Assembly: GCF_032108445.1 (NCBI RefSeq)
Contig: NZ_CP134876.1
Coordinates: 5,394,001-5,458,000 of the forward strand
DNA length: 64,000 nucleotides
Source of the DNA: Micromonospora halotolerans
Lineage (GTDB): Bacteria > Actinomycetota > Actinomycetes > Mycobacteriales > Micromonosporaceae
Direction of reading: 5' to 3'
Every line of letters starts with the position of its first letter. Position 1 is the first letter of the stretch. Of the stretch, positions 1-64,000 are shown piece after piece. The translations under genes and the position numbers were made by a program. The notes beneath the pieces are model-generated. The model searched no databases. It had not been told where the DNA came from and saw only the letters and a list, made by a program, of their open reading frames with translations.

Positions 1-1178
1 GCCGGCCGGGCGGCGGCCGCGGCGGGGGTCGCGACCTCGAAGTCGACAAGCGTGACGGCCCCGTCGTCGCCGACCATGATGTTGAACATGTGCAGGTCGC
101 CGTAGACCACTCCATGGGCGTGGATGGCGTCCACCGCCTCGGCGACCTGCCGGTGAAGGTCGAGGGCCCACCGCGTGTACGCCTCCCGGTCGGCGTCGAG
201 GTGGACCAGCGGGTAGCGCTCCACCACCAGCTGGTTCAGCGGGCGGCCGGCGACGAATGTCAGCGCCAGGAACTCATGCCCGCCGAAGCTGAACTCGTCG
301 TGCACCCGCACCAGGTGCGGCACCCCGGCGAGCCGGCGCAGCGTCTCGGCCTCCCGGCGCAGCCGGGTCACCGCGTCCGCGCCGGTGGCGTCCAGCCCGG
401 CGTGCGGGCGGGCCTCCTTGAGCACCACCCGGTCCCCGGTGCGGGTGTCCCGGGCCTCGTAGAGACCGCCGCCGTTGGAGAAGTGGATGACCTTCTCGAT
501 CCGGTAGGGCAGGTCGGTGGTGGTGGCCGCATTCCGGGCGGCCAGGTGCGGGGCGAGGAAGTCGGGCAGGGTGACCCAGTCGGGCACGTGGAAGACCGGG
601 TCGCGCCGGTCGGGCACCAGGGTGCCGGTGGCGTCCTCGACGGCCGGCACCACCTGGCCCTCGGGGGAGAGGCAGTACCGGGCGGCGAAACCGCCGTAGC
701 GCAGGTACACCGGGCCGTCGCCGTAGCGCAGGTCGCTCAGGATGTACGGCCCGGTCTCGCCGTCGAGCAGCGCGGCCAGTTCCTTGGCGGTCAGCTCCAG
801 TTCCGCGTCGTCGCGGGGGTAGACCGTGATGAACTTGCCGCTGGCGGCCCGGCGGGCGTACTTGCTGTTGCGCATGAGCAGCATCCGCGGGCCGCGCAGG
901 TGCTTGAACGGGATGCCGCGGGGCTCGCAGTAGTCCATCACCCGGGCCAGCACCCGCTCGGCGTTGTCCAGCCGGGCCGACACGTGGATCTTCCACCCCT
1001 GCGGCGGGAGGGAGCCGGCGACCGGACCGTGCACCAGCCAGTCGTCCTTGACCTCACACTCCCAGCCGGGCGCCGGCGGGCGGTCCGCCGCGTAGCCCGG
1101 GGTCTCGACGTCGGAGCTGGCGAGCGAGTCGTAGAACAGCGGGTCGACCGCGCAGTACGAGTCGTACCGTTCGTCCAT
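1..1178 (-). CDS. lanKC: Class III lanthionine synthetase (LanKC), 5' part; runs off left edge
   Basis: LanKC enzymes phosphorylate Ser/Thr of a precursor peptide, eliminate phosphate and cyclise to lanthionine or labionin. The 392 codons present begin MDERYDSYCAVDPLFYDS, close to the family's usual N-terminus. An N-terminal lyase-type region (about residues 1-220) is followed by a kinase domain with a VVLKEARPHAG lysine motif, the catalytic loop HAHGVVYGDLHMFNIMV and a DFE motif (VTLVDFE). The C-terminal cyclase domain lies outside the window. The ATG at 1178 has a GGAGG 8 nt upstream. An in-frame ATG at 1256 would add 26 residues but has no ribosome site and is less likely. No precursor peptide is seen in 1179-1422; in ram/amf-type clusters it lies downstream of LanKC, which here is beyond the left edge. 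Confidence 0.85.
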   Translation of the reverse strand, partial: MDERYDSYCAVDPLFYDSLASSDVETPGYAADRPPAPGWECEVKDDWLVHGPVAGSLPPQGWKIHVSARLDNAERVLARVMDYCEPRGIPFKHLRGPRMLLMRNSKYARRAASGKFITVYPRDDAELELTAKELAALLDGETGPYILSDLRYGDGPVYLRYGGFAARYCLSPEGQVVPAVEDATGTLVPDRRDPVFHVPDWVTLPDFLAPHLAARNAATTTDLPYRIEKVIHFSNGGGLYEARDTRTGDRVVLKEARPHAGLDATGADAVTRLRREAETLRRLAGVPHLVRVHDEFSFGGHEFLALTFVAGRPLNQLVVERYPLVHLDADREAYTRWALDLHRQVAEAVDAIHAHGVVYGDLHMFNIMVGDDGAVTLVDFEVATPAAAAARP

Positions 1179-1359
1179 GTCGTCTGCCTCCACCGGCTGA
1201 TCGGTTGAGGTCCATCCTTCGGACGGCGGAGGGGGGAGCAAAGTGTGCTGAGTCATGAGCCGGGCGTGATTTTCACACCCCGAATTCGTGACAACGGCGG
1301 AGTTTGAACTCGCGAATACCGCACCAGCGGTGCGGCGGAGCCCCGGTCGGACGCGCGAA

Positions 1360-1390
1360 GACCCGCACCGGCGCGCGGCCGGTGCGGGTC
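1360..1390 (-). terminator. Perfect 12-bp hairpin downstream of the secreted protease
   Basis: GACCCGCACCGG at 1360-1371 pairs perfectly with CCGGTGCGGGTC at 1379-1390 across a 7-nt loop. It begins 32 nt beyond the protease stop codon. There is no T-tract, as is common for actinomycete terminators. Confidence 0.7.
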
Positions 1391-1422
1391 TCCCGGTGCC
1401 GGCCGGCGGCCGGCGGGTGGAC

Positions 1423-2277
1423 TCAGTAGACGGTCACGCCGTACGCGCTCGCCGCCTCGGTGACCGGCTGGAAGAAGGTGGTGCCGCCCCGGCGGCAGTC
1501 ACCGCTGCCTCCCGAGGTGATGCCGATCGCCTTGGTGCCGTCGTAGAGCGGGCCGCCGGAGTCGCCCGGCTCGGCGCAGACGGTGGTCTGGATCATGCCC
1601 CGGACGGTGCCGCCGCCCTGGTAGCGGACGGTCACGTTCAACGCGGTCACCGTGCCGCTGTGGGTGCCGGTGGTCGAGCCGGTGCGCTTGACCGCCTCAC
1701 CGACGAACGCGTTCGCGGCGGTGTAGCCGCCCGGGTGGCTGAGCGCGGCGTTGTCGTAGCGGACCAGGGCATAGTCGTTGCCGGGGAAGCTGGAGCTGAT
1801 GGTCGGCCCGATCAGCGTCTTGAGGCCGGAGTCGGTGTACCAGGTCTTCGCGACGTTGCCGCAGTGCCCGGCCGTGAGGAAGTAGTAGGCGTTCGACTTC
1901 ACCACGTTGAACCCGAGCGAGCAGCGGTAGCCGCCGCCGTAGATGGCGTTGCCGGCGGACAGCAGCGGACGGAACGTGCCCCGGGCCCGGTCGACCCGGA
2001 TCGCGCCCGCCGCGGCCCCGGCGTTCTTCTTGAGCGCCGCGACCTCGGCGGCGGACACGCTGTCGTCGGCGGTCACCACGACCCGGCCCGCCTCCACGCG
2101 CCAGGCGATGCCCTGCACGCCGGAGGCGGCGACGGCGGCGTCGACCCGGGCCAGCTGGTCGGCGGTGAAACCCGGGGCGGCGGCCGAGGCGGCGCCCGGT
2201 ACGGCGAAGGCGCCGGCGGCCACGAGGCCGACGGTCGCGGCGAGCAGGGGGGTGAATCGGCTTCGGCGGATTCTCAC
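1423..2277 (-). CDS. Secreted S1 family serine protease (streptogrisin/alpha-lytic type)
   Basis: Predicted extracellular serine protease of 284 residues made as a pre-pro-protein. Residues 1-32 are an Arg-rich signal peptide ending in AASA. A pro-region (about 33-108) precedes the catalytic domain. The triad is readable: His138 in LTAGHC, Asp168 in GNDYALVRY and Ser240 in PGDSGGPL. The Cys pairs around TAGHC and [10 protein letters not shown] fit the family's disulfides. It is transcribed alone and ends at a strong hairpin. The substrate is unknown. It lies just upstream (in its direction) of lanKC, but nothing shows a role in lantipeptide maturation. A decayed relative lies at 19.2-19.5 kb. 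Confidence 0.9.
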
Positions 2278-2465
2278 GGTCTTCTCCCTGACGGTGAAGG
2301 CCGCCGGTTGCGTCGGCGTCCATGCCGTGTCGACGGGGTCTGCTCGGGGTGTGACCTCGACGAACGCTGTAGCGGCGAGTATCTACCTGGGTCGATGTGG
2401 ACGCAAGGGGTGGGCGGCGCGTCGTCCGCTGCTGACTAGGGTGGGCTCGGGGAGGTGCGGCGAGC

Positions 2466-5258
2466 ATGGTGGAGCTGAGCGACGACGCGCGGGCCGGACT
2501 GGAGGCGGTGGTGCCCGGCGGGGTGGCCACCCGGGCGGCGGACCGGCTCCGGCTGGCCCACGACGCGTCGCACTACCTGCTGCATCCGAGCGCGGTGGTC
2601 ACGCCGGCCGACGCCGACCAGGTCGCCGCCCTGCTGCGGCACAGCCGAAGCACCGGCACCCCGCTGACGTTCCGCTCCGGCGGCACCAGCCTCAGCGGCC
2701 AGGCGGTCACCGACCGGCTGCTCGTCGACACCCGGCGGAACTTCCGCGACCTCGACGTCCTCGACGACGGCCGGCGGGTGCGGGTGCAGCCCGGCGTGGT
2801 GCTGCGGCAGGTCAACGCCCGCCTCGCCCCGTACGGACGGAAGCTCGGCCCGGACCCGGCCAGCGAGTCCGCCTGCACGGTCGGTGGCGTGGTCGCCAAC
2901 AACTCCAGCGGGATGACCTGCGGCACCGAGTTCAACACCTACCGGACGCTGGAGTCGCTGCTGCTGGTGCTGCCCAGCGGCACCGTGCTCGACACCGGCG
3001 CCCCGGACGCCGACGCCCGGCTGCGCACCGCCGAGCCGGACCTGCACGCCGGCCTGCTGCGGCTGCGCGACCGGGTCCGCGGCAACCCCGACTCGGTGCG
3101 CCGGGTCCGCGCCCAGTACGCCATGAAGAACACCATGGGGTACGGGGTGAACGCCTTCCTCGACCACGACGACCCCGCCGACCTGCTCACCCGGCTGGCG
3201 GTGGGCAGCGAGGGCACCCTCGCCTTCGTGGCGGCGGCGACCTTCCGCACCGTACCCGTGCACCGGCACGCCGCGACCGGCCTGCTGGTCTTCGACACCC
3301 TGGCCGCGGCGATGGCCGCCATGCCGGCGCTGGTGGCCGCAGGGCCGGCGGCGATCGAGCTGCTCGACGCCGCCGCCCTGCGGGTCGCCCAGGGGGACCC
3401 GAGGGCGGACGCGGCGCTGCGCGGCCTGGCCGTCCGCGACCACGCGGCGCTGCTGGTCGAGTGGCAGGAGTCCGACCCGGAGGCGCTGGCCGACCGCGTC
3501 GCCGCCGCCCGGCCCGTGCTGGCCGACCTGCCGCTGACCACGCCCGCCCGGCTCAGCGGCGAGGCCGCCGCCCGCGCCGCGCTCTGGCACATCCGCAAGG
3601 GTTTGTACGCGGCGGTGGCCGGTGCGCGCCCGTCCGGCACCACCGCGCTGCTGGAGGACATCGCCGTCCCGGTCGGGGCCCTCGCCGACACCTGCGCCGC
3701 GCTCGCCGTCCTCTTCGACCGGCACCGGTACGAGGAGAGCGTCATCTTCGGCCACGCCAAGGACGGCAACCTGCACTTCATGCTGAACGAGCGGTTCGCC
3801 GGCGGGGCGGCCCCGGAGCGCTACGCCGACTTCACCGAGGAGATGGTCGACCTGGTGCTCGGCCACGGCGGCACGCTCAAGGCCGAGCACGGCACCGGCC
3901 GGGTGATGGCCCCCTACGTGCGCCGCCAGTTCGGCGACGAACTGTACGCGGTGATGCGCGAGGTCAAGGCGCTCTGCGACCCGGACGGCGTGCTGAACCC
4001 GGGTGTGCTGCTCAGCGACGACCCGGAGATCCACATGCGGCACCTCAAGACCGTGCCGACCGTGGAGGAGGAGGTGGACCGCTGCGTCGAGTGCGGCTAC
4101 TGCGAGCCGGTCTGCCCGAGCCGCGACCTCACCACCACCCCCCGGCAGCGGATCGTGCTGCGCCGGGAGATCGCCGCCGCCCGCGCCGCCGGTGACCCGG
4201 CCCTGGCCGGGGAACTGGAGGACGCCTACGACTACGACGCGGTGGACACCTGCGCCGTGGACGGCATGTGCGCCACCGCCTGCCCGGTCCTCATCAACAC
4301 CGGCGACCTCGTGAAACGGCTGCGGGCCGAGCGCAACGGCGGGGCCGCGCAGGCCGGCTGGCGGGGCGCCGCACGCCGCTGGGGCGCCACCACCCGGGGC
4401 ATGGCCCGCGGGCTGGACCTGGCCGGCGCGCTGCCGCCCGCGCTGCCCGAGGCGGCCACCAAGGCCGCCCGGGCGGTCCTCGGCGCCGAACGGGTCCCGC
4501 AGTGGCGGCGTGACCTGCCCCGGGGCGGCCGGCCGCGCCGGCCCCACCCGGTCGGCGAGCCGGACGCCGTCTTCGTGCCGTCCTGCCTCGGCACCCTGTT
4601 CGCCCCGGCGCAGGGCGGCTCCGGCGTGGCCGCCGCCCTGCTCACTCTCGCCGACCGGGCCGGCGTGCGCCTGCTCGTGCCCGACGGGATCGCGAGCATG
4701 TGCTGCGGCACCCCCTGGTCGTCCAAGGGCCTCACGGCCGGCTACGAGGCGGTACGCGACCGGGTGCCGCCGGCGCTGCGCGCGGCCAGCGGCGACGGCG
4801 CGCTGCCGGTGGTCAGCGACGCCGCCTCCTGCACCGAGGGCTTCACGAAGCTGCTCGCCGGGGCCGGCGACCTGCGGGTGGTCGACGCCGTCGGGTACGC
4901 GGCCACCGAGCTGCTGCCCCGGCTGACCGTGCGCCGCCGGCTCGGCTCCCTCGCGCTGCACCCGACCTGCTCGTCCACCCGGCTCGGGCTGGACGAGGCC
5001 CTGCTCACCGTGGCCTCGGCGATCGCCGACGAGGTGGTGGTGCCGGAGGGCTGGCAGTGCTGCGGCTTCGCGGGCGACCGGGGGCTGCTGCACCCGGAGC
5101 TGACCGCGTCGGCCACCCGCGCCGAGGCCGCCGCCGTCACCGACCGCTCCTTCGACGGGTACGCCTCGGTGAACCGCACCTGCGAGATCGGCATGGCCCG
5201 GGCCACCGGGCGGCCCTACCGCCACCTGCTCGAACTGCTGGCCGACGCGACGGCCTGA
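2466..5258 (+). CDS. FAD-linked oxidase fused to Fe-S oxidoreductase (D-lactate dehydrogenase/GlcD-GlcF type)
   Basis: A 930-residue flavo-iron-sulfur dehydrogenase, probably oxidising D-lactate or a related 2-hydroxyacid at the membrane and passing electrons to the respiratory chain. The N-terminal half has a PCMH-type FAD-binding domain (FRSGGTSLSGQAV, VGGVVANNSSGM) and an FAD-oxidase C domain (FGHAKDGNLHFML). Then come two 4Fe-4S motifs (CVECGYCEPVCP and CAVDGMCATACP) and two Cys-rich CCG regions (SMCCGTPWSSKG and WQCCGFAGDRG). The two halves are separate subunits in GlcD/GlcF systems. ATG follows GGAGGTG with good spacing. It is the first of a short same-strand run with 5283 and 5836. The exact substrate cannot be read from sequence. 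Confidence 0.85.
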   Translation: MVELSDDARAGLEAVVPGGVATRAADRLRLAHDASHYLLHPSAVVTPADADQVAALLRHSRSTGTPLTFRSGGTSLSGQAVTDRLLVDTRRNFRDLDVLDDGRRVRVQPGVVLRQVNARLAPYGRKLGPDPASESACTVGGVVANNSSGMTCGTEFNTYRTLESLLLVLPSGTVLDTGAPDADARLRTAEPDLHAGLLRLRDRVRGNPDSVRRVRAQYAMKNTMGYGVNAFLDHDDPADLLTRLAVGSEGTLAFVAAATFRTVPVHRHAATGLLVFDTLAAAMAAMPALVAAGPAAIELLDAAALRVAQGDPRADAALRGLAVRDHAALLVEWQESDPEALADRVAAARPVLADLPLTTPARLSGEAAARAALWHIRKGLYAAVAGARPSGTTALLEDIAVPVGALADTCAALAVLFDRHRYEESVIFGHAKDGNLHFMLNERFAGGAAPERYADFTEEMVDLVLGHGGTLKAEHGTGRVMAPYVRRQFGDELYAVMREVKALCDPDGVLNPGVLLSDDPEIHMRHLKTVPTVEEEVDRCVECGYCEPVCPSRDLTTTPRQRIVLRREIAAARAAGDPALAGELEDAYDYDAVDTCAVDGMCATACPVLINTGDLVKRLRAERNGGAAQAGWRGAARRWGATTRGMARGLDLAGALPPALPEAATKAARAVLGAERVPQWRRDLPRGGRPRRPHPVGEPDAVFVPSCLGTLFAPAQGGSGVAAALLTLADRAGVRLLVPDGIASMCCGTPWSSKGLTAGYEAVRDRVPPALRAASGDGALPVVSDAASCTEGFTKLLAGAGDLRVVDAVGYAATELLPRLTVRRRLGSLALHPTCSSTRLGLDEALLTVASAIADEVVVPEGWQCCGFAGDRGLLHPELTASATRAEAAAVTDRSFDGYASVNRTCEIGMARATGRPYRHLLELLADATA

Positions 5259-5282
5259 CCGGGACGGGTAGCATCCCGCTCC

Positions 5283-5705
5283 GTGCTGCGTAGTTGGTGG
5301 ATGGCCGGCCTGATGCTGGTGTGCGGGGTGTTCGTCGCGGTCGGCGCGGCCACCACGCCGGTGGCCGTCGTCGAGTTCCTGGTCTTCGCCGTGCTGGCGG
5401 TGCTCTTCTCGCCGCTGGCGTTCCCGCGGTCGCTGCCCGCCGCCGAGGCGCGGCGGCGCAGCGCGCGCGACGGACGGCCGGTCGTCTACTGGCGGCCCGG
5501 CTGCCGCTACTGCCTGCGCCTGCGGTGGCGGCTCGGCCGCCGGGCCGGGCGGGCGTACTGGGTGAACATCTGGCGCGACCCGGACGGGGCGGCGGCGGTG
5601 CGGGCGGTCACCGGCGGCGACGAGACGGTACCGACCGTCGTGCTGCCCGGCGAGGCCGTGGTGAACCCGGAGCCGGCCTGGCTGCGCGAACGCCTGCCGG
5701 CCTGA
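5283..5705 (+). CDS. Membrane-anchored glutaredoxin-like protein
   Basis: A 140-residue protein with two predicted membrane segments (about residues 5-22 and 27-47) followed by a cytoplasmic glutaredoxin/thioredoxin-fold domain. The redox motif is Cys74-Arg-Tyr-Cys77 (RPGCRYCLRL), and TVPTVVL supplies the cis-Pro loop typical of the fold. Its likely role is thiol-disulfide exchange near the membrane; the partner is unknown. The GTG start lies 8 nt after TAGCAT (5269-5274), suggesting a leaderless transcript. It starts 24 nt after the FAD/Fe-S dehydrogenase. Confidence 0.75.
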   Translation: MLRSWWMAGLMLVCGVFVAVGAATTPVAVVEFLVFAVLAVLFSPLAFPRSLPAAEARRRSARDGRPVVYWRPGCRYCLRLRWRLGRRAGRAYWVNIWRDPDGAAAVRAVTGGDETVPTVVLPGEAVVNPEPAWLRERLPA

Positions 5706-5835
5706 CCGGCAGGCTGCCCGCCGGGTCGCCTGATGATCGGGTCGACGGCTCGCCCAGCCGAGCCGGGGTGGCTCTCGCGCGGTGCGGGCGCGGGGCGCGC
5801 GGGTGTGGCGGCCGGTGGGCGGGCAGACTGGTGCC

Positions 5836-6867
5836 GTGGACGGGATTCGCGAACTGCTCGGGGTGGACCTGCCGGTGGTGGCCGCGCCGATGGCCGGTGG
5901 GCCGACCACCACGGGGCTGGCGACGGCGGTGGGCGCGGCCGGCGCCTTCGCGTTCCTGGCCGCCGGCTACAAGACGCCGGAGGCGGTCGCGGGGGAGATC
6001 GCCGAACTGCGCCCCGCCGGGCGGCCGTTCGGGGTGAACGTCTTCGTGCCCACCCCGGTGCCGGTGACGGAGGCTGACTTCCGCCGCTACGCGACCCGGA
6101 TCGCCGCCGAGGGCACGCCCTACGGGCTCGACCTGGCGGCCGCCGCGCGCACCGAGGACGACGACCACTGGGCGGCGAAACTCGACCTGCTGCGCGCCGA
6201 GCCGGTGCCGGTGGTCAGCTTCACCTTCGGCCTGCCGCCGGCGCCCGTGGTCCGGGACCTGCGACGGGCCGGCACCCGGGTGCTGGTCACGGTGACCGAC
6301 CCGGCCGAGGCGGCCGCCGCGGCCGACCTCGGGGTGGACGGGCTCGTCGCGCAGAGCGGCGCCGCCGGTGGGCACCTCGGCACCTTCACCCCCGACACGC
6401 CACCGCCGCCGCGACCGCTGCCCGAACTGGTCGCGCTCGTCGCCGGCCGCACCGGACTGCCGGTGCTCGGCGCGGGCGGGATCGGCGGCCCCGGTGACGT
6501 CCGGGCCGCCCTCGCCGCCGGCGCCGTCGGCGCGCTGGTCGGCACGCTGCTGCTGCGGGCCGACGAGGCCGGCACCGGCCGGACCCACCGGGACGCGCTG
6601 GCCGACCCGCTGCGGGACCGGACGGTGGTCACCCGCGCCTTCACCGGCCGCCCGGCGCGCGGGCTGCGCAACGACTTCATCGACCGGCACGAGGCGGCCG
6701 CCCCGCTCGGCTACCCGGCGCTGCACCACCTGACCCGGCCGCTGCGGGTGGCCGCCGCCGGGGCCGGGGACGCCGACCGCCTGCACCTGTGGGCCGGCAC
6801 GGGCTGGCGTGCCGCCCGCGCCGCCCCCGCCGCCGAGACCATCAGCAACCTGACCCAACCCCTCTGA
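5836..6867 (+). CDS. Nitronate monooxygenase family (2-nitropropane dioxygenase-like)
   Basis: A 343-residue FMN-dependent TIM-barrel protein that should oxidise alkyl nitronates such as propionate-3-nitronate to carbonyl plus nitrite. Typical motifs are VVAAPMAGGPTT at the N-terminus, LVAQSGAAGGHLG with the catalytic-type His, the phosphate-binding VLGAGGIGGPGDV, and ALVGTLLLRADEAG. The reading frame is open from 5782, but family alignment favours GTG at 5836 (VDGIRELLGVDLPVV). No clear ribosome site precedes it. Spacing from the upstream gene is 130 nt, so it may have its own promoter. Confidence 0.85.
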   Translation: MDGIRELLGVDLPVVAAPMAGGPTTTGLATAVGAAGAFAFLAAGYKTPEAVAGEIAELRPAGRPFGVNVFVPTPVPVTEADFRRYATRIAAEGTPYGLDLAAAARTEDDDHWAAKLDLLRAEPVPVVSFTFGLPPAPVVRDLRRAGTRVLVTVTDPAEAAAAADLGVDGLVAQSGAAGGHLGTFTPDTPPPPRPLPELVALVAGRTGLPVLGAGGIGGPGDVRAALAAGAVGALVGTLLLRADEAGTGRTHRDALADPLRDRTVVTRAFTGRPARGLRNDFIDRHEAAAPLGYPALHHLTRPLRVAAAGAGDADRLHLWAGTGWRAARAAPAAETISNLTQPL

Positions 6868-6906
6868 CCCACCCACCCGACCCCCCCGCCCCACCAGCGG
6901 GGTTGA

Positions 6907-6956
6907 TCAAGAGGTTTGCGTCAGGAACACGCCCGGAGCCGACGCAAACCTCTTGA
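6907..6956. repeat. Perfect 16-bp inverted repeat, REP-like or terminator
   Basis: TCAAGAGGTTTGCGTC (6907-6922) is exactly repeated in inverse as GACGCAAACCTCTTGA (6941-6956) around an 18-nt loop. It is much less GC-rich than its surroundings and sits 39 nt after the nitronate monooxygenase stop. It could terminate transcription, but its sequence is unlike the GC-rich hairpins elsewhere in the window. A dispersed intergenic repeat is an alternative. Confidence 0.7.
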
Positions 6957-7070
6957 GAGACGCGGCGAGGGCGGCTGGGTGGCGGTGGCGATCCCCGGGC
7001 GGGGTGGGTCGGTCCGGTCTACGGTGCGAGAGGGCGCCGTCGACGGGCGGCGGAGCGGGGGGTGGGTTCG

Positions 7071-7937
7071 ATGTCCGCAGCGCCGCTGTCCGGGCGGGTC
7101 GCCGTGGTCACGGGCGCGGCGCGCGGGATCGGCCGGGCCGCCGCCGTGGCGCTCGCCGAGGCGGGCGCGGAGGTGGCCGGGGTGGACGTGGCCGGGCCGG
7201 TCAGCCCGATCCTCGACTTCCCGCCCGCCACCCCGGAGGACCTGGCGGAGACCGGCCGGCGGGTCACCGCCGCCGGGGCGCGCTGGGCGGCGCACGTCGC
7301 CGACCAGCGGGACATCGGGGCGGTGCGCGCGGTGGCCGCGGCGGTCGAGCGGGACCACGACGGCGTCGACGTGCTCTTCGCCAACGCCGGCATCCAGGCG
7401 TTCAAGCCGCTGCTGGAGATGACCGACGCCGACTGGCACGACCAGATCGACGTCAACCTGACCGGGACCGCGAACGTGCTGCGGGTGTTCGCCCCGCTGC
7501 TGGTCCGCCGCGGCGGCGGCCGGATCGTGGTCACCTCCTCCACTCAGGGGCAGCACGGCACGACGAACGGTGCGGCCTACTCGGCGTCGAAGTGGGGGCT
7601 CATCGGGCTGGTCAAGTCGGCGGCGCTGGAGCTGGGAGCGCACGGGATCACGGTGAACGCGGTGATCCCCGGCCTGGTCGACACCGCCCTGACCCGGCAC
7701 CAGGACCGGTACGCGCAGGCCCTCGTCGAGGGCGGGAAGTCGCCGTCCGGTGACCCCGCCGCCGACGAGCGGAGCGCGGTCGAGGCCCTGCGGGCGAAGA
7801 CCCCGCTGGGGGTGCCGTGGATCCAGCCGGAGGACGTGGCGCCGCTGGTGGTGTTCCTCGCCTCGGACGGCGCGCGGATGGTCAGCGGCACGTCCTTCGC
7901 CGCCACGGCCGGCGACAGCGCCCACGTGACCGCCTGA
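7071..7937 (+). CDS. SDR family oxidoreductase, mycofactocin-coupled type
   Basis: A 288-residue short-chain dehydrogenase with Rossmann motif TGAARGIG, an NAG motif (FANAGIQ), catalytic Ser and YSASKWG. After the second strand it has an insertion (DVAGPVSPILDFPPATPED) like the one in SDRs that keep their nicotinamide cofactor bound and use mycofactocin as electron acceptor. That coupling is inferred from the insertion only; no mycofactocin genes are in the window. ATG 7071 follows a GGGGGGTGGG stretch; an in-frame GTG at 7062 is possible. Substrate unknown, probably a hydrophobic or terpenoid alcohol. Confidence 0.85.
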   Translation: MSAAPLSGRVAVVTGAARGIGRAAAVALAEAGAEVAGVDVAGPVSPILDFPPATPEDLAETGRRVTAAGARWAAHVADQRDIGAVRAVAAAVERDHDGVDVLFANAGIQAFKPLLEMTDADWHDQIDVNLTGTANVLRVFAPLLVRRGGGRIVVTSSTQGQHGTTNGAAYSASKWGLIGLVKSAALELGAHGITVNAVIPGLVDTALTRHQDRYAQALVEGGKSPSGDPAADERSAVEALRAKTPLGVPWIQPEDVAPLVVFLASDGARMVSGTSFAATAGDSAHVTA

Positions 7938-7991
7938 GCGGCCGGCGCGGGCCGGGAGCCGCCCGGGAAGCGGCCCCCGACCGTCGGGCGG

Positions 7992-9230
7992 TCAGCCGGC
8001 GACCGCGGCCAGGTAGCGCTCGGCGGCGTCCGGGGTCAGGAACCAGTCCCGGAAGTCGTTCGGGTCGCCGAACCCGTTGGCGAACCGCCGGGCCACCGCC
8101 GGGTTGCCGGCGGCGGCTCCGAGCAGCTGCTGCACGTGTGGCGGCAACGGTTGCAGCATGGCGTTCGTCCAGCCCGTGACGGCCTCGCCGGTCCCGGCCC
8201 AGAAGCGCTCGAAGGTCTGCGTCATCCACTCCCGGTCGAAGGGCCGGTCGCCGTGCTCCAGGATCGACCCCAGGTACGCGTACGCGCACTTGGCGGCCGT
8301 GTTGCTGCCCTGGCCGGTGATCGGGTCGTTGGCCACCACCACGTCGGCCATGCCCAGCACCAGCCCGCCCGAGGGCAGCTCCGCGACGGGGTGGCGCACG
8401 GTCGGCGTGTAGCGCCCGGACAGGGTGGCCCGCCCGTCGGTCAGCTCCACCTCGGCGCACCGCTCGTAGATCCACGGCGTGTAGCGGCGGGCCAGGTCGA
8501 GGGTGAGCTTCAGGTGTTCGGCCGGGTCGCGCCGCTCGGTCCACAGGTCCAGCGGCCCACCGGGCACCGCCTCCCAGAACAGGATCTCGCAGGGTCCGGA
8601 GTGGGTCAGGGCGGGGATGACGAACAGCTCACCCAGCCCGGGCACGGCGTTGAAGCTGACGTGCGGCACCGGCAGCAGCGGGTCGGGGGTCATCCCGTGC
8701 ACGTACGCCACGGCCAGCCCGCGCTGCGGCGCGTCGTACACCGAGCGGGCCGGGTCGCGGTCGAAGACGCCGACCAGGTCGCCCTTGCCGGCGGCCACCA
8801 CGGTCAGGTCGTAGCGGCCGAGCCGGGCCAGTCCGTCGAGGTCGCTGGTGGTCACCGTCTGGTAGAGCACCGTCCCGCCGCGCTGCTCGAACAGCCCCAG
8901 CCAGTCGGCCATCTTGATCCGCTGGTCGGTGCTCTGCGCCGGCTCGTCCAGCGGGCCGACGATGCGCAGCGCCCGCTCGCCGGGCGGCGCGGAGAGCGAC
9001 ACGTGCAGCCCCTCGATCCGGGGCGCCCGGTCCTGCCACAGGTCCAGCCCGTAGCGGCGTTCGGTGGCGAGCGCGGGGCCGAACATGGCCTGGGTGCTCA
9101 TCACCCAGCCCCGCCGGATCTCGTCGGGCGTCCGGGCCGACATCACGGTGACGTCGTACCCCTCGGCCTGCAGGCTCAGGGCGAGCTGGAGCCCGGACTG
9201 TCCGGCCCCGACGATCAGGATTCTGCGCAT
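7992..9230 (-). CDS. FAD-dependent monooxygenase, styrene/indole monooxygenase (StyA)-like
   Basis: A 412-residue flavoprotein starting with the dinucleotide-binding motif RRILIVGAGQSGLQLA, then a glutathione-reductase-type FAD domain (YDLTVVAAGKGDLVGVF) and the distal FAD motif LVLGMADVVVANDPITGQGSN. The overall pattern fits StyA/SMO enzymes, which epoxidise styrene or indole using FADH2 from a separate reductase. No StyB-like reductase is adjacent. ATG 9230 has GGAGG 4 nt upstream. The gene starts 19 nt after cvnD on the same strand, so it is probably the last gene of the conservon operon, where some conservons carry a cytochrome P450. Confidence 0.8.
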   Translation of the reverse strand: MRRILIVGAGQSGLQLALSLQAEGYDVTVMSARTPDEIRRGWVMSTQAMFGPALATERRYGLDLWQDRAPRIEGLHVSLSAPPGERALRIVGPLDEPAQSTDQRIKMADWLGLFEQRGGTVLYQTVTTSDLDGLARLGRYDLTVVAAGKGDLVGVFDRDPARSVYDAPQRGLAVAYVHGMTPDPLLPVPHVSFNAVPGLGELFVIPALTHSGPCEILFWEAVPGGPLDLWTERRDPAEHLKLTLDLARRYTPWIYERCAEVELTDGRATLSGRYTPTVRHPVAELPSGGLVLGMADVVVANDPITGQGSNTAAKCAYAYLGSILEHGDRPFDREWMTQTFERFWAGTGEAVTGWTNAMLQPLPPHVQQLLGAAAGNPAVARRFANGFGDPNDFRDWFLTPDAAERYLAAVAG

Positions 9231-9249
9231 GGTTCCTCCAGGGGTTGGG

Positions 9250-9855
9250 CTACCGCGCCGCGAGCGCGCCGGCGGCGGGCCGGGGGGTGCGGGACATGGC
9301 GTGTTCCACGACCGTGAGCAGCGCCCGCGCCACCGACGACGGGTCGCGGGCGTCGCAGGCGGTCAGGGGTACGTGGGCCGGCAGCGCGAGCGCGGCGCGG
9401 ACGTCGTCGAGCGGGTGGTGCAGCACCCCGTCGAAGAGGTTCACGCAGACCACGAAGGGCACGTCGCTGTCCTGCTCGAAGTAGTTGACCGCCGGGAACG
9501 AGGCGCCCAGGTCGCGGGTGTCGGCGAGCACCAGCGCGCCGACCGCGCCGCGGCACAGGTCGTCCCACATGGGCCAGAACCGGGGCTGGCCGGGTGTGCC
9601 GAACAGGTAGAGCACCAGGTCGGGGCCGATGGTGAGCCGGCCGAAATCCATGGCCACGGTGGTGGTCGTCTTGTCGATGCCGGGGTCCAGCCGGTCGACG
9701 GTCTCGCTGGCCGCCGTCATCCACGCCTCGGTGTTGATCGGCGGGATCTCCGAGATGGACCCGACGCAGGTGGTCTTGCCGACCCCGAAGCCGCCGGCGA
9801 TGACGATCTTCGCCGAGGTCAGCAGGGGGCTGTCAGGCAAGTTCGCGGAGGCCAT
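9250..9855 (-). CDS. cvnD: Conservon GTPase CvnD
   Basis: A 201-residue small Ras/MglA-like GTPase. The P-loop is GGFGVGKTT (residues 21-29), a switch-type DKTTTTVAMDFG follows, and YLFGTPGQPRFWPMW corresponds to the G3 region. Conservon GTPases act with the membrane-associated CvnA/B/C proteins in a prokaryotic heterotrimeric-G-protein-like signalling complex affecting development and secondary metabolism. Its start overlaps the end of cvnC by 23 nt, so the two are probably translationally coupled. Confidence 0.92.
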   Translation of the reverse strand: MASANLPDSPLLTSAKIVIAGGFGVGKTTCVGSISEIPPINTEAWMTAASETVDRLDPGIDKTTTTVAMDFGRLTIGPDLVLYLFGTPGQPRFWPMWDDLCRGAVGALVLADTRDLGASFPAVNYFEQDSDVPFVVCVNLFDGVLHHPLDDVRAALALPAHVPLTACDARDPSSVARALLTVVEHAMSRTPRPAAGALAAR

Positions 9856-10174
9856 CGCGCAGTCTCTCCAGGAGGCGGAAGTCGACGTTGTGGTGGTCGT
9901 TGTGCACCAGCAGCCGGTCGGTGGCGGCCAGGTCGTCGACGACGACCCGGGTGACCCCCAGCGAGATGCCGCACACCGCGGAGAGTTCGGCCACCGAGCG
10001 GGCCGACCGGCGGGCCTGCTCGTAGAGCGAGCGGGCCTCGGGCAGCAGCCCGGCGGCGAACACGGCGTCGTAGTAGGGCACCGACACCAGGGTGTGCACC
10101 AGCAGCGGCTGCCGGGTGCGGGTGCGGCCGGCGGTCAGCACGTACGGCCGGACCTTCCAGTACCTCATCTGCAT
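9833..10174 (-). CDS. cvnC: Conservon protein CvnC (DUF742)
   Basis: A 113-residue DUF742 protein, third in the conservon. It carries the family's hallmark VRPYVLTAGRTR near the N-terminus and a winged-helix-like C-terminal half (VAELSAVCGISLGVTRVVVDDLAA). CvnC proteins are thought to be adaptor or regulatory partners of the CvnD GTPase. ATG 10174 is 19 nt after the cvnB stop; the 3' end overlaps cvnD. Confidence 0.92.
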   Translation of the reverse strand: MQMRYWKVRPYVLTAGRTRTRQPLLVHTLVSVPYYDAVFAAGLLPEARSLYEQARRSARSVAELSAVCGISLGVTRVVVDDLAATDRLLVHNDHHNVDFRLLERLRDGLRELA

Positions 10175-10193
10175 GGTCGTCGTCCTCCGGCCG

Positions 10194-10643
10194 TCAGCGG
10201 GCCTGCGCGGCGGTCATCCGGTGCAGCTCGTGCCGGACGGCCGGCGTGAGGGCGTGCCACACGGCGCCGACGAACTGCGTCATCCGGTACGACACGACCC
10301 GCAGGTCGCAGCCGGGCGCGGCGGCCACCGCCAGGCCCGCGGACTCGCCCACCCGCATGAAGAGCAGGTGCCCGCGGGGCAGCCGGACGGTCAGGTACTC
10401 GGCGGAGCCCAGCTCCAGCAGGGCGGCGCTGCGGTCGGCCATGCTGAGCAGGCCGGCGGTCAGCGCGGCGAGCTGGTCGCCGAGGTCGCGGCCGACGCCG
10501 TGGGAGGCGGCCAGCTGCAGGCCGTCCAGTGACACCAGCATGGCGTGGTTGACCCCGGGCACGTCCTCGACGAACTGCCGGATCAGCCAGGCGCAGTCGG
10601 GCAGCCCGTTGCCCGTGCCGGTTCCCGGGTACGCGTGGTTCAT
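10194..10643 (-). CDS. cvnB: Conservon roadblock/LC7 protein CvnB
   Basis: A 149-residue roadblock/LC7-domain protein, the MglB-like partner that may act on the CvnD GTPase. Typical features are the opening CAWLIRQFVEDVPGVNHAML, LDGLQLAASHG, and GHLLFMRVGESAGLAVAA. The ATG at 10643 overlaps the cvnA stop in ATGA, so the two are coupled. The frame stays open far upstream in the antiparallel shadow of cvnA, but the real start is fixed by this overlap and by family length. Confidence 0.92.
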   Translation of the reverse strand: MNHAYPGTGTGNGLPDCAWLIRQFVEDVPGVNHAMLVSLDGLQLAASHGVGRDLGDQLAALTAGLLSMADRSAALLELGSAEYLTVRLPRGHLLFMRVGESAGLAVAAAPGCDLRVVSYRMTQFVGAVWHALTPAVRHELHRMTAAQAR

Positions 10644-11788
10644 GGCTGCCGTCCTTCGTGGTCGGTGGGGGTGCGGGCGTCGCTCACGCCGGCCGCGAAG
10701 GCGGCCGTCTCGTCCGGCCACGCCTCGGGCGGGGAGCCCCCCGCACCGGGGTCGGCGGGGGGTCGGGGCGCCGGGACCTGGTCGCGGACGCTCTCGGGCA
10801 CCCGTCGGGGCAGTCCGGTGGTGGCCCGTGGGTCGCCGGCGGGCCCGTCGAGGGTGGTGAGCCGGACGGTCGGCCCGTTGGTGCCGTCGTGGGTCGCGGC
10901 CATCGGCGTACTCCAGGGGTCGGTCCCGCGCCGGCCGGGTGGCCAGGCCGGCGGCGGCGCGGGCGCGGCGGTGGCCGGCTCCGGGGCGGGGATCTCGCAG
11001 AGCAGCGCGCCGGGGACGGCCACGGAGGCGGTGGTCCCGCCGGCGGGCCGGGTGGTGAGGGTGACCCGCAGCTGGTGGGCGACGGCCAGGTGGGCCACCA
11101 CGGCGAGCCCGAGGTGGGCCGCGGGGTCGAGGGTGACCGGGGTGGCCGGCCGGCCGCTGAGCAGCGCGTTGAGCTGGCTGAGGTGGTCGGGGTGCAGGCC
11201 CACGCCGGCGTCCTCGATCCGCAGCAGGACGCCGCCGTCCTCGGTGACGAACGCCGACACGGTGACGGCCGCGGTGGGCGGGGAGAAGCGGGTGGCGTTG
11301 TCGAGCAGCTCGGTGAGCACGCGGATCACGTCGTCGGCGGCGAACTCGACCACCGCCAGCTCGACGACGTGCCCCACCCGGATGCGCGGGTAGTGCTCGA
11401 CCGCGGAGGCGGCGGCGCGGACCACGTCGACCAGCGGGACGGTCTGGGGATCGGCGTCCTCGACCCGGCGGCCCAGCAGCACCTGCAGGTTCTCCGCGTG
11501 CCGCCGGATCCGGGTGTTCGCGTGGTCGATGCGGTAGAGCCGCTCCAGACGTTCGGGGTCCTGCTCGTCGGCCTCGACGGCCTCCAGGTGGGCGCCCATC
11601 TGGTACGCCGCGGCGAGGATCCGCAGGGCGAACTGGTCGCAGATGGCGGGCCACGGTCCGGGCCCCGGGTCCTCCCGGGGTGGTGGTTCGGGTGTCTCCG
11701 GCGGCGCGACGTCCCACCGGGCGACGGTGGGATCGAGCCAGCGGGCCGCCCGTTGCCGCCAGGTGGCCCGCGGTGGGGTGATGTCCAT
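10640..11788 (-). CDS. cvnA: Conservon sensor-kinase-like ATPase CvnA (no membrane domain)
   Basis: A 382-residue protein with a HATPase_c domain: N-box ELLDNATRFSPP, G1 box LRIEDAGVGLHPD and G2 region HLGLAVVAHLAVAH. A preceding helical region carries RIDHANTRIRRHAENL, the degenerate phosphorylation-like helix typical of conservon kinases. Many CvnA proteins are longer, with membrane and nitrate-sensor-like domains; this one has neither and ends in a Pro-rich disordered tail. The start is ATG 11788 or GTG 11797; neither has a clear ribosome site. It is first in the cvnABCD operon. The upstream interval holds an AGTTGC/GCAACT inverted repeat (11866-11871, 11883-11888) of unknown role. Confidence 0.88.
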   Translation of the reverse strand: MDITPPRATWRQRAARWLDPTVARWDVAPPETPEPPPREDPGPGPWPAICDQFALRILAAAYQMGAHLEAVEADEQDPERLERLYRIDHANTRIRRHAENLQVLLGRRVEDADPQTVPLVDVVRAAASAVEHYPRIRVGHVVELAVVEFAADDVIRVLTELLDNATRFSPPTAAVTVSAFVTEDGGVLLRIEDAGVGLHPDHLSQLNALLSGRPATPVTLDPAAHLGLAVVAHLAVAHQLRVTLTTRPAGGTTASVAVPGALLCEIPAPEPATAAPAPPPAWPPGRRGTDPWSTPMAATHDGTNGPTVRLTTLDGPAGDPRATTGLPRRVPESVRDQVPAPRPPADPGAGGSPPEAWPDETAAFAAGVSDARTPTDHEGRQP

Positions 11789-12061
11789 GCTTCTCACGAA
11801 AGAACCGACCTGTTCATGATTTTCGGCTCTGGCATGGTGCAGCAGTCAACCATCCGATGTGCGCCAGTTGCAACGTTGGAGGGCAACTTGGGGAGGTTTT
11901 CACACTCCGGTCGCCGCGCTGTCACGGTGGTGTGATCGGTCCCGGGCCACGAAACGCAACAGCCGGACGGCGGATTTTTCCGGCGGGTCGGCCGGCCGTG
12001 GGGCGGCGACCGGCGTACGGCATGATCATGGAAACGGCGTGACGCGGGAGGGGACGGGCGG

Positions 12062-12688
12062 ATGACGGTGGAGCTGCCACGCGGCGGCCGGGTGCTCTTC
12101 ATCGGCGACAGCATCACCGACGCCGGCCGGGACCGCTCCTGCGGCGACGACCTCGGCACCGGGTACGCCATGATGGCCTCCGCCTGGTTCACCGCCCGCC
12201 ACCCCGGCCACCGGGCCACCTTCCTCAACCGCGGGATCAGCGGCGACCGGGTACGTGACCTGCGGGCCCGCTGGGAGGCCGACTGCCTGGCCCTCGCCCC
12301 GCAGGTGGTGTCGGTGCTGATCGGCATCAACGACACCTGGCGGCGCTACACCCGCGACGACCCGACCAGCGCGGCCGACTTCGCCCGCGACTACCGGCAC
12401 CTGCTCGAGGCCACCCGGCCACTGGGCGCCCGGCTGGTCCTCGTCGAGCCCTTCCTGGTCCCGCTGGACGACGCGCAGCGCGCGTGGCGGGAGGACCTGG
12501 ACCCGAAGGTCGAGGTGGTCCGCACGCTCGCCGCCGAGTTCGGCGCGACCCTGGTGGCGGTGGACGAGCTGTTCCAGGCCGCCGGCGTGGACGGCCGCGT
12601 CTGGACCCGCGACGGGGTGCACCCGACTCCGTTCGGTCACGCGCTGATCGCCCAGGCCTGGCTGCGGGCGGTCAGCCCGCCGGCCTGA
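12062..12688 (+). CDS. SGNH/GDSL-type hydrolase
   Basis: A 208-residue esterase/lipase-like protein. Block I is FIGDSITDAGRD with nucleophile Ser17; block III is GINDTWRR with its Asn; block V is RDGVHPTPFGH with Asp184 and His187. It has no signal peptide, so it probably acts on soluble intracellular esters or acylated sugars. ATG follows GGAGGGG with good spacing. Natural substrate unknown. The 264-nt gap upstream, shared with divergent cvnA, holds promoters for both. Confidence 0.88.
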   Translation: MTVELPRGGRVLFIGDSITDAGRDRSCGDDLGTGYAMMASAWFTARHPGHRATFLNRGISGDRVRDLRARWEADCLALAPQVVSVLIGINDTWRRYTRDDPTSAADFARDYRHLLEATRPLGARLVLVEPFLVPLDDAQRAWREDLDPKVEVVRTLAAEFGATLVAVDELFQAAGVDGRVWTRDGVHPTPFGHALIAQAWLRAVSPPA

Positions 12689-12725
12689 GCCGGTCATCGA
12701 CGCCGATCGTGGTTAGGCTCGGCGG

Positions 12726-13106
12726 ATGCATCGCTCCCGGCTGTACGCCCTGATCCTCGACGCGCCCCGCGACGCCGCCGCTCCGGCGGTCGAGTTCTGG
12801 TCCGCGGCGCTCGGCGCGCCGACCCGCACCGACCCGGCCGAACCGCAGTTCACCGGCCTGGCCGGGGTGGTGCCCGGCCTGGTCACCGCGGTCCAGTCGG
12901 TGGACGACGCGCCCCGGCACCACCTGGACATCGAGACCGACGACGTGACCGCCGAGGTGGACCGGCTGGTCCGCCTCGGCGCCACCCCGGTCTCCCGCTG
13001 GCTCGACTGCCACGTGCTGCGGGCGCCGGGCGGTCACCTGCTCTGCGTGATCCCGGTGGCCAGCGACCCGGAGCTGTTCGCCGCGACGGCCACCCGGTGG
13101 GACTGA
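12726..13106 (+). CDS. VOC superfamily (glyoxalase-like) protein
   Basis: A 126-residue vicinal-oxygen-chelate-fold protein of the glyoxalase_6 type. It shows the typical pairing of an N-terminal module (AAPAVEFWSAALGAP) with a C-terminal module ending in LRAPGGHLLCVIP. His in RHHLDIE could be a metal ligand. Function unknown: candidates are dioxygenase, isomerase or drug-binding resistance protein. TAGGCT (12714-12719) ends 6 nt before the ATG, so the mRNA is probably leaderless. Confidence 0.8.
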   Translation: MHRSRLYALILDAPRDAAAPAVEFWSAALGAPTRTDPAEPQFTGLAGVVPGLVTAVQSVDDAPRHHLDIETDDVTAEVDRLVRLGATPVSRWLDCHVLRAPGGHLLCVIPVASDPELFAATATRWD

Positions 13107-13155
13107 CGGCCGGGAGCGGGGGTGTCGGCGCCCGTCCTCCGGGTAAGCGCCCGGG

Positions 13156-13422
13156 ATGAAGTTCCTCATCGCCGCAGCCGACACCGGCACCTACGGGTTC
13201 ACCCTGCTCGGCGACGACGGCCAGGTCGTCGCCACCGGCCGGCAGTACCCCGACAAGGCCGCCGCCCTCGCGGTCGTCGCGGACATGATGCGCGAGATCG
13301 GCGACGCCGAGATCGAGGAGCGGACCGAGCCGGCCGAGCGGGTGGCGACGCCACCGAGTCGGACGGTCGACGGGGAACCCGACCTGGCCCGGATCGGGCG
13401 GTCCGGCATCCCGCCCGTCTGA
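13156..13422 (+). CDS. Small YegP/DUF1508-like protein
   Basis: An 88-residue protein whose first 50 residues resemble the DUF1508 (YegP) repeat: a short beta hairpin (KFLIAAADTGTYGFTLLG), DDGQVVATGRQYPDKAAALA, then a helix. The C-terminal tail (EERTEPAERVATPPSR) looks disordered. DUF1508 proteins have no firmly established function. The similarity is moderate and based on pattern alone. No ribosome site is obvious. Confidence 0.55.
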   Translation: MKFLIAAADTGTYGFTLLGDDGQVVATGRQYPDKAAALAVVADMMREIGDAEIEERTEPAERVATPPSRTVDGEPDLARIGRSGIPPV

Positions 13423-13433
13423 CCGCCGGGCGC

Positions 13434-14543
13434 TCAGGCGTCCAGGGTCCGGGCGGCCAGCTCGTCCAGGACCGCCCGGACGTCCCCGTCGGTGTCGGCC
13501 AGGATCCGCCGCTGCCGGGTCGCCCCGTTGCCCTCGCGGCGCAGGCGGTCGAGCTGCCGGGTCACCAGGTCCAGGTCCCCGTACCCGGCCAGCGCGGGAG
13601 TCACGGTGGCGACCAGGTCGTCGATCAGCTCCCAGGCCGGCCGGGACCCGCCGGCGCGCAGGTCCACCAGGTCTCCGTCCACCCCGTCGTGCGCGGCGCG
13701 CCAGTGCGCCGCGGCCACCAGGCAGTCCCGGATCCGGGGCGCGGGCCGGCCCGCGCGGACCTCCTCGACCGACGTGGCGACCAGTGCCCGCAGCAGGGCG
13801 GCGACCAGCACGGTGTCATCCACCGTCGGGCAGACGTCGCCCACCCGGACCTCCACGGTGGGATAGGCGATGGACGGGCGGGCGTACCAGTAGACCATCT
13901 GGGGGTCCAGCATGATGCCGGCGTCGACGAGGTCCCGCACCGTCCGGTCGTAGTCGGCGGCGGACTCGAAGTGCGGCGTCGGCCCGACGCTCGGCCAGCG
14001 GTCGAACTGGATGGCACGCCAGCTCGCGTGCCCGGTGTCCCGCCCGTCGTGCAGGGGCGAGTTGGCGGTGAGCGCCTGCACCACGGGCAGCCAGGGCCGC
14101 AGGTGGTTGCAGACCTGCACGGCGAGTTCCCGGTCCGGCACCCCGACGTGGACGTGACACCCGCAGACCGCCGGGTCGTGCGCCACCGGCCCGTACCGGT
14201 GCGACATGGCCCGGTAGCGGTCCTTGTCCGGCACCGAGCGGTGCGGTTCGCACACCGGCGTCGCGGCGACCGCCACCAGCCGGGCCCCCGCCGCCTCCGC
14301 CGCCCGGGCCGCGGCCCGGCGGAGCACCACCAGGTGCTCCCGCAGCGCGGCCAGGTCGGTGCAGACCGGTGTCACCATCTCGACCATGCTGTGCCGGAAC
14401 TCCTGCCGGCTCTGCTCCCGGCTCGGGCCGGAGAGCGCGGCGAGCACGCGGTCGGCCACCGGCAGGCTCTGCCCGGTCACCGGGTCCAGGAGCAGGTACT
14501 CCTCCTCCACGCCAAGCGTGCAGACCGCCGGGACGGGGGCCAC
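13434..14543 (-). CDS. Carboxylate-amine ligase, glutamate-cysteine ligase type 2 (YbdK) family
   Basis: A 369-residue ATP-dependent carboxylate-amine ligase of the GCS2 fold. The N-terminal signature LGVEEEYLLLDPVTGQ, HSMVEMVTPVC, and the metal/ATP-binding CGCHVHVGVPD are all present. Such enzymes couple glutamate or a similar acid to an amine or Cys; the actual product in this genome is unknown. Actinomycetes make mycothiol rather than glutathione, so a role in another ligation is likely. GTG 14543 has GGAGG 7 nt upstream, which favours it over the in-frame GTG at 14570. It converges with the gene at 13156. Confidence 0.82.
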   Translation of the reverse strand: MAPVPAVCTLGVEEEYLLLDPVTGQSLPVADRVLAALSGPSREQSRQEFRHSMVEMVTPVCTDLAALREHLVVLRRAAARAAEAAGARLVAVAATPVCEPHRSVPDKDRYRAMSHRYGPVAHDPAVCGCHVHVGVPDRELAVQVCNHLRPWLPVVQALTANSPLHDGRDTGHASWRAIQFDRWPSVGPTPHFESAADYDRTVRDLVDAGIMLDPQMVYWYARPSIAYPTVEVRVGDVCPTVDDTVLVAALLRALVATSVEEVRAGRPAPRIRDCLVAAAHWRAAHDGVDGDLVDLRAGGSRPAWELIDDLVATVTPALAGYGDLDLVTRQLDRLRREGNGATRQRRILADTDGDVRAVLDELAARTLDA

Positions 14544-14724
14544 AGGCTCACCTCCGGTTGCGGCGGGCACGCGGCGCGGCGGACGCGTGCCGGCCTACCG
14601 CGCGGGGCAGGGCACGACCGGCGCACCGGAAACTGCGCCTGTCGCCTCACCTCACGGTACGGTCCGTGCCCGGAGCCCGGCGGCCGTTCGCCCTGATCAC
14701 CGCCCTGCCGCCCCGGCGGTGCGG

Positions 14725-15045
14725 TCAGGCGGCGCGGACGGCGAGCCGCTCGGCGCCGCCGGTCGGCCCCTCGTCGGTGGACCACCCGGTCGCGGCGTCC
14801 CGGCCCGGCTCGGCGGGCGTGCCGGCGGGCGCCGGCGCGGGACGCGGCATTTGTGCGGCGCGCAGGCCCTCCTGCGCGTTCTCCCAGGCGGCGCACGGCC
14901 AGGCGGCGCCGACGCAGCTCGGGCTGACGCAGGCCTGCTCGTCGTCGGGCTGGTGGGCGTCGGCCACCGCTGCGGAGAGGCCCCACAGCAGCGGGTCGGT
15001 GACCTCGGCCGGACGCTCGGCGCGGTCGGTGGTGGTTTCGGACAT
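14725..15045 (-). CDS. Hypothetical protein with conserved Cys/Trp motif
   Basis: A 106-residue protein of unknown function. The start is set by ATG 15045, which follows a GGGGGGAC ribosome site; the frame runs upstream to 15111 without support. It has a hydrophilic N-terminus, a central Cys-containing segment (QACVSPSCVGAAWPCAAW) that could bind metal, and a Pro/Ala-rich tail. No membrane segments or signal peptide are evident. It lies divergent from the YrdC-family gene. Confidence 0.6.
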   Translation of the reverse strand: MSETTTDRAERPAEVTDPLLWGLSAAVADAHQPDDEQACVSPSCVGAAWPCAAWENAQEGLRAAQMPRPAPAPAGTPAEPGRDAATGWSTDEGPTGGAERLAVRAA

Positions 15046-15164
15046 GGTCAGGTCCCCCCTCGTTGAGCCGCCCCTCTGTTTCCAGAACGCCCGCACGGCA
15101 AACCTGGTCACGCCGAATCTTCTCCGTTGGCCCGCGCCCGGCCCGGCGGCATAGGGTGACGGAC

Positions 15165-15785
15165 GTGGCGAGGTACTACGACCTGCACCCCGACAATCCC
15201 CAGCCGCGGGTGCTCCGGCAGGTCGGGGACCTGCTGCGCGGCGACGGTCTGATCGCCTACCCGACGGACTCCTGCTACGCCCTCGGCTGCCAGCTGGGCA
15301 ACCGTGGCGGTGTCGAGCGGATCCGTGAGATCCGCCGGCTCGACGAGCGGCACCCGTTCACCCTGGTGTGCCGCGACTTCGCGCAGCTCGGCCAGTTCGT
15401 CAAGCTCAGCAACGCGGTCTTCCGCCAGGTCAAGGCTGCCATCCCGGGCAGTTACACGTTCATCCTGCCGGCCACCTCCGAGGTGCCCCGGCGCCTCCAG
15501 GACCCGCGGCGGCGGGCCGTCGGGGTCCGCGTACCGAAGCACACGGTGACCCAGGCGCTGCTGGCCGAGCTCGGCGAACCGCTGCTCTCCAGCACCCTGC
15601 TGCTCCCCGGCGAGGAGGAGCCGCTGACCCAGGGCTGGGAGATCAAGGAGCGGCTCGACCACCTGGTCGACGCCGTGGTCGACGCGGGGGACTGCGGCCT
15701 GGAGCCGACCACCGTGGTCGACCTGACCGGGTCGGAGCCGGAGATCCTGCGCCGCGGGGCCGGGGACCCGTCCCGCTTCGAGTAG
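15165..15785 (+). CDS. YrdC/Sua5/YciO family protein (threonylcarbamoyl-AMP synthase-like)
   Basis: A 206-residue single-domain YrdC-fold protein. The nucleotide/threonine-binding elements include GLIAYPTDSCYALG, IREIRRLDERHPFTLVC, SYTFILPAT and VGVRVPKH. It lacks the extra C-terminal Sua5 domain and resembles the YciO branch, so a role in t6A tRNA modification is possible but not certain; a bona fide Sua5 may exist elsewhere. The frame is open from 15063, but GTG 15165 is 7 nt downstream of TAGGGT (15152-15157), fitting a leaderless start and the family N-terminus. Confidence 0.82.
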   Translation: MARYYDLHPDNPQPRVLRQVGDLLRGDGLIAYPTDSCYALGCQLGNRGGVERIREIRRLDERHPFTLVCRDFAQLGQFVKLSNAVFRQVKAAIPGSYTFILPATSEVPRRLQDPRRRAVGVRVPKHTVTQALLAELGEPLLSSTLLLPGEEEPLTQGWEIKERLDHLVDAVVDAGDCGLEPTTVVDLTGSEPEILRRGAGDPSRFE

Positions 15786-15860
15786 CGATCGGCCGTTCCA
15801 GCCCGTCGCGGCCCGGTGGTGCGGCACCGTGGATCCGGCGGACGGTGACGGGGGTACGGC

Positions 15861-17435
15861 GTGAGCGCACTCGTGCTGATCACGGTGCTCGGCGCCACCG
15901 TGCTCGTCGGCACCACCATCGGCGGCCGGTACAGCGTCGCGCCGCCCGTGCTGCTCATCGCGATGGGCGCGGGGCTCGGCCTGCTGCCGATGTTCGACAA
16001 CGTGATCCTCGACCCCGAGGTGGTGCTGCTGCTCTTCCTCCCGGCGATCCTCTACCGGGAGAGCCTGGTCGTCAGCCTCCGCGAGATCCGGGCCAACCTC
16101 GTCGTGATCGCCCTGCTCGCCGTGGCGCTGGTGATCCTCACGATGGTCGCCGTGGCGTACACGGCCCAGGCGCTCGGCGTCGAGCCGGCCGCCGCCTGGG
16201 TGCTCGGCGCGGTGCTCGCGCCCACCGACGCCGCCGCCGTGGCCGGCCTGGCCAAGCGGATGCCGCGCGGCATCCTCACCACGCTGCGCGCGGAGAGCCT
16301 GGTCAACGACGGCACGGCGCTGGTCCTCTTCTCGGTGGCCGTGGGGGTGATCGCCGGCGGGACGGTGCCCGACGCGCTCGAGCTGGGCGGCCAGTTCGTC
16401 GGCAAGGCGCTCGGCGGGGTCCTCGCGGGTCTGCTCGTCGGCGGCGTGGTCGTCCTGATCCGCAAGCACGTGGACGATCCGATGCGTGAGGGCGGGCTGA
16501 GCATCCTCACCCCCTTCGTCGCCTTCCTGCTGGCGGACGCCGCGCACGCCAGCGGGGTGCTCGGGGTCGTGGTGGCCGGCCTGCTGCTCTCGTACGCGGG
16601 ACCCCGGGTGATCCGGGCCCGCTCCCGGGTCACCGCGTACGCGTTCTGGGACCTGTCCACCTTCATGATCAACGGCAGCCTCTTCGTGCTGCTCGGCATG
16701 CAGGTGCCCCGGTCGCTGCGCAGCATCACGAGCCACTCGCCGCTGGAGTCGTTCGGCATCGCGGTGCTGGTCGTCCTGGTCGTGGTGGCCACCCGGATGA
16801 TCTGGGTGCAGGTGGCGGTGGCGGGGTTGCAGGGCATCGACCGCCGGGAGTCCCGCCGGGCCCGCCGCTTCGACGCCCGCGTGCGCGCCGCCGCCGGCTG
16901 GGCCGGGTTCCGCGGCGCGGTCTCGCTCGCCGCCGCGCTCGCCGTGCCGGTCACCGCGCGCGACGGGTCCCCGGTGCACGAACGCGACCTGATCATCTTC
17001 GTCACCGTGGTGGTGATCGTGCTGATCATGCTGGTGCAGGGCACCACCCTGCCGGCCGTGGTCACCTGGGCCCGCCTCATGGGGGACCGGGAGAAGGAGC
17101 ACGAGGTGCGCTGGGCCCGGATCCGGGCCACCGAGGCCGCCCTGGCGGCGCTGCCCCAGGTCGCCGCCGAACTCGGCGCCGACTCGGACACCGTGGACCG
17201 GCTCCGCGCCGACTACCAGGGCCACCTCGTGGACGTCCGCTCCCCGCGCAGCGACGAGGCCGACGAGCAGCGGGAGATGATCCGGCGGTTGCGCCTGGGC
17301 GTGCTGGACCGCAAGCGGCAGGAGGTCACCCGGCTGCGCAACAGCAACCAGATCGACGACGTGGTCCTGCGGGAGATCCAGTCGGCCATCGACATCGAGG
17401 AGATCCGGCTGCTGGGCCCGGAACCGGAGGACTGA
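15861..17435 (+). CDS. CPA1 family Na+/H+ antiporter
   Basis: A 524-residue membrane antiporter exchanging Na+ (or K+) for H+, important in pH and salt homeostasis. About twelve hydrophobic segments span residues 1-395. The ion-binding signatures are LAPTDAAAVAGLAKRMPRG (Asp123) and RAESLVNDGTALVLFS (Glu145, Asp150). A charged cytoplasmic C-terminal tail of about 120 residues is rich in Arg and Glu and may be regulatory. GTG 15861 is preceded by a GGGGGT stretch. It ends at a strong hairpin shared with the convergent xylanase gene. Confidence 0.93.
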   Translation: MSALVLITVLGATVLVGTTIGGRYSVAPPVLLIAMGAGLGLLPMFDNVILDPEVVLLLFLPAILYRESLVVSLREIRANLVVIALLAVALVILTMVAVAYTAQALGVEPAAAWVLGAVLAPTDAAAVAGLAKRMPRGILTTLRAESLVNDGTALVLFSVAVGVIAGGTVPDALELGGQFVGKALGGVLAGLLVGGVVVLIRKHVDDPMREGGLSILTPFVAFLLADAAHASGVLGVVVAGLLLSYAGPRVIRARSRVTAYAFWDLSTFMINGSLFVLLGMQVPRSLRSITSHSPLESFGIAVLVVLVVVATRMIWVQVAVAGLQGIDRRESRRARRFDARVRAAAGWAGFRGAVSLAAALAVPVTARDGSPVHERDLIIFVTVVVIVLIMLVQGTTLPAVVTWARLMGDREKEHEVRWARIRATEAALAALPQVAAELGADSDTVDRLRADYQGHLVDVRSPRSDEADEQREMIRRLRLGVLDRKRQEVTRLRNSNQIDDVVLREIQSAIDIEEIRLLGPEPED

Positions 17436-17454
17436 GCTCCGGCCGCCGGACGGC

Positions 17455-17487
17455 GGGGCCCGGCGCGGCGGCGCCGCGCCGGGCCCC
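17455..17487. terminator. Near-perfect 33-nt GC palindrome between convergent genes
   Basis: Two 16-nt arms (17455-17470 and 17472-17487, starting GGGGCCCGGCGCGGCG) are exact inverse complements around a single central base. It lies between the antiporter and xylanase stops and probably terminates both. Confidence 0.8.
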
Positions 17488-17493
17488 GGACGG

Positions 17494-19519
<2,026 letters not shown>

Positions 19520-19522
19520 CGC

Positions 19523-19557
19523 GCCGGGCGGGGGCGCCGAGAGGGCCCCCGCCCGGC
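19523..19557. terminator. Perfect 13-bp hairpin
   Basis: GCCGGGCGGGGGC (19523-19535) pairs exactly with GCCCCCGCCCGGC (19545-19557) across 9 nt. It lies just past the stop of the small secreted protein on the minus strand and right after the protease remnant on the plus strand. Confidence 0.75.
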
Positions 19558-19565
19558 CCGTCCGG

Positions 19566-19925
19566 TCAGCCGGCGCAGTTGTTGTTGCGCGCCGGCTGGG
19601 TGAGCTTCTCCTGCGTGCCGAACTTCGCGTACAGCCGCAGGTAGCACGGCAGCTCGACGTCGCCGTAGTAGCTGACGACCTGGTTGTCGTAGTGCGTCGT
19701 GCCGCTCTCGGTGACCTGCCAGCTGCCGCCGTCGCCGGACTGGATCTCCCAGTAGACGTCGCCGGAGCAGCCCTCCAGGCCCCGGGCCCAGGCGATGATG
19801 TTGGCCCCGTTGTAGATCTCGGACTGCACCAGGGTGCAGGCCGCCGCCTGCGCCGGTGCGGCGCCGACGAACAGTCCCGCCGTCAGCAACGCCCCCGCAC
19901 CGACCGCCGACATCAGCTTGCGCAT
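19566..19925 (-). CDS. Small secreted protein of unknown function
   Basis: A 119-residue protein with a clear signal peptide (about residues 1-28, ending APAQA) and a mature part of about 90 residues rich in Tyr, Gly and Trp. Four Cys residues (in AACTL, EGCSG, ELPCYL, NNNC) suggest two disulfides. ATG 19925 follows GGAGGGG; the longer frame to 19985 has no ribosome site. No family is recognised. The upstream 100 nt are unusually AT-rich and probably hold its promoter. Confidence 0.75.
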   Translation of the reverse strand: MRKLMSAVGAGALLTAGLFVGAAPAQAAACTLVQSEIYNGANIIAWARGLEGCSGDVYWEIQSGDGGSWQVTESGTTHYDNQVVSYYGDVELPCYLRLYAKFGTQEKLTQPARNNNCAG

Positions 19926-20024
19926 GGTCCGACCCCTCCAAGGTGGATAGTGGATCACTTCCGTGGAGGGTATCCGCTGATGCAAACAAGCTTCAATATT
20001 GAGCGTGATGATTGGTGGAAATTT

Positions 20025-21200
20025 TCAGGGCTTGAGCACCACCTTCAGGCAGTCGTCCTGCTTGTTCTTGAAGATGTCGAAGCCGTGCGGCGCGTCGTCG
20101 AGGCCCATGGTGTGGGTGATGATGAAGCTCGGGTCGATCTCGCCCTTGCGGATGCGCTCCAGCAGCGGGCGCATGTAGCGCTGCACGTGGGCCTGCCCGG
20201 AGCGCAAGGTCAGCGACCGGTTCATGAACGAGCCCATCGGGAACTTGTCGATGAACCCGCCGTACGCCCCGATCGCCGAGACGGTGCCGCCGTTGCGGCA
20301 GGCCAGGATCGCCTCGCGCAGCGCGTGCGGCCGGTCGGTCTCCGCCTTCACCGCCTGCTTCGCCCGGTCGTACGCCTGCAGCGCCGCCGAGGGGTGGTGC
20401 CCCTCCATGCCGACGGCGTCGATGCAGACGTCCGGCCCGCGGCCGGCGGTCATCTCGCGCAGCGTGTCCAGGACGTCGGTCTCCTCGTAGTTGATGGTGT
20501 CCGCGCCGGCCCGGTCCCGCGCGATCCGCAGCCGGTACGGGAACCGGTCGATGACCACCACCTGCTCGGCGCCGAGCAGGAAGGCGCTCACCGCGGCGAA
20601 CTGGCCGACCGGCCCCGCGCCCCAGACCGCCACCACGTCGCCGGGCTTGACGTCGCCCATCTCGGCGGCCATGTAACCGGTGGGCAGCACGTCGGACAGG
20701 AACAGCACCTGCTCGTCCGGCAGGTCGTCGCCGACCTTGAGCGCGCCGACGTCGGCGTACGGGACCCGGACGTATTCGGCCTGCCCGCCCGCGTACCCGC
20801 CCATCAGGTGCGAGTAGCCGAAGATGCCGGCCGGGGTGTGGCCCATGGCGGTCTCCGCGATCGCCGCGTTCGGGTTGGAGTTCTCGCACACCGAGTAGAG
20901 GCCGCGTTGGCACGAGGCGCAGTCCCCGCAGGCGATGGGGAAGCCGACGACCACCCGGTCGCCGACGCGCAGCCCGTCCCGCGCTCCCGGGCCCAGCTCG
21001 ACGACCTCGCCCATGAACTCGTGGCCCAGCACGTCGCCGCGCTTCATGGCCGGGATGAACCCGTCGAGCAGGTGCAGGTCGGATCCGCAGATCGCCGTCG
21101 AGGTGACCTTGACGACCGCGTCGCGCGGGTTGAGGACCGTCGGGTCCGGTACCTCCTCCACGGCCACCCGGTTCGGAGCCATCCAGCAGTTGGCCTTCAT
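20025..21200 (-). CDS. Zinc-dependent alcohol dehydrogenase (formaldehyde dehydrogenase-like MDR)
   Basis: A 391-residue medium-chain dehydrogenase. Catalytic zinc ligands include Cys38 (AICGSDLH) and His60-Glu61 (GHEFMGEV). The structural zinc site has four Cys: 91, 94, 97 and 105 (CGDCASCQRGLYSVC). The NAD(P)-binding motif is VWGAGPVGQFAAVSA. The extended loop after the structural zinc resembles the glutathione-independent formaldehyde dehydrogenase branch. Substrate is not certain. GGAGG lies 4 nt before ATG. It follows the SRPBCC gene by 10 nt, so the two form an operon. Confidence 0.88.
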   Translation of the reverse strand: MKANCWMAPNRVAVEEVPDPTVLNPRDAVVKVTSTAICGSDLHLLDGFIPAMKRGDVLGHEFMGEVVELGPGARDGLRVGDRVVVGFPIACGDCASCQRGLYSVCENSNPNAAIAETAMGHTPAGIFGYSHLMGGYAGGQAEYVRVPYADVGALKVGDDLPDEQVLFLSDVLPTGYMAAEMGDVKPGDVVAVWGAGPVGQFAAVSAFLLGAEQVVVIDRFPYRLRIARDRAGADTINYEETDVLDTLREMTAGRGPDVCIDAVGMEGHHPSAALQAYDRAKQAVKAETDRPHALREAILACRNGGTVSAIGAYGGFIDKFPMGSFMNRSLTLRSGQAHVQRYMRPLLERIRKGEIDPSFIITHTMGLDDAPHGFDIFKNKQDDCLKVVLKP

Positions 21201-21210
21201 GGTGCCTCCC

Positions 21211-22191
21211 TCACGCGGTCCGGTGGGTCGCCAGCGGGCGCGCCGGACGCTGCTTCGCCTGGTTCTGGATGCTCGTGCCGTCGGGTGTCCCGTCCGACCG
21301 GGTCAGCTCGCCGGTCTCGATGACCTGCTTGAACCGCCGCAGGTCGTCGCAGATCTGCTGCTGTGGGTTCTCGCCGAACGCCTTCGCGACCAGCGTGCCC
21401 ACCCGGCGGCCGGGCACCGCGTACTCCAGTTCCACCCGCACCTCGGTGCCGTTGCCGCCGGCGGCCGGGGTGAACCGGACGGTGCCGGAGTTGGGCACCC
21501 GGGCGCCGTCGACCGAGCGCCACCGGATGAGCTCGCCGGGGCGCTCGTCGACGATCTCCGCCTCCCACTCGACGGTGCGGCCGGCCGGCGCCTTCGCCGA
21601 CCAGCGGGAACGCCGCGGGCCGCTGCTGGTCACCGACTGCAGGTGGTACATGAACCGCGGCAGGTTCTCGAAGTCGTGCCAGAAGCGGTAGGCCTCCTCG
21701 CGGGTGCGGTTGACCGTCACGGAGCCGTGCGCGAAGCCCTCCGGGCTGACCCGCCGGTTGCGGATGGCACGCAGCGAGGCGTACAGGTCGACGGCGGTGA
21801 TCCCGCCCAGGACGGCGAGGGTGAGACCGGCCCGCCGGCGCCGCTCGCCGCACCGGTCGCGGTACGCGCGGCCGGTCGCGACCAGGTCCAGCACGTCGCC
21901 CGCCACCCGGGTCCAGGGCCCCAGCCCCGCCCGGCGCGGCACCAGCAGCACCGCGGCGTGGCCGATCTCCCGGACCCCGGCGGCCCGCAGCACCGTCCGG
22001 GCCGTGCGCGAGTCGTCCACGCCGGCCGCCCGGGCCACCCGCGACCCCGCCGCGAGCGCGGTCACGCCGAGGCCCAGGCTGAACCAGCCCAGGAGGCGGG
22101 CCAGTCCCTCCGACCCCTGGTCCCCGGTCGCCCGCTGGATCCCGAGAGTGTCGGTCACCGAGCGGACCCCCATGGTTGTCTCTCGTGTCAT
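21211..22191 (-). CDS. SRPBCC-domain protein with N-terminal membrane region
   Basis: A 326-residue protein. The N-terminal 150 residues contain several short hydrophobic helices (LGWFSLGLGVTALAAG, AGLTLAVLGGITAVDLY) with Arg-rich loops, suggesting membrane association. The C-terminal 150 residues form a START/Bet-v1 (SRPBCC) domain: VTVNRTREEAYRFWHDFENL opens it and ENPQQQICDDLRRFKQVIE is its long final helix. Such domains bind hydrophobic ligands; the ligand is unknown. ATG 22191 is used here; ATG 22173 is an alternative. It is the promoter-proximal gene of the pair with the alcohol dehydrogenase. Confidence 0.75.
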   Translation of the reverse strand: MTRETTMGVRSVTDTLGIQRATGDQGSEGLARLLGWFSLGLGVTALAAGSRVARAAGVDDSRTARTVLRAAGVREIGHAAVLLVPRRAGLGPWTRVAGDVLDLVATGRAYRDRCGERRRRAGLTLAVLGGITAVDLYASLRAIRNRRVSPEGFAHGSVTVNRTREEAYRFWHDFENLPRFMYHLQSVTSSGPRRSRWSAKAPAGRTVEWEAEIVDERPGELIRWRSVDGARVPNSGTVRFTPAAGGNGTEVRVELEYAVPGRRVGTLVAKAFGENPQQQICDDLRRFKQVIETGELTRSDGTPDGTSIQNQAKQRPARPLATHRTA

Positions 22192-22307
22192 CCGTCGTCA
22201 CCCCGTGTCCGAGAAGGTGTCGGCGACCGGTCGAGGGAGCGGGCCGGGTACCGACAGGCCGGCGTGCCTTTCCCGCTAATCCCGGCCCCACACCCCTCGG
22301 GCCCCGG

Positions 22308-22640
22308 TCAGTCGCCCTCGGGGACGGCCATCTCGCCGAGCCGCGACCAGTCCTGCTGGGGCACGGTCGTGTTGACGATCCGGGGCGTCTCGGCCAGGTG
22401 CGGCGGGAGGGTGCGCTGCGCCTCGCGGAAATGCGCGGACCCCACGTGCGCCGCGCCGGCGTCGTCGTCGCGGAAGGCCTCGACCAGCACGTACTCCGTC
22501 GGGTCGTCCAGGCTGCGGGACCAGTTGAACCAGAGGCAGCCCGGCTCGGCCCGGGTGGCCGCGGTGAACTCGGCGGCGATCTGCGGCCAGCGGTCGGCGT
22601 CCTCGGGTCGGACCCGGAACTTCGCGGTAATGAAGATCAT
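22308..22640 (-). CDS. ABM-domain (antibiotic biosynthesis monooxygenase-like) protein
   Basis: A 110-residue dimeric ferredoxin-like protein of the ABM fold: MIFITAKFRVRPEDADRW, EPGCLWFNWSRSLDDP, EYVLVEAFRDDDAGAAH and the usual AHFREA helix. Relatives act as cofactor-less monooxygenases or quinone-modifying stress proteins; the role here is not known. TAGCCT (minus strand, 22653-22648) lies 7 nt before ATG 22640, indicating a leaderless mRNA. Confidence 0.8.
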   Translation of the reverse strand: MIFITAKFRVRPEDADRWPQIAAEFTAATRAEPGCLWFNWSRSLDDPTEYVLVEAFRDDDAGAAHVGSAHFREAQRTLPPHLAETPRIVNTTVPQQDWSRLGEMAVPEGD

Positions 22641-22687
22641 GCGCTTCAGGCTACCCAAGCCGGTCGCCGGCGCGCGGCCGTCGCCGG

Positions 22688-23641
22688 TCAGCCCTTCGTG
22701 ACCGGCGTGAGCAGCTCCGACGCCCGACGGTCGGCGAACGCGGTGACCGCCTGCTGTCCGGCGCCGAAGACGATGGCGACGCCCAGCAGGGCGGCGGTGC
22801 TGTTCACCGTGGTCTCCACCAGACCACCGATCACCAGCATGATCCCGACGACCGCGACGAGGGGACCGATGGCCAGCTTCAGCAGACCCTGCTGGAAGGG
22901 CAGCTTGTAGGGCAGGCCGCCGGAGCGCGAGGTGATCATCGAGGGCAGGGCGCTGATGAACGCGCCGAGCGCCCCGGCGATGAGCACGAAGAACAGCAGC
23001 CGCCAGGCCGGCACGCCGGGCGCGTCGGTCGGCGGCTTGAGCAGCTGCACGTCCCGGCTGCGCCACTGCACCAGCACCATGAGCACCTCGGCGACCAGCG
23101 CGAAGACCGACAGCCCCAGCATCCGGTTGCGCAACCGGCGCACCGACTCGTGGAACTCGTCCGACGCCGCGTGGTAGCGCAGCAGCAACGCCTGCACCTT
23201 GGCCTGGAACCGGGCCGGCGCCGCCGCGTCCGCCGACGCGTCGAAGTCGGTCAGCACCTTGTCGTCGGCCTTCAGGAACTGCGCGGCCGCGCCCTGGTAC
23301 GCCGGCAACAGGCCGAGCAGCTCCTCCGGCGTCCGCAGCCCCACCATGGCCCGTTCCACCGAGTGGATGGTCTGCCAGGCGTACTCCAGGTTGCCGCCGC
23401 GCAGCCACTCGACCACCCCGCTGCGGCCGAGCACGGACTCCACACCGGACAGCTGGGCGCGCAGCGTGGCGACCCGGTCGGGGCTCGCGCTGCCGGCCTC
23501 CAGGGCGCTCAGCTGCTGGTACAGATCGTCCAGCTTGGTGCGTACCCGCACCTGCCAGACCGCGGTGGGCACGGTGGACCCGGGCGGCGCCGGCGGTGGT
23601 GTCTCCGGTGTGGTCCCGGGTTGGGTCTCCTGGTCGATCAT
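22688..23641 (-). CDS. Membrane protein with coiled N-terminal region, unknown function
   Basis: A 317-residue protein. The first 30 residues are Pro/Thr-rich and probably disordered. A helical soluble region follows (about 35-175; KLDDLYQQLSALEAGSAS, FQAKVQALLLRYHAASDEFH). Four hydrophobic segments lie in the last 150 residues (MLGLSVFALVAEVLMVLV, LLFFVLIAGALGAFISAL, LAIGPLVAVVGIMLVIGGL, AALLGVAIVFGAGQQAV). No family with known activity is recognised. ATG 23641 has only a weak ribosome site; a GTG at 23665 is in frame. The ABM gene lies downstream in the same direction but has its own promoter-like hexamer. Confidence 0.65.
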   Translation of the reverse strand: MIDQETQPGTTPETPPPAPPGSTVPTAVWQVRVRTKLDDLYQQLSALEAGSASPDRVATLRAQLSGVESVLGRSGVVEWLRGGNLEYAWQTIHSVERAMVGLRTPEELLGLLPAYQGAAAQFLKADDKVLTDFDASADAAAPARFQAKVQALLLRYHAASDEFHESVRRLRNRMLGLSVFALVAEVLMVLVQWRSRDVQLLKPPTDAPGVPAWRLLFFVLIAGALGAFISALPSMITSRSGGLPYKLPFQQGLLKLAIGPLVAVVGIMLVIGGLVETTVNSTAALLGVAIVFGAGQQAVTAFADRRASELLTPVTKG

Positions 23642-23916
23642 GGTGACTGCCCCCCAAACCGGCACAGCTCGGCGGCTGGCCTCCGGTCCAGTATCCGCAG
23701 GTCAGAGGCGATATGGCCAGGGCGGTTCGGGCAGTTGACAGCTTCCGTGCCGCAGGGGTTCCCGAGCCGTCCGGGTCGGCGGGGCGCGCCGGGCGGTGGA
23801 TGTCGGGAAGAAATCCACCTCGGACGATGGTCTGAGGTGGAGCGGCGACGACCGGCGCGGGGAGGACGGCGTGCGCGGACAGGACAGGCTCCGGCGGGTG
23901 ATGGGCGGCGACGGTC

Positions 23917-24945
23917 GTGGTGGTGGTCGGGGGTCCGGGAGTGGCGTCGCCGGCCGCCGCGGCGGCGCCGGGGTCGCGGCCCGTCGTCGTGCACTACGAC
24001 TCGGCCGACCTGGCCGAGTACGAGCGGAAGTGGTCGAACATCTACGGCCCGCTGGACGGGGCGACCCGCGCCGTCGAGGACGGGGTGCTCACCGTCAGCG
24101 ACGTGCCGTTCAAGACCGGTGTGGACTACAACGTCTACGACCACCTCAAGTACATGGCCGTCAGCAACCGGACCTTCCCGGTGCCCCGGCAGGGATCGGT
24201 CGAGTTCTCCGTGGACATCACGGCGCGCACCCCGGGCGCGACCGGCGGGCACGTGGTGCACGGCCGGTACGGGCCGCCCGGTTCGGCCGCCGCCGCCGGC
24301 CCCGCCGCCCGCCCCTACGCCAGCGCGGTGCTGGAGGGGCAGCAGGCGGCCGTCGTGCTCAACATGATCGACTTCTGCACCGGGCAGCTCTTCGACTGGT
24401 TCGTCTCCGGCACCCGCGCGTTCCCGCTGATCGAGCGGCTGCCCAGCACGGTCACCGGCAACACCACCGACCCGGACTGCCCGGGCGCCACCGAGGTCGG
24501 CCCGGACCGGGCGTACACGCAGATCATCCGCGAGGTGCCGATCACGCCGGGCGTGCCGCACCGGGCCGCGATCCGCTACCGCGAGGCGGGCGGGCACGCC
24601 AGCGTGACGTACCTGCTGGACGGCGTGGTGGTCGCCCGGGTCGGGCAGGTGGGCGTGCCGCTGGACCGGCAGGGCGTCCCCTACACCGGCACGTACCCGT
24701 CGCTGGGCCCCGGCGAGCCCCTGGCCGGGAAGATCCGGTCGTTCTCCCTGGCGCACGGCCTGTTCAGCCTGCTCGACGCGTTCCCGTTCCAGTATGGCTG
24801 CACCCCGCCGGACGCCACCGGCCCGGGCGTCTGCGACCCGCGGTACGCGCCCTACAGCGTCTCCATCCCGCCCGCGGAACGGGCCTTCGGCCAGGGCGCG
24901 ATCGGCTCGTACCGCAACTTCACCGTCCGCACCGTCGGCCGGTAG
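23917..24945 (+). CDS. DUF6081-like secreted protein; signal peptide probably split by a frameshift
   Basis: The 342 open codons encode a beta-rich protein with conserved-looking stretches (YNVYDHLKYMAVSNRTFPV, VEFSVDITARTPG, GAIGSYRNFTVRTV) and paired Cys. The fold may be concanavalin-A-like; function is unknown. In this frame only the end of a signal peptide is encoded (VVVVGGPGVASPAAAAAP). A GTG at 23871 with a strong GGGGAGG ribosome site opens a different frame that supplies a basic n-region (RGQDRLRRV). Skipping one base near 23898-23901 joins the two into a complete signal peptide. Either the gene is frameshifted, the sequence has a one-base error, or translation starts weakly at 23917. 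A 7-bp inverted repeat (23815-23821/23834-23840) lies upstream. Confidence 0.65.
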   Translation: MVVVGGPGVASPAAAAAPGSRPVVVHYDSADLAEYERKWSNIYGPLDGATRAVEDGVLTVSDVPFKTGVDYNVYDHLKYMAVSNRTFPVPRQGSVEFSVDITARTPGATGGHVVHGRYGPPGSAAAAGPAARPYASAVLEGQQAAVVLNMIDFCTGQLFDWFVSGTRAFPLIERLPSTVTGNTTDPDCPGATEVGPDRAYTQIIREVPITPGVPHRAAIRYREAGGHASVTYLLDGVVVARVGQVGVPLDRQGVPYTGTYPSLGPGEPLAGKIRSFSLAHGLFSLLDAFPFQYGCTPPDATGPGVCDPRYAPYSVSIPPAERAFGQGAIGSYRNFTVRTVGR

Positions 24946-25007
24946 GCCGCCCCGTGCCGCCGGGCCGGGGGACACCGACGGCGCGTACCGGTGAGTAGCC
25001 TGGGCCG

Positions 25008-25313
25008 GTGACCGTCTACGCCCTCGCGCAGATCACCGTCCACGACCGGCAGCGCTACGACCGGTACGTCGCCGCCTTCCTGCCGGTCCTGGCCCGGCAC
25101 GGCGGCCGGTTGCTCGCGGCCGACCCGTCCCCGCTGGTGGTCGAGGGGAGCTGGCCCCACGAGAAGGTCGTGCTCATGTCCTTCGACAACCGGGAGGACT
25201 TCGAGCGATGGTCCACCTCGCCGGAATATCGGGAGATCTCCCGGGACCGGGAGGCCGCCACCGAGGGAGTCGTCCTCCTGCTCGACGGGATCGGTCACGC
25301 CTGGCCGGCCTGA
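25008..25313 (+). CDS. DUF1330 family protein
   Basis: A 101-residue ferredoxin-like small protein of the DUF1330 family (TVYALAQITVHDRQRYDRYV, GGRLLAADPSPLVVEGSW, VVLMSFDNREDFERW). These proteins form dimers resembling ABM proteins; no activity is established. GTG 25008 lies 6 nt after TAGCCT (24996-25001), a leaderless arrangement. It converges with the next gene at only 10 nt. Confidence 0.82.
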   Translation: MTVYALAQITVHDRQRYDRYVAAFLPVLARHGGRLLAADPSPLVVEGSWPHEKVVLMSFDNREDFERWSTSPEYREISRDREAATEGVVLLLDGIGHAWPA

Positions 25314-25323
25314 CCGTCGGCTG

Positions 25324-26067
25324 TCACAGCCGGTGCCGCACCCACACGTTCGGCTCGACGTAGGCGGCGTGGTCGTGCGCCACGTCGACCAGCACGGGCG
25401 CCAGCGCGCCCGGCACGTGCACCGGCCCGCTGGTGTCGAAGGGCAGCCCGGTCCACCGCCGCCAGTCGGCGAGGGTGCCGGTGACCGCCATCGACCGGGG
25501 CGCCACCCGCTCGATCACCCCGCCGGCCCGCACGTGCACCCGCAGCCACGGGTCGACCGGCAGGCCGTCGGGGCGCACCCGCGCCGCGTACCCGCTCATC
25601 GGCAGGTCGGGGACGGCGGCCTTGCCGTTCGGGCGCACCGGCGCCACCAGGGTGTCGAAGCCCAGCCGGGCGACCGCCGCGCGCATCGCCGCCAGCATCA
25701 GCCCGGACACGCCGCCGCCACGCCGGTCCGGCCGCACGCAGATCTCCAGCGCCGAGACCAGGTTCGGGGTGGCGCCGGTGAGTCGGCCGACGGCCGCCCG
25801 CTGGATCATCCGGTCCCAGCCGCCGTCGGGCAGCTCGTCCTCCGTCCAGCGCAACGGCACGGCGTACGCCCGGGCGACGGCGCGGCCCGGCTCGGCCGGG
25901 TCGACGGCGGCGAAGACGAACTCCGGGTAGAGGTCGTGGGCCACGCTGTAGTACACCGAGCCCATCGGGTCCCAGAGCATGAACTGGGGCCAGGCGCCGT
26001 CGAAATCCTTGTCGAGCAGCGGCGCCAGCTCGGGGCGTTCGGCCAGGCTCACGATGTCCAGGGTCAC
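25324..26067 (-). CDS. GNAT-like acetyltransferase family protein
   Basis: A 247-residue protein with an acetyl-CoA pyrophosphate-binding-like motif RPDRRGGGVSGLMLAAM preceded by LEICV, the pattern of GNAT motif A. The rest diverges from typical small acetyltransferases and extends about 90 residues further, with a long C-terminal part of unknown role. The start is taken as GTG 26067 because TACCGT (minus strand, 26080-26075) ends 7 nt upstream. An in-frame GTG at 26076 overlaps that hexamer. Substrate unknown. Confidence 0.6.
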   Translation of the reverse strand: MTLDIVSLAERPELAPLLDKDFDGAWPQFMLWDPMGSVYYSVAHDLYPEFVFAAVDPAEPGRAVARAYAVPLRWTEDELPDGGWDRMIQRAAVGRLTGATPNLVSALEICVRPDRRGGGVSGLMLAAMRAAVARLGFDTLVAPVRPNGKAAVPDLPMSGYAARVRPDGLPVDPWLRVHVRAGGVIERVAPRSMAVTGTLADWRRWTGLPFDTSGPVHVPGALAPVLVDVAHDHAAYVEPNVWVRHRL

Positions 26068-26121
26068 GCCGGGCACGGTAGAGCGGTCACCGCCTGATCC
26101 GCACGCGCTTTTCCGCTCCGG

Positions 26122-26153
26122 CGGCGGCCGGTGCCGGCGGGCACCGGCCGCCG
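26122..26153 (-). terminator. Perfect 14-bp hairpin after GH92 gene
   Basis: CGGCGGCCGGTGCC (26122-26135) pairs with GGCACCGGCCGCCG (26140-26153) over a GGCG loop. It lies 24 nt beyond the GH92 stop, between two minus-strand genes. Confidence 0.8.
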
Positions 26154-26176
26154 TTCGAGCGGGTGTCGGCCCCGGG

Positions 26177-29100
26177 TCAGGTGCCGAAGACCTCGACCTC
26201 GTAGAGGCGGGCGGCCGCGTCGCTGGTCTGGGTGGGGGTGAGCACCCTGACCTGCACGTACCTGCCGTCGACGGACATCGGGTGGCTGCTCACGCCCGCC
26301 GTGTTGCCGCGGACCTGGGCGACGGTCGTCCACGTCGACCCGTCGGGGGAGACCTGCAGGTCGAAGTCCCGGGTGTTCCAGGCGGGGTCCTCGCCACCGG
26401 CGGCGGCGTGGTGGACGGTGACGGACTGGATGTGGTGGCCGGCGCCCAGGTCGACGCGGAGGAACTTCGTGGCGCCGGTCGAGCACCACTTGTCGGAGTT
26501 GCCGCCGGTGGTGCTGCCGTTGACGGCCTTCTCGGGCCCCTCCGTGCTCGCGCACTGCGAGTCGGCGGTGGCGGGCCGGTTCAGCGCCAGGTTGGTCGCG
26601 CCGGCGCCGCCGTACACCTCGAACTCGTCGATGCGGGCGGCGGTGTTGCCGTTGTTGGTCGGCGTGGTGATGGTGAGCCGGACGTACCGGGCCGTCACGG
26701 CCGGGACGGGGTGGTAGGTGCGGCCCGCGCGGTTTCCGGTGCCGGTGGCCCGGGTCGTCCAGGTGCTGCCGTCGGTGCTGGTCTGGATGGTGAAGTCACC
26801 GGTGTTCCAGCCGGTGCTCTCCCCGCCCAGCCCGGCGTGCTTGACGACGACGGAGCGGACGGTCTGGGTCGCGCCCAGGTCGACCTGGAGGAACTTCGTC
26901 CCGGAGGCGAGCGAGCACCACTTGCTGGCGCTGCCCAGGCGGCCGTCGAACGCCTTCTCCGGGCCCTCGGCCGAGTTGCACGCCGCCGAGCCGCTGGCCG
27001 GCTTGCCGGCGGCCAGGTTGGCGCCCAGTTCCGGCGCGGCGGCCGGTGGGGTGGCCCCGTCGGTGAACGACGGCGGCGCGTCGGCGGGGCTGGTGCCCCA
27101 CGAGGACGGCGCGCCGCCCATCGTGTACGCCAGTGTGGCGCCGCCCGCGAGGTCGCCGTAGCGCAGCCAGGTGCGCTGGGTGGTGGCCCCGTTGACGGCG
27201 AGGCTCTGCACGTACTGGTTGCCCTGGCCGGCGTTGGCGGCGGTGATCTGGACGTCACCGGCCGGCCGGTCGACGAGGATCGACGGGAACATCGGGCCGT
27301 GCAGGGCGAGGGTGTCGGCCCCCGGGGTGGGCGGATACATGCCCAGGGCGGACCAGACGTACCAGGCGGAGGTCGCCCCGAGGTCGTCGTTGCCGGGCAG
27401 GCCGCCGGGGCCGGTGGTGAACGACTCGTTCATGATCCGCCGGACCGCGGCGCTGGTGCCGGCCGGCGCGGCGGCGAAGTGGTAGGCCCAGGGGACGCCG
27501 TGCTCCGGCTCGTTGCCGATGTAGAAGTACGGCTGGGACTGGCCGCCGTTGGTCTGGGTGAAGTGGTGGTCGAGGCGCTGCACGGCGGTCTGCCGCCCGC
27601 CCATGAGGTCGATCAGGGCCCCGAGGTTGTAGGGGACCATCCAGGTGTACTGCGCGGCGTTGCCCTCGACGAAGTTCGACTGGCTGGCCGGGTCGAGCGG
27701 CCACGGCCAGGTGCCGTCGGCGTTGCGCGGGTGGACGTAGCCCGACTCGGGGTTGAACGTGTTGCGCCACCACTGGGCCCGCGCCATGTGCGTGTCGTAG
27801 GTGGCGGTGTCGCCCAGGGCCCGGGCGAACTGGGCCACCGCGAAGTCGCTGGCGGAGTACTCCAGCGAGTCCGACGGGTCGCCGTCGATGTAGTGGCGTT
27901 GGACGTAGCCGCTCTGCCGGCCGCGGATCGGGCTGCCCTGGGTGGTGCCGCCGGCGGAACTCTTCTTCATCAGGGCCAGCGCCGCCGCGGTGTCGAAGCC
28001 GCGTACGCCGAACTGGTACATGCTGTCCACGATGATCGGGCCGGGGTCGCCGGTCATGACGAAGGTCTCGTTGGTGTTGTGCGACCACTTCGGCAGCAGG
28101 CCGCCCTGCTGGCCGTCGAGCACCATGGACCGGGCGATGTCGGCCGCCTCGGCGGGCGCGAGGAAGGCGATCAGTGCGGCCCAGGACCGGTAGATGTCCC
28201 AACCGGAGTAGTTCTGGTAGACCGGGTGGCCGGCGGTGTGGACGGCGTTGTCGAAGCCGCGGTACTGCCCGTCGACGTCGCTGGCCAGGTTGGGGTTGAT
28301 GAACACCCGGTACAGCGCGGTGTAGAACTTCTGCAGGTCGGCGGCGGCGCCGCCGGTGACCTGCACGCGGTTGAGGATCGCGTTCCACTGGGCGTCGGCG
28401 TTGGTGCGGACGGTGTCGAAGGCGAAGCCGGACTGCTCGGCGGCGAGGTTGGCCTGTGCGCCCGCCGCGCTGACGAGGGAGATGCCGACCTTGACCTGCA
28501 CGACCGGGTTGCCGGAGGTGTCGAAGGTCAGGTACCCGCCGGAGTTGGTGCCGCTGGCGCTCGTGGAGCCGGCCGTCACGGTGCCGCCGAGCCAGGTGCC
28601 GACGCCGCTGGGGGCGCGGTCGAACTCCATCCGGTAGAAGATCTGGTACGTCCTGCTGTTGCCGCAGAACCCGCCGCCGGTGACGCTGCCGGTCACGGTG
28701 GAGCCGCTGATCTGGATCGAGCCGGCGCGGCTGCCGGTGGCGCTGCGACTGGTGTTGATCAGAACCCGCGCGGTGCTGGTCGCGGGATAGGTCAGGCGCA
28801 GGACGGCGCTGCGCTGGGTGGCCGACGCCTCGACCCGGGTGCTGCCGTAGTTGCTGAGCACGGCCCGGTAGTAGCCGGGGCGGGCCTGTTCCTGTGCCTT
28901 GTCCTGGGTGGCGCGGTAGGAGGTCCACGAGCTGCCCGGCGAGGCGCCGAGCGCGCCGGTCACGGGCAGGATCCCGAGGTCCTCGTTGTTGGCGCAGCCG
29001 GCGCCGTTGAAGTGGGTGAGGCTGAACTCCTCGATCTGGGTGTCGCTGAACCGGTAGCCCGACGGTGAGGCGGTGGGGGTGTCCGGGCTCAGCTGCACCA

Positions 29101-29320
29101 TGCCGAAGGGCTGCACCGGGCCGGGGACCGTGCTGCCGCCGGCGCCGCCGCCGACGGGGTTCGGCGCGTTGCTGTCGTCGGTGCCGATGAACGGGTTCAC
29201 GTACGGGGTGAGGGTGAGCGGCGCCGCTGCGGCCGGCGAGGCGACCGCGACGAGTGTGGACGCTCCGGTGACGGCGGTGGCCACCAGGGTGAGCAGACGG
29301 GACGGGCCTGATCGGAGCAT
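26177..29320 (-). CDS. Secreted GH92 alpha-mannosidase with two F5/8-type (CBM32-like) modules
   Basis: A 1047-residue secreted exo-glycosidase expected to release mannose from alpha-mannosides by a calcium-dependent inverting mechanism. The signal peptide ends near residue 33 (ASPAAAA). The GH92 core begins VNPFIGTDDSNAPNPVGGG, and includes SLTHFNGAGC, NYSGWDIYRSWAAL and NDDLGATSAWYVWSALGMYP. From about residue 770 two discoidin modules follow, each with a KWCS motif (SASKWCSL, NSDKWCST) and an alternating-strand pattern that fits carbohydrate binding. ATG 29320 follows AAGGAGG; the frame extends to 29383 but overlaps the operator. It lies downstream of the LacI gene and has its own promoter. 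Confidence 0.92.
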   Translation of the reverse strand: MLRSGPSRLLTLVATAVTGASTLVAVASPAAAAPLTLTPYVNPFIGTDDSNAPNPVGGGAGGSTVPGPVQPFGMVQLSPDTPTASPSGYRFSDTQIEEFSLTHFNGAGCANNEDLGILPVTGALGASPGSSWTSYRATQDKAQEQARPGYYRAVLSNYGSTRVEASATQRSAVLRLTYPATSTARVLINTSRSATGSRAGSIQISGSTVTGSVTGGGFCGNSRTYQIFYRMEFDRAPSGVGTWLGGTVTAGSTSASGTNSGGYLTFDTSGNPVVQVKVGISLVSAAGAQANLAAEQSGFAFDTVRTNADAQWNAILNRVQVTGGAAADLQKFYTALYRVFINPNLASDVDGQYRGFDNAVHTAGHPVYQNYSGWDIYRSWAALIAFLAPAEAADIARSMVLDGQQGGLLPKWSHNTNETFVMTGDPGPIIVDSMYQFGVRGFDTAAALALMKKSSAGGTTQGSPIRGRQSGYVQRHYIDGDPSDSLEYSASDFAVAQFARALGDTATYDTHMARAQWWRNTFNPESGYVHPRNADGTWPWPLDPASQSNFVEGNAAQYTWMVPYNLGALIDLMGGRQTAVQRLDHHFTQTNGGQSQPYFYIGNEPEHGVPWAYHFAAAPAGTSAAVRRIMNESFTTGPGGLPGNDDLGATSAWYVWSALGMYPPTPGADTLALHGPMFPSILVDRPAGDVQITAANAGQGNQYVQSLAVNGATTQRTWLRYGDLAGGATLAYTMGGAPSSWGTSPADAPPSFTDGATPPAAAPELGANLAAGKPASGSAACNSAEGPEKAFDGRLGSASKWCSLASGTKFLQVDLGATQTVRSVVVKHAGLGGESTGWNTGDFTIQTSTDGSTWTTRATGTGNRAGRTYHPVPAVTARYVRLTITTPTNNGNTAARIDEFEVYGGAGATNLALNRPATADSQCASTEGPEKAVNGSTTGGNSDKWCSTGATKFLRVDLGAGHHIQSVTVHHAAAGGEDPAWNTRDFDLQVSPDGSTWTTVAQVRGNTAGVSSHPMSVDGRYVQVRVLTPTQTSDAAARLYEVEVFGT

Positions 29321-29355
29321 GAGGCGATCCTCCTTGAGGCGCGGACGACACTCCG

Positions 29356-29417
29356 TGACATCGTTGTCATCGAGAGATGTCATTGTCCTGTGTAGAGCCC
29401 AGGAAGGCGCCTGTCAA
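29356..29417 (-). promoter_or_regulatory. GH92 promoter with LacI-type operator
   Basis: On the minus strand TTGACA (29417-29412) and TACACA (29394-29389) are spaced 17 nt, a near-consensus promoter. Just downstream of the expected start lies TGACATCGTTGTCA (plus strand 29356-29369; arms TGACA/TGTCA), a typical LacI-family roadblock site. The neighbouring lacI gene is the obvious candidate regulator. Confidence 0.7.
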
Positions 29418-29424
29418 TGGCGAG

Positions 29425-30462
29425 CTAGGAGCCGGTGATTCCCGCCGGGGCCGGTGGCCGTTCGCCGGAACCGCGGGCCAGCAGCCGGGTCGGGATCACC
29501 ACCTGCCGGGCCGGGCCGCGATGGCCGTCGATCCGGTCGAGCAGCAGTCCCGCCGCACGCCGGCCCATGTCCTCCGGATCGTGTGCCACGACGCTCACGC
29601 CCAGCACGTCACCGACGTCCACCTCGTCGAAGCCCACGAGCGCGGGCGGAGCGGGGTGGCCCCGCAGGGCCCGCAGGGCGCCCAGCGTGATCCGGTTGTT
29701 CATGGTGAACAGGGCGGTCGGCGGGTCGGGGCGGCCCAGCAGCCCGCGCACGGCCTCCTCGGCGGCGTCGACGTCGTGCGCGTTCTCCACCAGGTAGTCC
29801 GTCCAGTTCGCCACGCCCACGGCGCGCATGGCCTCGGCGAAGCCGTCCAGCCGGTCCCGGTGGGTGCTCAGGCGGGCGAGGTCGCCCACCACCCCGATGC
29901 GGCGATGGCCCGCCGCGGTCAGGTGGACGCCGGCCTGCCGGGCGCCGTGGTGGTTGTCCAGCAGCACGGTGTCCGCGCTCAGCTCGACCGGCGGCCGGTC
30001 CACGAAGACGAACGGGATGCCGTGGCGGTGTTCGGCCGCGAAGTGGGCGTGTTCGGTCGCGGTCGAGGCGATCACGAGCCCGCGGACCCGCCGCTCCAGC
30101 AGCGCGTCGGCGAGCCGCCGCTCCCACTCCGGATCCTCGTCGGTGCTCGCAGTGATCAACTGGAGGCCGCGCATGCGCAGGTCACGCTCCAGGCCGCCGG
30201 CCAGCCGCGAGTAGAACGGGTTCGCGAGGTCGCCGATGAGCAGGCCGACCAGCGTCGACGTGCTCGCGCCGCGGCGGAGCTCGCGGGCCACCCCGTTCAG
30301 CCGGTAGCCGAGCTGGTCGGCGGCGTCGCGTACCCGCGAGCGGGTCTCCGGGGCCACCCGGGGCTCGCCCCCGAGGGCCCGGGAGGCGGTCTTCACCGAC
30401 ACGCCGGACAGCGCCGCGACCTGCGCGAGGCTCGGTCGACCAGCCTTCCGGTCAGCGGTCAT
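29425..30462 (-). CDS. LacI family transcriptional repressor
   Basis: A 345-residue repressor. The N-terminal helix-turn-helix is LAQVAALSGVSVKTASRAL with hinge helix RLNGVARELRRG; the periplasmic-binding-protein-like effector domain follows (LIGDLANPFYSRLAGGLE, FVFVDRPPVE, GHRRIGVVGD, ALVGFDEVDVGDVLG). It probably senses a mono- or oligosaccharide brought in by the adjacent transporter and controls both GH92 and transporter genes. CATAAT (30475-30470, minus strand) ends 7 nt before the ATG, giving a leaderless mRNA. GACACCGGCGTGTC (30475-30488) next to it may mediate autorepression. Confidence 0.92.
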   Translation of the reverse strand: MTADRKAGRPSLAQVAALSGVSVKTASRALGGEPRVAPETRSRVRDAADQLGYRLNGVARELRRGASTSTLVGLLIGDLANPFYSRLAGGLERDLRMRGLQLITASTDEDPEWERRLADALLERRVRGLVIASTATEHAHFAAEHRHGIPFVFVDRPPVELSADTVLLDNHHGARQAGVHLTAAGHRRIGVVGDLARLSTHRDRLDGFAEAMRAVGVANWTDYLVENAHDVDAAEEAVRGLLGRPDPPTALFTMNNRITLGALRALRGHPAPPALVGFDEVDVGDVLGVSVVAHDPEDMGRRAAGLLLDRIDGHRGPARQVVIPTRLLARGSGERPPAPAGITGS

Positions 30463-30573
30463 GGCGGGAATTATGACACCGGCGTGTCGGGGGATCGCCG
30501 GCTCGGGCCGGCGGCCGGCCTCCCCACCCCACCTCGGCCGCCCCGGGTCGTGAGGGTCGCTCGGGAACCGCGG

Positions 30574-30598
30574 TATACGATTCGCGTCAACGATGTCA
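30574..30598 (+). promoter_or_regulatory. Putative ABC-transporter promoter and LacI-type site
   Basis: TATACGAT (30574-30581) resembles an extended -10 element and is followed at once by GTCAACGATGTCA (30586-30598), which shares CAACGATGTCA with the GH92 operator read on its minus strand. A start near 30588 would leave a leader of about 230 nt before the ATPase gene. The rest of the 30463-30821 interval holds no convincing gene other than the short leader ORF. Confidence 0.5.
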
Positions 30599-30795
30599 TG
30601 GGCTGGTCGCTAGCACCCCGGCCGCGCTTGTCCGCAAGCCGAGGGGGCGTCGCGAACGTCACTCAGCGTGGCGGTCGATATTACCGACTTGTTACGCAAA
30701 AGAGCGACTTGGGCACTTGCGGAAGCGTCTCTGGCGAGATTTCCTTGCCCACGACAACGAAAAGTGAGCGAAGGTCATAACCCGCGGAGGCGGCC

Positions 30796-30825
30796 ATGGC
30801 GTTGGCAAGGCGGTGGGAGCGATGA
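30796..30825 (+). CDS. Nine-residue upstream leader ORF
   Basis: ATG 30796 has GGAGG 5 nt upstream, the best ribosome site in the leader, and encodes MALARRWER before TGA 30823-30825. Its stop overlaps the ATPase ATG (ATGA), so reinitiation could control transporter translation. Basic residues come from AGG and CGG codons. It may be a coupling leader peptide; function is inferred only from arrangement. Confidence 0.45.
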
Positions 30826-32369
30826 GCGATTTGCCCGTCCTCCTGGAGATGCGCTCCATCACCAAGGAGTTCCCCGGCGTCAAGGCCCTGGCCGACGTCA
30901 ACCTGGTGGTCCGCGCGGGCGAGATCCACGCGATCTGCGGCGAGAACGGTGCGGGCAAGTCGACGCTGATGAAGGTCCTCAGCGGCGTCTACCCGTACGG
31001 CAGCTACGACGGCCAGATCATCTACCAGGGTGCCGAGACCCGCTTCGCCGACATCCGGGCGAGCGAGAACGCCGGCATCGTGATCATCCACCAGGAGTTG
31101 GCGCTCATCCCGGGCATGTCGATCGCCGAGAACATCTTCCTCGGCAACGAGCCGCGCAAGCACGGTGCGATCGACTGGAAGGCCGCCAACCGGATGGCGC
31201 TGGACCTGATGGCCCGGGTCGGCCTGCGGGAGGACCCGGACACCCTGGTCAAGGACATCGGCGTCGGCAAGCAGCAGCTCGTGGAGATCGCCAAGGCGTT
31301 CGCCAAGGACGTCAAGCTGCTCATCCTGGACGAGCCGACCGCCGCGCTCAACGAGGCCGACTCCCGGCACCTGCTGGATCTGCTGCGCGGATTCCGCTCG
31401 CGGGGCATCACCTCGATCATGATCTCGCACAAGCTCAACGAGATCGAGGCGATCGCCGACGAGATCACCATCCTGCGCGACGGCCGGACCGTCGAGACGC
31501 TGGACGTCCACGCGGACGGCGTCGACGAGGACCGGATCGTGCGGGGCATGGTCGGTCGCGAGCTGCACAGCCGGTTCCCCGACCACACCCCGAAGATCGG
31601 CGAGGTCTTCTTCGAGGTCCGGGACTGGAACGTCCGGCACCCGATCTCGGCGGAGCGGCAGGTCTGCAAGAACGAGAGCTTCGTCGTACGCCGCGGCGAG
31701 ATCGTCGGCTTCGCCGGCCTGATGGGCGCCGGCCGCACCGAGCTGGCGATGAGCGTCTTCGGCCGCTCCTACGGCGTGTACGAGTCGGGCACGATCATCA
31801 AGGACGGCAAGGAGATCGTCCTGAAGTCGGTGGCCGACGCGATCGCCCACGGGCTCGCGTACGTCAGCGAGGACCGCAAGGCGATCGGCCTGAACCTGCT
31901 CGACGACATCAAGGCGTCGACCGTGGCCGCCAAGCTGTCGAAGATCTCCCGCCACGGCGTCCTGGACGAGGTCGCGGAGTACAAGGCGGCCGAGTCCTAC
32001 CGGCGGGAGCTGCGCACCAAGGCGCCGTCGGTCGACGAGAGCGTCTCCAAGCTCTCGGGCGGCAACCAGCAGAAGGTCGTCCTGGCGAAGTGGATGTTCA
32101 CGGACCCGGACCTCCTGATCCTCGACGAGCCGACCCGCGGCATCGACGTTGGCGCGAAGTACGAGATCTACGGCATCATCCAGCGGCTCGCCGACCAGGG
32201 GAAGGGCGTCGTCGTCATCTCCTCGGAGCTCCCCGAGTTGATCGGGCTCTGCGACCGCATCTACACCGTGTTCGAAGGCGCCATCACCGGTGAGATCGCC
32301 CGGCAGGACGCGGACCCGGAAACCCTCATGAAGCAGATGACCTCGACGAAGAAGATGCAGACACGATGA
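30822..32369 (+). CDS. Sugar ABC transporter ATP-binding protein (GguA/MmsA/XylG type)
   Basis: A 515-residue double-ATPase of the carbohydrate uptake CUT2 family. Domain 1 has Walker [10 protein letters not shown], signature region [10 protein letters not shown] and Walker [14 protein letters not shown]. Domain 2 has the characteristic degenerate loop [13 protein letters not shown], signature [15 protein letters not shown] and Walker [13 protein letters not shown]. It energises sugar import with the permease and binding protein that follow. ATG 30822 overlaps the stop of a 9-codon leader ORF; GTG 30813 is an in-frame alternative. Its end overlaps the permease start (ATGA). Confidence 0.93.
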
Positions 32370-33664
32370 GCCGAATCAAGGACCTGCAGAAGAACCTCTT
32401 CGGAGGGACCACGTCCAACGCCCGCCAGTTCGGGATGATCTTCACCCTGGTGGCGATCGTCGTCCTGTTCCAGATCCTGACGGACGGACTGACCCTGCGG
32501 TCGGACAACCTGATCGCGTTGTTCAACCAGAACTCGTACATCCTCATCCTGGCCATCGGCATGCTGATGGTGATCGTCGCGGGGCACATCGACCTCTCGG
32601 TCGGTTCGATCGCGGCCTTCACCGGCATCCTGGTGGCCAAGGCGATGGCCGAATGGTCGCTGCCCTGGCCCGTCGCCATCCTGTTCGGCCTGGTGATCGG
32701 CGCGGTCATCGGCGCGTGGCAGGGCTTCTGGGTCGCCTACATCGGGGTGCCGGCGTTCATCGTCACCCTGGCCGGCATGCTGCTCTTCCGGGGCGGCAAC
32801 CAGTTCATCGGCAACGCGAACACGATCTCCGTGCCGGAGGGCTTCCGGGTGATCGGCTCCGGCTTCCTGCCCGAGGTCGGCCCGAACACCGGCTACAACA
32901 ACCTGACGCTCCTGCTCGGCCTCGCCGCGTGTGTGGCGGTGGTGTGGCGGGAGTTGCAGGCCCGCAAGACCCGCCGGGACATGGACGCCGAGCCGGCGCC
33001 GATGTGGATCTCGGTGCTCCGGATGGCCGTCATGGTCGGTGTGATCGTCTTCGCCGCGCTCCGCTTCGCCAGCGGCCGGGTCGGCACGAGCTTCCCGGTC
33101 TCCGGCATCATCCTGGTGGCGCTGGTGCTCGCGTACTCCTTCTACACCCGGAACACCGCGGGCGGCCGGCACATCTACGCCGTCGGTGGCAACTCCCGGG
33201 CCGCGGAGCTCTCCGGTGTGAAGCTCAAGCGGGTCAACTTCTTCGTCATGATGAACATGGCCGTCCTGGCCTCCCTGGCCGGCATGATCTTCGTGGCCCG
33301 TTCGGCGGCCTCCGGCCCGCAGGACGGCAACGGCTGGGAGCTGGACGCGATCGCCGCGGTCTTCATCGGTGGCGCGGCCGTCTCGGGCGGCATCGGCACC
33401 ATCAGCGGCTCGATCGTCGGCGGTCTGGTCATGGCCGTGCTCAACAACGGCCTGCAACTGCTCGGCGTCGGCACCGACCGGGTCCAGATCATCAAGGGCC
33501 TCGTGCTGCTGCTGGCCGTCGCGCTCGACGTCTACAACAAGAAGCAGGGCCGGTTCTCCGTCATCGGCAGCCTCACGCGCTCGTTCCGCCGGGACACTCC
33601 CGCCCCGCCCACGGCACCACCGGACGCGGACCGGGAGACCGCCCGCACGGCCGTGCCGAGCTGA
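32366..33664 (+). CDS. Sugar ABC transporter permease (GguB/XylH type)
   Basis: A 432-residue CUT2 permease with about ten membrane segments. The family loop [21 protein letters not shown] and the [15 protein letters not shown] motif are present, as is [20 protein letters not shown] near the C-terminus. A cytoplasmic insert rich in Arg ([15 protein letters not shown]) lies in the middle and is typical of the XylH/GguB branch. It overlaps the ATPase gene by 4 nt and is translationally coupled to it. Confidence 0.93.
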
Positions 33665-33719
33665 CGTTTCACCCCGCCTCACACCCCGTATCACCTCTCC
33701 AGAAGGGCACCATCCAGCC

Positions 33720-34826
33720 ATGCGTAAACTGATCGGCAAATCGATGGCCATCGGCGCCATCGCCGCGCTGGCCCTGACCGCCACCGCCTGCGGCAACGGC
33801 CGCGAGGGCGACAGCGGCGGCGCCAAGGGCGACACCAAGGGCTTCGCGGCCGACTCCCTGATCGGCGTCGCCCTGCCGGCCAAGACCTCGGAGAACTGGG
33901 TCCTCGCCGGTGACCTGTTCACCAACGGCCTCAAGGAGGCCGGCTTCAAGAGCGACGTGCAGTACGCCGGCGCGTCGACCACCGTCGCGGACCAGCAGGC
34001 CCAGATCACCGCCATGGTGACCAAGGGCGCCAAGGTCATCGTCATCGGCGCGACCGACGCCGCGCAGCTGTCCACCCAGGTGGCCGCCGCGCACGCCGCC
34101 GGCGCGAAGGTCATCGCGTACGACCGGCTCATCAAGAACACGCCGGACCTCGACTACTACGTCGCGTTCGACAACTTCAAGGTCGGCCAGCTCCAGGGCC
34201 AGGCCCTGCTCGACGGCATGAAGGCCAAGAAGCCGAACGGCCCGTACAACATCGAGCTGTTCTCCGGCTCGCCGGACGACAACAACGCCGGTGTCTTCTT
34301 CGACGGCGCGATGAGCGTCCTCAAGCCGGAGATCGACAAGGGCAACGTCGTCGTCGCCTCGAAGCAGGCCGACGTCAAGCAGACCGCCATCCAGGGCTGG
34401 AAGGCCGAGGGCGCCCAGGCCCGCATGGACCAGCTGCTGACCTCGACCTACGGCAGCAAGACGCTGGACGGCGTCCTGTCCCCGAACGACACCCTGGCCC
34501 GCGCGATCATCACGTCGATCAAGGGTGCCGGCAAGCCGATCCCGGTCGTCACCGGCCAGGACTCCGAGGTCGAGTCGGTCAAGTCGATCATGGCTGGCGA
34601 GCAGTACATGACGATCAACAAGGACACCCGGAACCTGGTCAAGCAGACCATCGAGATGGTGAAGTCCCTGCAGGCCGGTAACACCCCCGAGGTGAACGAC
34701 ACCAAGTCGTACAACAACGGCTCCAAGGTCGTGGACACCTACCTGCTGCCGCCGGTGGCCGTCACCAAGGCCAACGCGGCCGAGGCGTACGCCAACGACC
34801 CGAAGCTCTCCGCGCTCACCAAGTAA
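33720..34826 (+). CDS. Sugar-binding lipoprotein (ChvE/XylF type)
   Basis: A 368-residue periplasmic-binding-protein-like lipoprotein. A signal peptide with lipobox-like LTATAC places Cys near residue 23 for membrane anchoring. The mature part has ribose/ChvE-type features: GVALPAKTSENWVLAGDLF, VKVIVIGATDAAQLS, AYDRLIKNTPDLDYYVAFDN, LFSGSPDDNNAGVFFDGAM and PVVTGQDSEVESVKSI. ChvE-type receptors bind aldoses such as xylose, glucose or galactose; with GH92 nearby mannose is a possible ligand. The ATG is 55 nt after the permease with a weak AGAAGG site. It ends at a strong hairpin. Confidence 0.92.
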   Translation: MRKLIGKSMAIGAIAALALTATACGNGREGDSGGAKGDTKGFAADSLIGVALPAKTSENWVLAGDLFTNGLKEAGFKSDVQYAGASTTVADQQAQITAMVTKGAKVIVIGATDAAQLSTQVAAAHAAGAKVIAYDRLIKNTPDLDYYVAFDNFKVGQLQGQALLDGMKAKKPNGPYNIELFSGSPDDNNAGVFFDGAMSVLKPEIDKGNVVVASKQADVKQTAIQGWKAEGAQARMDQLLTSTYGSKTLDGVLSPNDTLARAIITSIKGAGKPIPVVTGQDSEVESVKSIMAGEQYMTINKDTRNLVKQTIEMVKSLQAGNTPEVNDTKSYNNGSKVVDTYLLPPVAVTKANAAEAYANDPKLSALTK

Positions 34827-34840
34827 TCCCGCTCGCACGA

Positions 34841-34874
34841 CGAAGGGCCCCGGAGTTCGCTCCGGGGCCCTTCG
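34841..34874 (+). terminator. Perfect 14-bp hairpin ending the sugar transporter operon
   Basis: CGAAGGGCCCCGGA (34841-34854) pairs with TCCGGGGCCCTTCG (34861-34874) over a GTTCGC loop, 14 nt after the binding-protein stop. Confidence 0.85.
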
Positions 34875-34882
34875 TCATGCGC

Positions 34883-34915
34883 GGCGCGGTCGGGGCGTTG
34901 GCCGCCGACCGCGCC
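34883..34915 (-). terminator. Perfect 11-bp hairpin at the end of the carboxylase gene
   Basis: GGCGCGGTCGG (34883-34893) pairs with CCGACCGCGCC (34905-34915) around an 11-nt loop. It directly follows the stop of the minus-strand carboxylase gene and is separate from the preceding hairpin. Confidence 0.7.
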
Positions 34916-34921
34916 GGGCGG

Positions 34922-37900
34922 TCACCGCAGGTGCGCCTCGATGGCCTCGATGACGCGCGGGCGGAGTTCCGCCGCGCGGATGACGGCGTCGACCGAGCCG
35001 ACCTCGACGGCGCGCTGGATGCTGTGCACCCGGTCGAACTCCGTGGCCACCTCGCCGACCTTCTCCGCGCGGACCGACGAGCGGAGCTCGTCCAGTTCCG
35101 CGGTCAACGCGGCGCGGTCGGCGCCGGCGGCGGCCGCCACCCGGGCCTCCAGGTCCCGCACCCGCGGGTCGGCGGCCGTGCGGGCGTTGACGTCGCCGGA
35201 GAAGACCACCGCGGCGGCCGGGGCGCCGCCCAGCACCGAGGCGAACGAGCCCTCCAGCGCCAGCACGGTCATCTTCGGGTTCAACGCCTTCGAGAACACC
35301 ACGAACGCGCCGCCGTGGTAGCGCGAGATCACGCAGAACACGATGGGCCCGCGGAAGTTCACGATGGCGCGGCCGATCTCGGCGCCGTACTCCAGCTGGA
35401 GCTTGCGCATCGACTCGGGCGAGCCGTCGAAGCCCGACAGGTTCGCCAGCACCACCAGCGGCCGGTTGCCGCTGGCCGCGTTGATCGCCCGCGCGGCCTT
35501 CTTCGACGAGCGCGGGAACAGGGTGCCGGCCGTGTAGGTGTCCGGACCGTCGGTGGGCGGGAAGCCGCGGCGCGGCACCGACCGGGACTCGATGCCGAGC
35601 AGGCACACCGGGATGCCGCCGAGGTGCACGTCCTGCACCACCGCGGTCTCCGCGTCGGCCATGCCCGCCCAGCGTTCGAGCACCGGGTGGTCCTGGTCGG
35701 CGAGCGCCCGCATCACGGTCCGGATGTCGAACGGCTTCTTCCGGTCCGGGTTGGCCGCGGTGGAGAAGATCTCGCCGACGGTGGTGAAGTCGCTGCCGGC
35801 CACGGTGTGCGGGAAGTCCGAGATGTCCCGGTCGACGGGGTCGCTGGTCGTCGCCCGGCGCGGCGCCGACTCGCCCGGCGCCACGTACGTGTGGTCGTAG
35901 TGCGCCATCAGCACGTCGCGCGCGCCGGGAAGGTCGGGCGCCCAGTACTGCGCCTGCCCGTTCGGGCCCATCACCCGGTCGTAGCCGCCGATGCCGAAGT
36001 TGTCCTCGGCCGACACGCCGCCGGAGAAGTCGAGCGACTGCTTGCCGGTCAGCACCATGGCCGAGTCCGGCGTCATCACCAGGACGCCCCGGGTGTGCAT
36101 GAGCATCGTCGCCTCGGCGTTCCAGTACGGCTGCGCGCCGACGTTGATGCCCGCCACCACGATGTTGATCTCACCGCCGTCCTGGGTGAACTCGACGATC
36201 CGCTTGAGCGCGGCCGCCACCCAGTCCATGTTCTCCGTGCCGGAGGTCATGGAGATCCGGGCGCCCGCGGACAGCGCGTACCACTCCAGCGGCACCCCCA
36301 TCCGCTCGGCCAGGTCCAGGGCCGCGATCACGCGGCGGCACTCCGGCTCGGACAGCGCCCCGAGCGCCTTCGTGGGGTCGCCGAGCAGCACGACCCGGGT
36401 GACGCCCTGCGGGTGCCGCGGGGTCGGCGTGGTGACCACGCCCGCGACGATCGCCGCGGTGTTGCGCCCCCGGGGCCGGTCGACCGGCACCAGCGCGTGC
36501 CGGTCGTCCAGGTCGTGCTCGACGAAGTCGCCGAGCAGGCCGGTCAGCTCGTACGGGTACACCGTGTTGCGGCTGCTCGCGCGCAGCACCTTCAGCCGGT
36601 AGTCGTCCAGCGGCTCGACCGGCTCGACCGGCGGCTCGCCGACGCTCAGTTCGGCGCCGCCGGTGGCGTTGAACGAGATCCGTACGGCGATCTTGGTCAG
36701 CTCGCCGGTCCTCCGGTCGCGCTGCCGCGCGATGAACAGGATCTCCTCCAGCCCGGCGCCCGCGGTCGTCGGGCGGACCCGCCCGGCGATCATCTCCATC
36801 TCCTCGCGGGTCAGCTCGCTCGGCGGCCAGACGTAGATCACGATGCGGTTGGTCTGGAAGCGCGTCTTCGCCGGTCGCTGCGACTGGGCCCGCCGGATCG
36901 AGTCCAGGCAGGCGGCGACCGTGTCCTCGGTCGTCGGCAGGGCGACCAGCCGCCCGTCGTGCTCGCGCAGCGCGGTCAGGTCGCGCACCTGCGCGAACGC
37001 CACCAGCCGCTGGTCCGACGGGTTCTCCCGCGCCACGCACTGGAAGAGGTAGACCTCCTCGTCCGACGACGGCAGGCGGGTCAGGTCGAACTTGTGCAGC
37101 CGCTCCAGCTGCATCCGCTGGGCGATGTACGGGTGCAGGCCGCGGATCAGCCGCTCCTCGGCCATCCCGCCGCCCGACGGGCGGAAGGTGAAGTGATGGT
37201 GCATGACCGCGCCGGCCCGGCCCGCCACGGTGGTGGTGACCCGGCGGACCTGCGGGGGAAGCGGGTGCGCCTCGATGACCTCGTGCAGCGCGGCGGCCAG
37301 CCCGTCGAAGTCCTCGGGCTGGTCCTCCCACGCCAGGTAGATGTCGGCGTCGATCGGGTCCGGGCCGCTCGCCAGCTCGACGAGCCCGCGCAGGGCGCCG
37401 CCGAGCGCGTCGAAGCGCACCGCGGCGGAGACCACGCGCGAGTCGGCGCGCTCGGCGACCACGAAGGTGCACCCCGCGACCTCGCGGGTGCCGACGCCGG
37501 TGAGCCCCTTGTTCCCGTAGTACCGCCGGGTCAGCACCTCCAGCATCACCGCGTTGTCGAGGTGGTCGCGGACCAGCCGCTGGCCGAGCAGCCGCACCAG
37601 CGGCTCGGTGCTGCGTACCATCTCGGCGACGCGGTCACCGCGGTCCGGGGCGTCCGGGTGCGCGTCCAGGTGGCGCAGGTGCCTGCGGACCTCGGCGTAG
37701 ACGCGGGCCCGGTTGCGGCGCAGCAGCGGCTGGGCGAACCAGGCGAACACCACGCCCCGGGCGAGGTCGGCGACCACCGGGAAGCGGACCTGCGTGGCGG
37801 CCACCAGCCGCTCCAGCGCGAGGCCCGCGGGCTCGCGCAGCGAGTCGTCCGGCGGCGGCTCCCGCAGCCACGACCGCAGCAGCGTCGCGATGACCGTGGC

Positions 37901-40381
37901 GTCGGCCGACGCCCGCTGCTGGGCGAGGAAGATCCGGAACACGGCGGCCTCGAGCGCGGGGGAGCGCTCCAGGTCGCCGACCCCGTAGTGGCCGAGCGCC
38001 TTGGCGAGCTTGGCCTGGAACGCGTTCGGCAGCCCGGCCCGCTCGATGTCGAGGCTCTGCAGGTAGGTGTGGAAGTACTCGCGGGCGCTCGGGACGTGGC
38101 CGTCGCCGTCCTCGCCGGTCGGCCGGTTGCGGCTCAGCTCGGCCAGGTCCGCGAAGACGTTGACGAGCTCGAGCTCCTCGGCCAGCGGCCGGTGGCCCTC
38201 CTCGGTGGCGGTCCGGCGGGCGACGAGGTAGTCGTCGATCACCCGGCGGTCGTTGTGCGGGTCGACGTCGAAGCCCAGCAGCAGGCCGCGCAGGTCCTCC
38301 TGGCCGCGAGCGGCCCGCGTGCGGGCCGGGACCTCAGCGGGCTCGACGGGCAGGTCCAGCTCGACGGCGGCAGCGGCCGGGGCGTCGGCGGCCTCGGCGT
38401 CCTCGTCGGCGACCGGCTCCAGCCGCAGCAACGGCGCCCCGGCCTCCACCTGGCTTCCCACGGAGACGGCGCACTCCTTCAGTCGCGCCCGGAACGGCGC
38501 CCGCAGCACCGTCTCCATCTTCATGGCCTCCAGCACGAGCACCGGCGCGCCCGCCTCGACCTCGGCGCCGACGGCCAGCGGGGTGGCCACGACCAGCGCC
38601 GGCATGGGGGAGCGGAGCACCCCGCCCTCGTCCCGGCTGACCCGGTGCGTGACGCCGTCCACCTCGACCAGGTGGATCGGACCGTGCGTGTCGGTGAGCA
38701 GGCGGTACCGGGCGCCGTTGACGACGATCTGCCCGGTGTGCCGGTCGAAGCGGTCCAGCTCGACGTCGGCCGTGCGGACGCCGCCGGCCGTCTCGATGCC
38801 GACCCGGAACCGGTGCGCCCCCACGCGGGCCACGCGCATCCGGTAGCCGACGCCGCGCAGCTTGAGGTCCAGCGGCCGGCCGCTGGAGTGCTGCACCTGC
38901 GGGCGGCCGCCGGCCGCCGTCGACAGCAGCCGCTGCCGCTCGACGCGCTCCTCCTCCTCGTACGCCTCGATGGCGGCGGCGGCCAGCGCGACGGCGGAGT
39001 GCCGGTGCGCGACGAGGCGGCCCTCGCCGCGGACCCGGTCGATCCAGCCGGTGTCCGCGCTGGCGTCGATGACCTCGGGCTGGTCGAGCAGGTCGAGCAC
39101 GAAGCTCTTGTTCGTCGCGCCGCCCTCGATGATCACCGTGGTGTTCGCCATGGCCCGGCGCAGCCGGCCGAGCGCCTCGTCGCGGTCGCGGCCGTAGGCG
39201 ATGATCTTCGCGATCATCGAGTCGAAGTCGGCGGGAATGGTGTCGCCCTCGCTGACGCCGGTGTCCACCCGGATGCCCGGCCCGGCGGGCAGGTCCAGGC
39301 GGGCGATGCGACCGGGGGAGGGCGCGAAGTCGCGGTCCGGGTCCTCGGCGTTCAGCCGGGCCTCGATGGCGTGGCCCCGCTCCACGGGCGGCTCGCCGTC
39401 GAGGCGCCCGCCCGCGGCCACGTGCAGCTGCGCCTTGACCAGGTCGAACCCGGTGGTGGACTCGGTGATCGGGTGCTCCACCTGCAGGCGCGTGTTGACC
39501 TCCAGGAACGCGAACAGCCGGTCGCCGGGGTGGTAGAGGAACTCGACGGTCGCCGCGCCCCGGTAACCGACCGCCACGGCCAGCCGTTCGGCCGACGCCT
39601 TGAGCTCCGCGGCCTGCGCCGGGCTGAGCACCGGCGACGCCGACTCCTCGATGACCTTCTGGTTGCGCCGCTGCACCGAGCAGTCCCGGACCCCCAGCGC
39701 CCACGCGGTGCCCTGGCCGTCGGCGATCACCTGGACCTCGACGTGCCGGGCGCCGGTGACCAGGCGCTCCAGGAACACGATGCCGCTGCCGAACGCCCGC
39801 GCCGCCTCCTGGCTGGTGCGCTCGTACGCGTCGACCAGCTCGGCCTCGTTCGTGACCACGCGGATGCCGCGCCCGCCGCCGCCGGCGGTGGCCTTCAGCA
39901 TCAGCGGGTAGCCGATCTCGGCCGCCGCCGTCCGGGCGGCGTCCAGGGTCTCCACCGCGCCGCGGCTCCACGGCGCGACCGGCACGCCGACCTCCTCGGC
40001 GATCAGCTTCGCACCGATCTTGTCGCCGAGCTGGCGCATGGCGTCCGGGCTCGGCCCGACGAAGGTGACCCCGACCTTCTCGCACAGCTCGGCGAACGCC
40101 GGGTCCTCGGCCACGAAGCCCCAGCCGACCCAGGCGGCGTCCGCCCGGGTCTCCACCAACGCGCGCTCCAGCACCGTCAGGTTCAGGTACGGGCGCGCGG
40201 ACGCGGGACCGAGATCGTAGGCGAGGTCCGCCTCCCGCACGAACGTGGCGTCCCGGTCGACGTCGGTGTGCAGGGCGACGGTCTCGATCCGGGTCCCGGT
40301 CTCCGCGGCCAGCTCCCGGACGGCGTGGATGAGCCGCATCGCGGCCTCCCCACGGTTGACGATGGCGATACGGCTGAACAC
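34922..40381 (-). CDS. Single-chain acyl-CoA carboxylase (biotin carboxylase-BCCP-carboxyltransferase)
   Basis: A 1819-residue biotin-dependent carboxylase that should make malonyl- or methylmalonyl-CoA from acetyl- or propionyl-CoA. The biotin carboxylase module (about 1-450) has MFSRIAIVNRGEAAMR, the ATP-grasp glycine loop KATAGGGGRGIRVV and VEVNTRLQVEHPITE. The biotinyl domain carries EAMKMET with Lys621. A linker region of about 600 residues follows. The carboxyltransferase (about 1280-1819) contains GARISMTSGTENMDW, GINVGAQPYWNAEA and PRRGFPPTDGPDTYTAGTLF. Most bacterial enzymes split these parts, so this resembles eukaryotic ACC in layout. GTG 40381 is preceded by GGAGGGG. It is transcribed alone. 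Confidence 0.93.
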   Translation of the reverse strand: MFSRIAIVNRGEAAMRLIHAVRELAAETGTRIETVALHTDVDRDATFVREADLAYDLGPASARPYLNLTVLERALVETRADAAWVGWGFVAEDPAFAELCEKVGVTFVGPSPDAMRQLGDKIGAKLIAEEVGVPVAPWSRGAVETLDAARTAAAEIGYPLMLKATAGGGGRGIRVVTNEAELVDAYERTSQEAARAFGSGIVFLERLVTGARHVEVQVIADGQGTAWALGVRDCSVQRRNQKVIEESASPVLSPAQAAELKASAERLAVAVGYRGAATVEFLYHPGDRLFAFLEVNTRLQVEHPITESTTGFDLVKAQLHVAAGGRLDGEPPVERGHAIEARLNAEDPDRDFAPSPGRIARLDLPAGPGIRVDTGVSEGDTIPADFDSMIAKIIAYGRDRDEALGRLRRAMANTTVIIEGGATNKSFVLDLLDQPEVIDASADTGWIDRVRGEGRLVAHRHSAVALAAAAIEAYEEEERVERQRLLSTAAGGRPQVQHSSGRPLDLKLRGVGYRMRVARVGAHRFRVGIETAGGVRTADVELDRFDRHTGQIVVNGARYRLLTDTHGPIHLVEVDGVTHRVSRDEGGVLRSPMPALVVATPLAVGAEVEAGAPVLVLEAMKMETVLRAPFRARLKECAVSVGSQVEAGAPLLRLEPVADEDAEAADAPAAAAVELDLPVEPAEVPARTRAARGQEDLRGLLLGFDVDPHNDRRVIDDYLVARRTATEEGHRPLAEELELVNVFADLAELSRNRPTGEDGDGHVPSAREYFHTYLQSLDIERAGLPNAFQAKLAKALGHYGVGDLERSPALEAAVFRIFLAQQRASADATVIATLLRSWLREPPPDDSLREPAGLALERLVAATQVRFPVVADLARGVVFAWFAQPLLRRNRARVYAEVRRHLRHLDAHPDAPDRGDRVAEMVRSTEPLVRLLGQRLVRDHLDNAVMLEVLTRRYYGNKGLTGVGTREVAGCTFVVAERADSRVVSAAVRFDALGGALRGLVELASGPDPIDADIYLAWEDQPEDFDGLAAALHEVIEAHPLPPQVRRVTTTVAGRAGAVMHHHFTFRPSGGGMAEERLIRGLHPYIAQRMQLERLHKFDLTRLPSSDEEVYLFQCVARENPSDQRLVAFAQVRDLTALREHDGRLVALPTTEDTVAACLDSIRRAQSQRPAKTRFQTNRIVIYVWPPSELTREEMEMIAGRVRPTTAGAGLEEILFIARQRDRRTGELTKIAVRISFNATGGAELSVGEPPVEPVEPLDDYRLKVLRASSRNTVYPYELTGLLGDFVEHDLDDRHALVPVDRPRGRNTAAIVAGVVTTPTPRHPQGVTRVVLLGDPTKALGALSEPECRRVIAALDLAERMGVPLEWYALSAGARISMTSGTENMDWVAAALKRIVEFTQDGGEINIVVAGINVGAQPYWNAEATMLMHTRGVLVMTPDSAMVLTGKQSLDFSGGVSAEDNFGIGGYDRVMGPNGQAQYWAPDLPGARDVLMAHYDHTYVAPGESAPRRATTSDPVDRDISDFPHTVAGSDFTTVGEIFSTAANPDRKKPFDIRTVMRALADQDHPVLERWAGMADAETAVVQDVHLGGIPVCLLGIESRSVPRRGFPPTDGPDTYTAGTLFPRSSKKAARAINAASGNRPLVVLANLSGFDGSPESMRKLQLEYGAEIGRAIVNFRGPIVFCVISRYHGGAFVVFSKALNPKMTVLALEGSFASVLGGAPAAAVVFSGDVNARTAADPRVRDLEARVAAAAGADRAALTAELDELRSSVRAEKVGEVATEFDRVHSIQRAVEVGSVDAVIRAAELRPRVIEAIEAHLR

Positions 40382-40537
40382 CCGACCGACCCCTCCGTTG
40401 GACCCACGATGTACGCGCCGCGAGGCGACGGCCCCCGGCAGTGATCACCTTTCCGTCTGCGGGCGGGCGGCGCCATGTCGTAACCGCCGAAGCCTGGGCG
40501 GCGCCAGTTGTAGGAACCGAACAAAAGTTTTTGGCGG

Positions 40538-41338
40538 TCAGGGGGTGTCGCGGCGCTGGAACATCATCAACCCGGCGACGACCGCCGCGGCGGCGTACAG
40601 GGACAGGACGCCGAGCCCGGCCCAGGGACCGATGTGCGCGGCGGCGAGGTCGCGCGTCGACTGGATGCTCAGGCCGGCGTCCATGGGGGCGAACCGGTGG
40701 ATGCGGTGCTGCCAGGTCGGGTCGGTGACGAACATGGCGACAACGGGCGAGCCGTAGAGCAGGGCCAGCGCCGCCGTCAGCGCACCGGCGGTGTCGCGCA
40801 GGAGCAGCCCGAGCCCCGCCGCCAGCAGGGTGACGAGCCCGGTGTAGAGCACCGTGCCGAGGGCCGCCCGCCGGGTGAGGTCGTCGGCCAGCGACAGCGC
40901 CGGGAAGCCGTGCGCCGGGTCGAACCCGTTGCCGGGCAGCATCGTCCGGCCGGCCGCCAGGGACCCGGCGGCCAGCAGCGCCCCGGCGGTCGTCCCGAGG
41001 ACGGCCAGGGCGCCGAGCTTGCCCAGCACCACCAGGAACCGGCGTGGCACGGCCGTGAGCGTCGGCTGGATCGTCCCCGTGCTGTACTCCGCCGTCACCG
41101 CCAGGACCGCGAGGACCACGATCCCCACCTGGCCAAGGCGGACGCCCCCCAGCGCCAGCTTCGTGAGGTCGGGGGCGCAGGGCGGACCGCAGTGCGCGTG
41201 GTCCAGCGATCCGGTGACCGCGAACCCGACGCCCACCGTGCCGGCGACGGTGAGCAGCACCAGCCAGCCGGTGCTCGGCAGGGTCCTCAGCTTCGTCCAC
41301 TCCGCCCGCAGGGCCCGGAGGGGCCGCCCCGCCGTCAC
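40538..41338 (-). CDS. ABC-2 type transporter permease
   Basis: A 266-residue membrane protein with six predicted segments. The opening LRAEWTKLRTLPSTGWLVLL and the region VTAEYSTGTIQPTLTAVPRR are hallmarks of ABC-2 permeases in actinobacterial export systems of drugs or peptides. Its GTG start overlaps the stop of the upstream permease (GTGA), so it is co-translated. It is the last gene of the ATPase-permease-permease operon. Confidence 0.85.
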   Translation of the reverse strand: MTAGRPLRALRAEWTKLRTLPSTGWLVLLTVAGTVGVGFAVTGSLDHAHCGPPCAPDLTKLALGGVRLGQVGIVVLAVLAVTAEYSTGTIQPTLTAVPRRFLVVLGKLGALAVLGTTAGALLAAGSLAAGRTMLPGNGFDPAHGFPALSLADDLTRRAALGTVLYTGLVTLLAAGLGLLLRDTAGALTAALALLYGSPVVAMFVTDPTWQHRIHRFAPMDAGLSIQSTRDLAAAHIGPWAGLGVLSLYAAAAVVAGLMMFQRRDTP

Positions 41339-42840
41339 GCGTCCCGCCGGCGCAGCTGCCACCAGGCGAGCCCGAGGGTGAGAGCGACCCACGCCGCGAC
41401 CACACCGATCCCGGCCCACGGCCCGATCAGGGCCCACGGCTCGGCGAGCGTGACCGTCGGCGGTTTCGCCCGTTGGGTGGCCATGCCGCCCGCCAGCGTC
41501 GTGTACATGAGCCATCTCGGTGAGGTGCCCGGCAGGATCATGCCGACGATCAGCGGTCCGAGCACGAGGAGGACCGTGATCGTGATCGCGGCAGCGCTGT
41601 GCCGCAGCAGCACGCCGACGGCGAGGCCGACCACGGCGACACCGGCCAGGAACGCGGCGGTCAGCAGCAGCGCCCGCAGCACCGGAGGGTCGGTGAGGGA
41701 CGGCCGGGGGAAGGCCGGCGTCGTGAAGCCGTGCTCGCGCAGGGCCGGGACGGCGAGCACGAACGAGCCGACCGCGCCCACCAGCCCCACGAGGAACGAG
41801 GTGGCGCCGAGGACGATCGCCTTCGCGGCGAGCACCCGGCCCCGGCGCGGGGTCGCGGCGAACGTCGTCCGGATCATGCCCCGCCGGTACTCCGACGTGG
41901 CGCAGAGGACCCCGATCGCGATGAGGGCCATGAGCCCGGCGATGACGCCGACCAGCGCGATCTCGACCATGTCGTCGTCCGGCGGGCGCGGGCCGACGGT
42001 GCCGGTGCCCACCACGGTGTAGCCGCCGCCGGTCTCGGTGACCTGGCCGCCGGCGCGGACGCCGCCCTTCCCGTCGAGCCGGTCCGCGCGGCCGACCGCC
42101 TCGCCGTGCCAGGTGCCCTCCGAGCTGAGCCGCACGTTGTCGAACGAGGCCCGGGCGCTGGTCGGGCGATCGCCGACCGACGAGCTGCCGCCGCCGCGCG
42201 ACGTGTACACGGCCGCCGGCGACGAGACGTAGAAGCCGATCTCGACGGTGGACGGGAGGTTCTTCGGTGTCGCCGTACCGATCTTCTGCCACGTCGCGCC
42301 GTCGGCGGACTCGTACCCGGTGATCGCGGTGCCCGAGCGCACCAGTCGCAACCATCGGGCCCCGCCGGCCGCGCTGCCCCTGCGGTCCGCGTCGAAGTCC
42401 CACTGCAGGTGTACGCCCTGGCCGGCGGTCAGCATCAGCGAGGCGTACGACGAGCCGGGCCGGGTGCCGTCCTTGATCATGATGCCGGCCGCGGGCTGGG
42501 CGAACGGGCTCGGATCCGCGAGCCTGGTCATCCCGTCCAGGCCCGTCACCTCGCGCCCGAACGGTTCCGGTGCCAGCGAGGCGACCCGCACGGTGAGCGT
42601 CGCGTCGCCCGTGACCGGTTGGTGCACGAAGTAGAAGTCGTCGGCGACCGGCCCACCGTGCGGCCCGCTCACGAACTCGGCGTGCTCGTTGATGTTCGTC
42701 CTGCTGCTCGACGCGGCCAGGTAACTCAGGCCGACGGTCAACGCGGCCGCGCCGAGCAGCGTGACGACCCAGCGCCGCACCGAGCGCAGCTTGGTCCACT
42801 CGGCCAGTAGCAGGCCGGGGAACGACTCGCGGGCGGTCAC
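41335..42840 (-). CDS. ABC-2 permease with large extracytoplasmic DUF1349-like insert
   Basis: A 501-residue permease. The N-terminal part (LLLAEWTKLRSVRRWVVTLL) matches its partner. Between the first and second membrane segments lies an insert of about 230 residues (about 45-275), predicted outside the cell, resembling DUF1349/concanavalin-A-like lectin domains: FYFVHQPVTGDATLTVRVAS, GIMIKDGTRPGSSYASLML, VHLQWDFDAD, GYESADGATWQKIGTAT and SASFDNVRLSS-like ARASFDNVRLSS. The remaining membrane segments include CATSEYRRGMIRTTFAATPR. The domain may sense or bind a ligand. Start GTG overlaps the ATPase stop (GTGA). Confidence 0.82.
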   Translation of the reverse strand: MTARESFPGLLLAEWTKLRSVRRWVVTLLGAAALTVGLSYLAASSSRTNINEHAEFVSGPHGGPVADDFYFVHQPVTGDATLTVRVASLAPEPFGREVTGLDGMTRLADPSPFAQPAAGIMIKDGTRPGSSYASLMLTAGQGVHLQWDFDADRRGSAAGGARWLRLVRSGTAITGYESADGATWQKIGTATPKNLPSTVEIGFYVSSPAAVYTSRGGGSSSVGDRPTSARASFDNVRLSSEGTWHGEAVGRADRLDGKGGVRAGGQVTETGGGYTVVGTGTVGPRPPDDDMVEIALVGVIAGLMALIAIGVLCATSEYRRGMIRTTFAATPRRGRVLAAKAIVLGATSFLVGLVGAVGSFVLAVPALREHGFTTPAFPRPSLTDPPVLRALLLTAAFLAGVAVVGLAVGVLLRHSAAAITITVLLVLGPLIVGMILPGTSPRWLMYTTLAGGMATQRAKPPTVTLAEPWALIGPWAGIGVVAAWVALTLGLAWWQLRRRDA

Positions 42841-43781
42841 CGCACGCTCCCCTCGGTCGTCGGCGCCCCGGTTTCCGGCGCGAACTCGATGGCGCCGCGC
42901 GTCAGGTCCATGTACGCCTCCTCCAGGGAGGCCCGGTGCCGGCGCAGCTCCGAGAACGCAACGGCGGACCCGGTCAGCAGCGCCGCCACCCGGTCGCCGG
43001 CCAGCCCGTCGACGACGACGGTGTCCGGACCGGCCACGGTGACGGTCGCGCCGCCGTTGGCCAGCACGGTCGTCGCCTCGGCCCGCTGCGTGGTGGTGAC
43101 CTCGACGCGGTCCCGGGACGCGGCGGCCAGCAGGGCGGCCACGCTCGTGTCGGCGATCAGGCGGCCGCGGCCGACCGCGATCAGATGGTCGGCGGTGTCC
43201 TCCAGCTCGCTCATCAGGTGACTGGAGACCAGGACCGCCCGTCCCTCGGCGGCCAGGGACCGCATCAGGCCCCGGATCCACACGATGCCGTCCGGATCGA
43301 GGCCGTTGACCGGCTCGTCGAACATCAGCACCGGCGGGTCGCCGAGCAGGGCGGCGGCGATGCCCAGCCGCTGCCGCATGCCCAGCGAGAACCCCCCGGC
43401 CCGGCGGCGGGCGGCCGAGGCCAGGCCCACCTGGTCGAGCACCTCGGCGACCCGGCGCCGGCCGATGCCGTTGCTGTGGGCCAGCCAGAGCAGGTGGTCG
43501 CGGGCGCGCCGGCCGGGGTGCACCGCCGAGGCGTCGAGGAGCGCACCGACCTGGGTCAGCGGCGTCCGCAGCGACCGGTAGGGACGGCCGCTGACCAGGG
43601 CCTTGCCCCCGTCCGGCGCGTCGAGTCCGAGGATCAGCCGCATCGTCGTCGACTTCCCGGCCCCGTTCGGCCCGACGAAACCGGTCACCTCGCCCGCCCG
43701 GACGGTGAACGACAGCCCGTCCACCGCGACGGTGGCGCGGTAGCGCTTCTGGAGGGCGCGTACCTCGATCGTGGGTTCCAT
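42837..43781 (-). CDS. ABC-2 transporter ATP-binding protein
   Basis: A 314-residue ATPase with Walker A GPNGAGKST, signature FSLGMRQRLGIAAAL, Walker B PVLMFDEPVNGLD and switch His in LVSSHLMSEL. The C-terminal domain of about 100 residues matches drug/peptide exporter ATPases. It drives export with the two downstream permeases. TAGCGT (43794-43789, minus strand) ends 7 nt before ATG 43781, giving a leaderless start. It is divergent from the two-component system, which probably controls it. Confidence 0.93.
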   Translation of the reverse strand: MEPTIEVRALQKRYRATVAVDGLSFTVRAGEVTGFVGPNGAGKSTTMRLILGLDAPDGGKALVSGRPYRSLRTPLTQVGALLDASAVHPGRRARDHLLWLAHSNGIGRRRVAEVLDQVGLASAARRRAGGFSLGMRQRLGIAAALLGDPPVLMFDEPVNGLDPDGIVWIRGLMRSLAAEGRAVLVSSHLMSELEDTADHLIAVGRGRLIADTSVAALLAAASRDRVEVTTTQRAEATTVLANGGATVTVAGPDTVVVDGLAGDRVAALLTGSAVAFSELRRHRASLEEAYMDLTRGAIEFAPETGAPTTEGSVR

Positions 43782-43925
43782 GCCAGGGACGCTAGGCGGC
43801 GGTGACCGCCCGGCGCGTCACGGCGCCGAGGGGTTTTCGGCCGGTGCCCGCCTCCCTCGTGCGGGGGAGGCCGGGTCCCCGCCGGGGGGACGACACCGGG
43901 GTCGCGGCCGGTGAGAATGGCGGGC

Positions 43926-45047
43926 GTGAAGGGGATCGGGCCGGCCTCCGCCACGGCCGCCCTCGGCGCCGTGGCGGTGCTCGAGGCGATGGCGGGCGCC
44001 TACCACCGCCGGCCGACCGCGATCGCGGTTCTCCTCGCGCTCGCCGTGGTCGCCCCCGTCGCCCTGGTCCGGCTCTGGCCCGCGACGGCGGCCGTCCTGT
44101 CCGCCGCGGCGGCGCTCTCCGGCCTGCTGATCTCCTATCCGGTCACCGTGGCCGGGGCCACCGCGCTGGCGGTGCTCTACGGGATCGCCGGCCACCGGCG
44201 TCCACTGAGCACGGTCGGCGCCCTGGTCCTTCCCCTCGCCGCGTACGCGGCCGCGCCGCTGTCGGGCGACCGGCCGGGCGGGCGGTCCCTGGCCCTGCTC
44301 CTGCTGGCCGTCGCGGTGGTGGCGACGGCCACCGGGGCGGCGGTGCGACTGCGGGACGAGCGGCGTCGCCGCCGGGCCGACGAGCAGTCGTCGGCGGCGA
44401 CGCTGATGGAGTACGCGGCCCGCGGTGAACGGGCCCGCATCGCGCGGGAACTCCACGACGTGGTGGCGCACCACATCACCATGATCGCCCTGCAGGCCGA
44501 GGCGGCCCGCCTCGCGACACCGGGTCTGCCCCCGGAGGGGGCCCGACGGCTGACCGCCATCGGGGACACCGCGCGGGTCGCGCTGACGGAGATGCGGCGT
44601 CTGCTGGGCGTGCTCCGGGAGGACGTGGACGCCGAGCCGACCCGTCGCCCTCAACCCGGGCTCCGCGAGCTCAACGCCCTCCTCGACGAGGTACGCGACG
44701 CGGCGGTGGGCAGTGGCGTACGCCTGATCGTGAGCGGCTCGGTCGAGCCCCTCGATCCCGGCGTCGAGTTGACGGCGTACCGCATCGTGCAGGAGGCGCT
44801 GACGAACGCCCGCCGCCACGCCCCCGGCGCGGCCGTCGACGTCGAGCTGCACTACCGCGGCGAGGACCTCAGCGTGCGGGTCTACGACAACGGCCCCGGC
44901 CCCGCCCCGGCCGGCGACCGCGGGCACGGGCTGGCCGGGATGCGGGAACGGGCGGCCATGGTCGGTGGCCAGGTCACGGCCGGCGCCGCACCGGGCGCCG
45001 GATTCCTCGTCGAGGCCGTCCTGCCGACGAAGGGAGCCGTGCCGTGA
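43926..45047 (+). CDS. NarL-type sensor histidine kinase
   Basis: A 373-residue sensor kinase. Four to five closely spaced membrane helices fill residues 1-140 with no large extracellular loop, suggesting intramembrane sensing. The HisKA_3 box is [18 protein letters not shown] with phosphoacceptor His177. The HATPase motifs are [25 protein letters not shown] and [16 protein letters not shown] 43926 lies 7 nt after GAGAAT; ATG 43917 and GTG 43911 are alternatives. The gene overlaps the response regulator by 4 nt. Divergent orientation to the ABC exporter points to control of that transporter. Confidence 0.9.
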
Positions 45048-45709
45048 CGGCCACCCGGATCGTCGTGGTCGACGACCAGGACGTCGTGCGTGCCGCCTTC
45101 GAGGTCCTGCTGGCGACCCAGCCCGACTTCACGGTCGTCGGCTCGGCCGCCGACGGCGGGCAGGCCGTGCGGATCTGCCGGCAGGTGCGCCCCGACGTGG
45201 TGCTCATGGACATCCGGATGCCGGGGATGGACGGCATCGAGGCCACCCGGCGGCTGCTCGCCGACCCGGAGCCGCCCCGGGTGCTGATGCTGACGACGTT
45301 CGACCTCGACGAGCACGTGTACGACGCGCTCGGCGCCGGGGCGAGCGGTTTCCTCCTGAAGGACGCGACCGCGGAGCGCCTGTTCGACGCCGTCCGGATC
45401 GTCGCCGCGGGGGGGGCGCTGCTCGCCCCGACGGTGACCCGGCGGCTCGTCGCCGAGTTCGCCCGGCTGCGGGTACGCCGCCGGGAACCGGACGCGGCGC
45501 TCCGCACGCTCACCTCCCGGGAGACCGAGGTGCTGCGGCTGATCGCCGAGGGACTGTCGAACCCGGAGATCGCCGCCCGGCTGGTCGTGGGGGAGGAGAC
45601 GGTGAAGTCCCACGTCAGCCGGGTGCTGGCCAAGCTCGGCCTGCGCGACCGCACCCAGGCCGTCGTCGTGGCGTACGAGTCCGGCCTGGTCGTCCCCGGG
45701 GACCGGTGA
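45044..45709 (+). CDS. NarL/LuxR-type response regulator
   Basis: A 221-residue response regulator. The receiver domain has the acidic pair Asp10-Asp11, phosphoacceptor Asp56 ([12 protein letters not shown]), Thr in LMLTTFD and Lys in [10 protein letters not shown]. The C-terminal LuxR-type HTH is [18 protein letters not shown] with [15 protein letters not shown]. It is encoded with the kinase in a GTGA overlap and probably activates or represses the divergent ABC exporter. It converges with the next gene 3 nt away. Confidence 0.94.
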
Positions 45710-45712
45710 CGG

Positions 45713-46762
45713 TCAGCGGGCGGCCAGGTGCTCGCGCACCCGTGGCGCGACCTCGGTGCCGAGCAGGCGGATGTTCTCCATGAGCACGGCGTGCGGCATG
45801 GGCCCCATGCCGTACTTCACGTCGAAGCGGGTGGCGTCGAGGGTGGTCATGGTCCGCGCGATGCGCGGGGCCACCGTGTCGGGCGAGCCCACGTAGAGCG
45901 AGCCGTACTCGACCTCGTGGTCGAAGTACGCGCGGGTGATCTCCGGGAAGCCCCGCTGCCGGCGGGCGTCCAGCATGAACGTCCGGTAGGTGGGCCAGTA
46001 CTCCTCCCGGGCCTGCTCGTCGGTCGCCGCGACGTGCCCGGGGGAGTGCACCCCGATCGGCAGCGGACCGTGGCCCGCCTGCTCGGTGGCCGCCCGGTAG
46101 AGCGTGGAGAGGCGGGCGAAGCGCGCCGGATTGCCGCCGATGATGGCGAGCATCAGTCCGAGGCCGTGCCGGGCGGCCCGCACGACCGAGGCCGGGTTCC
46201 CGCCGACGCCCACCCAGGTCGGCAACGCGCCGCCGGCCGTACGCGGATAGACCGGCAGCCCCGGCAGGGCCGCCCGGGTGGTTCCGGACCAGGTGACCGG
46301 CTCCTCCGCGCGCAGCCGCGCGAACAGCTCCAGCTTCTCCTCGAACAGCCGGTCGTAGTCGGCCAGGTCGAACCCGAACAGCGGGAACGACTCGGTGCTG
46401 GAGCCGCGGCCCAGGATCACCTCGGCCCGGCCGGCGGAGAGCGCGTCCAGGGTCGCGTACCGCTGGTAGACGCGCACCGGGTCGTCCGAGCTCAGCACCG
46501 TGACGGCGGACCCCAGCCGGATCCGGGTGGTACGGGCGGCGATCGCGGCCAGCACCAGGTCGGGCGCGGACAGCGGCATCTCCTCGATGTGGTGCTCGCC
46601 CAGCCCGAAGAAGTCGAGCCCCGACTCCTCCGCGAGCACCCCCTCCGCGACCAGTTCGCGGATGTTCTGCGGCTGGCTCAGGAGCCGGCCGTCCGCGCCC
46701 AGCGTCATCTCGCCGAAGCTGTCGACCCCGATGACCGCCGGCCGCCCGTCGCGCATCTCCAT
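45713..46762 (-). CDS. Luciferase-like monooxygenase (LLM) family flavoenzyme 1
   Basis: A 349-residue LLM-fold protein using FMN or F420. Conserved stretches are VDSFGEMTLGADGRLL, GLDFFGLGEHHIEE, RIRLGSAVTVLSSDDPVRV, AEVILGRGSSTESFPLFG and GVHSPGHVAATDEQARE. It is a clear paralogue of the protein at 47567-48613, with the same motifs in the same order. Substrate unknown. ATG 46762 is chosen; GTG 46768 and ATG 46756 are alternatives without a decisive ribosome site. It diverges from the reductase/LLM operon across an interlocked pair of promoters and operators. Confidence 0.88.
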   Translation of the reverse strand: MEMRDGRPAVIGVDSFGEMTLGADGRLLSQPQNIRELVAEGVLAEESGLDFFGLGEHHIEEMPLSAPDLVLAAIAARTTRIRLGSAVTVLSSDDPVRVYQRYATLDALSAGRAEVILGRGSSTESFPLFGFDLADYDRLFEEKLELFARLRAEEPVTWSGTTRAALPGLPVYPRTAGGALPTWVGVGGNPASVVRAARHGLGLMLAIIGGNPARFARLSTLYRAATEQAGHGPLPIGVHSPGHVAATDEQAREEYWPTYRTFMLDARRQRGFPEITRAYFDHEVEYGSLYVGSPDTVAPRIARTMTTLDATRFDVKYGMGPMPHAVLMENIRLLGTEVAPRVREHLAAR

Positions 46763-46799
46763 CGTCACCACGCCCCCGAGACCGTGTGATCGAGATTTC

Positions 46800-46840
46800 C
46801 TTGACCAGTCAAGCATAGGAGATATGTTTGACCGGTCAAG
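46800..46840. promoter_or_regulatory. Interlocked divergent promoters with two CTTGACC palindromes
   Basis: Operator 1 is CTTGACCAGTCAAG (46800-46813). Operator 2 centres on TTGACCGGTCAA (46828-46839), a perfect palindrome. Plus strand: -35 TTGACC (46801-46806), 16-nt spacer, -10 TATGTT (46823-46828). Minus strand: -35 TTGACC (46839-46834), 16-nt spacer, -10 TATGCT (46817-46812). Each operator thus covers one promoter's -35 and the other's -10/+1 area. The MarR protein at 48690 is the likely ligand, because similar sites lie at its own gene. Confidence 0.75.
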
Positions 46841-46856
46841 GAAATGAGGTGCAGGT

Positions 46857-47570
46857 ATGCGTGACGACGATCTCGCCGCGGCGGGCGTCGCCCCGGCAGC
46901 GACGACGTTGTCGTCCCGGCCGCGGGTGGCCGTGCTCGGCGCCGGGCACACCGGACCGGTGATCGCCCGGGTGGCGATGGCCGCCGGGTACCCGGTGACG
47001 ATCGCGGCCTCCGGGGACCCTGCGAACATCGCCCTGATCACCGATGTGCTGGCTCCCGGCGCCGAGGCGCGCTGGGCGGCCGACGCCGTCGCGGACGCCG
47101 GGATCGTCGTGCTGGCCATACCGCTGCACCGGTTCCCGGACCTCGATCCCGCCCTGCTCGCCGGCCGGCTCGTCGTCGACACGATGAACTACTGGCCGCC
47201 CGTCGACGGCGTCCAGGAGATGTTCGACGACCCGGCGTACGGCAGCAGCGAGATCGTCCAGCGGCGGCTCGCCCGGTCGAGGGTCGTGAAGACCTTGAAC
47301 CACATCGGCTACCACGAGCTCGAGGACGACCGCCGCCCGCCCGGAGCACCGGACCGCCGCGCGCTCGGCGTCGCCGGGGACGACCCCGCCGCCGTGCGGA
47401 CCGTGGCCGACCTCATCGAACGCATCGGCTACGACGCCGTCCCGCTGGACGGCCTGCGCGTCGGCCGCCTGCTCCAACCCGGCGGCCCGGTCTTCGGCGT
47501 GTCCCTGGGCCGGACCGAGTTCACGCGGGCGCTCGCCCGCACCGACCACACAGACAGAGGCTCATCGTGA
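46857..47570 (+). CDS. F420-dependent NADP reductase-like (NADP oxidoreductase) protein
   Basis: A 237-residue Rossmann protein with RVAVLGAGHTGPVIARVA, GIVVLAIPLHRF, VVDTMNYWPP and VVKTLNHIGYHELED, the pattern of the F420-dependent NADP reductase family. Such proteins move hydride between NADPH and F420, or act as dinucleotide-binding reductases on other substrates. ATG 46857 follows GAGGTG. The gene overlaps the LLM 2 gene by 4 nt; it could supply reduced cofactor to the two LLM enzymes. Cofactor preference cannot be confirmed by reading. Confidence 0.82.
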   Translation: MRDDDLAAAGVAPAATTLSSRPRVAVLGAGHTGPVIARVAMAAGYPVTIAASGDPANIALITDVLAPGAEARWAADAVADAGIVVLAIPLHRFPDLDPALLAGRLVVDTMNYWPPVDGVQEMFDDPAYGSSEIVQRRLARSRVVKTLNHIGYHELEDDRRPPGAPDRRALGVAGDDPAAVRTVADLIERIGYDAVPLDGLRVGRLLQPGGPVFGVSLGRTEFTRALARTDHTDRGSS

Positions 47571-48613
47571 CCACAGCGCCCGCCTTTCCCCTCGTGCTCG
47601 GCCTGGACACCTTCGGCGACGTCACCCACGACGCCGACGACCGGCCGCTCTCGCACGCCCGCACCATCCGCGACATCGTCGAGCAGGGCGTCCTCGCGGA
47701 CCAGGTCGGCGTGGACTTCTTCGGCATCGGCGAGCACCACACCGACGACTTCCCGCTGTCCGCCGCCGACGTGGTGCTGGGCGCGATCGCCGCCCGCACC
47801 AGCCGGATCCGGCTCGGCTCGGCGGTCACGGTGCTCAGCTCCGACGACCCGGTACGGGTCTTCCAGCGCTACTCCACCCTCGACGCGGTCTCCGGCGGAC
47901 GGGCCGAGGTGATCCTCGGCCGCGGGTCCAGCATCGACTCGTTCCCGCTGTTCGGCTACGACCTGGCCGACTACGAGCAGCTCTTCGAGGAGAAGGCGCA
48001 GCTCTTCGCCGAGCTGCGCAAGGGTGGACCGGTGACCTGGAAGGGCACCATGCGGGCGGCGCTGCACGAGCAGGACGTCGTGCCGCACACCGAATCCGGA
48101 CCCTTCCCGGCCTGGATCGGCGTGGGCGGCAACCCGCAGTCGGTGATCCGGGCCGCCCGGTACGACTACGGCCTGATGCTCGCGATCATCGGCGGGTCGC
48201 CGGCCCGCTTCGCGCCCTTCTCCCGGCTGTTCCACCAGGCGCTCACGCAGCTCGGCAAGGATCCCCTGCCGATCGGCGTGCACTCGCCCGGGCACGTCGC
48301 CGCGACCGACGAGCAGGCCCGGGAGGAGTTCTTCCCCCGCTACCAGGAGATGATCCGCCGGGTGGCTCGGACCCGCGGCTTCGCCGTACCGACCCGGGAG
48401 TCCTTCCTGCGCGAGGTCGGGCCGCACGGCGCGCTGTACGTGGGGTCGCCCGAGACCGTCGCCCGGAAGATCGCCGCGAACCTCGTCGTGCTCGGCGCGA
48501 ACCGCTTCGAGATGAAGTACGGCATGGGTGGGCTGTCGCACGAGGCCCTGATGACCGGCATCGAGCTCTACGGCACGCGGGTCGTCCCGCGCGTCCGGGA
48601 GCTGCTGAGCTGA
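47567..48613 (+). CDS. Luciferase-like monooxygenase (LLM) family flavoenzyme 2
   Basis: A 348-residue LLM protein paralogous to the one at 45713-46762. Shared blocks include GVDFFGIGEHHTDDFPLS, RIRLGSAVTVLSSDDPVRV, AEVILGRGSSIDSFPLFGYD and GVHSPGHVAATDEQARE. The subgroup resembles the uncharacterised LLM oxidoreductases often annotated near reductases. Likely role is oxygenation or reduction of a small xenobiotic or endogenous electrophile using FMNH2 or F420H2. The ATG/GTG start overlaps the reductase stop in GTGA. It ends at a perfect 15-bp hairpin. Confidence 0.88.
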   Translation: MTTAPAFPLVLGLDTFGDVTHDADDRPLSHARTIRDIVEQGVLADQVGVDFFGIGEHHTDDFPLSAADVVLGAIAARTSRIRLGSAVTVLSSDDPVRVFQRYSTLDAVSGGRAEVILGRGSSIDSFPLFGYDLADYEQLFEEKAQLFAELRKGGPVTWKGTMRAALHEQDVVPHTESGPFPAWIGVGGNPQSVIRAARYDYGLMLAIIGGSPARFAPFSRLFHQALTQLGKDPLPIGVHSPGHVAATDEQAREEFFPRYQEMIRRVARTRGFAVPTRESFLREVGPHGALYVGSPETVARKIAANLVVLGANRFEMKYGMGGLSHEALMTGIELYGTRVVPRVRELLS

Positions 48614-48620
48614 CCAACGC

Positions 48621-48659
48621 CCGGTCCGGCCGCCCGCGTCCGGTGGGCGGCCGGACCGG
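48621..48659. terminator. Perfect 15-bp hairpin between LLM 2 and MarR genes
   Basis: CCGGTCCGGCCGCCC (48621-48635) pairs with GGGCGGCCGGACCGG (48645-48659) around a 9-nt loop, between two convergent stops. Confidence 0.8.
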
Positions 48660-48689
48660 TCCGGGGCGCCGTGGTGGCCGCCCGTGGGC

Positions 48690-49154
48690 TCAGTCGGCGG
48701 TCCCGACGCGCCGGAACGCGCGGGCCAGTTGGACGAGGTCGATGCCCTCGAAGTGGTCGAGGAACCGCCGCCGCACGCTGGCCAGGTGACTCGGCCAGGA
48801 CTCCTGGAGCCGGGCGAGACCGGCATCGGTGAGCACGGCGTTCCACCCGCGCGCGTCCTCGGCGCACTTGACCCGCTCGACCAGGCCCTGCGTCTCCAGC
48901 CGGCCGATGGTGCGGGTCATCCCGCTCAGGGAGAGCTGGCACGCCGCGGCGAGGTCGCTCATCCGCATCCGCCGGTCGTGCGCCTCGGAGAGGTGCATGA
49001 GCGCCGTGTACTCGGTGAGGGGCAGCTGGCGGTCGCCGACCATGTCGGCGTCGATGGCGCGGGGCAGCACGTGCATGATCCGGCCCAGCGAGCGGACCAG
49101 CGCCTCCTCCTCGGCGTCGAGGGGGCGCGGGGACTTCGGCGCGGCGGCGGACAT
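48690..49154 (-). CDS. MarR family transcriptional regulator
   Basis: A 154-residue winged-helix repressor: LPLTEYTALMHLSEAHDRRM, MSDLAAACQLSLSGMTRTIGRLE (recognition helix) and wing-type VERVKCAEDARGWNAVLTDAG. MarR proteins often sense phenols, quinones or oxidants. The start is ATG 49154, 7 nt after TAGGAT (49167-49162), although the frame runs to 49190. It is divergent from the FMN reductase gene, and the shared interval contains CTTGACC-type sites like those at 46.8 kb, so one regulon is likely. Confidence 0.9.
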   Translation of the reverse strand: MSAAAPKSPRPLDAEEEALVRSLGRIMHVLPRAIDADMVGDRQLPLTEYTALMHLSEAHDRRMRMSDLAAACQLSLSGMTRTIGRLETQGLVERVKCAEDARGWNAVLTDAGLARLQESWPSHLASVRRRFLDHFEGIDLVQLARAFRRVGTAD

Positions 49155-49161
49155 GCCCCCA

Positions 49162-49270
49162 ATCCTACTTGCTTGACCGAGCAATGACATCTCGGCACGG
49201 TGACCACCGCCACGGGCCCAGAGATTGCTTGACGAAGCAACAAACGGCTAGCTTACCTTGACCAGGCAAG
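49162..49270. promoter_or_regulatory. MarR/FMN-reductase divergent promoter region with three operator-like sites
   Basis: Site A TTGCTTGACCGAGCAA (49169-49184) lies beside the MarR -10 TAGGAT (49167-49162). Site B TTGCTTGACGAAGCAA (49225-49240) covers the reductase -35 TTGACG (49229-49234). Site C CTTGACCAGGCAAG (49257-49270) overlaps the -10 TTACCT (49253-49258) and start region. All share CTTGAC and AAG-type half sites with the palindromes at 46800-46840. Confidence 0.7.
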
Positions 49271-49292
49271 TACTTTGGAAGGGCTTCCCGAC

Positions 49293-49853
49293 ATGACCAG
49301 GATCGGAATCATCCTCGGCAGCACCCGCCCGGGTCGCAACGGCGAGGCGGTCGCCCGCTGGGTGTTCGACGTCGCCAAGCAGCGCGGAGACGCGGAGTTC
49401 GAGCTCATCGACCTGCTCGACCACCAGCTGCCGCACCTGGACGAGGCGTACCCGCCGGCGATGGGCCAGTACACCCAGCCGCACACGCTGCGCTGGGCCA
49501 GCACCATCGCGTCGTTCGACGGGTTCGTGATGGTCACCCCGGAGTACAACCACTCCACCTCCGGCGCCCTGAAGAACGCCATCGACTTCCTCTACGCCGA
49601 GTGGAACAACAAGGCCGTCGGGTTCGTCAGCTACGGCTCCGCGGGCGGCACCCGGGCCGTGGAGCACCTGCGGCTGATCGCCGGCGAGCTGCAGATGGCC
49701 GACGTGCGGTCCCAGGTGGCGCTGTCGCTGTTCACCGACTTCGAGAACTTCAGCGTCTTCAAGCCCAGCCAGTTCCAGCGCGACGCGCTCACCACCACCC
49801 TCGACCAGGTCGTCGCCTGGAGCACGGCGCTCGCCCCGCTGCGCAATCGCTGA
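49293..49853 (+). CDS. NAD(P)H-dependent FMN reductase
   Basis: A 186-residue flavodoxin-like reductase of the NADPH-dependent FMN reductase family. The FMN phosphate loop is ILGSTRPGRNGEAVARW; VTPEYNHSTSGALKNAIDFL and GFVSYGSAGGTRAVEHLR are characteristic. It can deliver reduced flavin or act as a quinone/azo reductase. This makes it a natural partner for the two LLM proteins in the same putative MarR regulon. ATG 49293 follows GGAAGG; ends at a perfect 15-bp hairpin. Confidence 0.9.
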   Translation: MTRIGIILGSTRPGRNGEAVARWVFDVAKQRGDAEFELIDLLDHQLPHLDEAYPPAMGQYTQPHTLRWASTIASFDGFVMVTPEYNHSTSGALKNAIDFLYAEWNNKAVGFVSYGSAGGTRAVEHLRLIAGELQMADVRSQVALSLFTDFENFSVFKPSQFQRDALTTTLDQVVAWSTALAPLRNR

Positions 49854-49866
49854 ACACCCTCCGACA

Positions 49867-49903
49867 CGGCGACGGCCGCGGGCATGGTCCGCGGCCGTCG
49901 CCG
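49867..49903. terminator. Perfect 15-bp hairpin between convergent genes
   Basis: CGGCGACGGCCGCGG (49867-49881) pairs with CCGCGGCCGTCGCCG (49889-49903) around GCATGGT. It ends the FMN reductase unit and, from the other side, the GAF-ANTAR unit. Confidence 0.85.
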
Positions 49904-49944
49904 TACCCGGCGCCGGCCGGGCCGCGTCGCGACCCGGGCCTCCC

Positions 49945-50700
49945 TCAGGACTGCTGACGCGGCGGCACGAATTCCGGAGCCGGTTGCGGGGACTTGCCGC
50001 TGACCTGGGTGATGATCTCGGCGGCCAGGTCACGCAGCTTGCGGTTGCGGTGCTGCGACGCCTGCCGGAGCAGGGCGAACGCCTCCGCCGCGGTACACCG
50101 CTGCTGGCCCATGACCACCCCGAGGGCCTGGTCGATCACGCTGCGGGAGACCATCGCGTCGGTGAGCTGCCGATGCAGGAGGGCCTGGTCGGCCTGGCGG
50201 AGGATGACGCTCAGCGCCGCCGACCCCTGGTCCGTGAACGCCAGGGCCTGCCGCCGTGCCCGGTCGGTGAACGCGTGCGGCTCGGTGGCGTAGAGGTTCA
50301 ACGCGCCGACGACCTCGCCGTCGACCGTCACGGGCAGCGACAGCGAGCTGGCGACGCCGAGGCGGAGCGCGTGTTCCCGGTAGTCGCACCAGCGGTCGTC
50401 CGTACGCAGGTCGAGCACCTCCACGACCTGCCCCTGGCGGAGGGCCTCGAGACAGGGGCCCTCGTCCGCCCCGTACTGGATCTCGTCGCCCTGCGCGGCG
50501 ATGTCGCCGCTGCTCGCGACGGTGAACGCGCCGTCGTCCCGGCGCATCGTCAACCCGCAGCCCACCGCGGGAGCGACGACCTCTGTCGCCACCCGGACCA
50601 GCTGGTCCAGGAACACGTCGACGTGCGGCGAATCGCCGAGCAGCGTCAACAGCCGGCCGTAGGCCGAGGCCAGATGCCGGTCAGCAGCATCGGACGGCAC
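49945..50700 (-). CDS. GAF-ANTAR antiterminator-type regulator
   Basis: A 251-residue regulator. A GAF domain (about 15-165: GCGLTMRRDDGAFTVASSG, YGADEGPCLEALRQG, SLSLPVTVDGEVVGALNLY) is followed by an ANTAR RNA-binding domain (SRSVIDQALGVVMGQQRCTA, EAFALLRQASQHRNRKL). ANTAR proteins bind paired hairpins in nascent RNA to prevent termination; the GAF domain presumably senses a ligand or redox state. GTG 50700 has AGGAGG 5 nt upstream, which decides against the longer frame to 50922. It diverges from a STAS gene. Confidence 0.88.
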   Translation of the reverse strand: MPSDAADRHLASAYGRLLTLLGDSPHVDVFLDQLVRVATEVVAPAVGCGLTMRRDDGAFTVASSGDIAAQGDEIQYGADEGPCLEALRQGQVVEVLDLRTDDRWCDYREHALRLGVASSLSLPVTVDGEVVGALNLYATEPHAFTDRARRQALAFTDQGSAALSVILRQADQALLHRQLTDAMVSRSVIDQALGVVMGQQRCTAAEAFALLRQASQHRNRKLRDLAAEIITQVSGKSPQPAPEFVPPRQQS

Positions 50701-50765
50701 CGCTACCTCCTGAAACTCCTGTGCCGGCTCCCTGCGGAGCCGTGACCACTGCCTTCCTTTGTCGG

Positions 50766-50783
50766 GGGGCAAATAATTTCCCC
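50766..50783. promoter_or_regulatory. AT-rich palindrome in the GAF-ANTAR/STAS intergenic region
   Basis: GGGGCAAATAATTTCCCC is a near-perfect palindrome (GGGG/CCCC and AAAT/ATTT arms) in an otherwise GC-rich 220-nt divergent region. It may be an operator or promoter element; no regulator is assigned. Confidence 0.4.
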
Positions 50784-50920
50784 GATCGGCAGGGTGCCAA
50801 TCGGGTGGGACGGGGCTAGGGTCGAGGTGGGTTCGGACATGAGCCCAGGACCAGTGCCCGGTCGCCGACGAGCGAACCGGGCATCGACCCGGTCCGCCAC
50901 CCTCAGGCGAGGAGCAGCTC

Positions 50921-51283
50921 ATGTCCGTCCATTACGCGCAGCACCCGGTGGCGCCGCAGATCACCCGCCGGCCGACCCTGTCCCTGGCGCTGGCCCGGGA
51001 AGGCCCGGCGGTCGTGGTGGAGGTCGGCGGCCCGGTCGACATGGCAACCGTCGACCCGCTCGTCCGCCTCGTCGACCGGCAGCTGTCCGGCCACGCGCCC
51101 CCGGTGCTGGTTCTCGACCTGAGCGCGGTGACCTTCTTCTGCGCCGCCGGTGTCAACGCGCTGCTGACGATCCGCGCGCGGGTCGGCTCCGCCGGGTGCA
51201 CCCTGGTGCTGCGCAGGCCGTCGCGGATCACCGTGGCGGTCCTCGCCATCGTCGGCCTCACGGACGAATTCACCACCGAGTGA
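50921..51283 (+). CDS. STAS-domain anti-anti-sigma-like protein lacking the usual Ser
   Basis: A 120-residue STAS protein with VVVEVGGPVDMATVDPLVRL, LVLDLSAVTFFCAAGVNALL and a C-terminal LAIVGLTDEF. Anti-sigma factor antagonists are phosphorylated on a Ser in DS(S/A)G. Here the segment reads FFCAAG, so the acceptor Ser is absent and the protein may be constitutively active or act only as a scaffold. ATG follows GAGGAG. It is divergent from the GAF-ANTAR regulator; both probably belong to stress signalling. Confidence 0.82.
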   Translation: MSVHYAQHPVAPQITRRPTLSLALAREGPAVVVEVGGPVDMATVDPLVRLVDRQLSGHAPPVLVLDLSAVTFFCAAGVNALLTIRARVGSAGCTLVLRRPSRITVAVLAIVGLTDEFTTE

Positions 51284-51370
51284 CCCTGCCCTTCCCTCCA
51301 CAGCGGTCGCGCACCGTGGCGGTCACCTCGGACCCCCACCGGCGGGCAGATCCCAGATACCCGAGGTGGA

Positions 51371-52666
51371 TCAACCCGAAACGGCGGGACACCCGTGAGC
51401 CGAGCCACCGGCGGTTGCCTCCGCCGGCGCGGCGGGAACCGGTGGCGCGAGCGCGTCGACGGCCCGGCCCATCCGGGTGACGGCCTCGGTGAGGATCGCC
51501 GGGGAGGTGGCGAAGTTGAGGCGTACGAAGCCGGCTCCGCCGGTGCCGAACACGTGCCCCGAGCTGAGAGCGACCCGCGCCCGGTCGAGGAACATCTTCG
51601 CGGGCCCCGCGACGTCACTGGCCACCCCGGGCTCGCCGGGCGGCTGCTCGGTGGCGAGGCCCAGCGCGGTGCAGTCCAGCCAGGCGAGGTAGGTCCCTTC
51701 GGGACGGTGATGGGTGACCGCCGGGAGGTGCTTGGCGAGCAGGGTCTCCAGCAGGGCGCGGTTGGCGTCGAGGCCGTCGAGGAGCAGATCGAGCCACGGC
51801 CCGCCGGCACGGAACGCGGCGGTGTGCGCCAGGACGCCCAGGTGGCTGGGACCGTGACCGACCTCCTCCGGCATGCGGCGCAGGTCGGCGGCGGACCGTG
51901 GCCCGGCGACCGCGAGCGCCGCCTTGAGGCCGGCGAGGTTCCACGCCTTGGAGGCGGAGGTCAGCGCGAACGCGTCCTCGGCGCCGGCCACCGTGAGGTA
52001 CGGGATGAAGCGCGCGCCGGGAAGCACCAGCGGAGCGTGGATCTCGTCGGAGACCACCCGGACGCCGTGCCGGGCGGCCAGGTCGGCCACGGCGTCGAGC
52101 TCGTCCCGGCGGTGCACCACGCCGGTCGGGTTGTGCGGGTTGCACAGCAGGAACGCGGGCCGGGGGCCGAGGGCCCGGGCCCGGCGGAACGCCTCGTCCA
52201 GGGCGGCGGGGTCCATCCGCAGGTCGGGTCCGAGCGGGGCCTCGACCACCTGCCGGCCGGCGTGGCCCACGAAGGCGTAGAACGGCGGGTAGACGGGGGA
52301 GCAGACCACCACGGCGTCCCCGGGGTCGGTCACCAGCCGGAGCACCTCGACGATGCCCATCATCACGTCGGGCACGACCGTGGTGTGGTCGACGCGGAAG
52401 CCGTGCCAGCCCCAGCGGTCGGCGGCGAACTCCCCGAGGGCCTCGGCGTACGCCGTCCCGTGCGGGTAACCGGTGTCACCCAGGTCGATCACCCGGCGCA
52501 GCGCGTCGGCCACCGGCGGAGCGAGGGGCACGTCCTGCTCGGCGACCCAGAGGGGGAGCACGTCCGGCGGGTGCATCCGCCACTTCACGCTGCTGCGCTG
52601 CCGGAGCTCGTCGAGGGTGAGCACGGTGAGCGGATTCCCGGCGGCGGAGGGGGTGGGGCCTGCCAT
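51371..52666 (-). CDS. MalY/PatB-type PLP-dependent C-S lyase/aminotransferase
   Basis: A 431-residue fold-type-I PLP enzyme. MalY/PatB hallmarks are [21 protein letters not shown] near the start, [27 protein letters not shown] with the cofactor Asp, and the PLP lysine in [15 protein letters not shown]. Such enzymes cleave cystathionine or cysteine conjugates to pyruvate, ammonia and a thiol. ATG 52666 lies 7 nt after TAGGGT (52679-52674), suggesting a leaderless mRNA and favouring this start over GTG 52675. It follows the acyl-CoA dehydrogenase operon on the same strand but with its own promoter. Confidence 0.86.
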
Positions 52667-52676
52667 GCCCACCACC

Positions 52677-53927
52677 CTAGGCCGTCGGCCCCCCGGCGTC
52701 GTTCCGCTGCCGCGCGGCGGCCTGGCGCCGCAGCTCCTGCCGCGCCAGGGCGTTGCGGTGCACCTCGTCGGGGCCGTCGGCGAACCGCAGGGTGCGGATA
52801 CCGGCGTACGCCCGGGCCAGCGGGAAGTCCTGGGACAGGCCGGCGGCGCCGTACACCTGGATCGCCTTGTCCAGGATCCACTGCACGGTCGCCGGGGTGG
52901 CGATCTTGATGGCCTGGATCTCGGTGTGCGCGCCCTTGTTGCCGACCGTGTCCATCAGCCAGGCCGTCTTGAGCACGAGCAGGCGCAGCTGCTCGATGCG
53001 CACCCGCGACTCGGCGATCCACTCCCGGACCACGCCCTGCTCGGCCAGCGGCCGGCCGAACGCGACCCGCTGCTCGGCCCGGGCGCACATCAGCTCGACG
53101 GCCCGCTCGGCCAGGCCGATGGAGCGCATGCAGTGGTGGATGCGGCCGGGGCCGAGCCGGGCCTGCGCGATCGCGAAGCCGTCGCCCTCGCCGCCGATCA
53201 GGTTCTCCACCGGCACGCGCACGTCGTGGAACACCAGCTCGGCGTGCCCGCCGTGGTCGTGGTCGTCGTACCCGAACACCTCCATGCCGCGGACGATCTC
53301 CAGGCCGGGGGTGTCCCGCGGGACCAGCACCATGGACTGCTGGCGGTGCCGCTCGGCGGACGGATCGGTCTTGCCCATGACGATGAAGATCCGGGCGTTC
53401 GGGTTCATGGCGCCGGTGATCCACCACTTCCGGCCGTTGACCAGGTAGTGGTCGCCGTCCCGCTCGATCCGGGTGGCGATGTTCGTGGCGTCCGACGAGG
53501 CCACGTCGGGCTCGGTCATGGCGAACGACGACCGGATCGCACCGTCGAGCAGCGGCTCCAGCCACCGCTTGCGCTGCTCGCCGGTGCCGAACATCGCCAG
53601 CACCTCCATGTTGCCGGTGTCCGGGGCGGCGCAGTTCAGCACGGTGGGCGCCAGGTGGCTGCGCCCGGTGATCTCGGCGAGCGGGGCGTACTGGAGGTTG
53701 GTCAGGCCGGCGCCCTGCTCGCCCGGCAGGAACAGGTTCCAGAGACCGCGCTTGCGCGCGGCGGTGCGCAGCTGCGCGAGCACGGGCACCGAGTCCCAGG
53801 CCCAGCGGTCGCCGAGCTGACCGAGCTGCTCGTGGAAGACCGGCTCGGCCGGGTGGATCTGGCGGTCCATGAAGTCCAGGAGGTTGTCGCGCAGTCCCTC
53901 GGTCCGCGGGTCCAGCGAGAAGTCCAT
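52677..53927 (-). CDS. Acyl-CoA dehydrogenase
   Basis: A 416-residue FAD flavoenzyme oxidising an acyl-CoA to the trans-2-enoyl-CoA. Visible motifs are [74 protein letters not shown] and [15 protein letters not shown]. It resembles the ACAD10/11-like branch, commonly paired with an APH-fold kinase as here. ATG 53927 follows AAGGAG and touches the kinase stop (TGATG). It is the last gene of the TetR-controlled operon. Confidence 0.92.
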
Positions 53928-54955
53928 CAGTGCTCCTTCAGGTAGGTCAGGCCGGCGTCGAGGAGGAGCTCGGTGACCTCGCCGAGCTGCGCGAAGCCGG
54001 CGCCGACGGTCTGGCCACGCAGGTGGCGGAAGTGGATGCCCTCGAGGATCGCGGCCAGCTTGAAGGCCGCCAGGCCGAGGTGGAAACCGAGGGACGGGAG
54101 GTCCCGGCCGCTCGCCGTCGCGTACCGGCCGAGGATCTCGTCCTCGGTCAGGAAGCCGGGCGCGGACGACGCCTCGGCCACCGCCGTCCCGACGAGCCGG
54201 CCGAGACGCTGGTAGAGCACCAGCAGCGCCAGGTCGGTGAGGGGGTCGCCGAGCGTGGCCATCTCCCAGTCGATGACCCCGGCGAGGCGGTCGCGGTCGT
54301 CGACGAGCACATTGTCGAGGCGGTAGTCGCCGTGCACGATGCCCGGCGCCGAATCGGCCGGCACGGCGGACGCCAGGCGGGCGTACAGCTCGTCGGCGGC
54401 CGGCAGGTCCCGGCTGCGCGACGCGTCGAGCTGCTTCCGCCACCGCCGCACCTGCCGGCCCAGGAAACCGTCGGGCCGGCCGAAGTCGGCCAACCCGACG
54501 GCCGCCGGGTCGACCGCGTGCAGGGTGGCCAGCGTGTCGACCAGGCGGGTGGAGATGTCCCGGGTGCGTTCCGGGCCGAGGGGCTCCAGCTCGGCCGCGT
54601 GCCGGTACGCCGTGCCGGCGACCCGCTCCATGACGTAGAACGGCGCGCCCAGCACGCCGGCGTCCGGGCAGAGCGCGTACGTCGCCGGCACCGGCACGTC
54701 CGTGGCGCGCAGCGCCGACATGACCCGGTACTCCCGGGCCATGTCGTGCGCGGTCGACAGCACGTGCCCCAGCGGGGGCCGCCGCACGATCCACGCCGAC
54801 CGCCCGTCACCGACCTCGTAGGTGAGGTTGGACTTCCCGCCGGTGACCAGCCGGGCGGTCGACAGCCGCGCCGCCCCCGGCACCTCGGCCGCGAACCAGT
54901 CGCCGAGCCGGGCCAGGTCGAGGCCGGGCGGGTCCTGCGGGGCCGGACCGGTCAC
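53927..54955 (-). CDS. APH-fold phosphotransferase (ACAD10-associated type)
   Basis: A 342-residue kinase-like protein of the aminoglycoside/choline phosphotransferase fold. ATP-site elements are [13 protein letters not shown] and [18 protein letters not shown]; the catalytic loop is [16 protein letters not shown] and the metal-binding Asp is in [18 protein letters not shown]. Next to an acyl-CoA dehydrogenase it probably phosphorylates a hydroxyacyl-CoA, by analogy to human ACAD10/11; antibiotic resistance is much less likely. GTG 54955 overlaps the MaoC stop by 4 nt. Confidence 0.88.
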
Positions 54956-55404
54956 GGGACGAGGATGCTGACGGTCTCGACGACGCAGGCCGGCTTCGCG
55001 GCGCCGGCCACCTCGACGGTCACCTTCGCGGTCAGCTGGTAGCCACCGCCGCCGGGCGCCAGCGACAGCAGCTCCACGCCGGCCCGCACCTCGGAGTCGA
55101 CGGGGACCGGAGCGGGGAAGCGGAGCTTGTTGGCGCCGTAGTTCACGCCCATGCTCAACCCCTCCACCCGGTAGACCTGCCAGACCAGCATGGGCACCAG
55201 CGACAGCGTGAGGTAGCCGTGGGCGATGGTGCCGCCGAACGGGCTGCCCGCCGCCCGCACCGGGTCGACGTGGATCCACTGGTGGTCGCCGGTGGCCTCG
55301 GCGAAGGCGTCGATCTGCTGCTGCGTGATCCGGTGCCAGCCGGAGTGCCCGAGGTGGGTGCCGACCGCCCGCTCCAGCTCCTCGATGCCCTGGAAGACCT
55401 TCAT
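54952..55404 (-). CDS. MaoC-like (R)-hydratase domain protein
   Basis: A 150-residue hot-dog-fold enoyl-CoA hydratase. The hydratase 2 motif is readable: FAEATGDHQWIHVDPVRA (Asp-His-x-x-Ile-His) and GTIAHGYLTLSLVP. It hydrates enoyl-CoA to 3-hydroxyacyl-CoA, the step after the acyl-CoA dehydrogenase. ATG 55404 has GGAGG 8 nt upstream; 15 nt separate it from the preceding SDR gene. Confidence 0.92.
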   Translation of the reverse strand: MKVFQGIEELERAVGTHLGHSGWHRITQQQIDAFAEATGDHQWIHVDPVRAAGSPFGGTIAHGYLTLSLVPMLVWQVYRVEGLSMGVNYGANKLRFPAPVPVDSEVRAGVELLSLAPGGGGYQLTAKVTVEVAGAAKPACVVETVSILVP

Positions 55405-55419
55405 CGTCGCCGCCTCCTC

Positions 55420-56175
55420 TCAGGCCTTCGGTCCGCCGGCCACGTACAGCACCTGGCCCGACACGAAGCCGGCCGCCTCGCTCACGAAGAAGGACACGGC
55501 GTGCGCGATGTCCTCCGGCGTGCCGGTGCGGGCGACCGGGATCTGCGCCGCGGCGGCCTGCTTGAACTCCTCGAACGGCACGCCGAGCCGGGCCGCGGTG
55601 GCGGCGGTCATCTCGGTCTCGATGAAACCCGGGGCGATCGCGTTCGCCGTCACCCCGAACTTCCCGAGTTCGAGGGCGAGGGTCTTCGTGAAGCCCTGCA
55701 GCCCCGCCTTCGCGGCCGCGTAGTTGGCCTGACCCCGGTTGCCCAGGGCGGAGGTGCTGGACAGGTTGACGATCCGCCCCCAACCGGCACCGGTCATGTG
55801 GGCCTGCACGGCGCGGGTCATGAGGAACGAGCCCCGCAGGTGCACGTTCACCACCGCGTCCCAGTCGTCGGTGGTCATCTTGAACAGCAGGTTGTCCCGG
55901 GTGATGCCGGCGTTGTTGACCAGGATCGTGGGCTCGCCCAGCTCCCCGGCGATCCGGTCCACGGCCGCCCGCACCGCCTCCTCGTCGGCGACGTCGGCGC
56001 CGACGGCCAGGGCCCGGCCGCCCGCGGTCCGGATCTCGTCGGCGACCGGCTCGGCGGCCGCCTCGTCCAGGTCGACGACGGCGACGGCGATGCCGTCGCG
56101 GGCCAGTCGCCTAGCGACGCCGGCCCCGATGCCGCGGGCCGCTCCGGTGACGACGGCGGTGCGGGTGATGGTCAT
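55420..56175 (-). CDS. 3-oxoacyl-ACP/CoA reductase-type SDR (FabG-like)
   Basis: A 251-residue SDR with TGAARGIG, VNNAGITRDNLLFKM (a FabG hallmark), catalytic Ser in NLSSTSALGNRGQ, and YAAAKAGLQGFTK. It should interconvert 3-hydroxyacyl and 3-oxoacyl thioesters with NAD(P)(H), fitting the oxidation step after MaoC. ATG 56175 has GAGGAG 9 nt upstream. A 52-nt gap separates it from the quinone oxidoreductase gene. Confidence 0.92.
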   Translation of the reverse strand: MTITRTAVVTGAARGIGAGVARRLARDGIAVAVVDLDEAAAEPVADEIRTAGGRALAVGADVADEEAVRAAVDRIAGELGEPTILVNNAGITRDNLLFKMTTDDWDAVVNVHLRGSFLMTRAVQAHMTGAGWGRIVNLSSTSALGNRGQANYAAAKAGLQGFTKTLALELGKFGVTANAIAPGFIETEMTAATAARLGVPFEEFKQAAAAQIPVARTGTPEDIAHAVSFFVSEAAGFVSGQVLYVAGGPKA

Positions 56176-56227
56176 GGCGGTCAACTCCTCGCTGGGTACG
56201 GACGGGACAGGTCGGCGCCGGGAACGG

Positions 56228-57211
56228 TCACGGGACGTACACCACCCGGCCGACGGTGGAGCCGTCGGCCAGCCGCTGCACCCCGTCGGCCACCTCGCCG
56301 AGCGGGAGGCGCTCGCTGACCAGGGGCCGTACGGCGCCCTGGGCGGCCAGCGCGGTGAGGGCACGGTGGCACTCGACGACGGCGGCCGGATCGTGGCGCT
56401 GGTAGAGACCCCAGTGCAGGCCGACGATCGAGTAGTTCTTCACCAGGGCGTGGTTGAGCGCGGCGGACTGGATCCGGCCACCGGCGAAGCCGACCACGAG
56501 GATCCGGCCCTCGAAGGCGACACACTTCGTCGAACGCTGGTAGGTGTCCCCGCCGACCGGGTCGTAGACGACGTCGGCGCCCCGGCCGCCGGTCTCGGCC
56601 TTGACCACCTCGACGAAGTCCTCGGCGCGCCGGTCCACCACCACGTCGGCGCCGAGGGCGCGGGCCACCTCCGCCTTCTCCGGGCCGCCCACCACCCCGA
56701 TGACGCGGGCGCCGGCGGCCTTGCCGAGCTGGACCGCCGCGCTGCCGACGCCGCCGGCCGCGGCGTGCACCAGCAGCGTCTCGCCGGCGCGCAGCCCGGC
56801 CCGCCGGTGCAGGCCGAACCAGCCGGTCTGGTAGCCGATGTAGAGGGCCGCCGCCTCGGCGTCGTCGAGCGCCGCCGGCGCGGGGAACGTGCTCGCGGCC
56901 TCCAGCAGCGCGTACTCGGCGAACCCGCCGTGCGGCAGCGTCGCGCCGCCGAGCACCCGGTCGCCGACGGCGAACCCGGCCACCCCGGCGCCGAGGGCGA
57001 CGACCTCGCCGCACAGCTCGACCCCCGGGGTGAACGGCAGTTCCGGCTTGACCTGGTATTCACCGCGGCACATCAGGACGTCGGGGAAGTTCGCCGGGCT
57101 GGCCAGCACCCGGACCACGAGCTGCCCCGGGCCCGGCGCCGGGTCCGCCACGTCGACGAGCCGCAGCACGTCGACCGGCTCGCCGAGCGCGGTCACCTGC
57201 CATGCCTTCAT
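56228..57211 (-). CDS. NADPH:quinone oxidoreductase-type MDR protein
   Basis: A 327-residue zinc-free medium-chain reductase: MKAWQVTALGEPVDVLRL, PFTPGVELCGEVVALG, LLVHAAAGGVGSAAVQLG (NADPH-binding) and LGADVVVDRRAEDF. Relatives reduce quinones or enoyl groups. In this operon it may act on an enoyl-CoA. ATG 57211 overlaps the upstream SDR stop (ATGA). Confidence 0.88.
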   Translation of the reverse strand: MKAWQVTALGEPVDVLRLVDVADPAPGPGQLVVRVLASPANFPDVLMCRGEYQVKPELPFTPGVELCGEVVALGAGVAGFAVGDRVLGGATLPHGGFAEYALLEAASTFPAPAALDDAEAAALYIGYQTGWFGLHRRAGLRAGETLLVHAAAGGVGSAAVQLGKAAGARVIGVVGGPEKAEVARALGADVVVDRRAEDFVEVVKAETGGRGADVVYDPVGGDTYQRSTKCVAFEGRILVVGFAGGRIQSAALNHALVKNYSIVGLHWGLYQRHDPAAVVECHRALTALAAQGAVRPLVSERLPLGEVADGVQRLADGSTVGRVVYVP

Positions 57212-57990
57212 CGGAGGCCTCCCTGGTCCTCGATCTGCCGCTGGAGCTTGTTCATCCCGTCGAGCCAGCGGTCGGTGTCGGTGGCCCGGTGCCGGTAGTA
57301 GTCGGCCACCCGGGGGTGCGGCAGGACCAGGAACCGGTCGTCGTGCAGGGCCTGCCACGTCGCCTCGGCCACGTCCTCGGGGGTGAGCGCGCCGTCGCGG
57401 CTGATCAGGTCCCGCAGCGGTCCGCTGTTGTCGAGCATCCGGGTCCGTACGCCCTGGGGGCAGATGGCCTGCACCACGACCCCGCGATGCCGGTAGGTCG
57501 CCGACAGCCACTCGGCGAAGGCGACGCAGGCGTGCTTGCTGACCGCGTACGCCGGGTTTCCGAGCGTCGTGAGCAGGCCGGCCGCGGAGGCGGTCACCAC
57601 GAAGCGGCCCGCGCCGCGCTCGACCCAGCCGGGGATCAGCAGTCGCGCGGCGCGTACGTGCGCCATGACGTTCACCTCGTGGCTCGCCGCCCACTCGGCC
57701 TCGGCGGCGTCCAGCCCGCGCCCGCGGTCGATCCCGGCGTTGCCGAACCATGCGTCGATGTGGCCCAGGTGGCCCCGGGCGGTCTCGACCAGCGCGGCGA
57801 CGCCCTGCTCCCCGGCGGCGTCGCCGGGAGCCGCGAAGCCGCCGATCGCCTCGGCCACCCGCAGGGCCGCATCGGCGTCGAGGTCGTTGACCACGACCCG
57901 CGCGCCCCCGGCGGCGAGCCGGGCGGCCAGCGCGCGGCCGATGCCGTGCCCGGCGCCGGTGACGACGACGCCCCGGTCCCGCACCGGCAT
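57208..57990 (-). CDS. SDR family oxidoreductase
   Basis: A 260-residue SDR with TGAGHGIGRALAARLAAG, the NAG motif in WFGNAGIDRGRGL, catalytic Ser in VVTASAAGLL and YAVSKHACVAFAEW. It differs clearly from the flanking SDRs and has an extended C-terminus ending in a basic helix (WLDGMNKLQRQIEDQ). Likely substrate is a hydroxyacyl or alcohol intermediate. It starts within the TGATG junction with the next SDR and overlaps the MDR gene. Confidence 0.88.
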   Translation of the reverse strand: MPVRDRGVVVTGAGHGIGRALAARLAAGGARVVVNDLDADAALRVAEAIGGFAAPGDAAGEQGVAALVETARGHLGHIDAWFGNAGIDRGRGLDAAEAEWAASHEVNVMAHVRAARLLIPGWVERGAGRFVVTASAAGLLTTLGNPAYAVSKHACVAFAEWLSATYRHRGVVVQAICPQGVRTRMLDNSGPLRDLISRDGALTPEDVAEATWQALHDDRFLVLPHPRVADYYRHRATDTDRWLDGMNKLQRQIEDQGGLR

Positions 57991-58754
57991 CAGACACCTC
58001 CGGTGAGGGTGAGGCCGCCGTCGACGACGAGCAGCTGGCCGGTGATCCAGGCGGCGTCCTCGGACAGCAGGAACGCGACGGCGCCGCCGACGTCGGTGGG
58101 GACGCCGAGCCGCCGGAGCGGGTACGCGGCCGCCACCTCCTCCTCGCGACCCTCGTAGAGGGCCGTGGCGAACCGCGTCTTCACCACGGCCGGGGCGACC
58201 GCGTTCACCCGGATGTCCGGGCCCAGCTCGACGGCGAGCTGCTGGGTGAGGTGGGTGAGCATCGCCTTGCTGGCGCCGTAGAAGCCGATGCCGGCAGCCG
58301 GCCGGACGCCGGCCACCGAGGAGACGTTGACGACCGCGCCGCCGTGCTCGCCCATCCACGCCCGGTGGACCTGCTGCACCCAGGACAGCGCGGCGAGGCA
58401 GTTCACCTCGAAGACCTTGCGGGCGGCGGCCAGGTCCAGGTCGACCAGCGGCCCGTACGCCGGGTTGATGCCGGTGTTGTTGACCAGGAGGTCCGCGCCG
58501 CCGAAGGCGTCGACCGCCCGGGCCACCACCTCGGCCTGGTGGTCGGGATCGTCGGCGTGGCCGGCGACGCCGACCGCCTGCCCGGCGCCCAGCCGGGCGA
58601 CGGCCTCGTCCAACGCCGCCTGCTTGCGGCCCGTGATCACCACCCGGGCGCCCTCGGCGACCAACCGCTCGGCGACGGCCAGGCCGATGCCGCGGCTGGC
58701 ACCGGTGACGATCGCCGTGCGGCCGGCGAATCTGCTCGACGGGGCCTCCGACAC
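57990..58754 (-). CDS. SDR family oxidoreductase, first gene of the TetR-controlled operon
   Basis: A 254-residue SDR: TAIVTGASRGIGLAVAERL, LLVNNTGINPAYGPL, VVNVSSVAGVRP with catalytic Ser, and FYGASKAMLTHLTQQ. The GTG at 58754 is preferred because GGAGGAG then lies 6 nt upstream; the frame's first GTG (58760) would abut that ribosome site. The promoter region holds a TetR-type palindrome. It is the promoter-proximal gene of a seven-gene run with overlapping or nearly overlapping starts. Confidence 0.9.
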   Translation of the reverse strand: MSEAPSSRFAGRTAIVTGASRGIGLAVAERLVAEGARVVITGRKQAALDEAVARLGAGQAVGVAGHADDPDHQAEVVARAVDAFGGADLLVNNTGINPAYGPLVDLDLAAARKVFEVNCLAALSWVQQVHRAWMGEHGGAVVNVSSVAGVRPAAGIGFYGASKAMLTHLTQQLAVELGPDIRVNAVAPAVVKTRFATALYEGREEEVAAAYPLRRLGVPTDVGGAVAFLLSEDAAWITGQLLVVDGGLTLTGGV

Positions 58755-58773
58755 GGCCACCTCCTCCGACTTA

Positions 58774-58789
58774 CTAAGCGCTTGCTTAG
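58774..58789. promoter_or_regulatory. TetR-type operator
   Basis: CTAAGCGCTTGCTTAG has perfect 6-bp arms around GCTT. It sits 20 nt upstream of the catabolic operon start and between the operon and the divergent TetR gene. TAAGCGCTTGCTTA-type sites are common for TetR repressors of acyl-CoA catabolism. Confidence 0.8.
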
Positions 58790-58896
58790 AATGTGTCTGA
58801 GGGAGTGTGCGACAGCCCGACGGGCCTCGTCAACAGGTCCACCCCGGCCGATTTGTGGTATCAATGCCGGCCGAGGCTCAGGAGGGAAGGACGGAC

Positions 58897-59496
58897 GTGG
58901 TGACCGACAGCGCCGAGCAGTCCCGCGCCGACGCGACGCGCGCCCGGCTGCTGGACGCGGCCGTCAGCGCGTTCGCCGAGCGGGGCTTCCACGGCACGAC
59001 CACCCGCGACATCGCGGCGGCGGCCGGGCTGAGCCCCGCCGCGCTCTACGTGCACCACCGGTCCAAGGAGGAGCTGCTCTACCTGATCTCGCGGTCGGGG
59101 CACGAGCACGTGCTGCGGCTGGTGCGGGAGGCGGTCGCCTCGTCCGCCGACCCGGCCACGGCGCTGCGGCGGGTGGTCCACGACTTCGTCGTGACGCACG
59201 CCCGCGACCACACCACCACCCGGGTGGTGAACTACGAGCTGGCGGCGCTCAGCCCCGCGCACCTGGCCGAGATCCGCGAGATCCGCCACCACATCGAGCA
59301 GGCGATCCGGCAGCTCGTGGAGGCGGGCGTCACGGCCGGGGTGTTCGAGACCCCGGACCCCCGGATGGCGGCCGCCGCGCTGCTGTCCCTCGGCGTCGAC
59401 GTGGGCCGGTGGTACCGGGACGGCGGCGACCTGGTGCCCGAGTACATCGCCGCGCGGTACGCCGAGATGGCGCTGCGGATCGTCGGCGCCCGCTGA
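58897..59496 (+). CDS. TetR family transcriptional regulator of the acyl-CoA operon
   Basis: A 199-residue TetR repressor. The HTH is AFAERGFHGTTTRDIAAAAGLSP-like (GFHGTTTRDIAAAAG) followed by LYVHHRSKEELLYLIS; the rest is the helical ligand domain of the TetR_C type. GTG 58897 (or 58900) follows AGGAGG/GGAAGG; ATG 58864 is an in-frame alternative. It probably binds an acyl-CoA intermediate and releases the palindrome at 58774-58789, inducing the divergent operon. Confidence 0.9.
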   Translation: MVTDSAEQSRADATRARLLDAAVSAFAERGFHGTTTRDIAAAAGLSPAALYVHHRSKEELLYLISRSGHEHVLRLVREAVASSADPATALRRVVHDFVVTHARDHTTTRVVNYELAALSPAHLAEIREIRHHIEQAIRQLVEAGVTAGVFETPDPRMAAAALLSLGVDVGRWYRDGGDLVPEYIAARYAEMALRIVGAR

Positions 59497-59502
59497 CCGA
59501 CC

Positions 59503-60318
59503 TCACCAGACGCAGGACCGGGGCAGGAACGCCCAGGCGATGCCGGCCGCGAACCGGTTCCCGCGCCACTTCGCCATGATCCACTGACGGTCCTTGGTGA
59601 CGTAGCGGATGTCGATCTGCGCGCCGGCCGGAGCCGTGCCGAGCGGGTGGACGGCGACGGCCGGCCCCGACCCGTACGCCGCGGCGGCGCCGATGTTGCC
59701 GTACGCGGTGCAGGCCGTGCGGGCGGTGGTGGCCTTGAGCCCGCCGCCCTTGTTCTCGCTCCACACGCCGTACGGGCTGCACAGCGGGTCGACGCCGTTG
59801 GCCGTGCAGAAGACCTGCTCGGAATGCCACCAGCGCAGCTGGTCGGGGGAGCCGTCGGCGTTGCTGGAGCCGCTCACGGTGGGGCCGTTGGCGCAGCTCG
59901 ACGACGAGAATCCGCTGCGCTCGATGGCGAACTTGCGCGTGCCGTAGGCGTAGGCGCACCCGTCGAAGCTGCCGCCGGCGAAGCCCCAGGGCCAGCGGGT
60001 GATGCCCTCGGTGTTGCCGGCGCCGGCGTCGCCGGTGTCGCGGATGTCCATGTGGTCGAAGCTGGACTTGACGGCGCCGTCGGCGAAGACGAAGTCACGG
60101 GCGAACAGGTAGCCGACCATCGGGCCGTTGGCCTTGTAGCTCAGCAGCACCCAGCCCGGGCCCATGCCGGTCTGCGCCCAGGGGTCCTCGGCGGCCGTCT
60201 GCACCCGGTTGACGCCGTATCCCCAGGCGGCGGCGGGGGACGGGGCGACCAGGGCGGTCACTGCCAGGGCGGCGACCAGCGCCGTCACGATCCGGGTCAC
60301 GCCACGCCACCGAGCCAT
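59503..60318 (-). CDS. Secreted protein of unknown function
   Basis: A 271-residue protein with an N-terminal signal peptide (about 1-31, ending SPAAA) and a Gly/Ala/Trp-rich mature part with several Cys (DGCAYAYG, SSSCANG, VFCTANG, PLCSPYG). No catalytic motif or known family is recognised. The C-terminal RYVTKDRQWIMAKWRG suggests a beta-rich fold. ATG 60318 has GAGGAG 5 nt upstream. It converges with TetR at 6 nt and diverges from two other small secreted genes across a palindrome. Confidence 0.7.
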   Translation of the reverse strand: MARWRGVTRIVTALVAALAVTALVAPSPAAAWGYGVNRVQTAAEDPWAQTGMGPGWVLLSYKANGPMVGYLFARDFVFADGAVKSSFDHMDIRDTGDAGAGNTEGITRWPWGFAGGSFDGCAYAYGTRKFAIERSGFSSSSCANGPTVSGSSNADGSPDQLRWWHSEQVFCTANGVDPLCSPYGVWSENKGGGLKATTARTACTAYGNIGAAAAYGSGPAVAVHPLGTAPAGAQIDIRYVTKDRQWIMAKWRGNRFAAGIAWAFLPRSCVW

Positions 60319-60345
60319 CGCCACTCCTCGATCCGGTTTGGCGAA

Positions 60346-60386
60346 AATCTACAGCGTTGTAGCGGGCCGTGGCAATCTGCTACGTT
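60346..60386. promoter_or_regulatory. Divergent promoters sharing palindrome CTACAGCGTTGTAG
   Basis: CTACAGCGTTGTAG (60349-60362) has 5-bp arms. It overlaps the minus-strand -10 TAGATT (60351-60346; -35 TTGCCA 60375-60370, 18-nt spacing) and the plus-strand -35 TTGTAG (60357-60362; -10 TACGTT 60381-60386, 18-nt spacing). One bound protein could control both directions. Confidence 0.5.
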
Positions 60387-60414
60387 GCCCGCACCTCCAA
60401 CGAGGGAGCTGAAT

Positions 60415-60726
60415 ATGCGAATGTCTGCCAAGGTGGCCGCGGCCGTGACGGCGCTGGGCATCGTGCTGGCGGCGCCTCCCGCCGCCCAGGCCTACGTGGT
60501 GCCGCGCCACGCCGTGAACATCTGCCAGAGCGCCAGCTTCTACGACAACTACGACTCGGCCTCGGGCCCCTACGGCCTCAAACGGGTGCTGGAGTACGGC
60601 AACAAGATCGGTCACACACCCGGTGCCCACCCGGTATACAACGGCTGGGCGGCGACGTTCGACTTCGGCCCCAACGACTGGGGCTATATGCGCCTCGAGT
60701 GCATCGGAGGGTACGACTCATGGTGA
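60415..60726 (+). CDS. Small secreted protein of unknown function
   Basis: A 103-residue protein with a signal peptide (about 1-27, ending AAQA) and a short mature chain rich in Tyr, Asn and Trp. Two Cys (HAVNICQS, RLECIGG) could form one disulfide. ATG 60415 follows GAGGGAG; ATG 60421 is an alternative. Its end overlaps the next gene by 7 nt, so the two are co-translated. No family recognised. Confidence 0.65.
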   Translation: MRMSAKVAAAVTALGIVLAAPPAAQAYVVPRHAVNICQSASFYDNYDSASGPYGLKRVLEYGNKIGHTPGAHPVYNGWAATFDFGPNDWGYMRLECIGGYDSW

Positions 60727-61022
60727 CCCCGTCATCCCGGTCCACGCGGTTGGCCCGCGTGGTGGTCGCCACCGCGACGGCCGTCGCGCTGCTGGCGGTG
60801 TCGTCGCCGGCGCTGGCCGCCAACGGCACCATCGGCGTGCGGGAGACCGTGTGCGCCGAGTCGTTGTTCGTCCGCACCGAACCGCTGGGCGCCTGGATGG
60901 GCACCCTGTACGCCGGGCAGACCTTCCAGGTGAAGGGGCCCAGGAGCGGCGGCTACATCTACGGCTTCGCCTACGGCCACGTCAACCGCAACGGCTGGGT
61001 GCAGGACGGCTGGTTCTGCTGA
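60720..61022 (+). CDS. Small secreted SH3-like protein
   Basis: A 100-residue secreted protein. A signal peptide (about 1-33, ending SPALA) is followed by an SH3b-like domain: SLFVRTEPLGAWMGTLYAGQ, FQVKGPRSGGYIYGFAYG and GWVQDGWFC, with two Cys. Bacterial SH3 domains often bind cell-wall peptides. It is expressed with the preceding small secreted gene through a 7-nt overlap and converges with the AidB-like gene at 13 nt. Confidence 0.68.
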   Translation: MVTPSSRSTRLARVVVATATAVALLAVSSPALAANGTIGVRETVCAESLFVRTEPLGAWMGTLYAGQTFQVKGPRSGGYIYGFAYGHVNRNGWVQDGWFC

Positions 61023-61035
61023 CCCGCGGTCCCGG

Positions 61036-62664
61036 TCAGCCCACCTTGGGCGCGGCCCGGGCGATGATCGCGGCGAAGTCGACACCGCTGGGCAGGGTGC
61101 CGAACGCCTGGCCGTGGTCGCCGCCGAGGCGGGAGGCGCAGAAGGCGTCGGCGACGGCCGGGTGGCCGTGCCGCACCAGCAGTGCGCCCTGCAGGACCAG
61201 GGCGAGCCGCTCGACGACCCGGCGGGCCCGCAGTTCGAGCTCGTCGTGGTCGGACAGGTCGGCCTGCACCTGGCGTAGCGCGGCGTCCAGCCGCGGGTCC
61301 GCGCCGGCGGCGGCGGTCACCTCGGCCCGGAACGCCTCCACGACCTCGGGCTCCTTCGCGACCGCGCGCAGCACGTCCAGCGCGGCCACGTTGCCGGAGC
61401 CCTCCCAGATCGAGTTCAGCGGCGACTCGCGGAACAGCCGCGGCATGCCCGACTCCTCGACGTAGCCGTTGCCGCCCAGGCATTCCAGGGCCTCGGCGGC
61501 ATGCGCCGGCCAGCGCTTGCACACCCAGTACTTGCCCACGGCGAGGGCGAGCCGCTTGAAGGCCGTCTCCCCGGCGTCGCCGCGCGCCGACCGGTCGGTG
61601 GCTCCGGCGAGCCGCATCATGAGGACGGTGGCGGCCTCCGACTCGACCGCCAGGTCGGCGAGGACGTTGCGCATGAGCGGCTGGTCGACCAGGTAGCGGC
61701 CGAAGGTCCGCCGGTGGGTGGCGTGGTGGACGGCGGTGATCAGCCCCTGGCGCATCCCGGCCGCCGCGCCGATCACGCAGTCGAGGCGGGTCAGGTTGAC
61801 CATGTCGATGATCGTGCGCACGCCCCGGCCCTCGTCGCCGACGCGCCAGGCGACGGCGTGCTCGTACTCGATCTCCGCCGAGGCGTTGGACCGGTTGCCG
61901 AGCTTGTCCTTGAGGCGCATGAGCCGCATCGGGTTGCGCGTGCCGTCCGGCAGAACGCGCGGGACCAGGAAGCAGGTGAGCCCGCCCGGCGCCTGGGCGA
62001 GGGTGAGGAAGACGTCGCACATCGGCGCCGACGTGAACCACTTGTGCCCGACGAGCCGGTAGGCGCCGTCCGGGTCGGGATGGGCGACGGTGGTGTTGGC
62101 GCGGACGTCCGACCCGCCCTGCTTCTCCGTCATCGACATGCCGGCCAGCAGGCCCCGCTTGGCCAGCGGGGGGCGCAGCCCGAAGTCGTACGCCGTCGCG
62201 GTGAGCAGCGGCTCGTACCGCGCGGCCAGGTCCGGGCTGTGCCGCAGCGCGGGCACGGCCGCGTAGGTCATCGAGATGGGGCAGCCGTGGCCGGCGTCGG
62301 GTCGCCACACGTAGAACTTGGCCGCCCGGGCCACGTGGGCGCCCGGCCGTTCGTCGGCCCACGGCGCGGCGTGCAGGCCGTGGCCGACGGCCGTGCGCAT
62401 CAGCTCGTGCCAGGCCGGGTGGAACTCCACCTCGTCGATCCGGTGGCCGTAGCGGTCGTGGGTGCGCAGCACCGGCGGGTGCTCGTTCGCCAGCCGCCCG
62501 TGCTCGATCGCCGGCGCCGAGCCGCCGAGCCGGCCGAGCTCGTGCACCTCGGCGGCGGCCCAGCCGGCGCCCTCCCGGTCCAGCCCGTCGAGCAGCGCCG
62601 GGTCGTCCGCCGCGTCGTGGTCGGCCAGCGGGGGAACCTGGTTGAACACCTCGTGTGTCGTCAC
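61036..62664 (-). CDS. AidB-like acyl-CoA dehydrogenase
   Basis: A 542-residue acyl-CoA dehydrogenase of the AidB/long type. N-terminal EVFNQVPPLADHD is characteristic of AidB relatives; GMSMTEKQGGSDVRANTT, HKWFTSAPMCDVFLTLAQ, RRTFGRYLVDQPLMRNVLAD and ECLGGNGYVEESGMPRLFRE follow. AidB proteins bind FAD and DNA and protect against alkylation; some relatives are ordinary isovaleryl-CoA dehydrogenases. GTG 62664 overlaps the TetR stop by 4 nt, so the regulator gene is translated first. Confidence 0.86.
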   Translation of the reverse strand: MTTHEVFNQVPPLADHDAADDPALLDGLDREGAGWAAAEVHELGRLGGSAPAIEHGRLANEHPPVLRTHDRYGHRIDEVEFHPAWHELMRTAVGHGLHAAPWADERPGAHVARAAKFYVWRPDAGHGCPISMTYAAVPALRHSPDLAARYEPLLTATAYDFGLRPPLAKRGLLAGMSMTEKQGGSDVRANTTVAHPDPDGAYRLVGHKWFTSAPMCDVFLTLAQAPGGLTCFLVPRVLPDGTRNPMRLMRLKDKLGNRSNASAEIEYEHAVAWRVGDEGRGVRTIIDMVNLTRLDCVIGAAAGMRQGLITAVHHATHRRTFGRYLVDQPLMRNVLADLAVESEAATVLMMRLAGATDRSARGDAGETAFKRLALAVGKYWVCKRWPAHAAEALECLGGNGYVEESGMPRLFRESPLNSIWEGSGNVAALDVLRAVAKEPEVVEAFRAEVTAAAGADPRLDAALRQVQADLSDHDELELRARRVVERLALVLQGALLVRHGHPAVADAFCASRLGGDHGQAFGTLPSGVDFAAIIARAAPKVG

Positions 62665-63260
62665 GGCGATACTCCCAGCGCGCGGTGGATGAACCGGATC
62701 AGGTCGGGGATGGTGCCCGGGCCGGCGACCCCGGCGGCCAGCGGGCCGACCATGGCCTCGGCCAGGGCGCCGACCAGCGCGGTCGCGGTCAACTCGGTGT
62801 CCTGCGCGGGCAGTTCGCCGCTCGCCACGCCCGCCGCCACGTGACCGGCGATCAGGTCGGCGTAGGCGCGGCGGAAGGTGAGCCGCTCGGCGTCGACCGC
62901 CGGGTCGACCGGCTCGGCGAGCAGCGCGTACGCCAGCCGGGGGGACTGCAGGGCGCGGCCGGCGAACGTCTCGACGACGGCCGACATCCGCGCGGCGACG
63001 GTGGCCCGCTGCGCCGCGGCGCGCGCCACGGCGTCCACCTCCCGCTGGGAGGCGGTGCGGAACACCTCGGCGAAGAGGTCGGCCTTGGTGGGGAAGTGGC
63101 GGTAGACGGTGCCCGTCGCGACGCCGGCCCGCTCGGCGACGGCCGCGACCGAGCAGCCCGCGTAGCCGTGGCCGGCCATGATCTCCAGCGCGGCCGTGAT
63201 GATCCGCTGCCGGGAGGCGCTCAGCCGGGCCTTCACCCGCTCGGTGCTCCGGTACGCCAC
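62661..63260 (-). CDS. TetR family transcriptional regulator, coupled to the AidB-like gene
   Basis: A 199-residue TetR protein: HTH SVAAVAERAGVATGTVYRHF, then LFAEVFRTASQREVDAVARA and an all-helical ligand domain ending in RFIHRALGVSP. It is the first gene of a two-gene operon with the AidB-like gene and is probably autoregulated through the inverted repeat at 63269-63282, just upstream of its start. The inducer is unknown, perhaps an acyl-CoA. Confidence 0.9.
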   Translation of the reverse strand: MAYRSTERVKARLSASRQRIITAALEIMAGHGYAGCSVAAVAERAGVATGTVYRHFPTKADLFAEVFRTASQREVDAVARAAAQRATVAARMSAVVETFAGRALQSPRLAYALLAEPVDPAVDAERLTFRRAYADLIAGHVAAGVASGELPAQDTELTATALVGALAEAMVGPLAAGVAGPGTIPDLIRFIHRALGVSP

Positions 63261-63268
63261 TGAAGAAG

Positions 63269-63282
63269 TGAACCATCATTCA
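63269..63282. promoter_or_regulatory. Probable TetR autoregulatory operator
   Basis: TGAACCATCATTCA has TGAA/TTCA arms and resembles TGAATN4ATTCA-type TetR sites. It starts 8 nt upstream of the TetR ATG. A second inverted repeat CCTTGTGCGCAAGG (63285-63298) lies next to it. Confidence 0.55.
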
Positions 63283-63376
63283 ATCCTTGTGCGCAAGGTC
63301 CGTCCGGTTGCGTCCCGCGTGCCGGGATCAGTCGGCCGAATCGGTCACAGCTTGGGCGCGGTCGCCCGTCATGATC

Positions 63377-63405
63377 TTGGTGTGACTCCACCGATCGGGT
63401 ACCGT
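63377..63405 (+). promoter_or_regulatory. Putative promoter of the family-3 binding-protein gene
   Basis: TTGGTG (63377-63382) and TACCGT (63400-63405) are spaced 17 nt and point toward the lipoprotein gene, leaving a leader of about 60 nt. Confidence 0.45.
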
Positions 63406-63473
63406 CCCCTGTCACACCGTCGTGCACCAGCCCTGGCTGGCTGTCATACCAGGGTCGAACGGAGGGAACTGCC

Positions 63474-64000
63474 GTGACGTTCCAGAGCGCAGTCCGCAGG
63501 GCTGGCATCGTCGTGGCGATCGCCGCCCTCGCGGCGAGCGCGGGATGCGCCAAGAAGGAGGACGGCGAGACCCAGGCGAGCGGGGTCAAGCTCGTCGAGA
63601 AGGGCAAGCTCACCGTCTGCACCCACCTGCCCTACGCGCCGTTCCAGTCCAAGGACGCGAGCGGCAAGGTGATCGGTTTCGACGTCGACCTCATGGACCT
63701 GGTCGCCAAGGACCTGGGCGTCGAGCAGAAGATCGTCGACACGCCGTTCGAGGGGATCAAGTCCGGCCAGGACCTGAACACCGGCAAGTGCGACGCCGCC
63801 GCCGCCGGCATGACGATCACCGAGGAACGGCAGAAGGTCATGAACTTCTCCGACCCGTACTTCGACGCGACCCAGGCCATGCTGGTCAAGACCGGCAAGG
63901 CGTACAAGACGCTCGACGACCTGCGGGGCAAGAAGCTCGGCGTCCAGGCCGCGACGACCGGCCGCGACTACGCCAAGAAGGTCGCCGAGGAGAAGGGCCT
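63474..64000 (+). CDS. Amino-acid ABC transporter solute-binding lipoprotein (family 3), 3' end cut
   Basis: The 175 codons present encode a lipoprotein with an N-terminal Arg/hydrophobic signal and lipobox AASAGC. The binding domain opens LTVCTHLPYAPFQSKDASGK, then VIGFDVDLMDLVAKDLGV, CDAAAAGMTITEERQKVMNF and DDLRGKKLGVQAATTGRDYA, typical of family-3 receptors for polar amino acids. GTG 63474 follows GGAGGGAA. Permease and ATPase genes are expected just beyond the right edge. Ligand not determinable; the gene is incomplete only because the window ends. Confidence 0.9.
   Translation, partial: MTFQSAVRRAGIVVAIAALAASAGCAKKEDGETQASGVKLVEKGKLTVCTHLPYAPFQSKDASGKVIGFDVDLMDLVAKDLGVEQKIVDTPFEGIKSGQDLNTGKCDAAAAGMTITEERQKVMNFSDPYFDATQAMLVKTGKAYKTLDDLRGKKLGVQAATTGRDYAKKVAEEKG

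Follow-up and report, generated by a model that had tools for sequence, protein, structure and literature searches.

An imperfect dyad of 51 bp, lying between a gene for a luciferase-like monooxygenase (LLM1) and a divergent operon for a reductase-like protein and a second such monooxygenase (LLM2), very probably serves as a joint promoter-operator, at which dimers of the MarR-family regulator MarR1, one per palindrome, would repress LLM1 and reductase–LLM2 together. Our best reading of the sequence is that the dyad would act as a common off-switch for both directions and not as a toggle. The source organism is a soil actinomycete of the genus Micromonospora, to which the relatives of highest identity (73–96%) belong, and the DNA analyzed, a stretch of 64 kb called the window below, belongs to its genome (G000), a single contig of 6.96 Mb. 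The genes around the dyad are as follows.

45713..46762, − strand: LLM1, luciferase-like monooxygenase (Pfam PF00296; NCBIfam TIGR03858, 464.3 bits, cut-off 462.25)
46857..47570, + strand: reductase-like gene with an F420-dependent NADP oxidoreductase domain (PF03807, residues 23–112)
47567..48613, + strand: LLM2, second luciferase-like monooxygenase (TIGR03858, 474.6 bits), overlapping the reductase stop
48690..49154, − strand: MarR1, MarR-family regulator, convergent with LLM2 and the proposed binder of both operators
49293..49853, + strand: NADPH-dependent FMN reductase, divergent from MarR1 (PF03358, E = 1.6e-42)

LLM2 is 63% identical to LLM1. The start of LLM1 is the ATG at 46762 or lies a few codons upstream (ATG at 46768, GTG at 46780), and residues 1 to about 19 of the reductase form a leader outside its PF03807 domain. 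MarR1 scored above the curated cut-offs of the MarR winged-helix models (PF12802, 48.4 bits with a cut-off of 27; PF01047, 37.6 bits with a cut-off of 24.6). Its closest solved relatives are the SCO3205/AbsC group of Streptomyces MarR regulators, with 3zmd (E = 1.7e-20) and 3zpl (E = 3.4e-17) as the closest chains. Two of its cysteines, Cys72 adjoining the recognition helix (conserved in 70 of 81 sequences) and Cys97 in the wing (conserved in 68), are a possible thiol sensor. Between the convergent LLM2 and MarR1 genes lies a strong 17-pair hairpin (48621–48659, −46.6 kcal/mol, z = −3.68), perhaps a two-way terminator; it is without a T-run, and a terminator-like match was absent from the scan of 45600–49400.

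The letters at 46800–46840 bear out what the initial annotation had described there, namely, two palindromes 14 nt apart, the second of them perfect. The elements of the dyad are listed here.

46795..46845: imperfect dyad of 51 bp (23 + 5 + 23), enclosing both operators and both promoters
46800..46813: operator 1, CTTGACCAGTCAAG, 6 of 7 pairs matched, with a C/A mismatch at the centre
46801..46828, + strand: predicted rightward promoter TTGACC-N16-TATGTT for the reductase/LLM2 operon (−35 at 46801–46806, −10 at 46823–46828)
46812..46839, − strand: predicted leftward promoter TTGACC-N16-TATGCT for LLM1 (−35 at 46839–46834, −10 at 46817–46812)
46827..46840: operator 2, TTTGACCGGTCAAG, with a perfect core, TTGACCGGTCAA, at 46828–46839

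The symmetry is wider than previously described, as the arms 46795–46817 and 46823–46845 match at 21 of 23 positions. Operator 1 and the operator 2 core are separated by the 14 nt at 46814–46827, with a centre-to-centre distance of 27 bp. Operator 1 contains the rightward −35, shares 2 nt with the leftward −10, and spans the expected leftward +1 (~46805). Similarly, the operator 2 core contains the leftward −35, shares 1 nt with the rightward −10, and spans the expected rightward +1 (~46835), about 30 bp from the leftward one. The core elements of the opposed promoters (46801–46828 on the + strand and 46812–46839 on the − strand) overlap, and by sequence both of the like operators span core elements of both promoters. 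These coordinates agree with the earlier claim that each palindrome holds the TTGACC −35 of one promoter and overlaps the −10/+1 of the other, with two 16-nt spacers.

How might such an element work? The dyad would drive LLM1 leftward and reductase–LLM2 rightward, and a MarR1 dimer would sit at each of the two palindromes, presumably as a repressor rather than an activator. Since each palindrome combines the −35 of one promoter with the −10/+1 of the other, a dimer at either would block both, sterically barring RNA polymerase from both promoters, and more so with both palindromes occupied. SCO3205 has two operators between divergent genes, with 24-bp footprints and KD values of 1.3 and 2.4 nM (excerpt of PMC3737563). 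By analogy, footprints of this size, one centred on each palindrome, would extend over 46795–46818 and 46822–46845, which together make up the dyad without a collision. The proposal that a repressor at either site would span elements of both promoters thus fits the geometry and the SCO3205 footprints.

A consensus promoter scan of 45600–49400 returned this divergent pair alone (shuffle mean 0.1). The pattern TTGACN-N15..18-TANNNT has three matches in the 64-kb window, two of which are this pair; 60 first-order Markov resamples gave a mean of 0.22 matches, and none contained an overlapping plus/minus pair. A palindrome with TTGAC in one half has TTGAC on both strands, so that two TTGAC palindromes 27 bp apart automatically provide both −35 boxes and two equal spacers. 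The independent part of the promoter evidence is the two −10 boxes. Loose matches to TTGACCNGTCAA (at most two mismatches) were not enriched across the 64-kb window (8 matches vs. 6.3 expected); exactness and clustering, rather than the number of loose palindromes, set these sites apart.

The initial annotation had named the MarR protein encoded at 48690–49154 as the one to try for binding. Its role as the likely regulator is supported by a motif common to the dyad and the promoter region of MarR1 itself, the MarR1/FMN-reductase intergenic region (49155–49292), where three sites of this type are predicted from motif matches.

49172..49185: MarR1-type site CTTGACCGAGCAAT
49228..49241: MarR1-type site CTTGACGAAGCAAC
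49257..49270: MarR1-type site CTTGACCAGGCAAG

Among 80 loci with a MarR1 relative, 56 have an FMN reductase divergent from MarR1 at a distance of at most 500 bp, and at least one MarR1-type site was found in 51 of 52 MarR1/FMN-reductase intergenic regions of other genomes. We also searched 52 intergenic regions, with the window and its four nearest relatives left out, for any inverted repeat with 4-base arms, with no motif given. The commonest was CTTG-N6-CAAG (35 of 52 regions; shuffled maximum 4 in 20 runs), which occurs in the 64-kb window at 46800 and 49257 only. The shorter TTG-N6-CAA occurs there six times: in both operators, in the three MarR1-promoter sites, and at 58853.

Furthermore, when the 64-kb window was scanned with a matrix built from 83 sites, the five sites scored 22.4–28.5 bits, operator 1 ranking highest and operator 2 third, and the next independent place scored 1.5 bits, two overlapping registers at 10.3 and 10.6 being left out of the ranking. 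The matrix has only partial independence, since the consensus used to select its training sites (9-of-10 match) was drawn up with the window already in view; consequently, the motif-free search that yielded CTTG-N6-CAAG serves as the unbiased check. The dyad sites are symmetric, with TTGAC in both halves, whereas most MarR1-promoter sites are skewed (TTGAC/GCAA), and the affinity may therefore differ.

The matrix scan covered the 64-kb window, and placement across genomes was established by pattern searches. Exact CTTGACNNNNCAAG occurred at 25 places in nine Micromonospora genomes (3 in G000 and 22 in eight relatives), of which 22 lie in promoters of LLM or FMN-reductase operons: the dyad element accounts for 12, the MarR1/FMN-reductase region for 7, and the sequences before other LLM genes adjoining MarR1 or an FMN reductase for 3 (G020 C60:43204, G048 5507683, and G094 C497:6354). 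Three places are elsewhere (G000 4854393, G048 2463396, and G020 C56:17451). The motif was not in excess over reversed controls, either as exact strand-hits in the eight genomes (29 vs. 42) or at no more than one mismatch in G000 (57 vs. 122), so the argument rests on its placement.

Two TTGAYCNGTCAA palindromes 8–20 bp apart were found at seven places in 354 family genomes, and six of these are LLM-reductase promoters (five dyad elements and one related operon in G030). Near the seventh, in G220 (L211), tblastn found no match to any of the five proteins, and this place looks unrelated. This rigid pattern misses G014 and G113, where the sites are off by a base. Across the genus, 63 of 160 genomes have MarR1, compared with all ten of those with such sites at an LLM-reductase promoter; in G048, G020, G094, and G030, it is encoded far away from the element. 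We rejected a general "LLM promoter" motif, as 20 of 21 other LLM loci (L139–L159) had no site at 9/10 or better. The LLM-reductase operon of G030 is more distant; its two CTTGACCGGTCAAK sites (L206:9016–9054) are 25 bp apart, and MarR1 is unlinked.

Could the operators belong to another regulator? It is possible, though unlikely, that they are bound by another MarR-family protein, either unlinked or, formerly, a second regulator called MarR2, and not by MarR1. G000 is rich in MarR-type genes (11 matches), and SCO3205 binds a motif, TTnAAnnnTCAA, similar to the dyad sites, TTGACCRGTCAA (PMC3737563, excerpt). The dyad sites are not of the SCO3205 form, having C at the fifth base (TTGAC); the TTnA start and the TCAA end agree. 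Where SCO3205 contacts bases through Arg72, Ser73, and His77, MarR1 has Leu, Ser, and Arg, as read from the alignment, and the target of SCO3205 also differs, being sco3204, an extradiol-dioxygenase-like gene (same excerpt).

Two genomes, G094 and G020, carry MarR2, 33% identical to MarR1, as the first gene of the rightward operon (L161:4255–4770 and L162:2729–3244). In these genomes, TTGACGCGTCAA and TTGATGCGTCAA stand in place of the left operator, the MarR2 operons having their own pair of TTGAYGCGTCAA sites where operator 1 would be, and the right operator is still CTTGACCAGTCAAG; the leftward −10 is retained although the flanking operator has changed. MarR2 in the operon, together with the replaced left operator, indicates that another MarR protein can control the promoter. 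Furthermore, the reductase leader of the window (46857–46910, about 19 residues) resembles the start of MarR2 at the DNA level. This likeness of the first codons suggests that one gene was built on the leader of the other, which may be a shared or captured translation start. The leader may be a relic of a lost MarR2, but on the unrooted nine-genome tree, acquisition of MarR2 by G094/G020 is an equally simple explanation, or a simpler one. On the other hand, the dyad motif is the motif of MarR1's own promoter region, MarR1 accompanies such sites in all ten genomes that have them at an LLM-reductase promoter, and a close MarR2 was not found in the genomes without an operon copy (best 46%, in G000). 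MarR1 is thus the regulator that we favor.

Is the leftward half of the dyad a working promoter? We compared the nine genomes with an LLM2 orthologue (62–65% identical to the LLM1 query; matches other than these orthologues and LLM1 itself were at most 59% identical). This gene-based set consists of the seven genomes found with the 41-bp pattern plus G094 and G020 and is therefore independent of the pattern. All nine genomes have the two palindromes and a rightward −10 (TANNNT). LLM1 is missing from five of them (L163–L167), though the promoter dyad stays; in G113 (L166), the reductase is missing as well. To the left of the element, G039, G014, and G146 still have sequence similar to the beginning of the LLM1 coding region, as read from the alignment, which favors a loss of LLM1 over a gain.

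The leftward −10 (TANNNT) is present in all four genomes with LLM1 (G000, G048, G094, and G020) and in one of the five without it, G045, which is of the same species as the window; the other four read CATGCT, CCTGCT, CCTGCT, and AATGCT. Although four of four against one of five is a small sample of related genomes, in which G014 and G146 are sisters, this pattern gives the strongest indication that LLM1 would be served by the leftward promoter. Both spacers are 16 nt in seven genomes and 15 nt in G094 and G020; because the two promoters have one spacer region in common, both spacers change with one indel. The description of a compact symmetric element thus stands in part: it is strengthened by the 51-bp dyad and by a leftward −10 kept with LLM1, but the leftward half is mostly lost in LLM1-less relatives, which confines the symmetry to certain lineages. 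Decay of the left −10 in genomes that have lost the left gene, with both operators retained, is a small natural experiment that separates promoter function from operator function.

We consider it quite improbable that the rightward promoter alone matters, the leftward one being a by-product of palindromic operators and LLM1 being read weakly or from elsewhere. A leftward TTGAC-N16 does arise free from two TTGAC palindromes at this distance, and both palindromes are kept in the five genomes without LLM1. However, the leftward −10, TATGCT, is not implied by the palindromes; across the genomes, it is found wherever LLM1 is, G094 and G020 included, and is lost in four of the five without LLM1. In addition, 45600–49400 is without any other promoter match.

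Could the regulator instead activate one direction while repressing the other, as a true switch? The initial annotation used the word "switch", and in E. coli, activation of a bidirectional promoter in one direction can come at a cost to the opposite one (excerpt of PMC12825309), but we regard this as very unlikely here. The operators span core elements both ways, in mirror symmetry, and a free upstream activator position is absent. The earlier notion of a switch "between" LLM1 and reductase/LLM2 therefore has to be revised, as the layout predicts that the two go off and on jointly, polymerase competition aside. The E. coli promoters described by Warman, Grainger, and co-workers share a −10, with 18, 10, and 23 bp as the most frequent distances between starts (PMC12825309, in part). 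Like them, the dyad is pseudo-symmetric DNA read both ways, at which polymerases on opposite strands would exclude each other; unlike the shared −10 type, it has two −10 boxes (46812–46817 and 46823–46828), 5 nt apart.

A joint off-switch has a precedent in Tn10 tetA/tetR, where tetO1 and tetO2 lie between overlapping divergent promoters and TetR represses both directions (excerpt of PMC11686294, citing Bertrand et al. 1983). Judging by its sequence, the dyad would likewise offer two operators to one proposed repressor within overlapping divergent promoters. This likeness is one of layout and not of a base-by-base comparison, the mirror-like placement of −35 against −10/+1 being that of the dyad. 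Unlike MarR1, TetR is a member of a different family and the product of one of the divergent units, whereas the divergent units of the window encode no regulator and the 3′ end of MarR1 lies 1.85 kb to the right; a regulator within a divergent unit does occur in G094 and G020, by way of MarR2. The predicted regulon of MarR1 may resemble that of RosR (Cg1324) of Corynebacterium glutamicum, which includes FMN reductases and monooxygenases. RosR is a MarR-type, autoregulated regulator of oxidative stress (PMC7764795, excerpt). A literature search for a MarR/LLM/FMN-reductase regulon in actinobacteria found none among the matches listed, and one for interlocked or overlapping divergent promoters found nothing useful among the matches listed; we make no wider claim. 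The control unit is clean, conserved, and of an already known kind.

Finally, it is scarcely conceivable that the palindromes arose by chance or serve a different purpose, for example as an mRNA hairpin: such sequences can fold in RNA, but the expected starts fall inside the palindromes, so neither transcript would carry a complete palindrome of its own, and a chance origin was rejected by the Markov resamples, the promoter scan, the rarity in 354 genomes, and the CTTG-N6-CAAG shared with the second promoter, to which may be added their retention in nine of nine genomes.

Beyond the joint promoter-operator itself, we entertain, somewhat doubtfully, the idea that the dyad is a self-complementary 51-bp unit whose operator bases do double duty and whose promoters are unable to evolve separately, and which survives gene loss and can be recoded to another MarR protein with the interlock intact. 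If this were true, the interlocked unit would be a natural test bed for swapping the shared regulator at a two-way promoter. More immediately, the analysis names a predicted regulator and regulon for TIGR03858 flavin-dependent monooxygenases of unknown substrate in Micromonospora. In the predicted regulon, one type of operator would govern the MarR regulator together with a flavin reductase and two monooxygenases, and whatever releases MarR1 would hint at the substrates of these enzymes.
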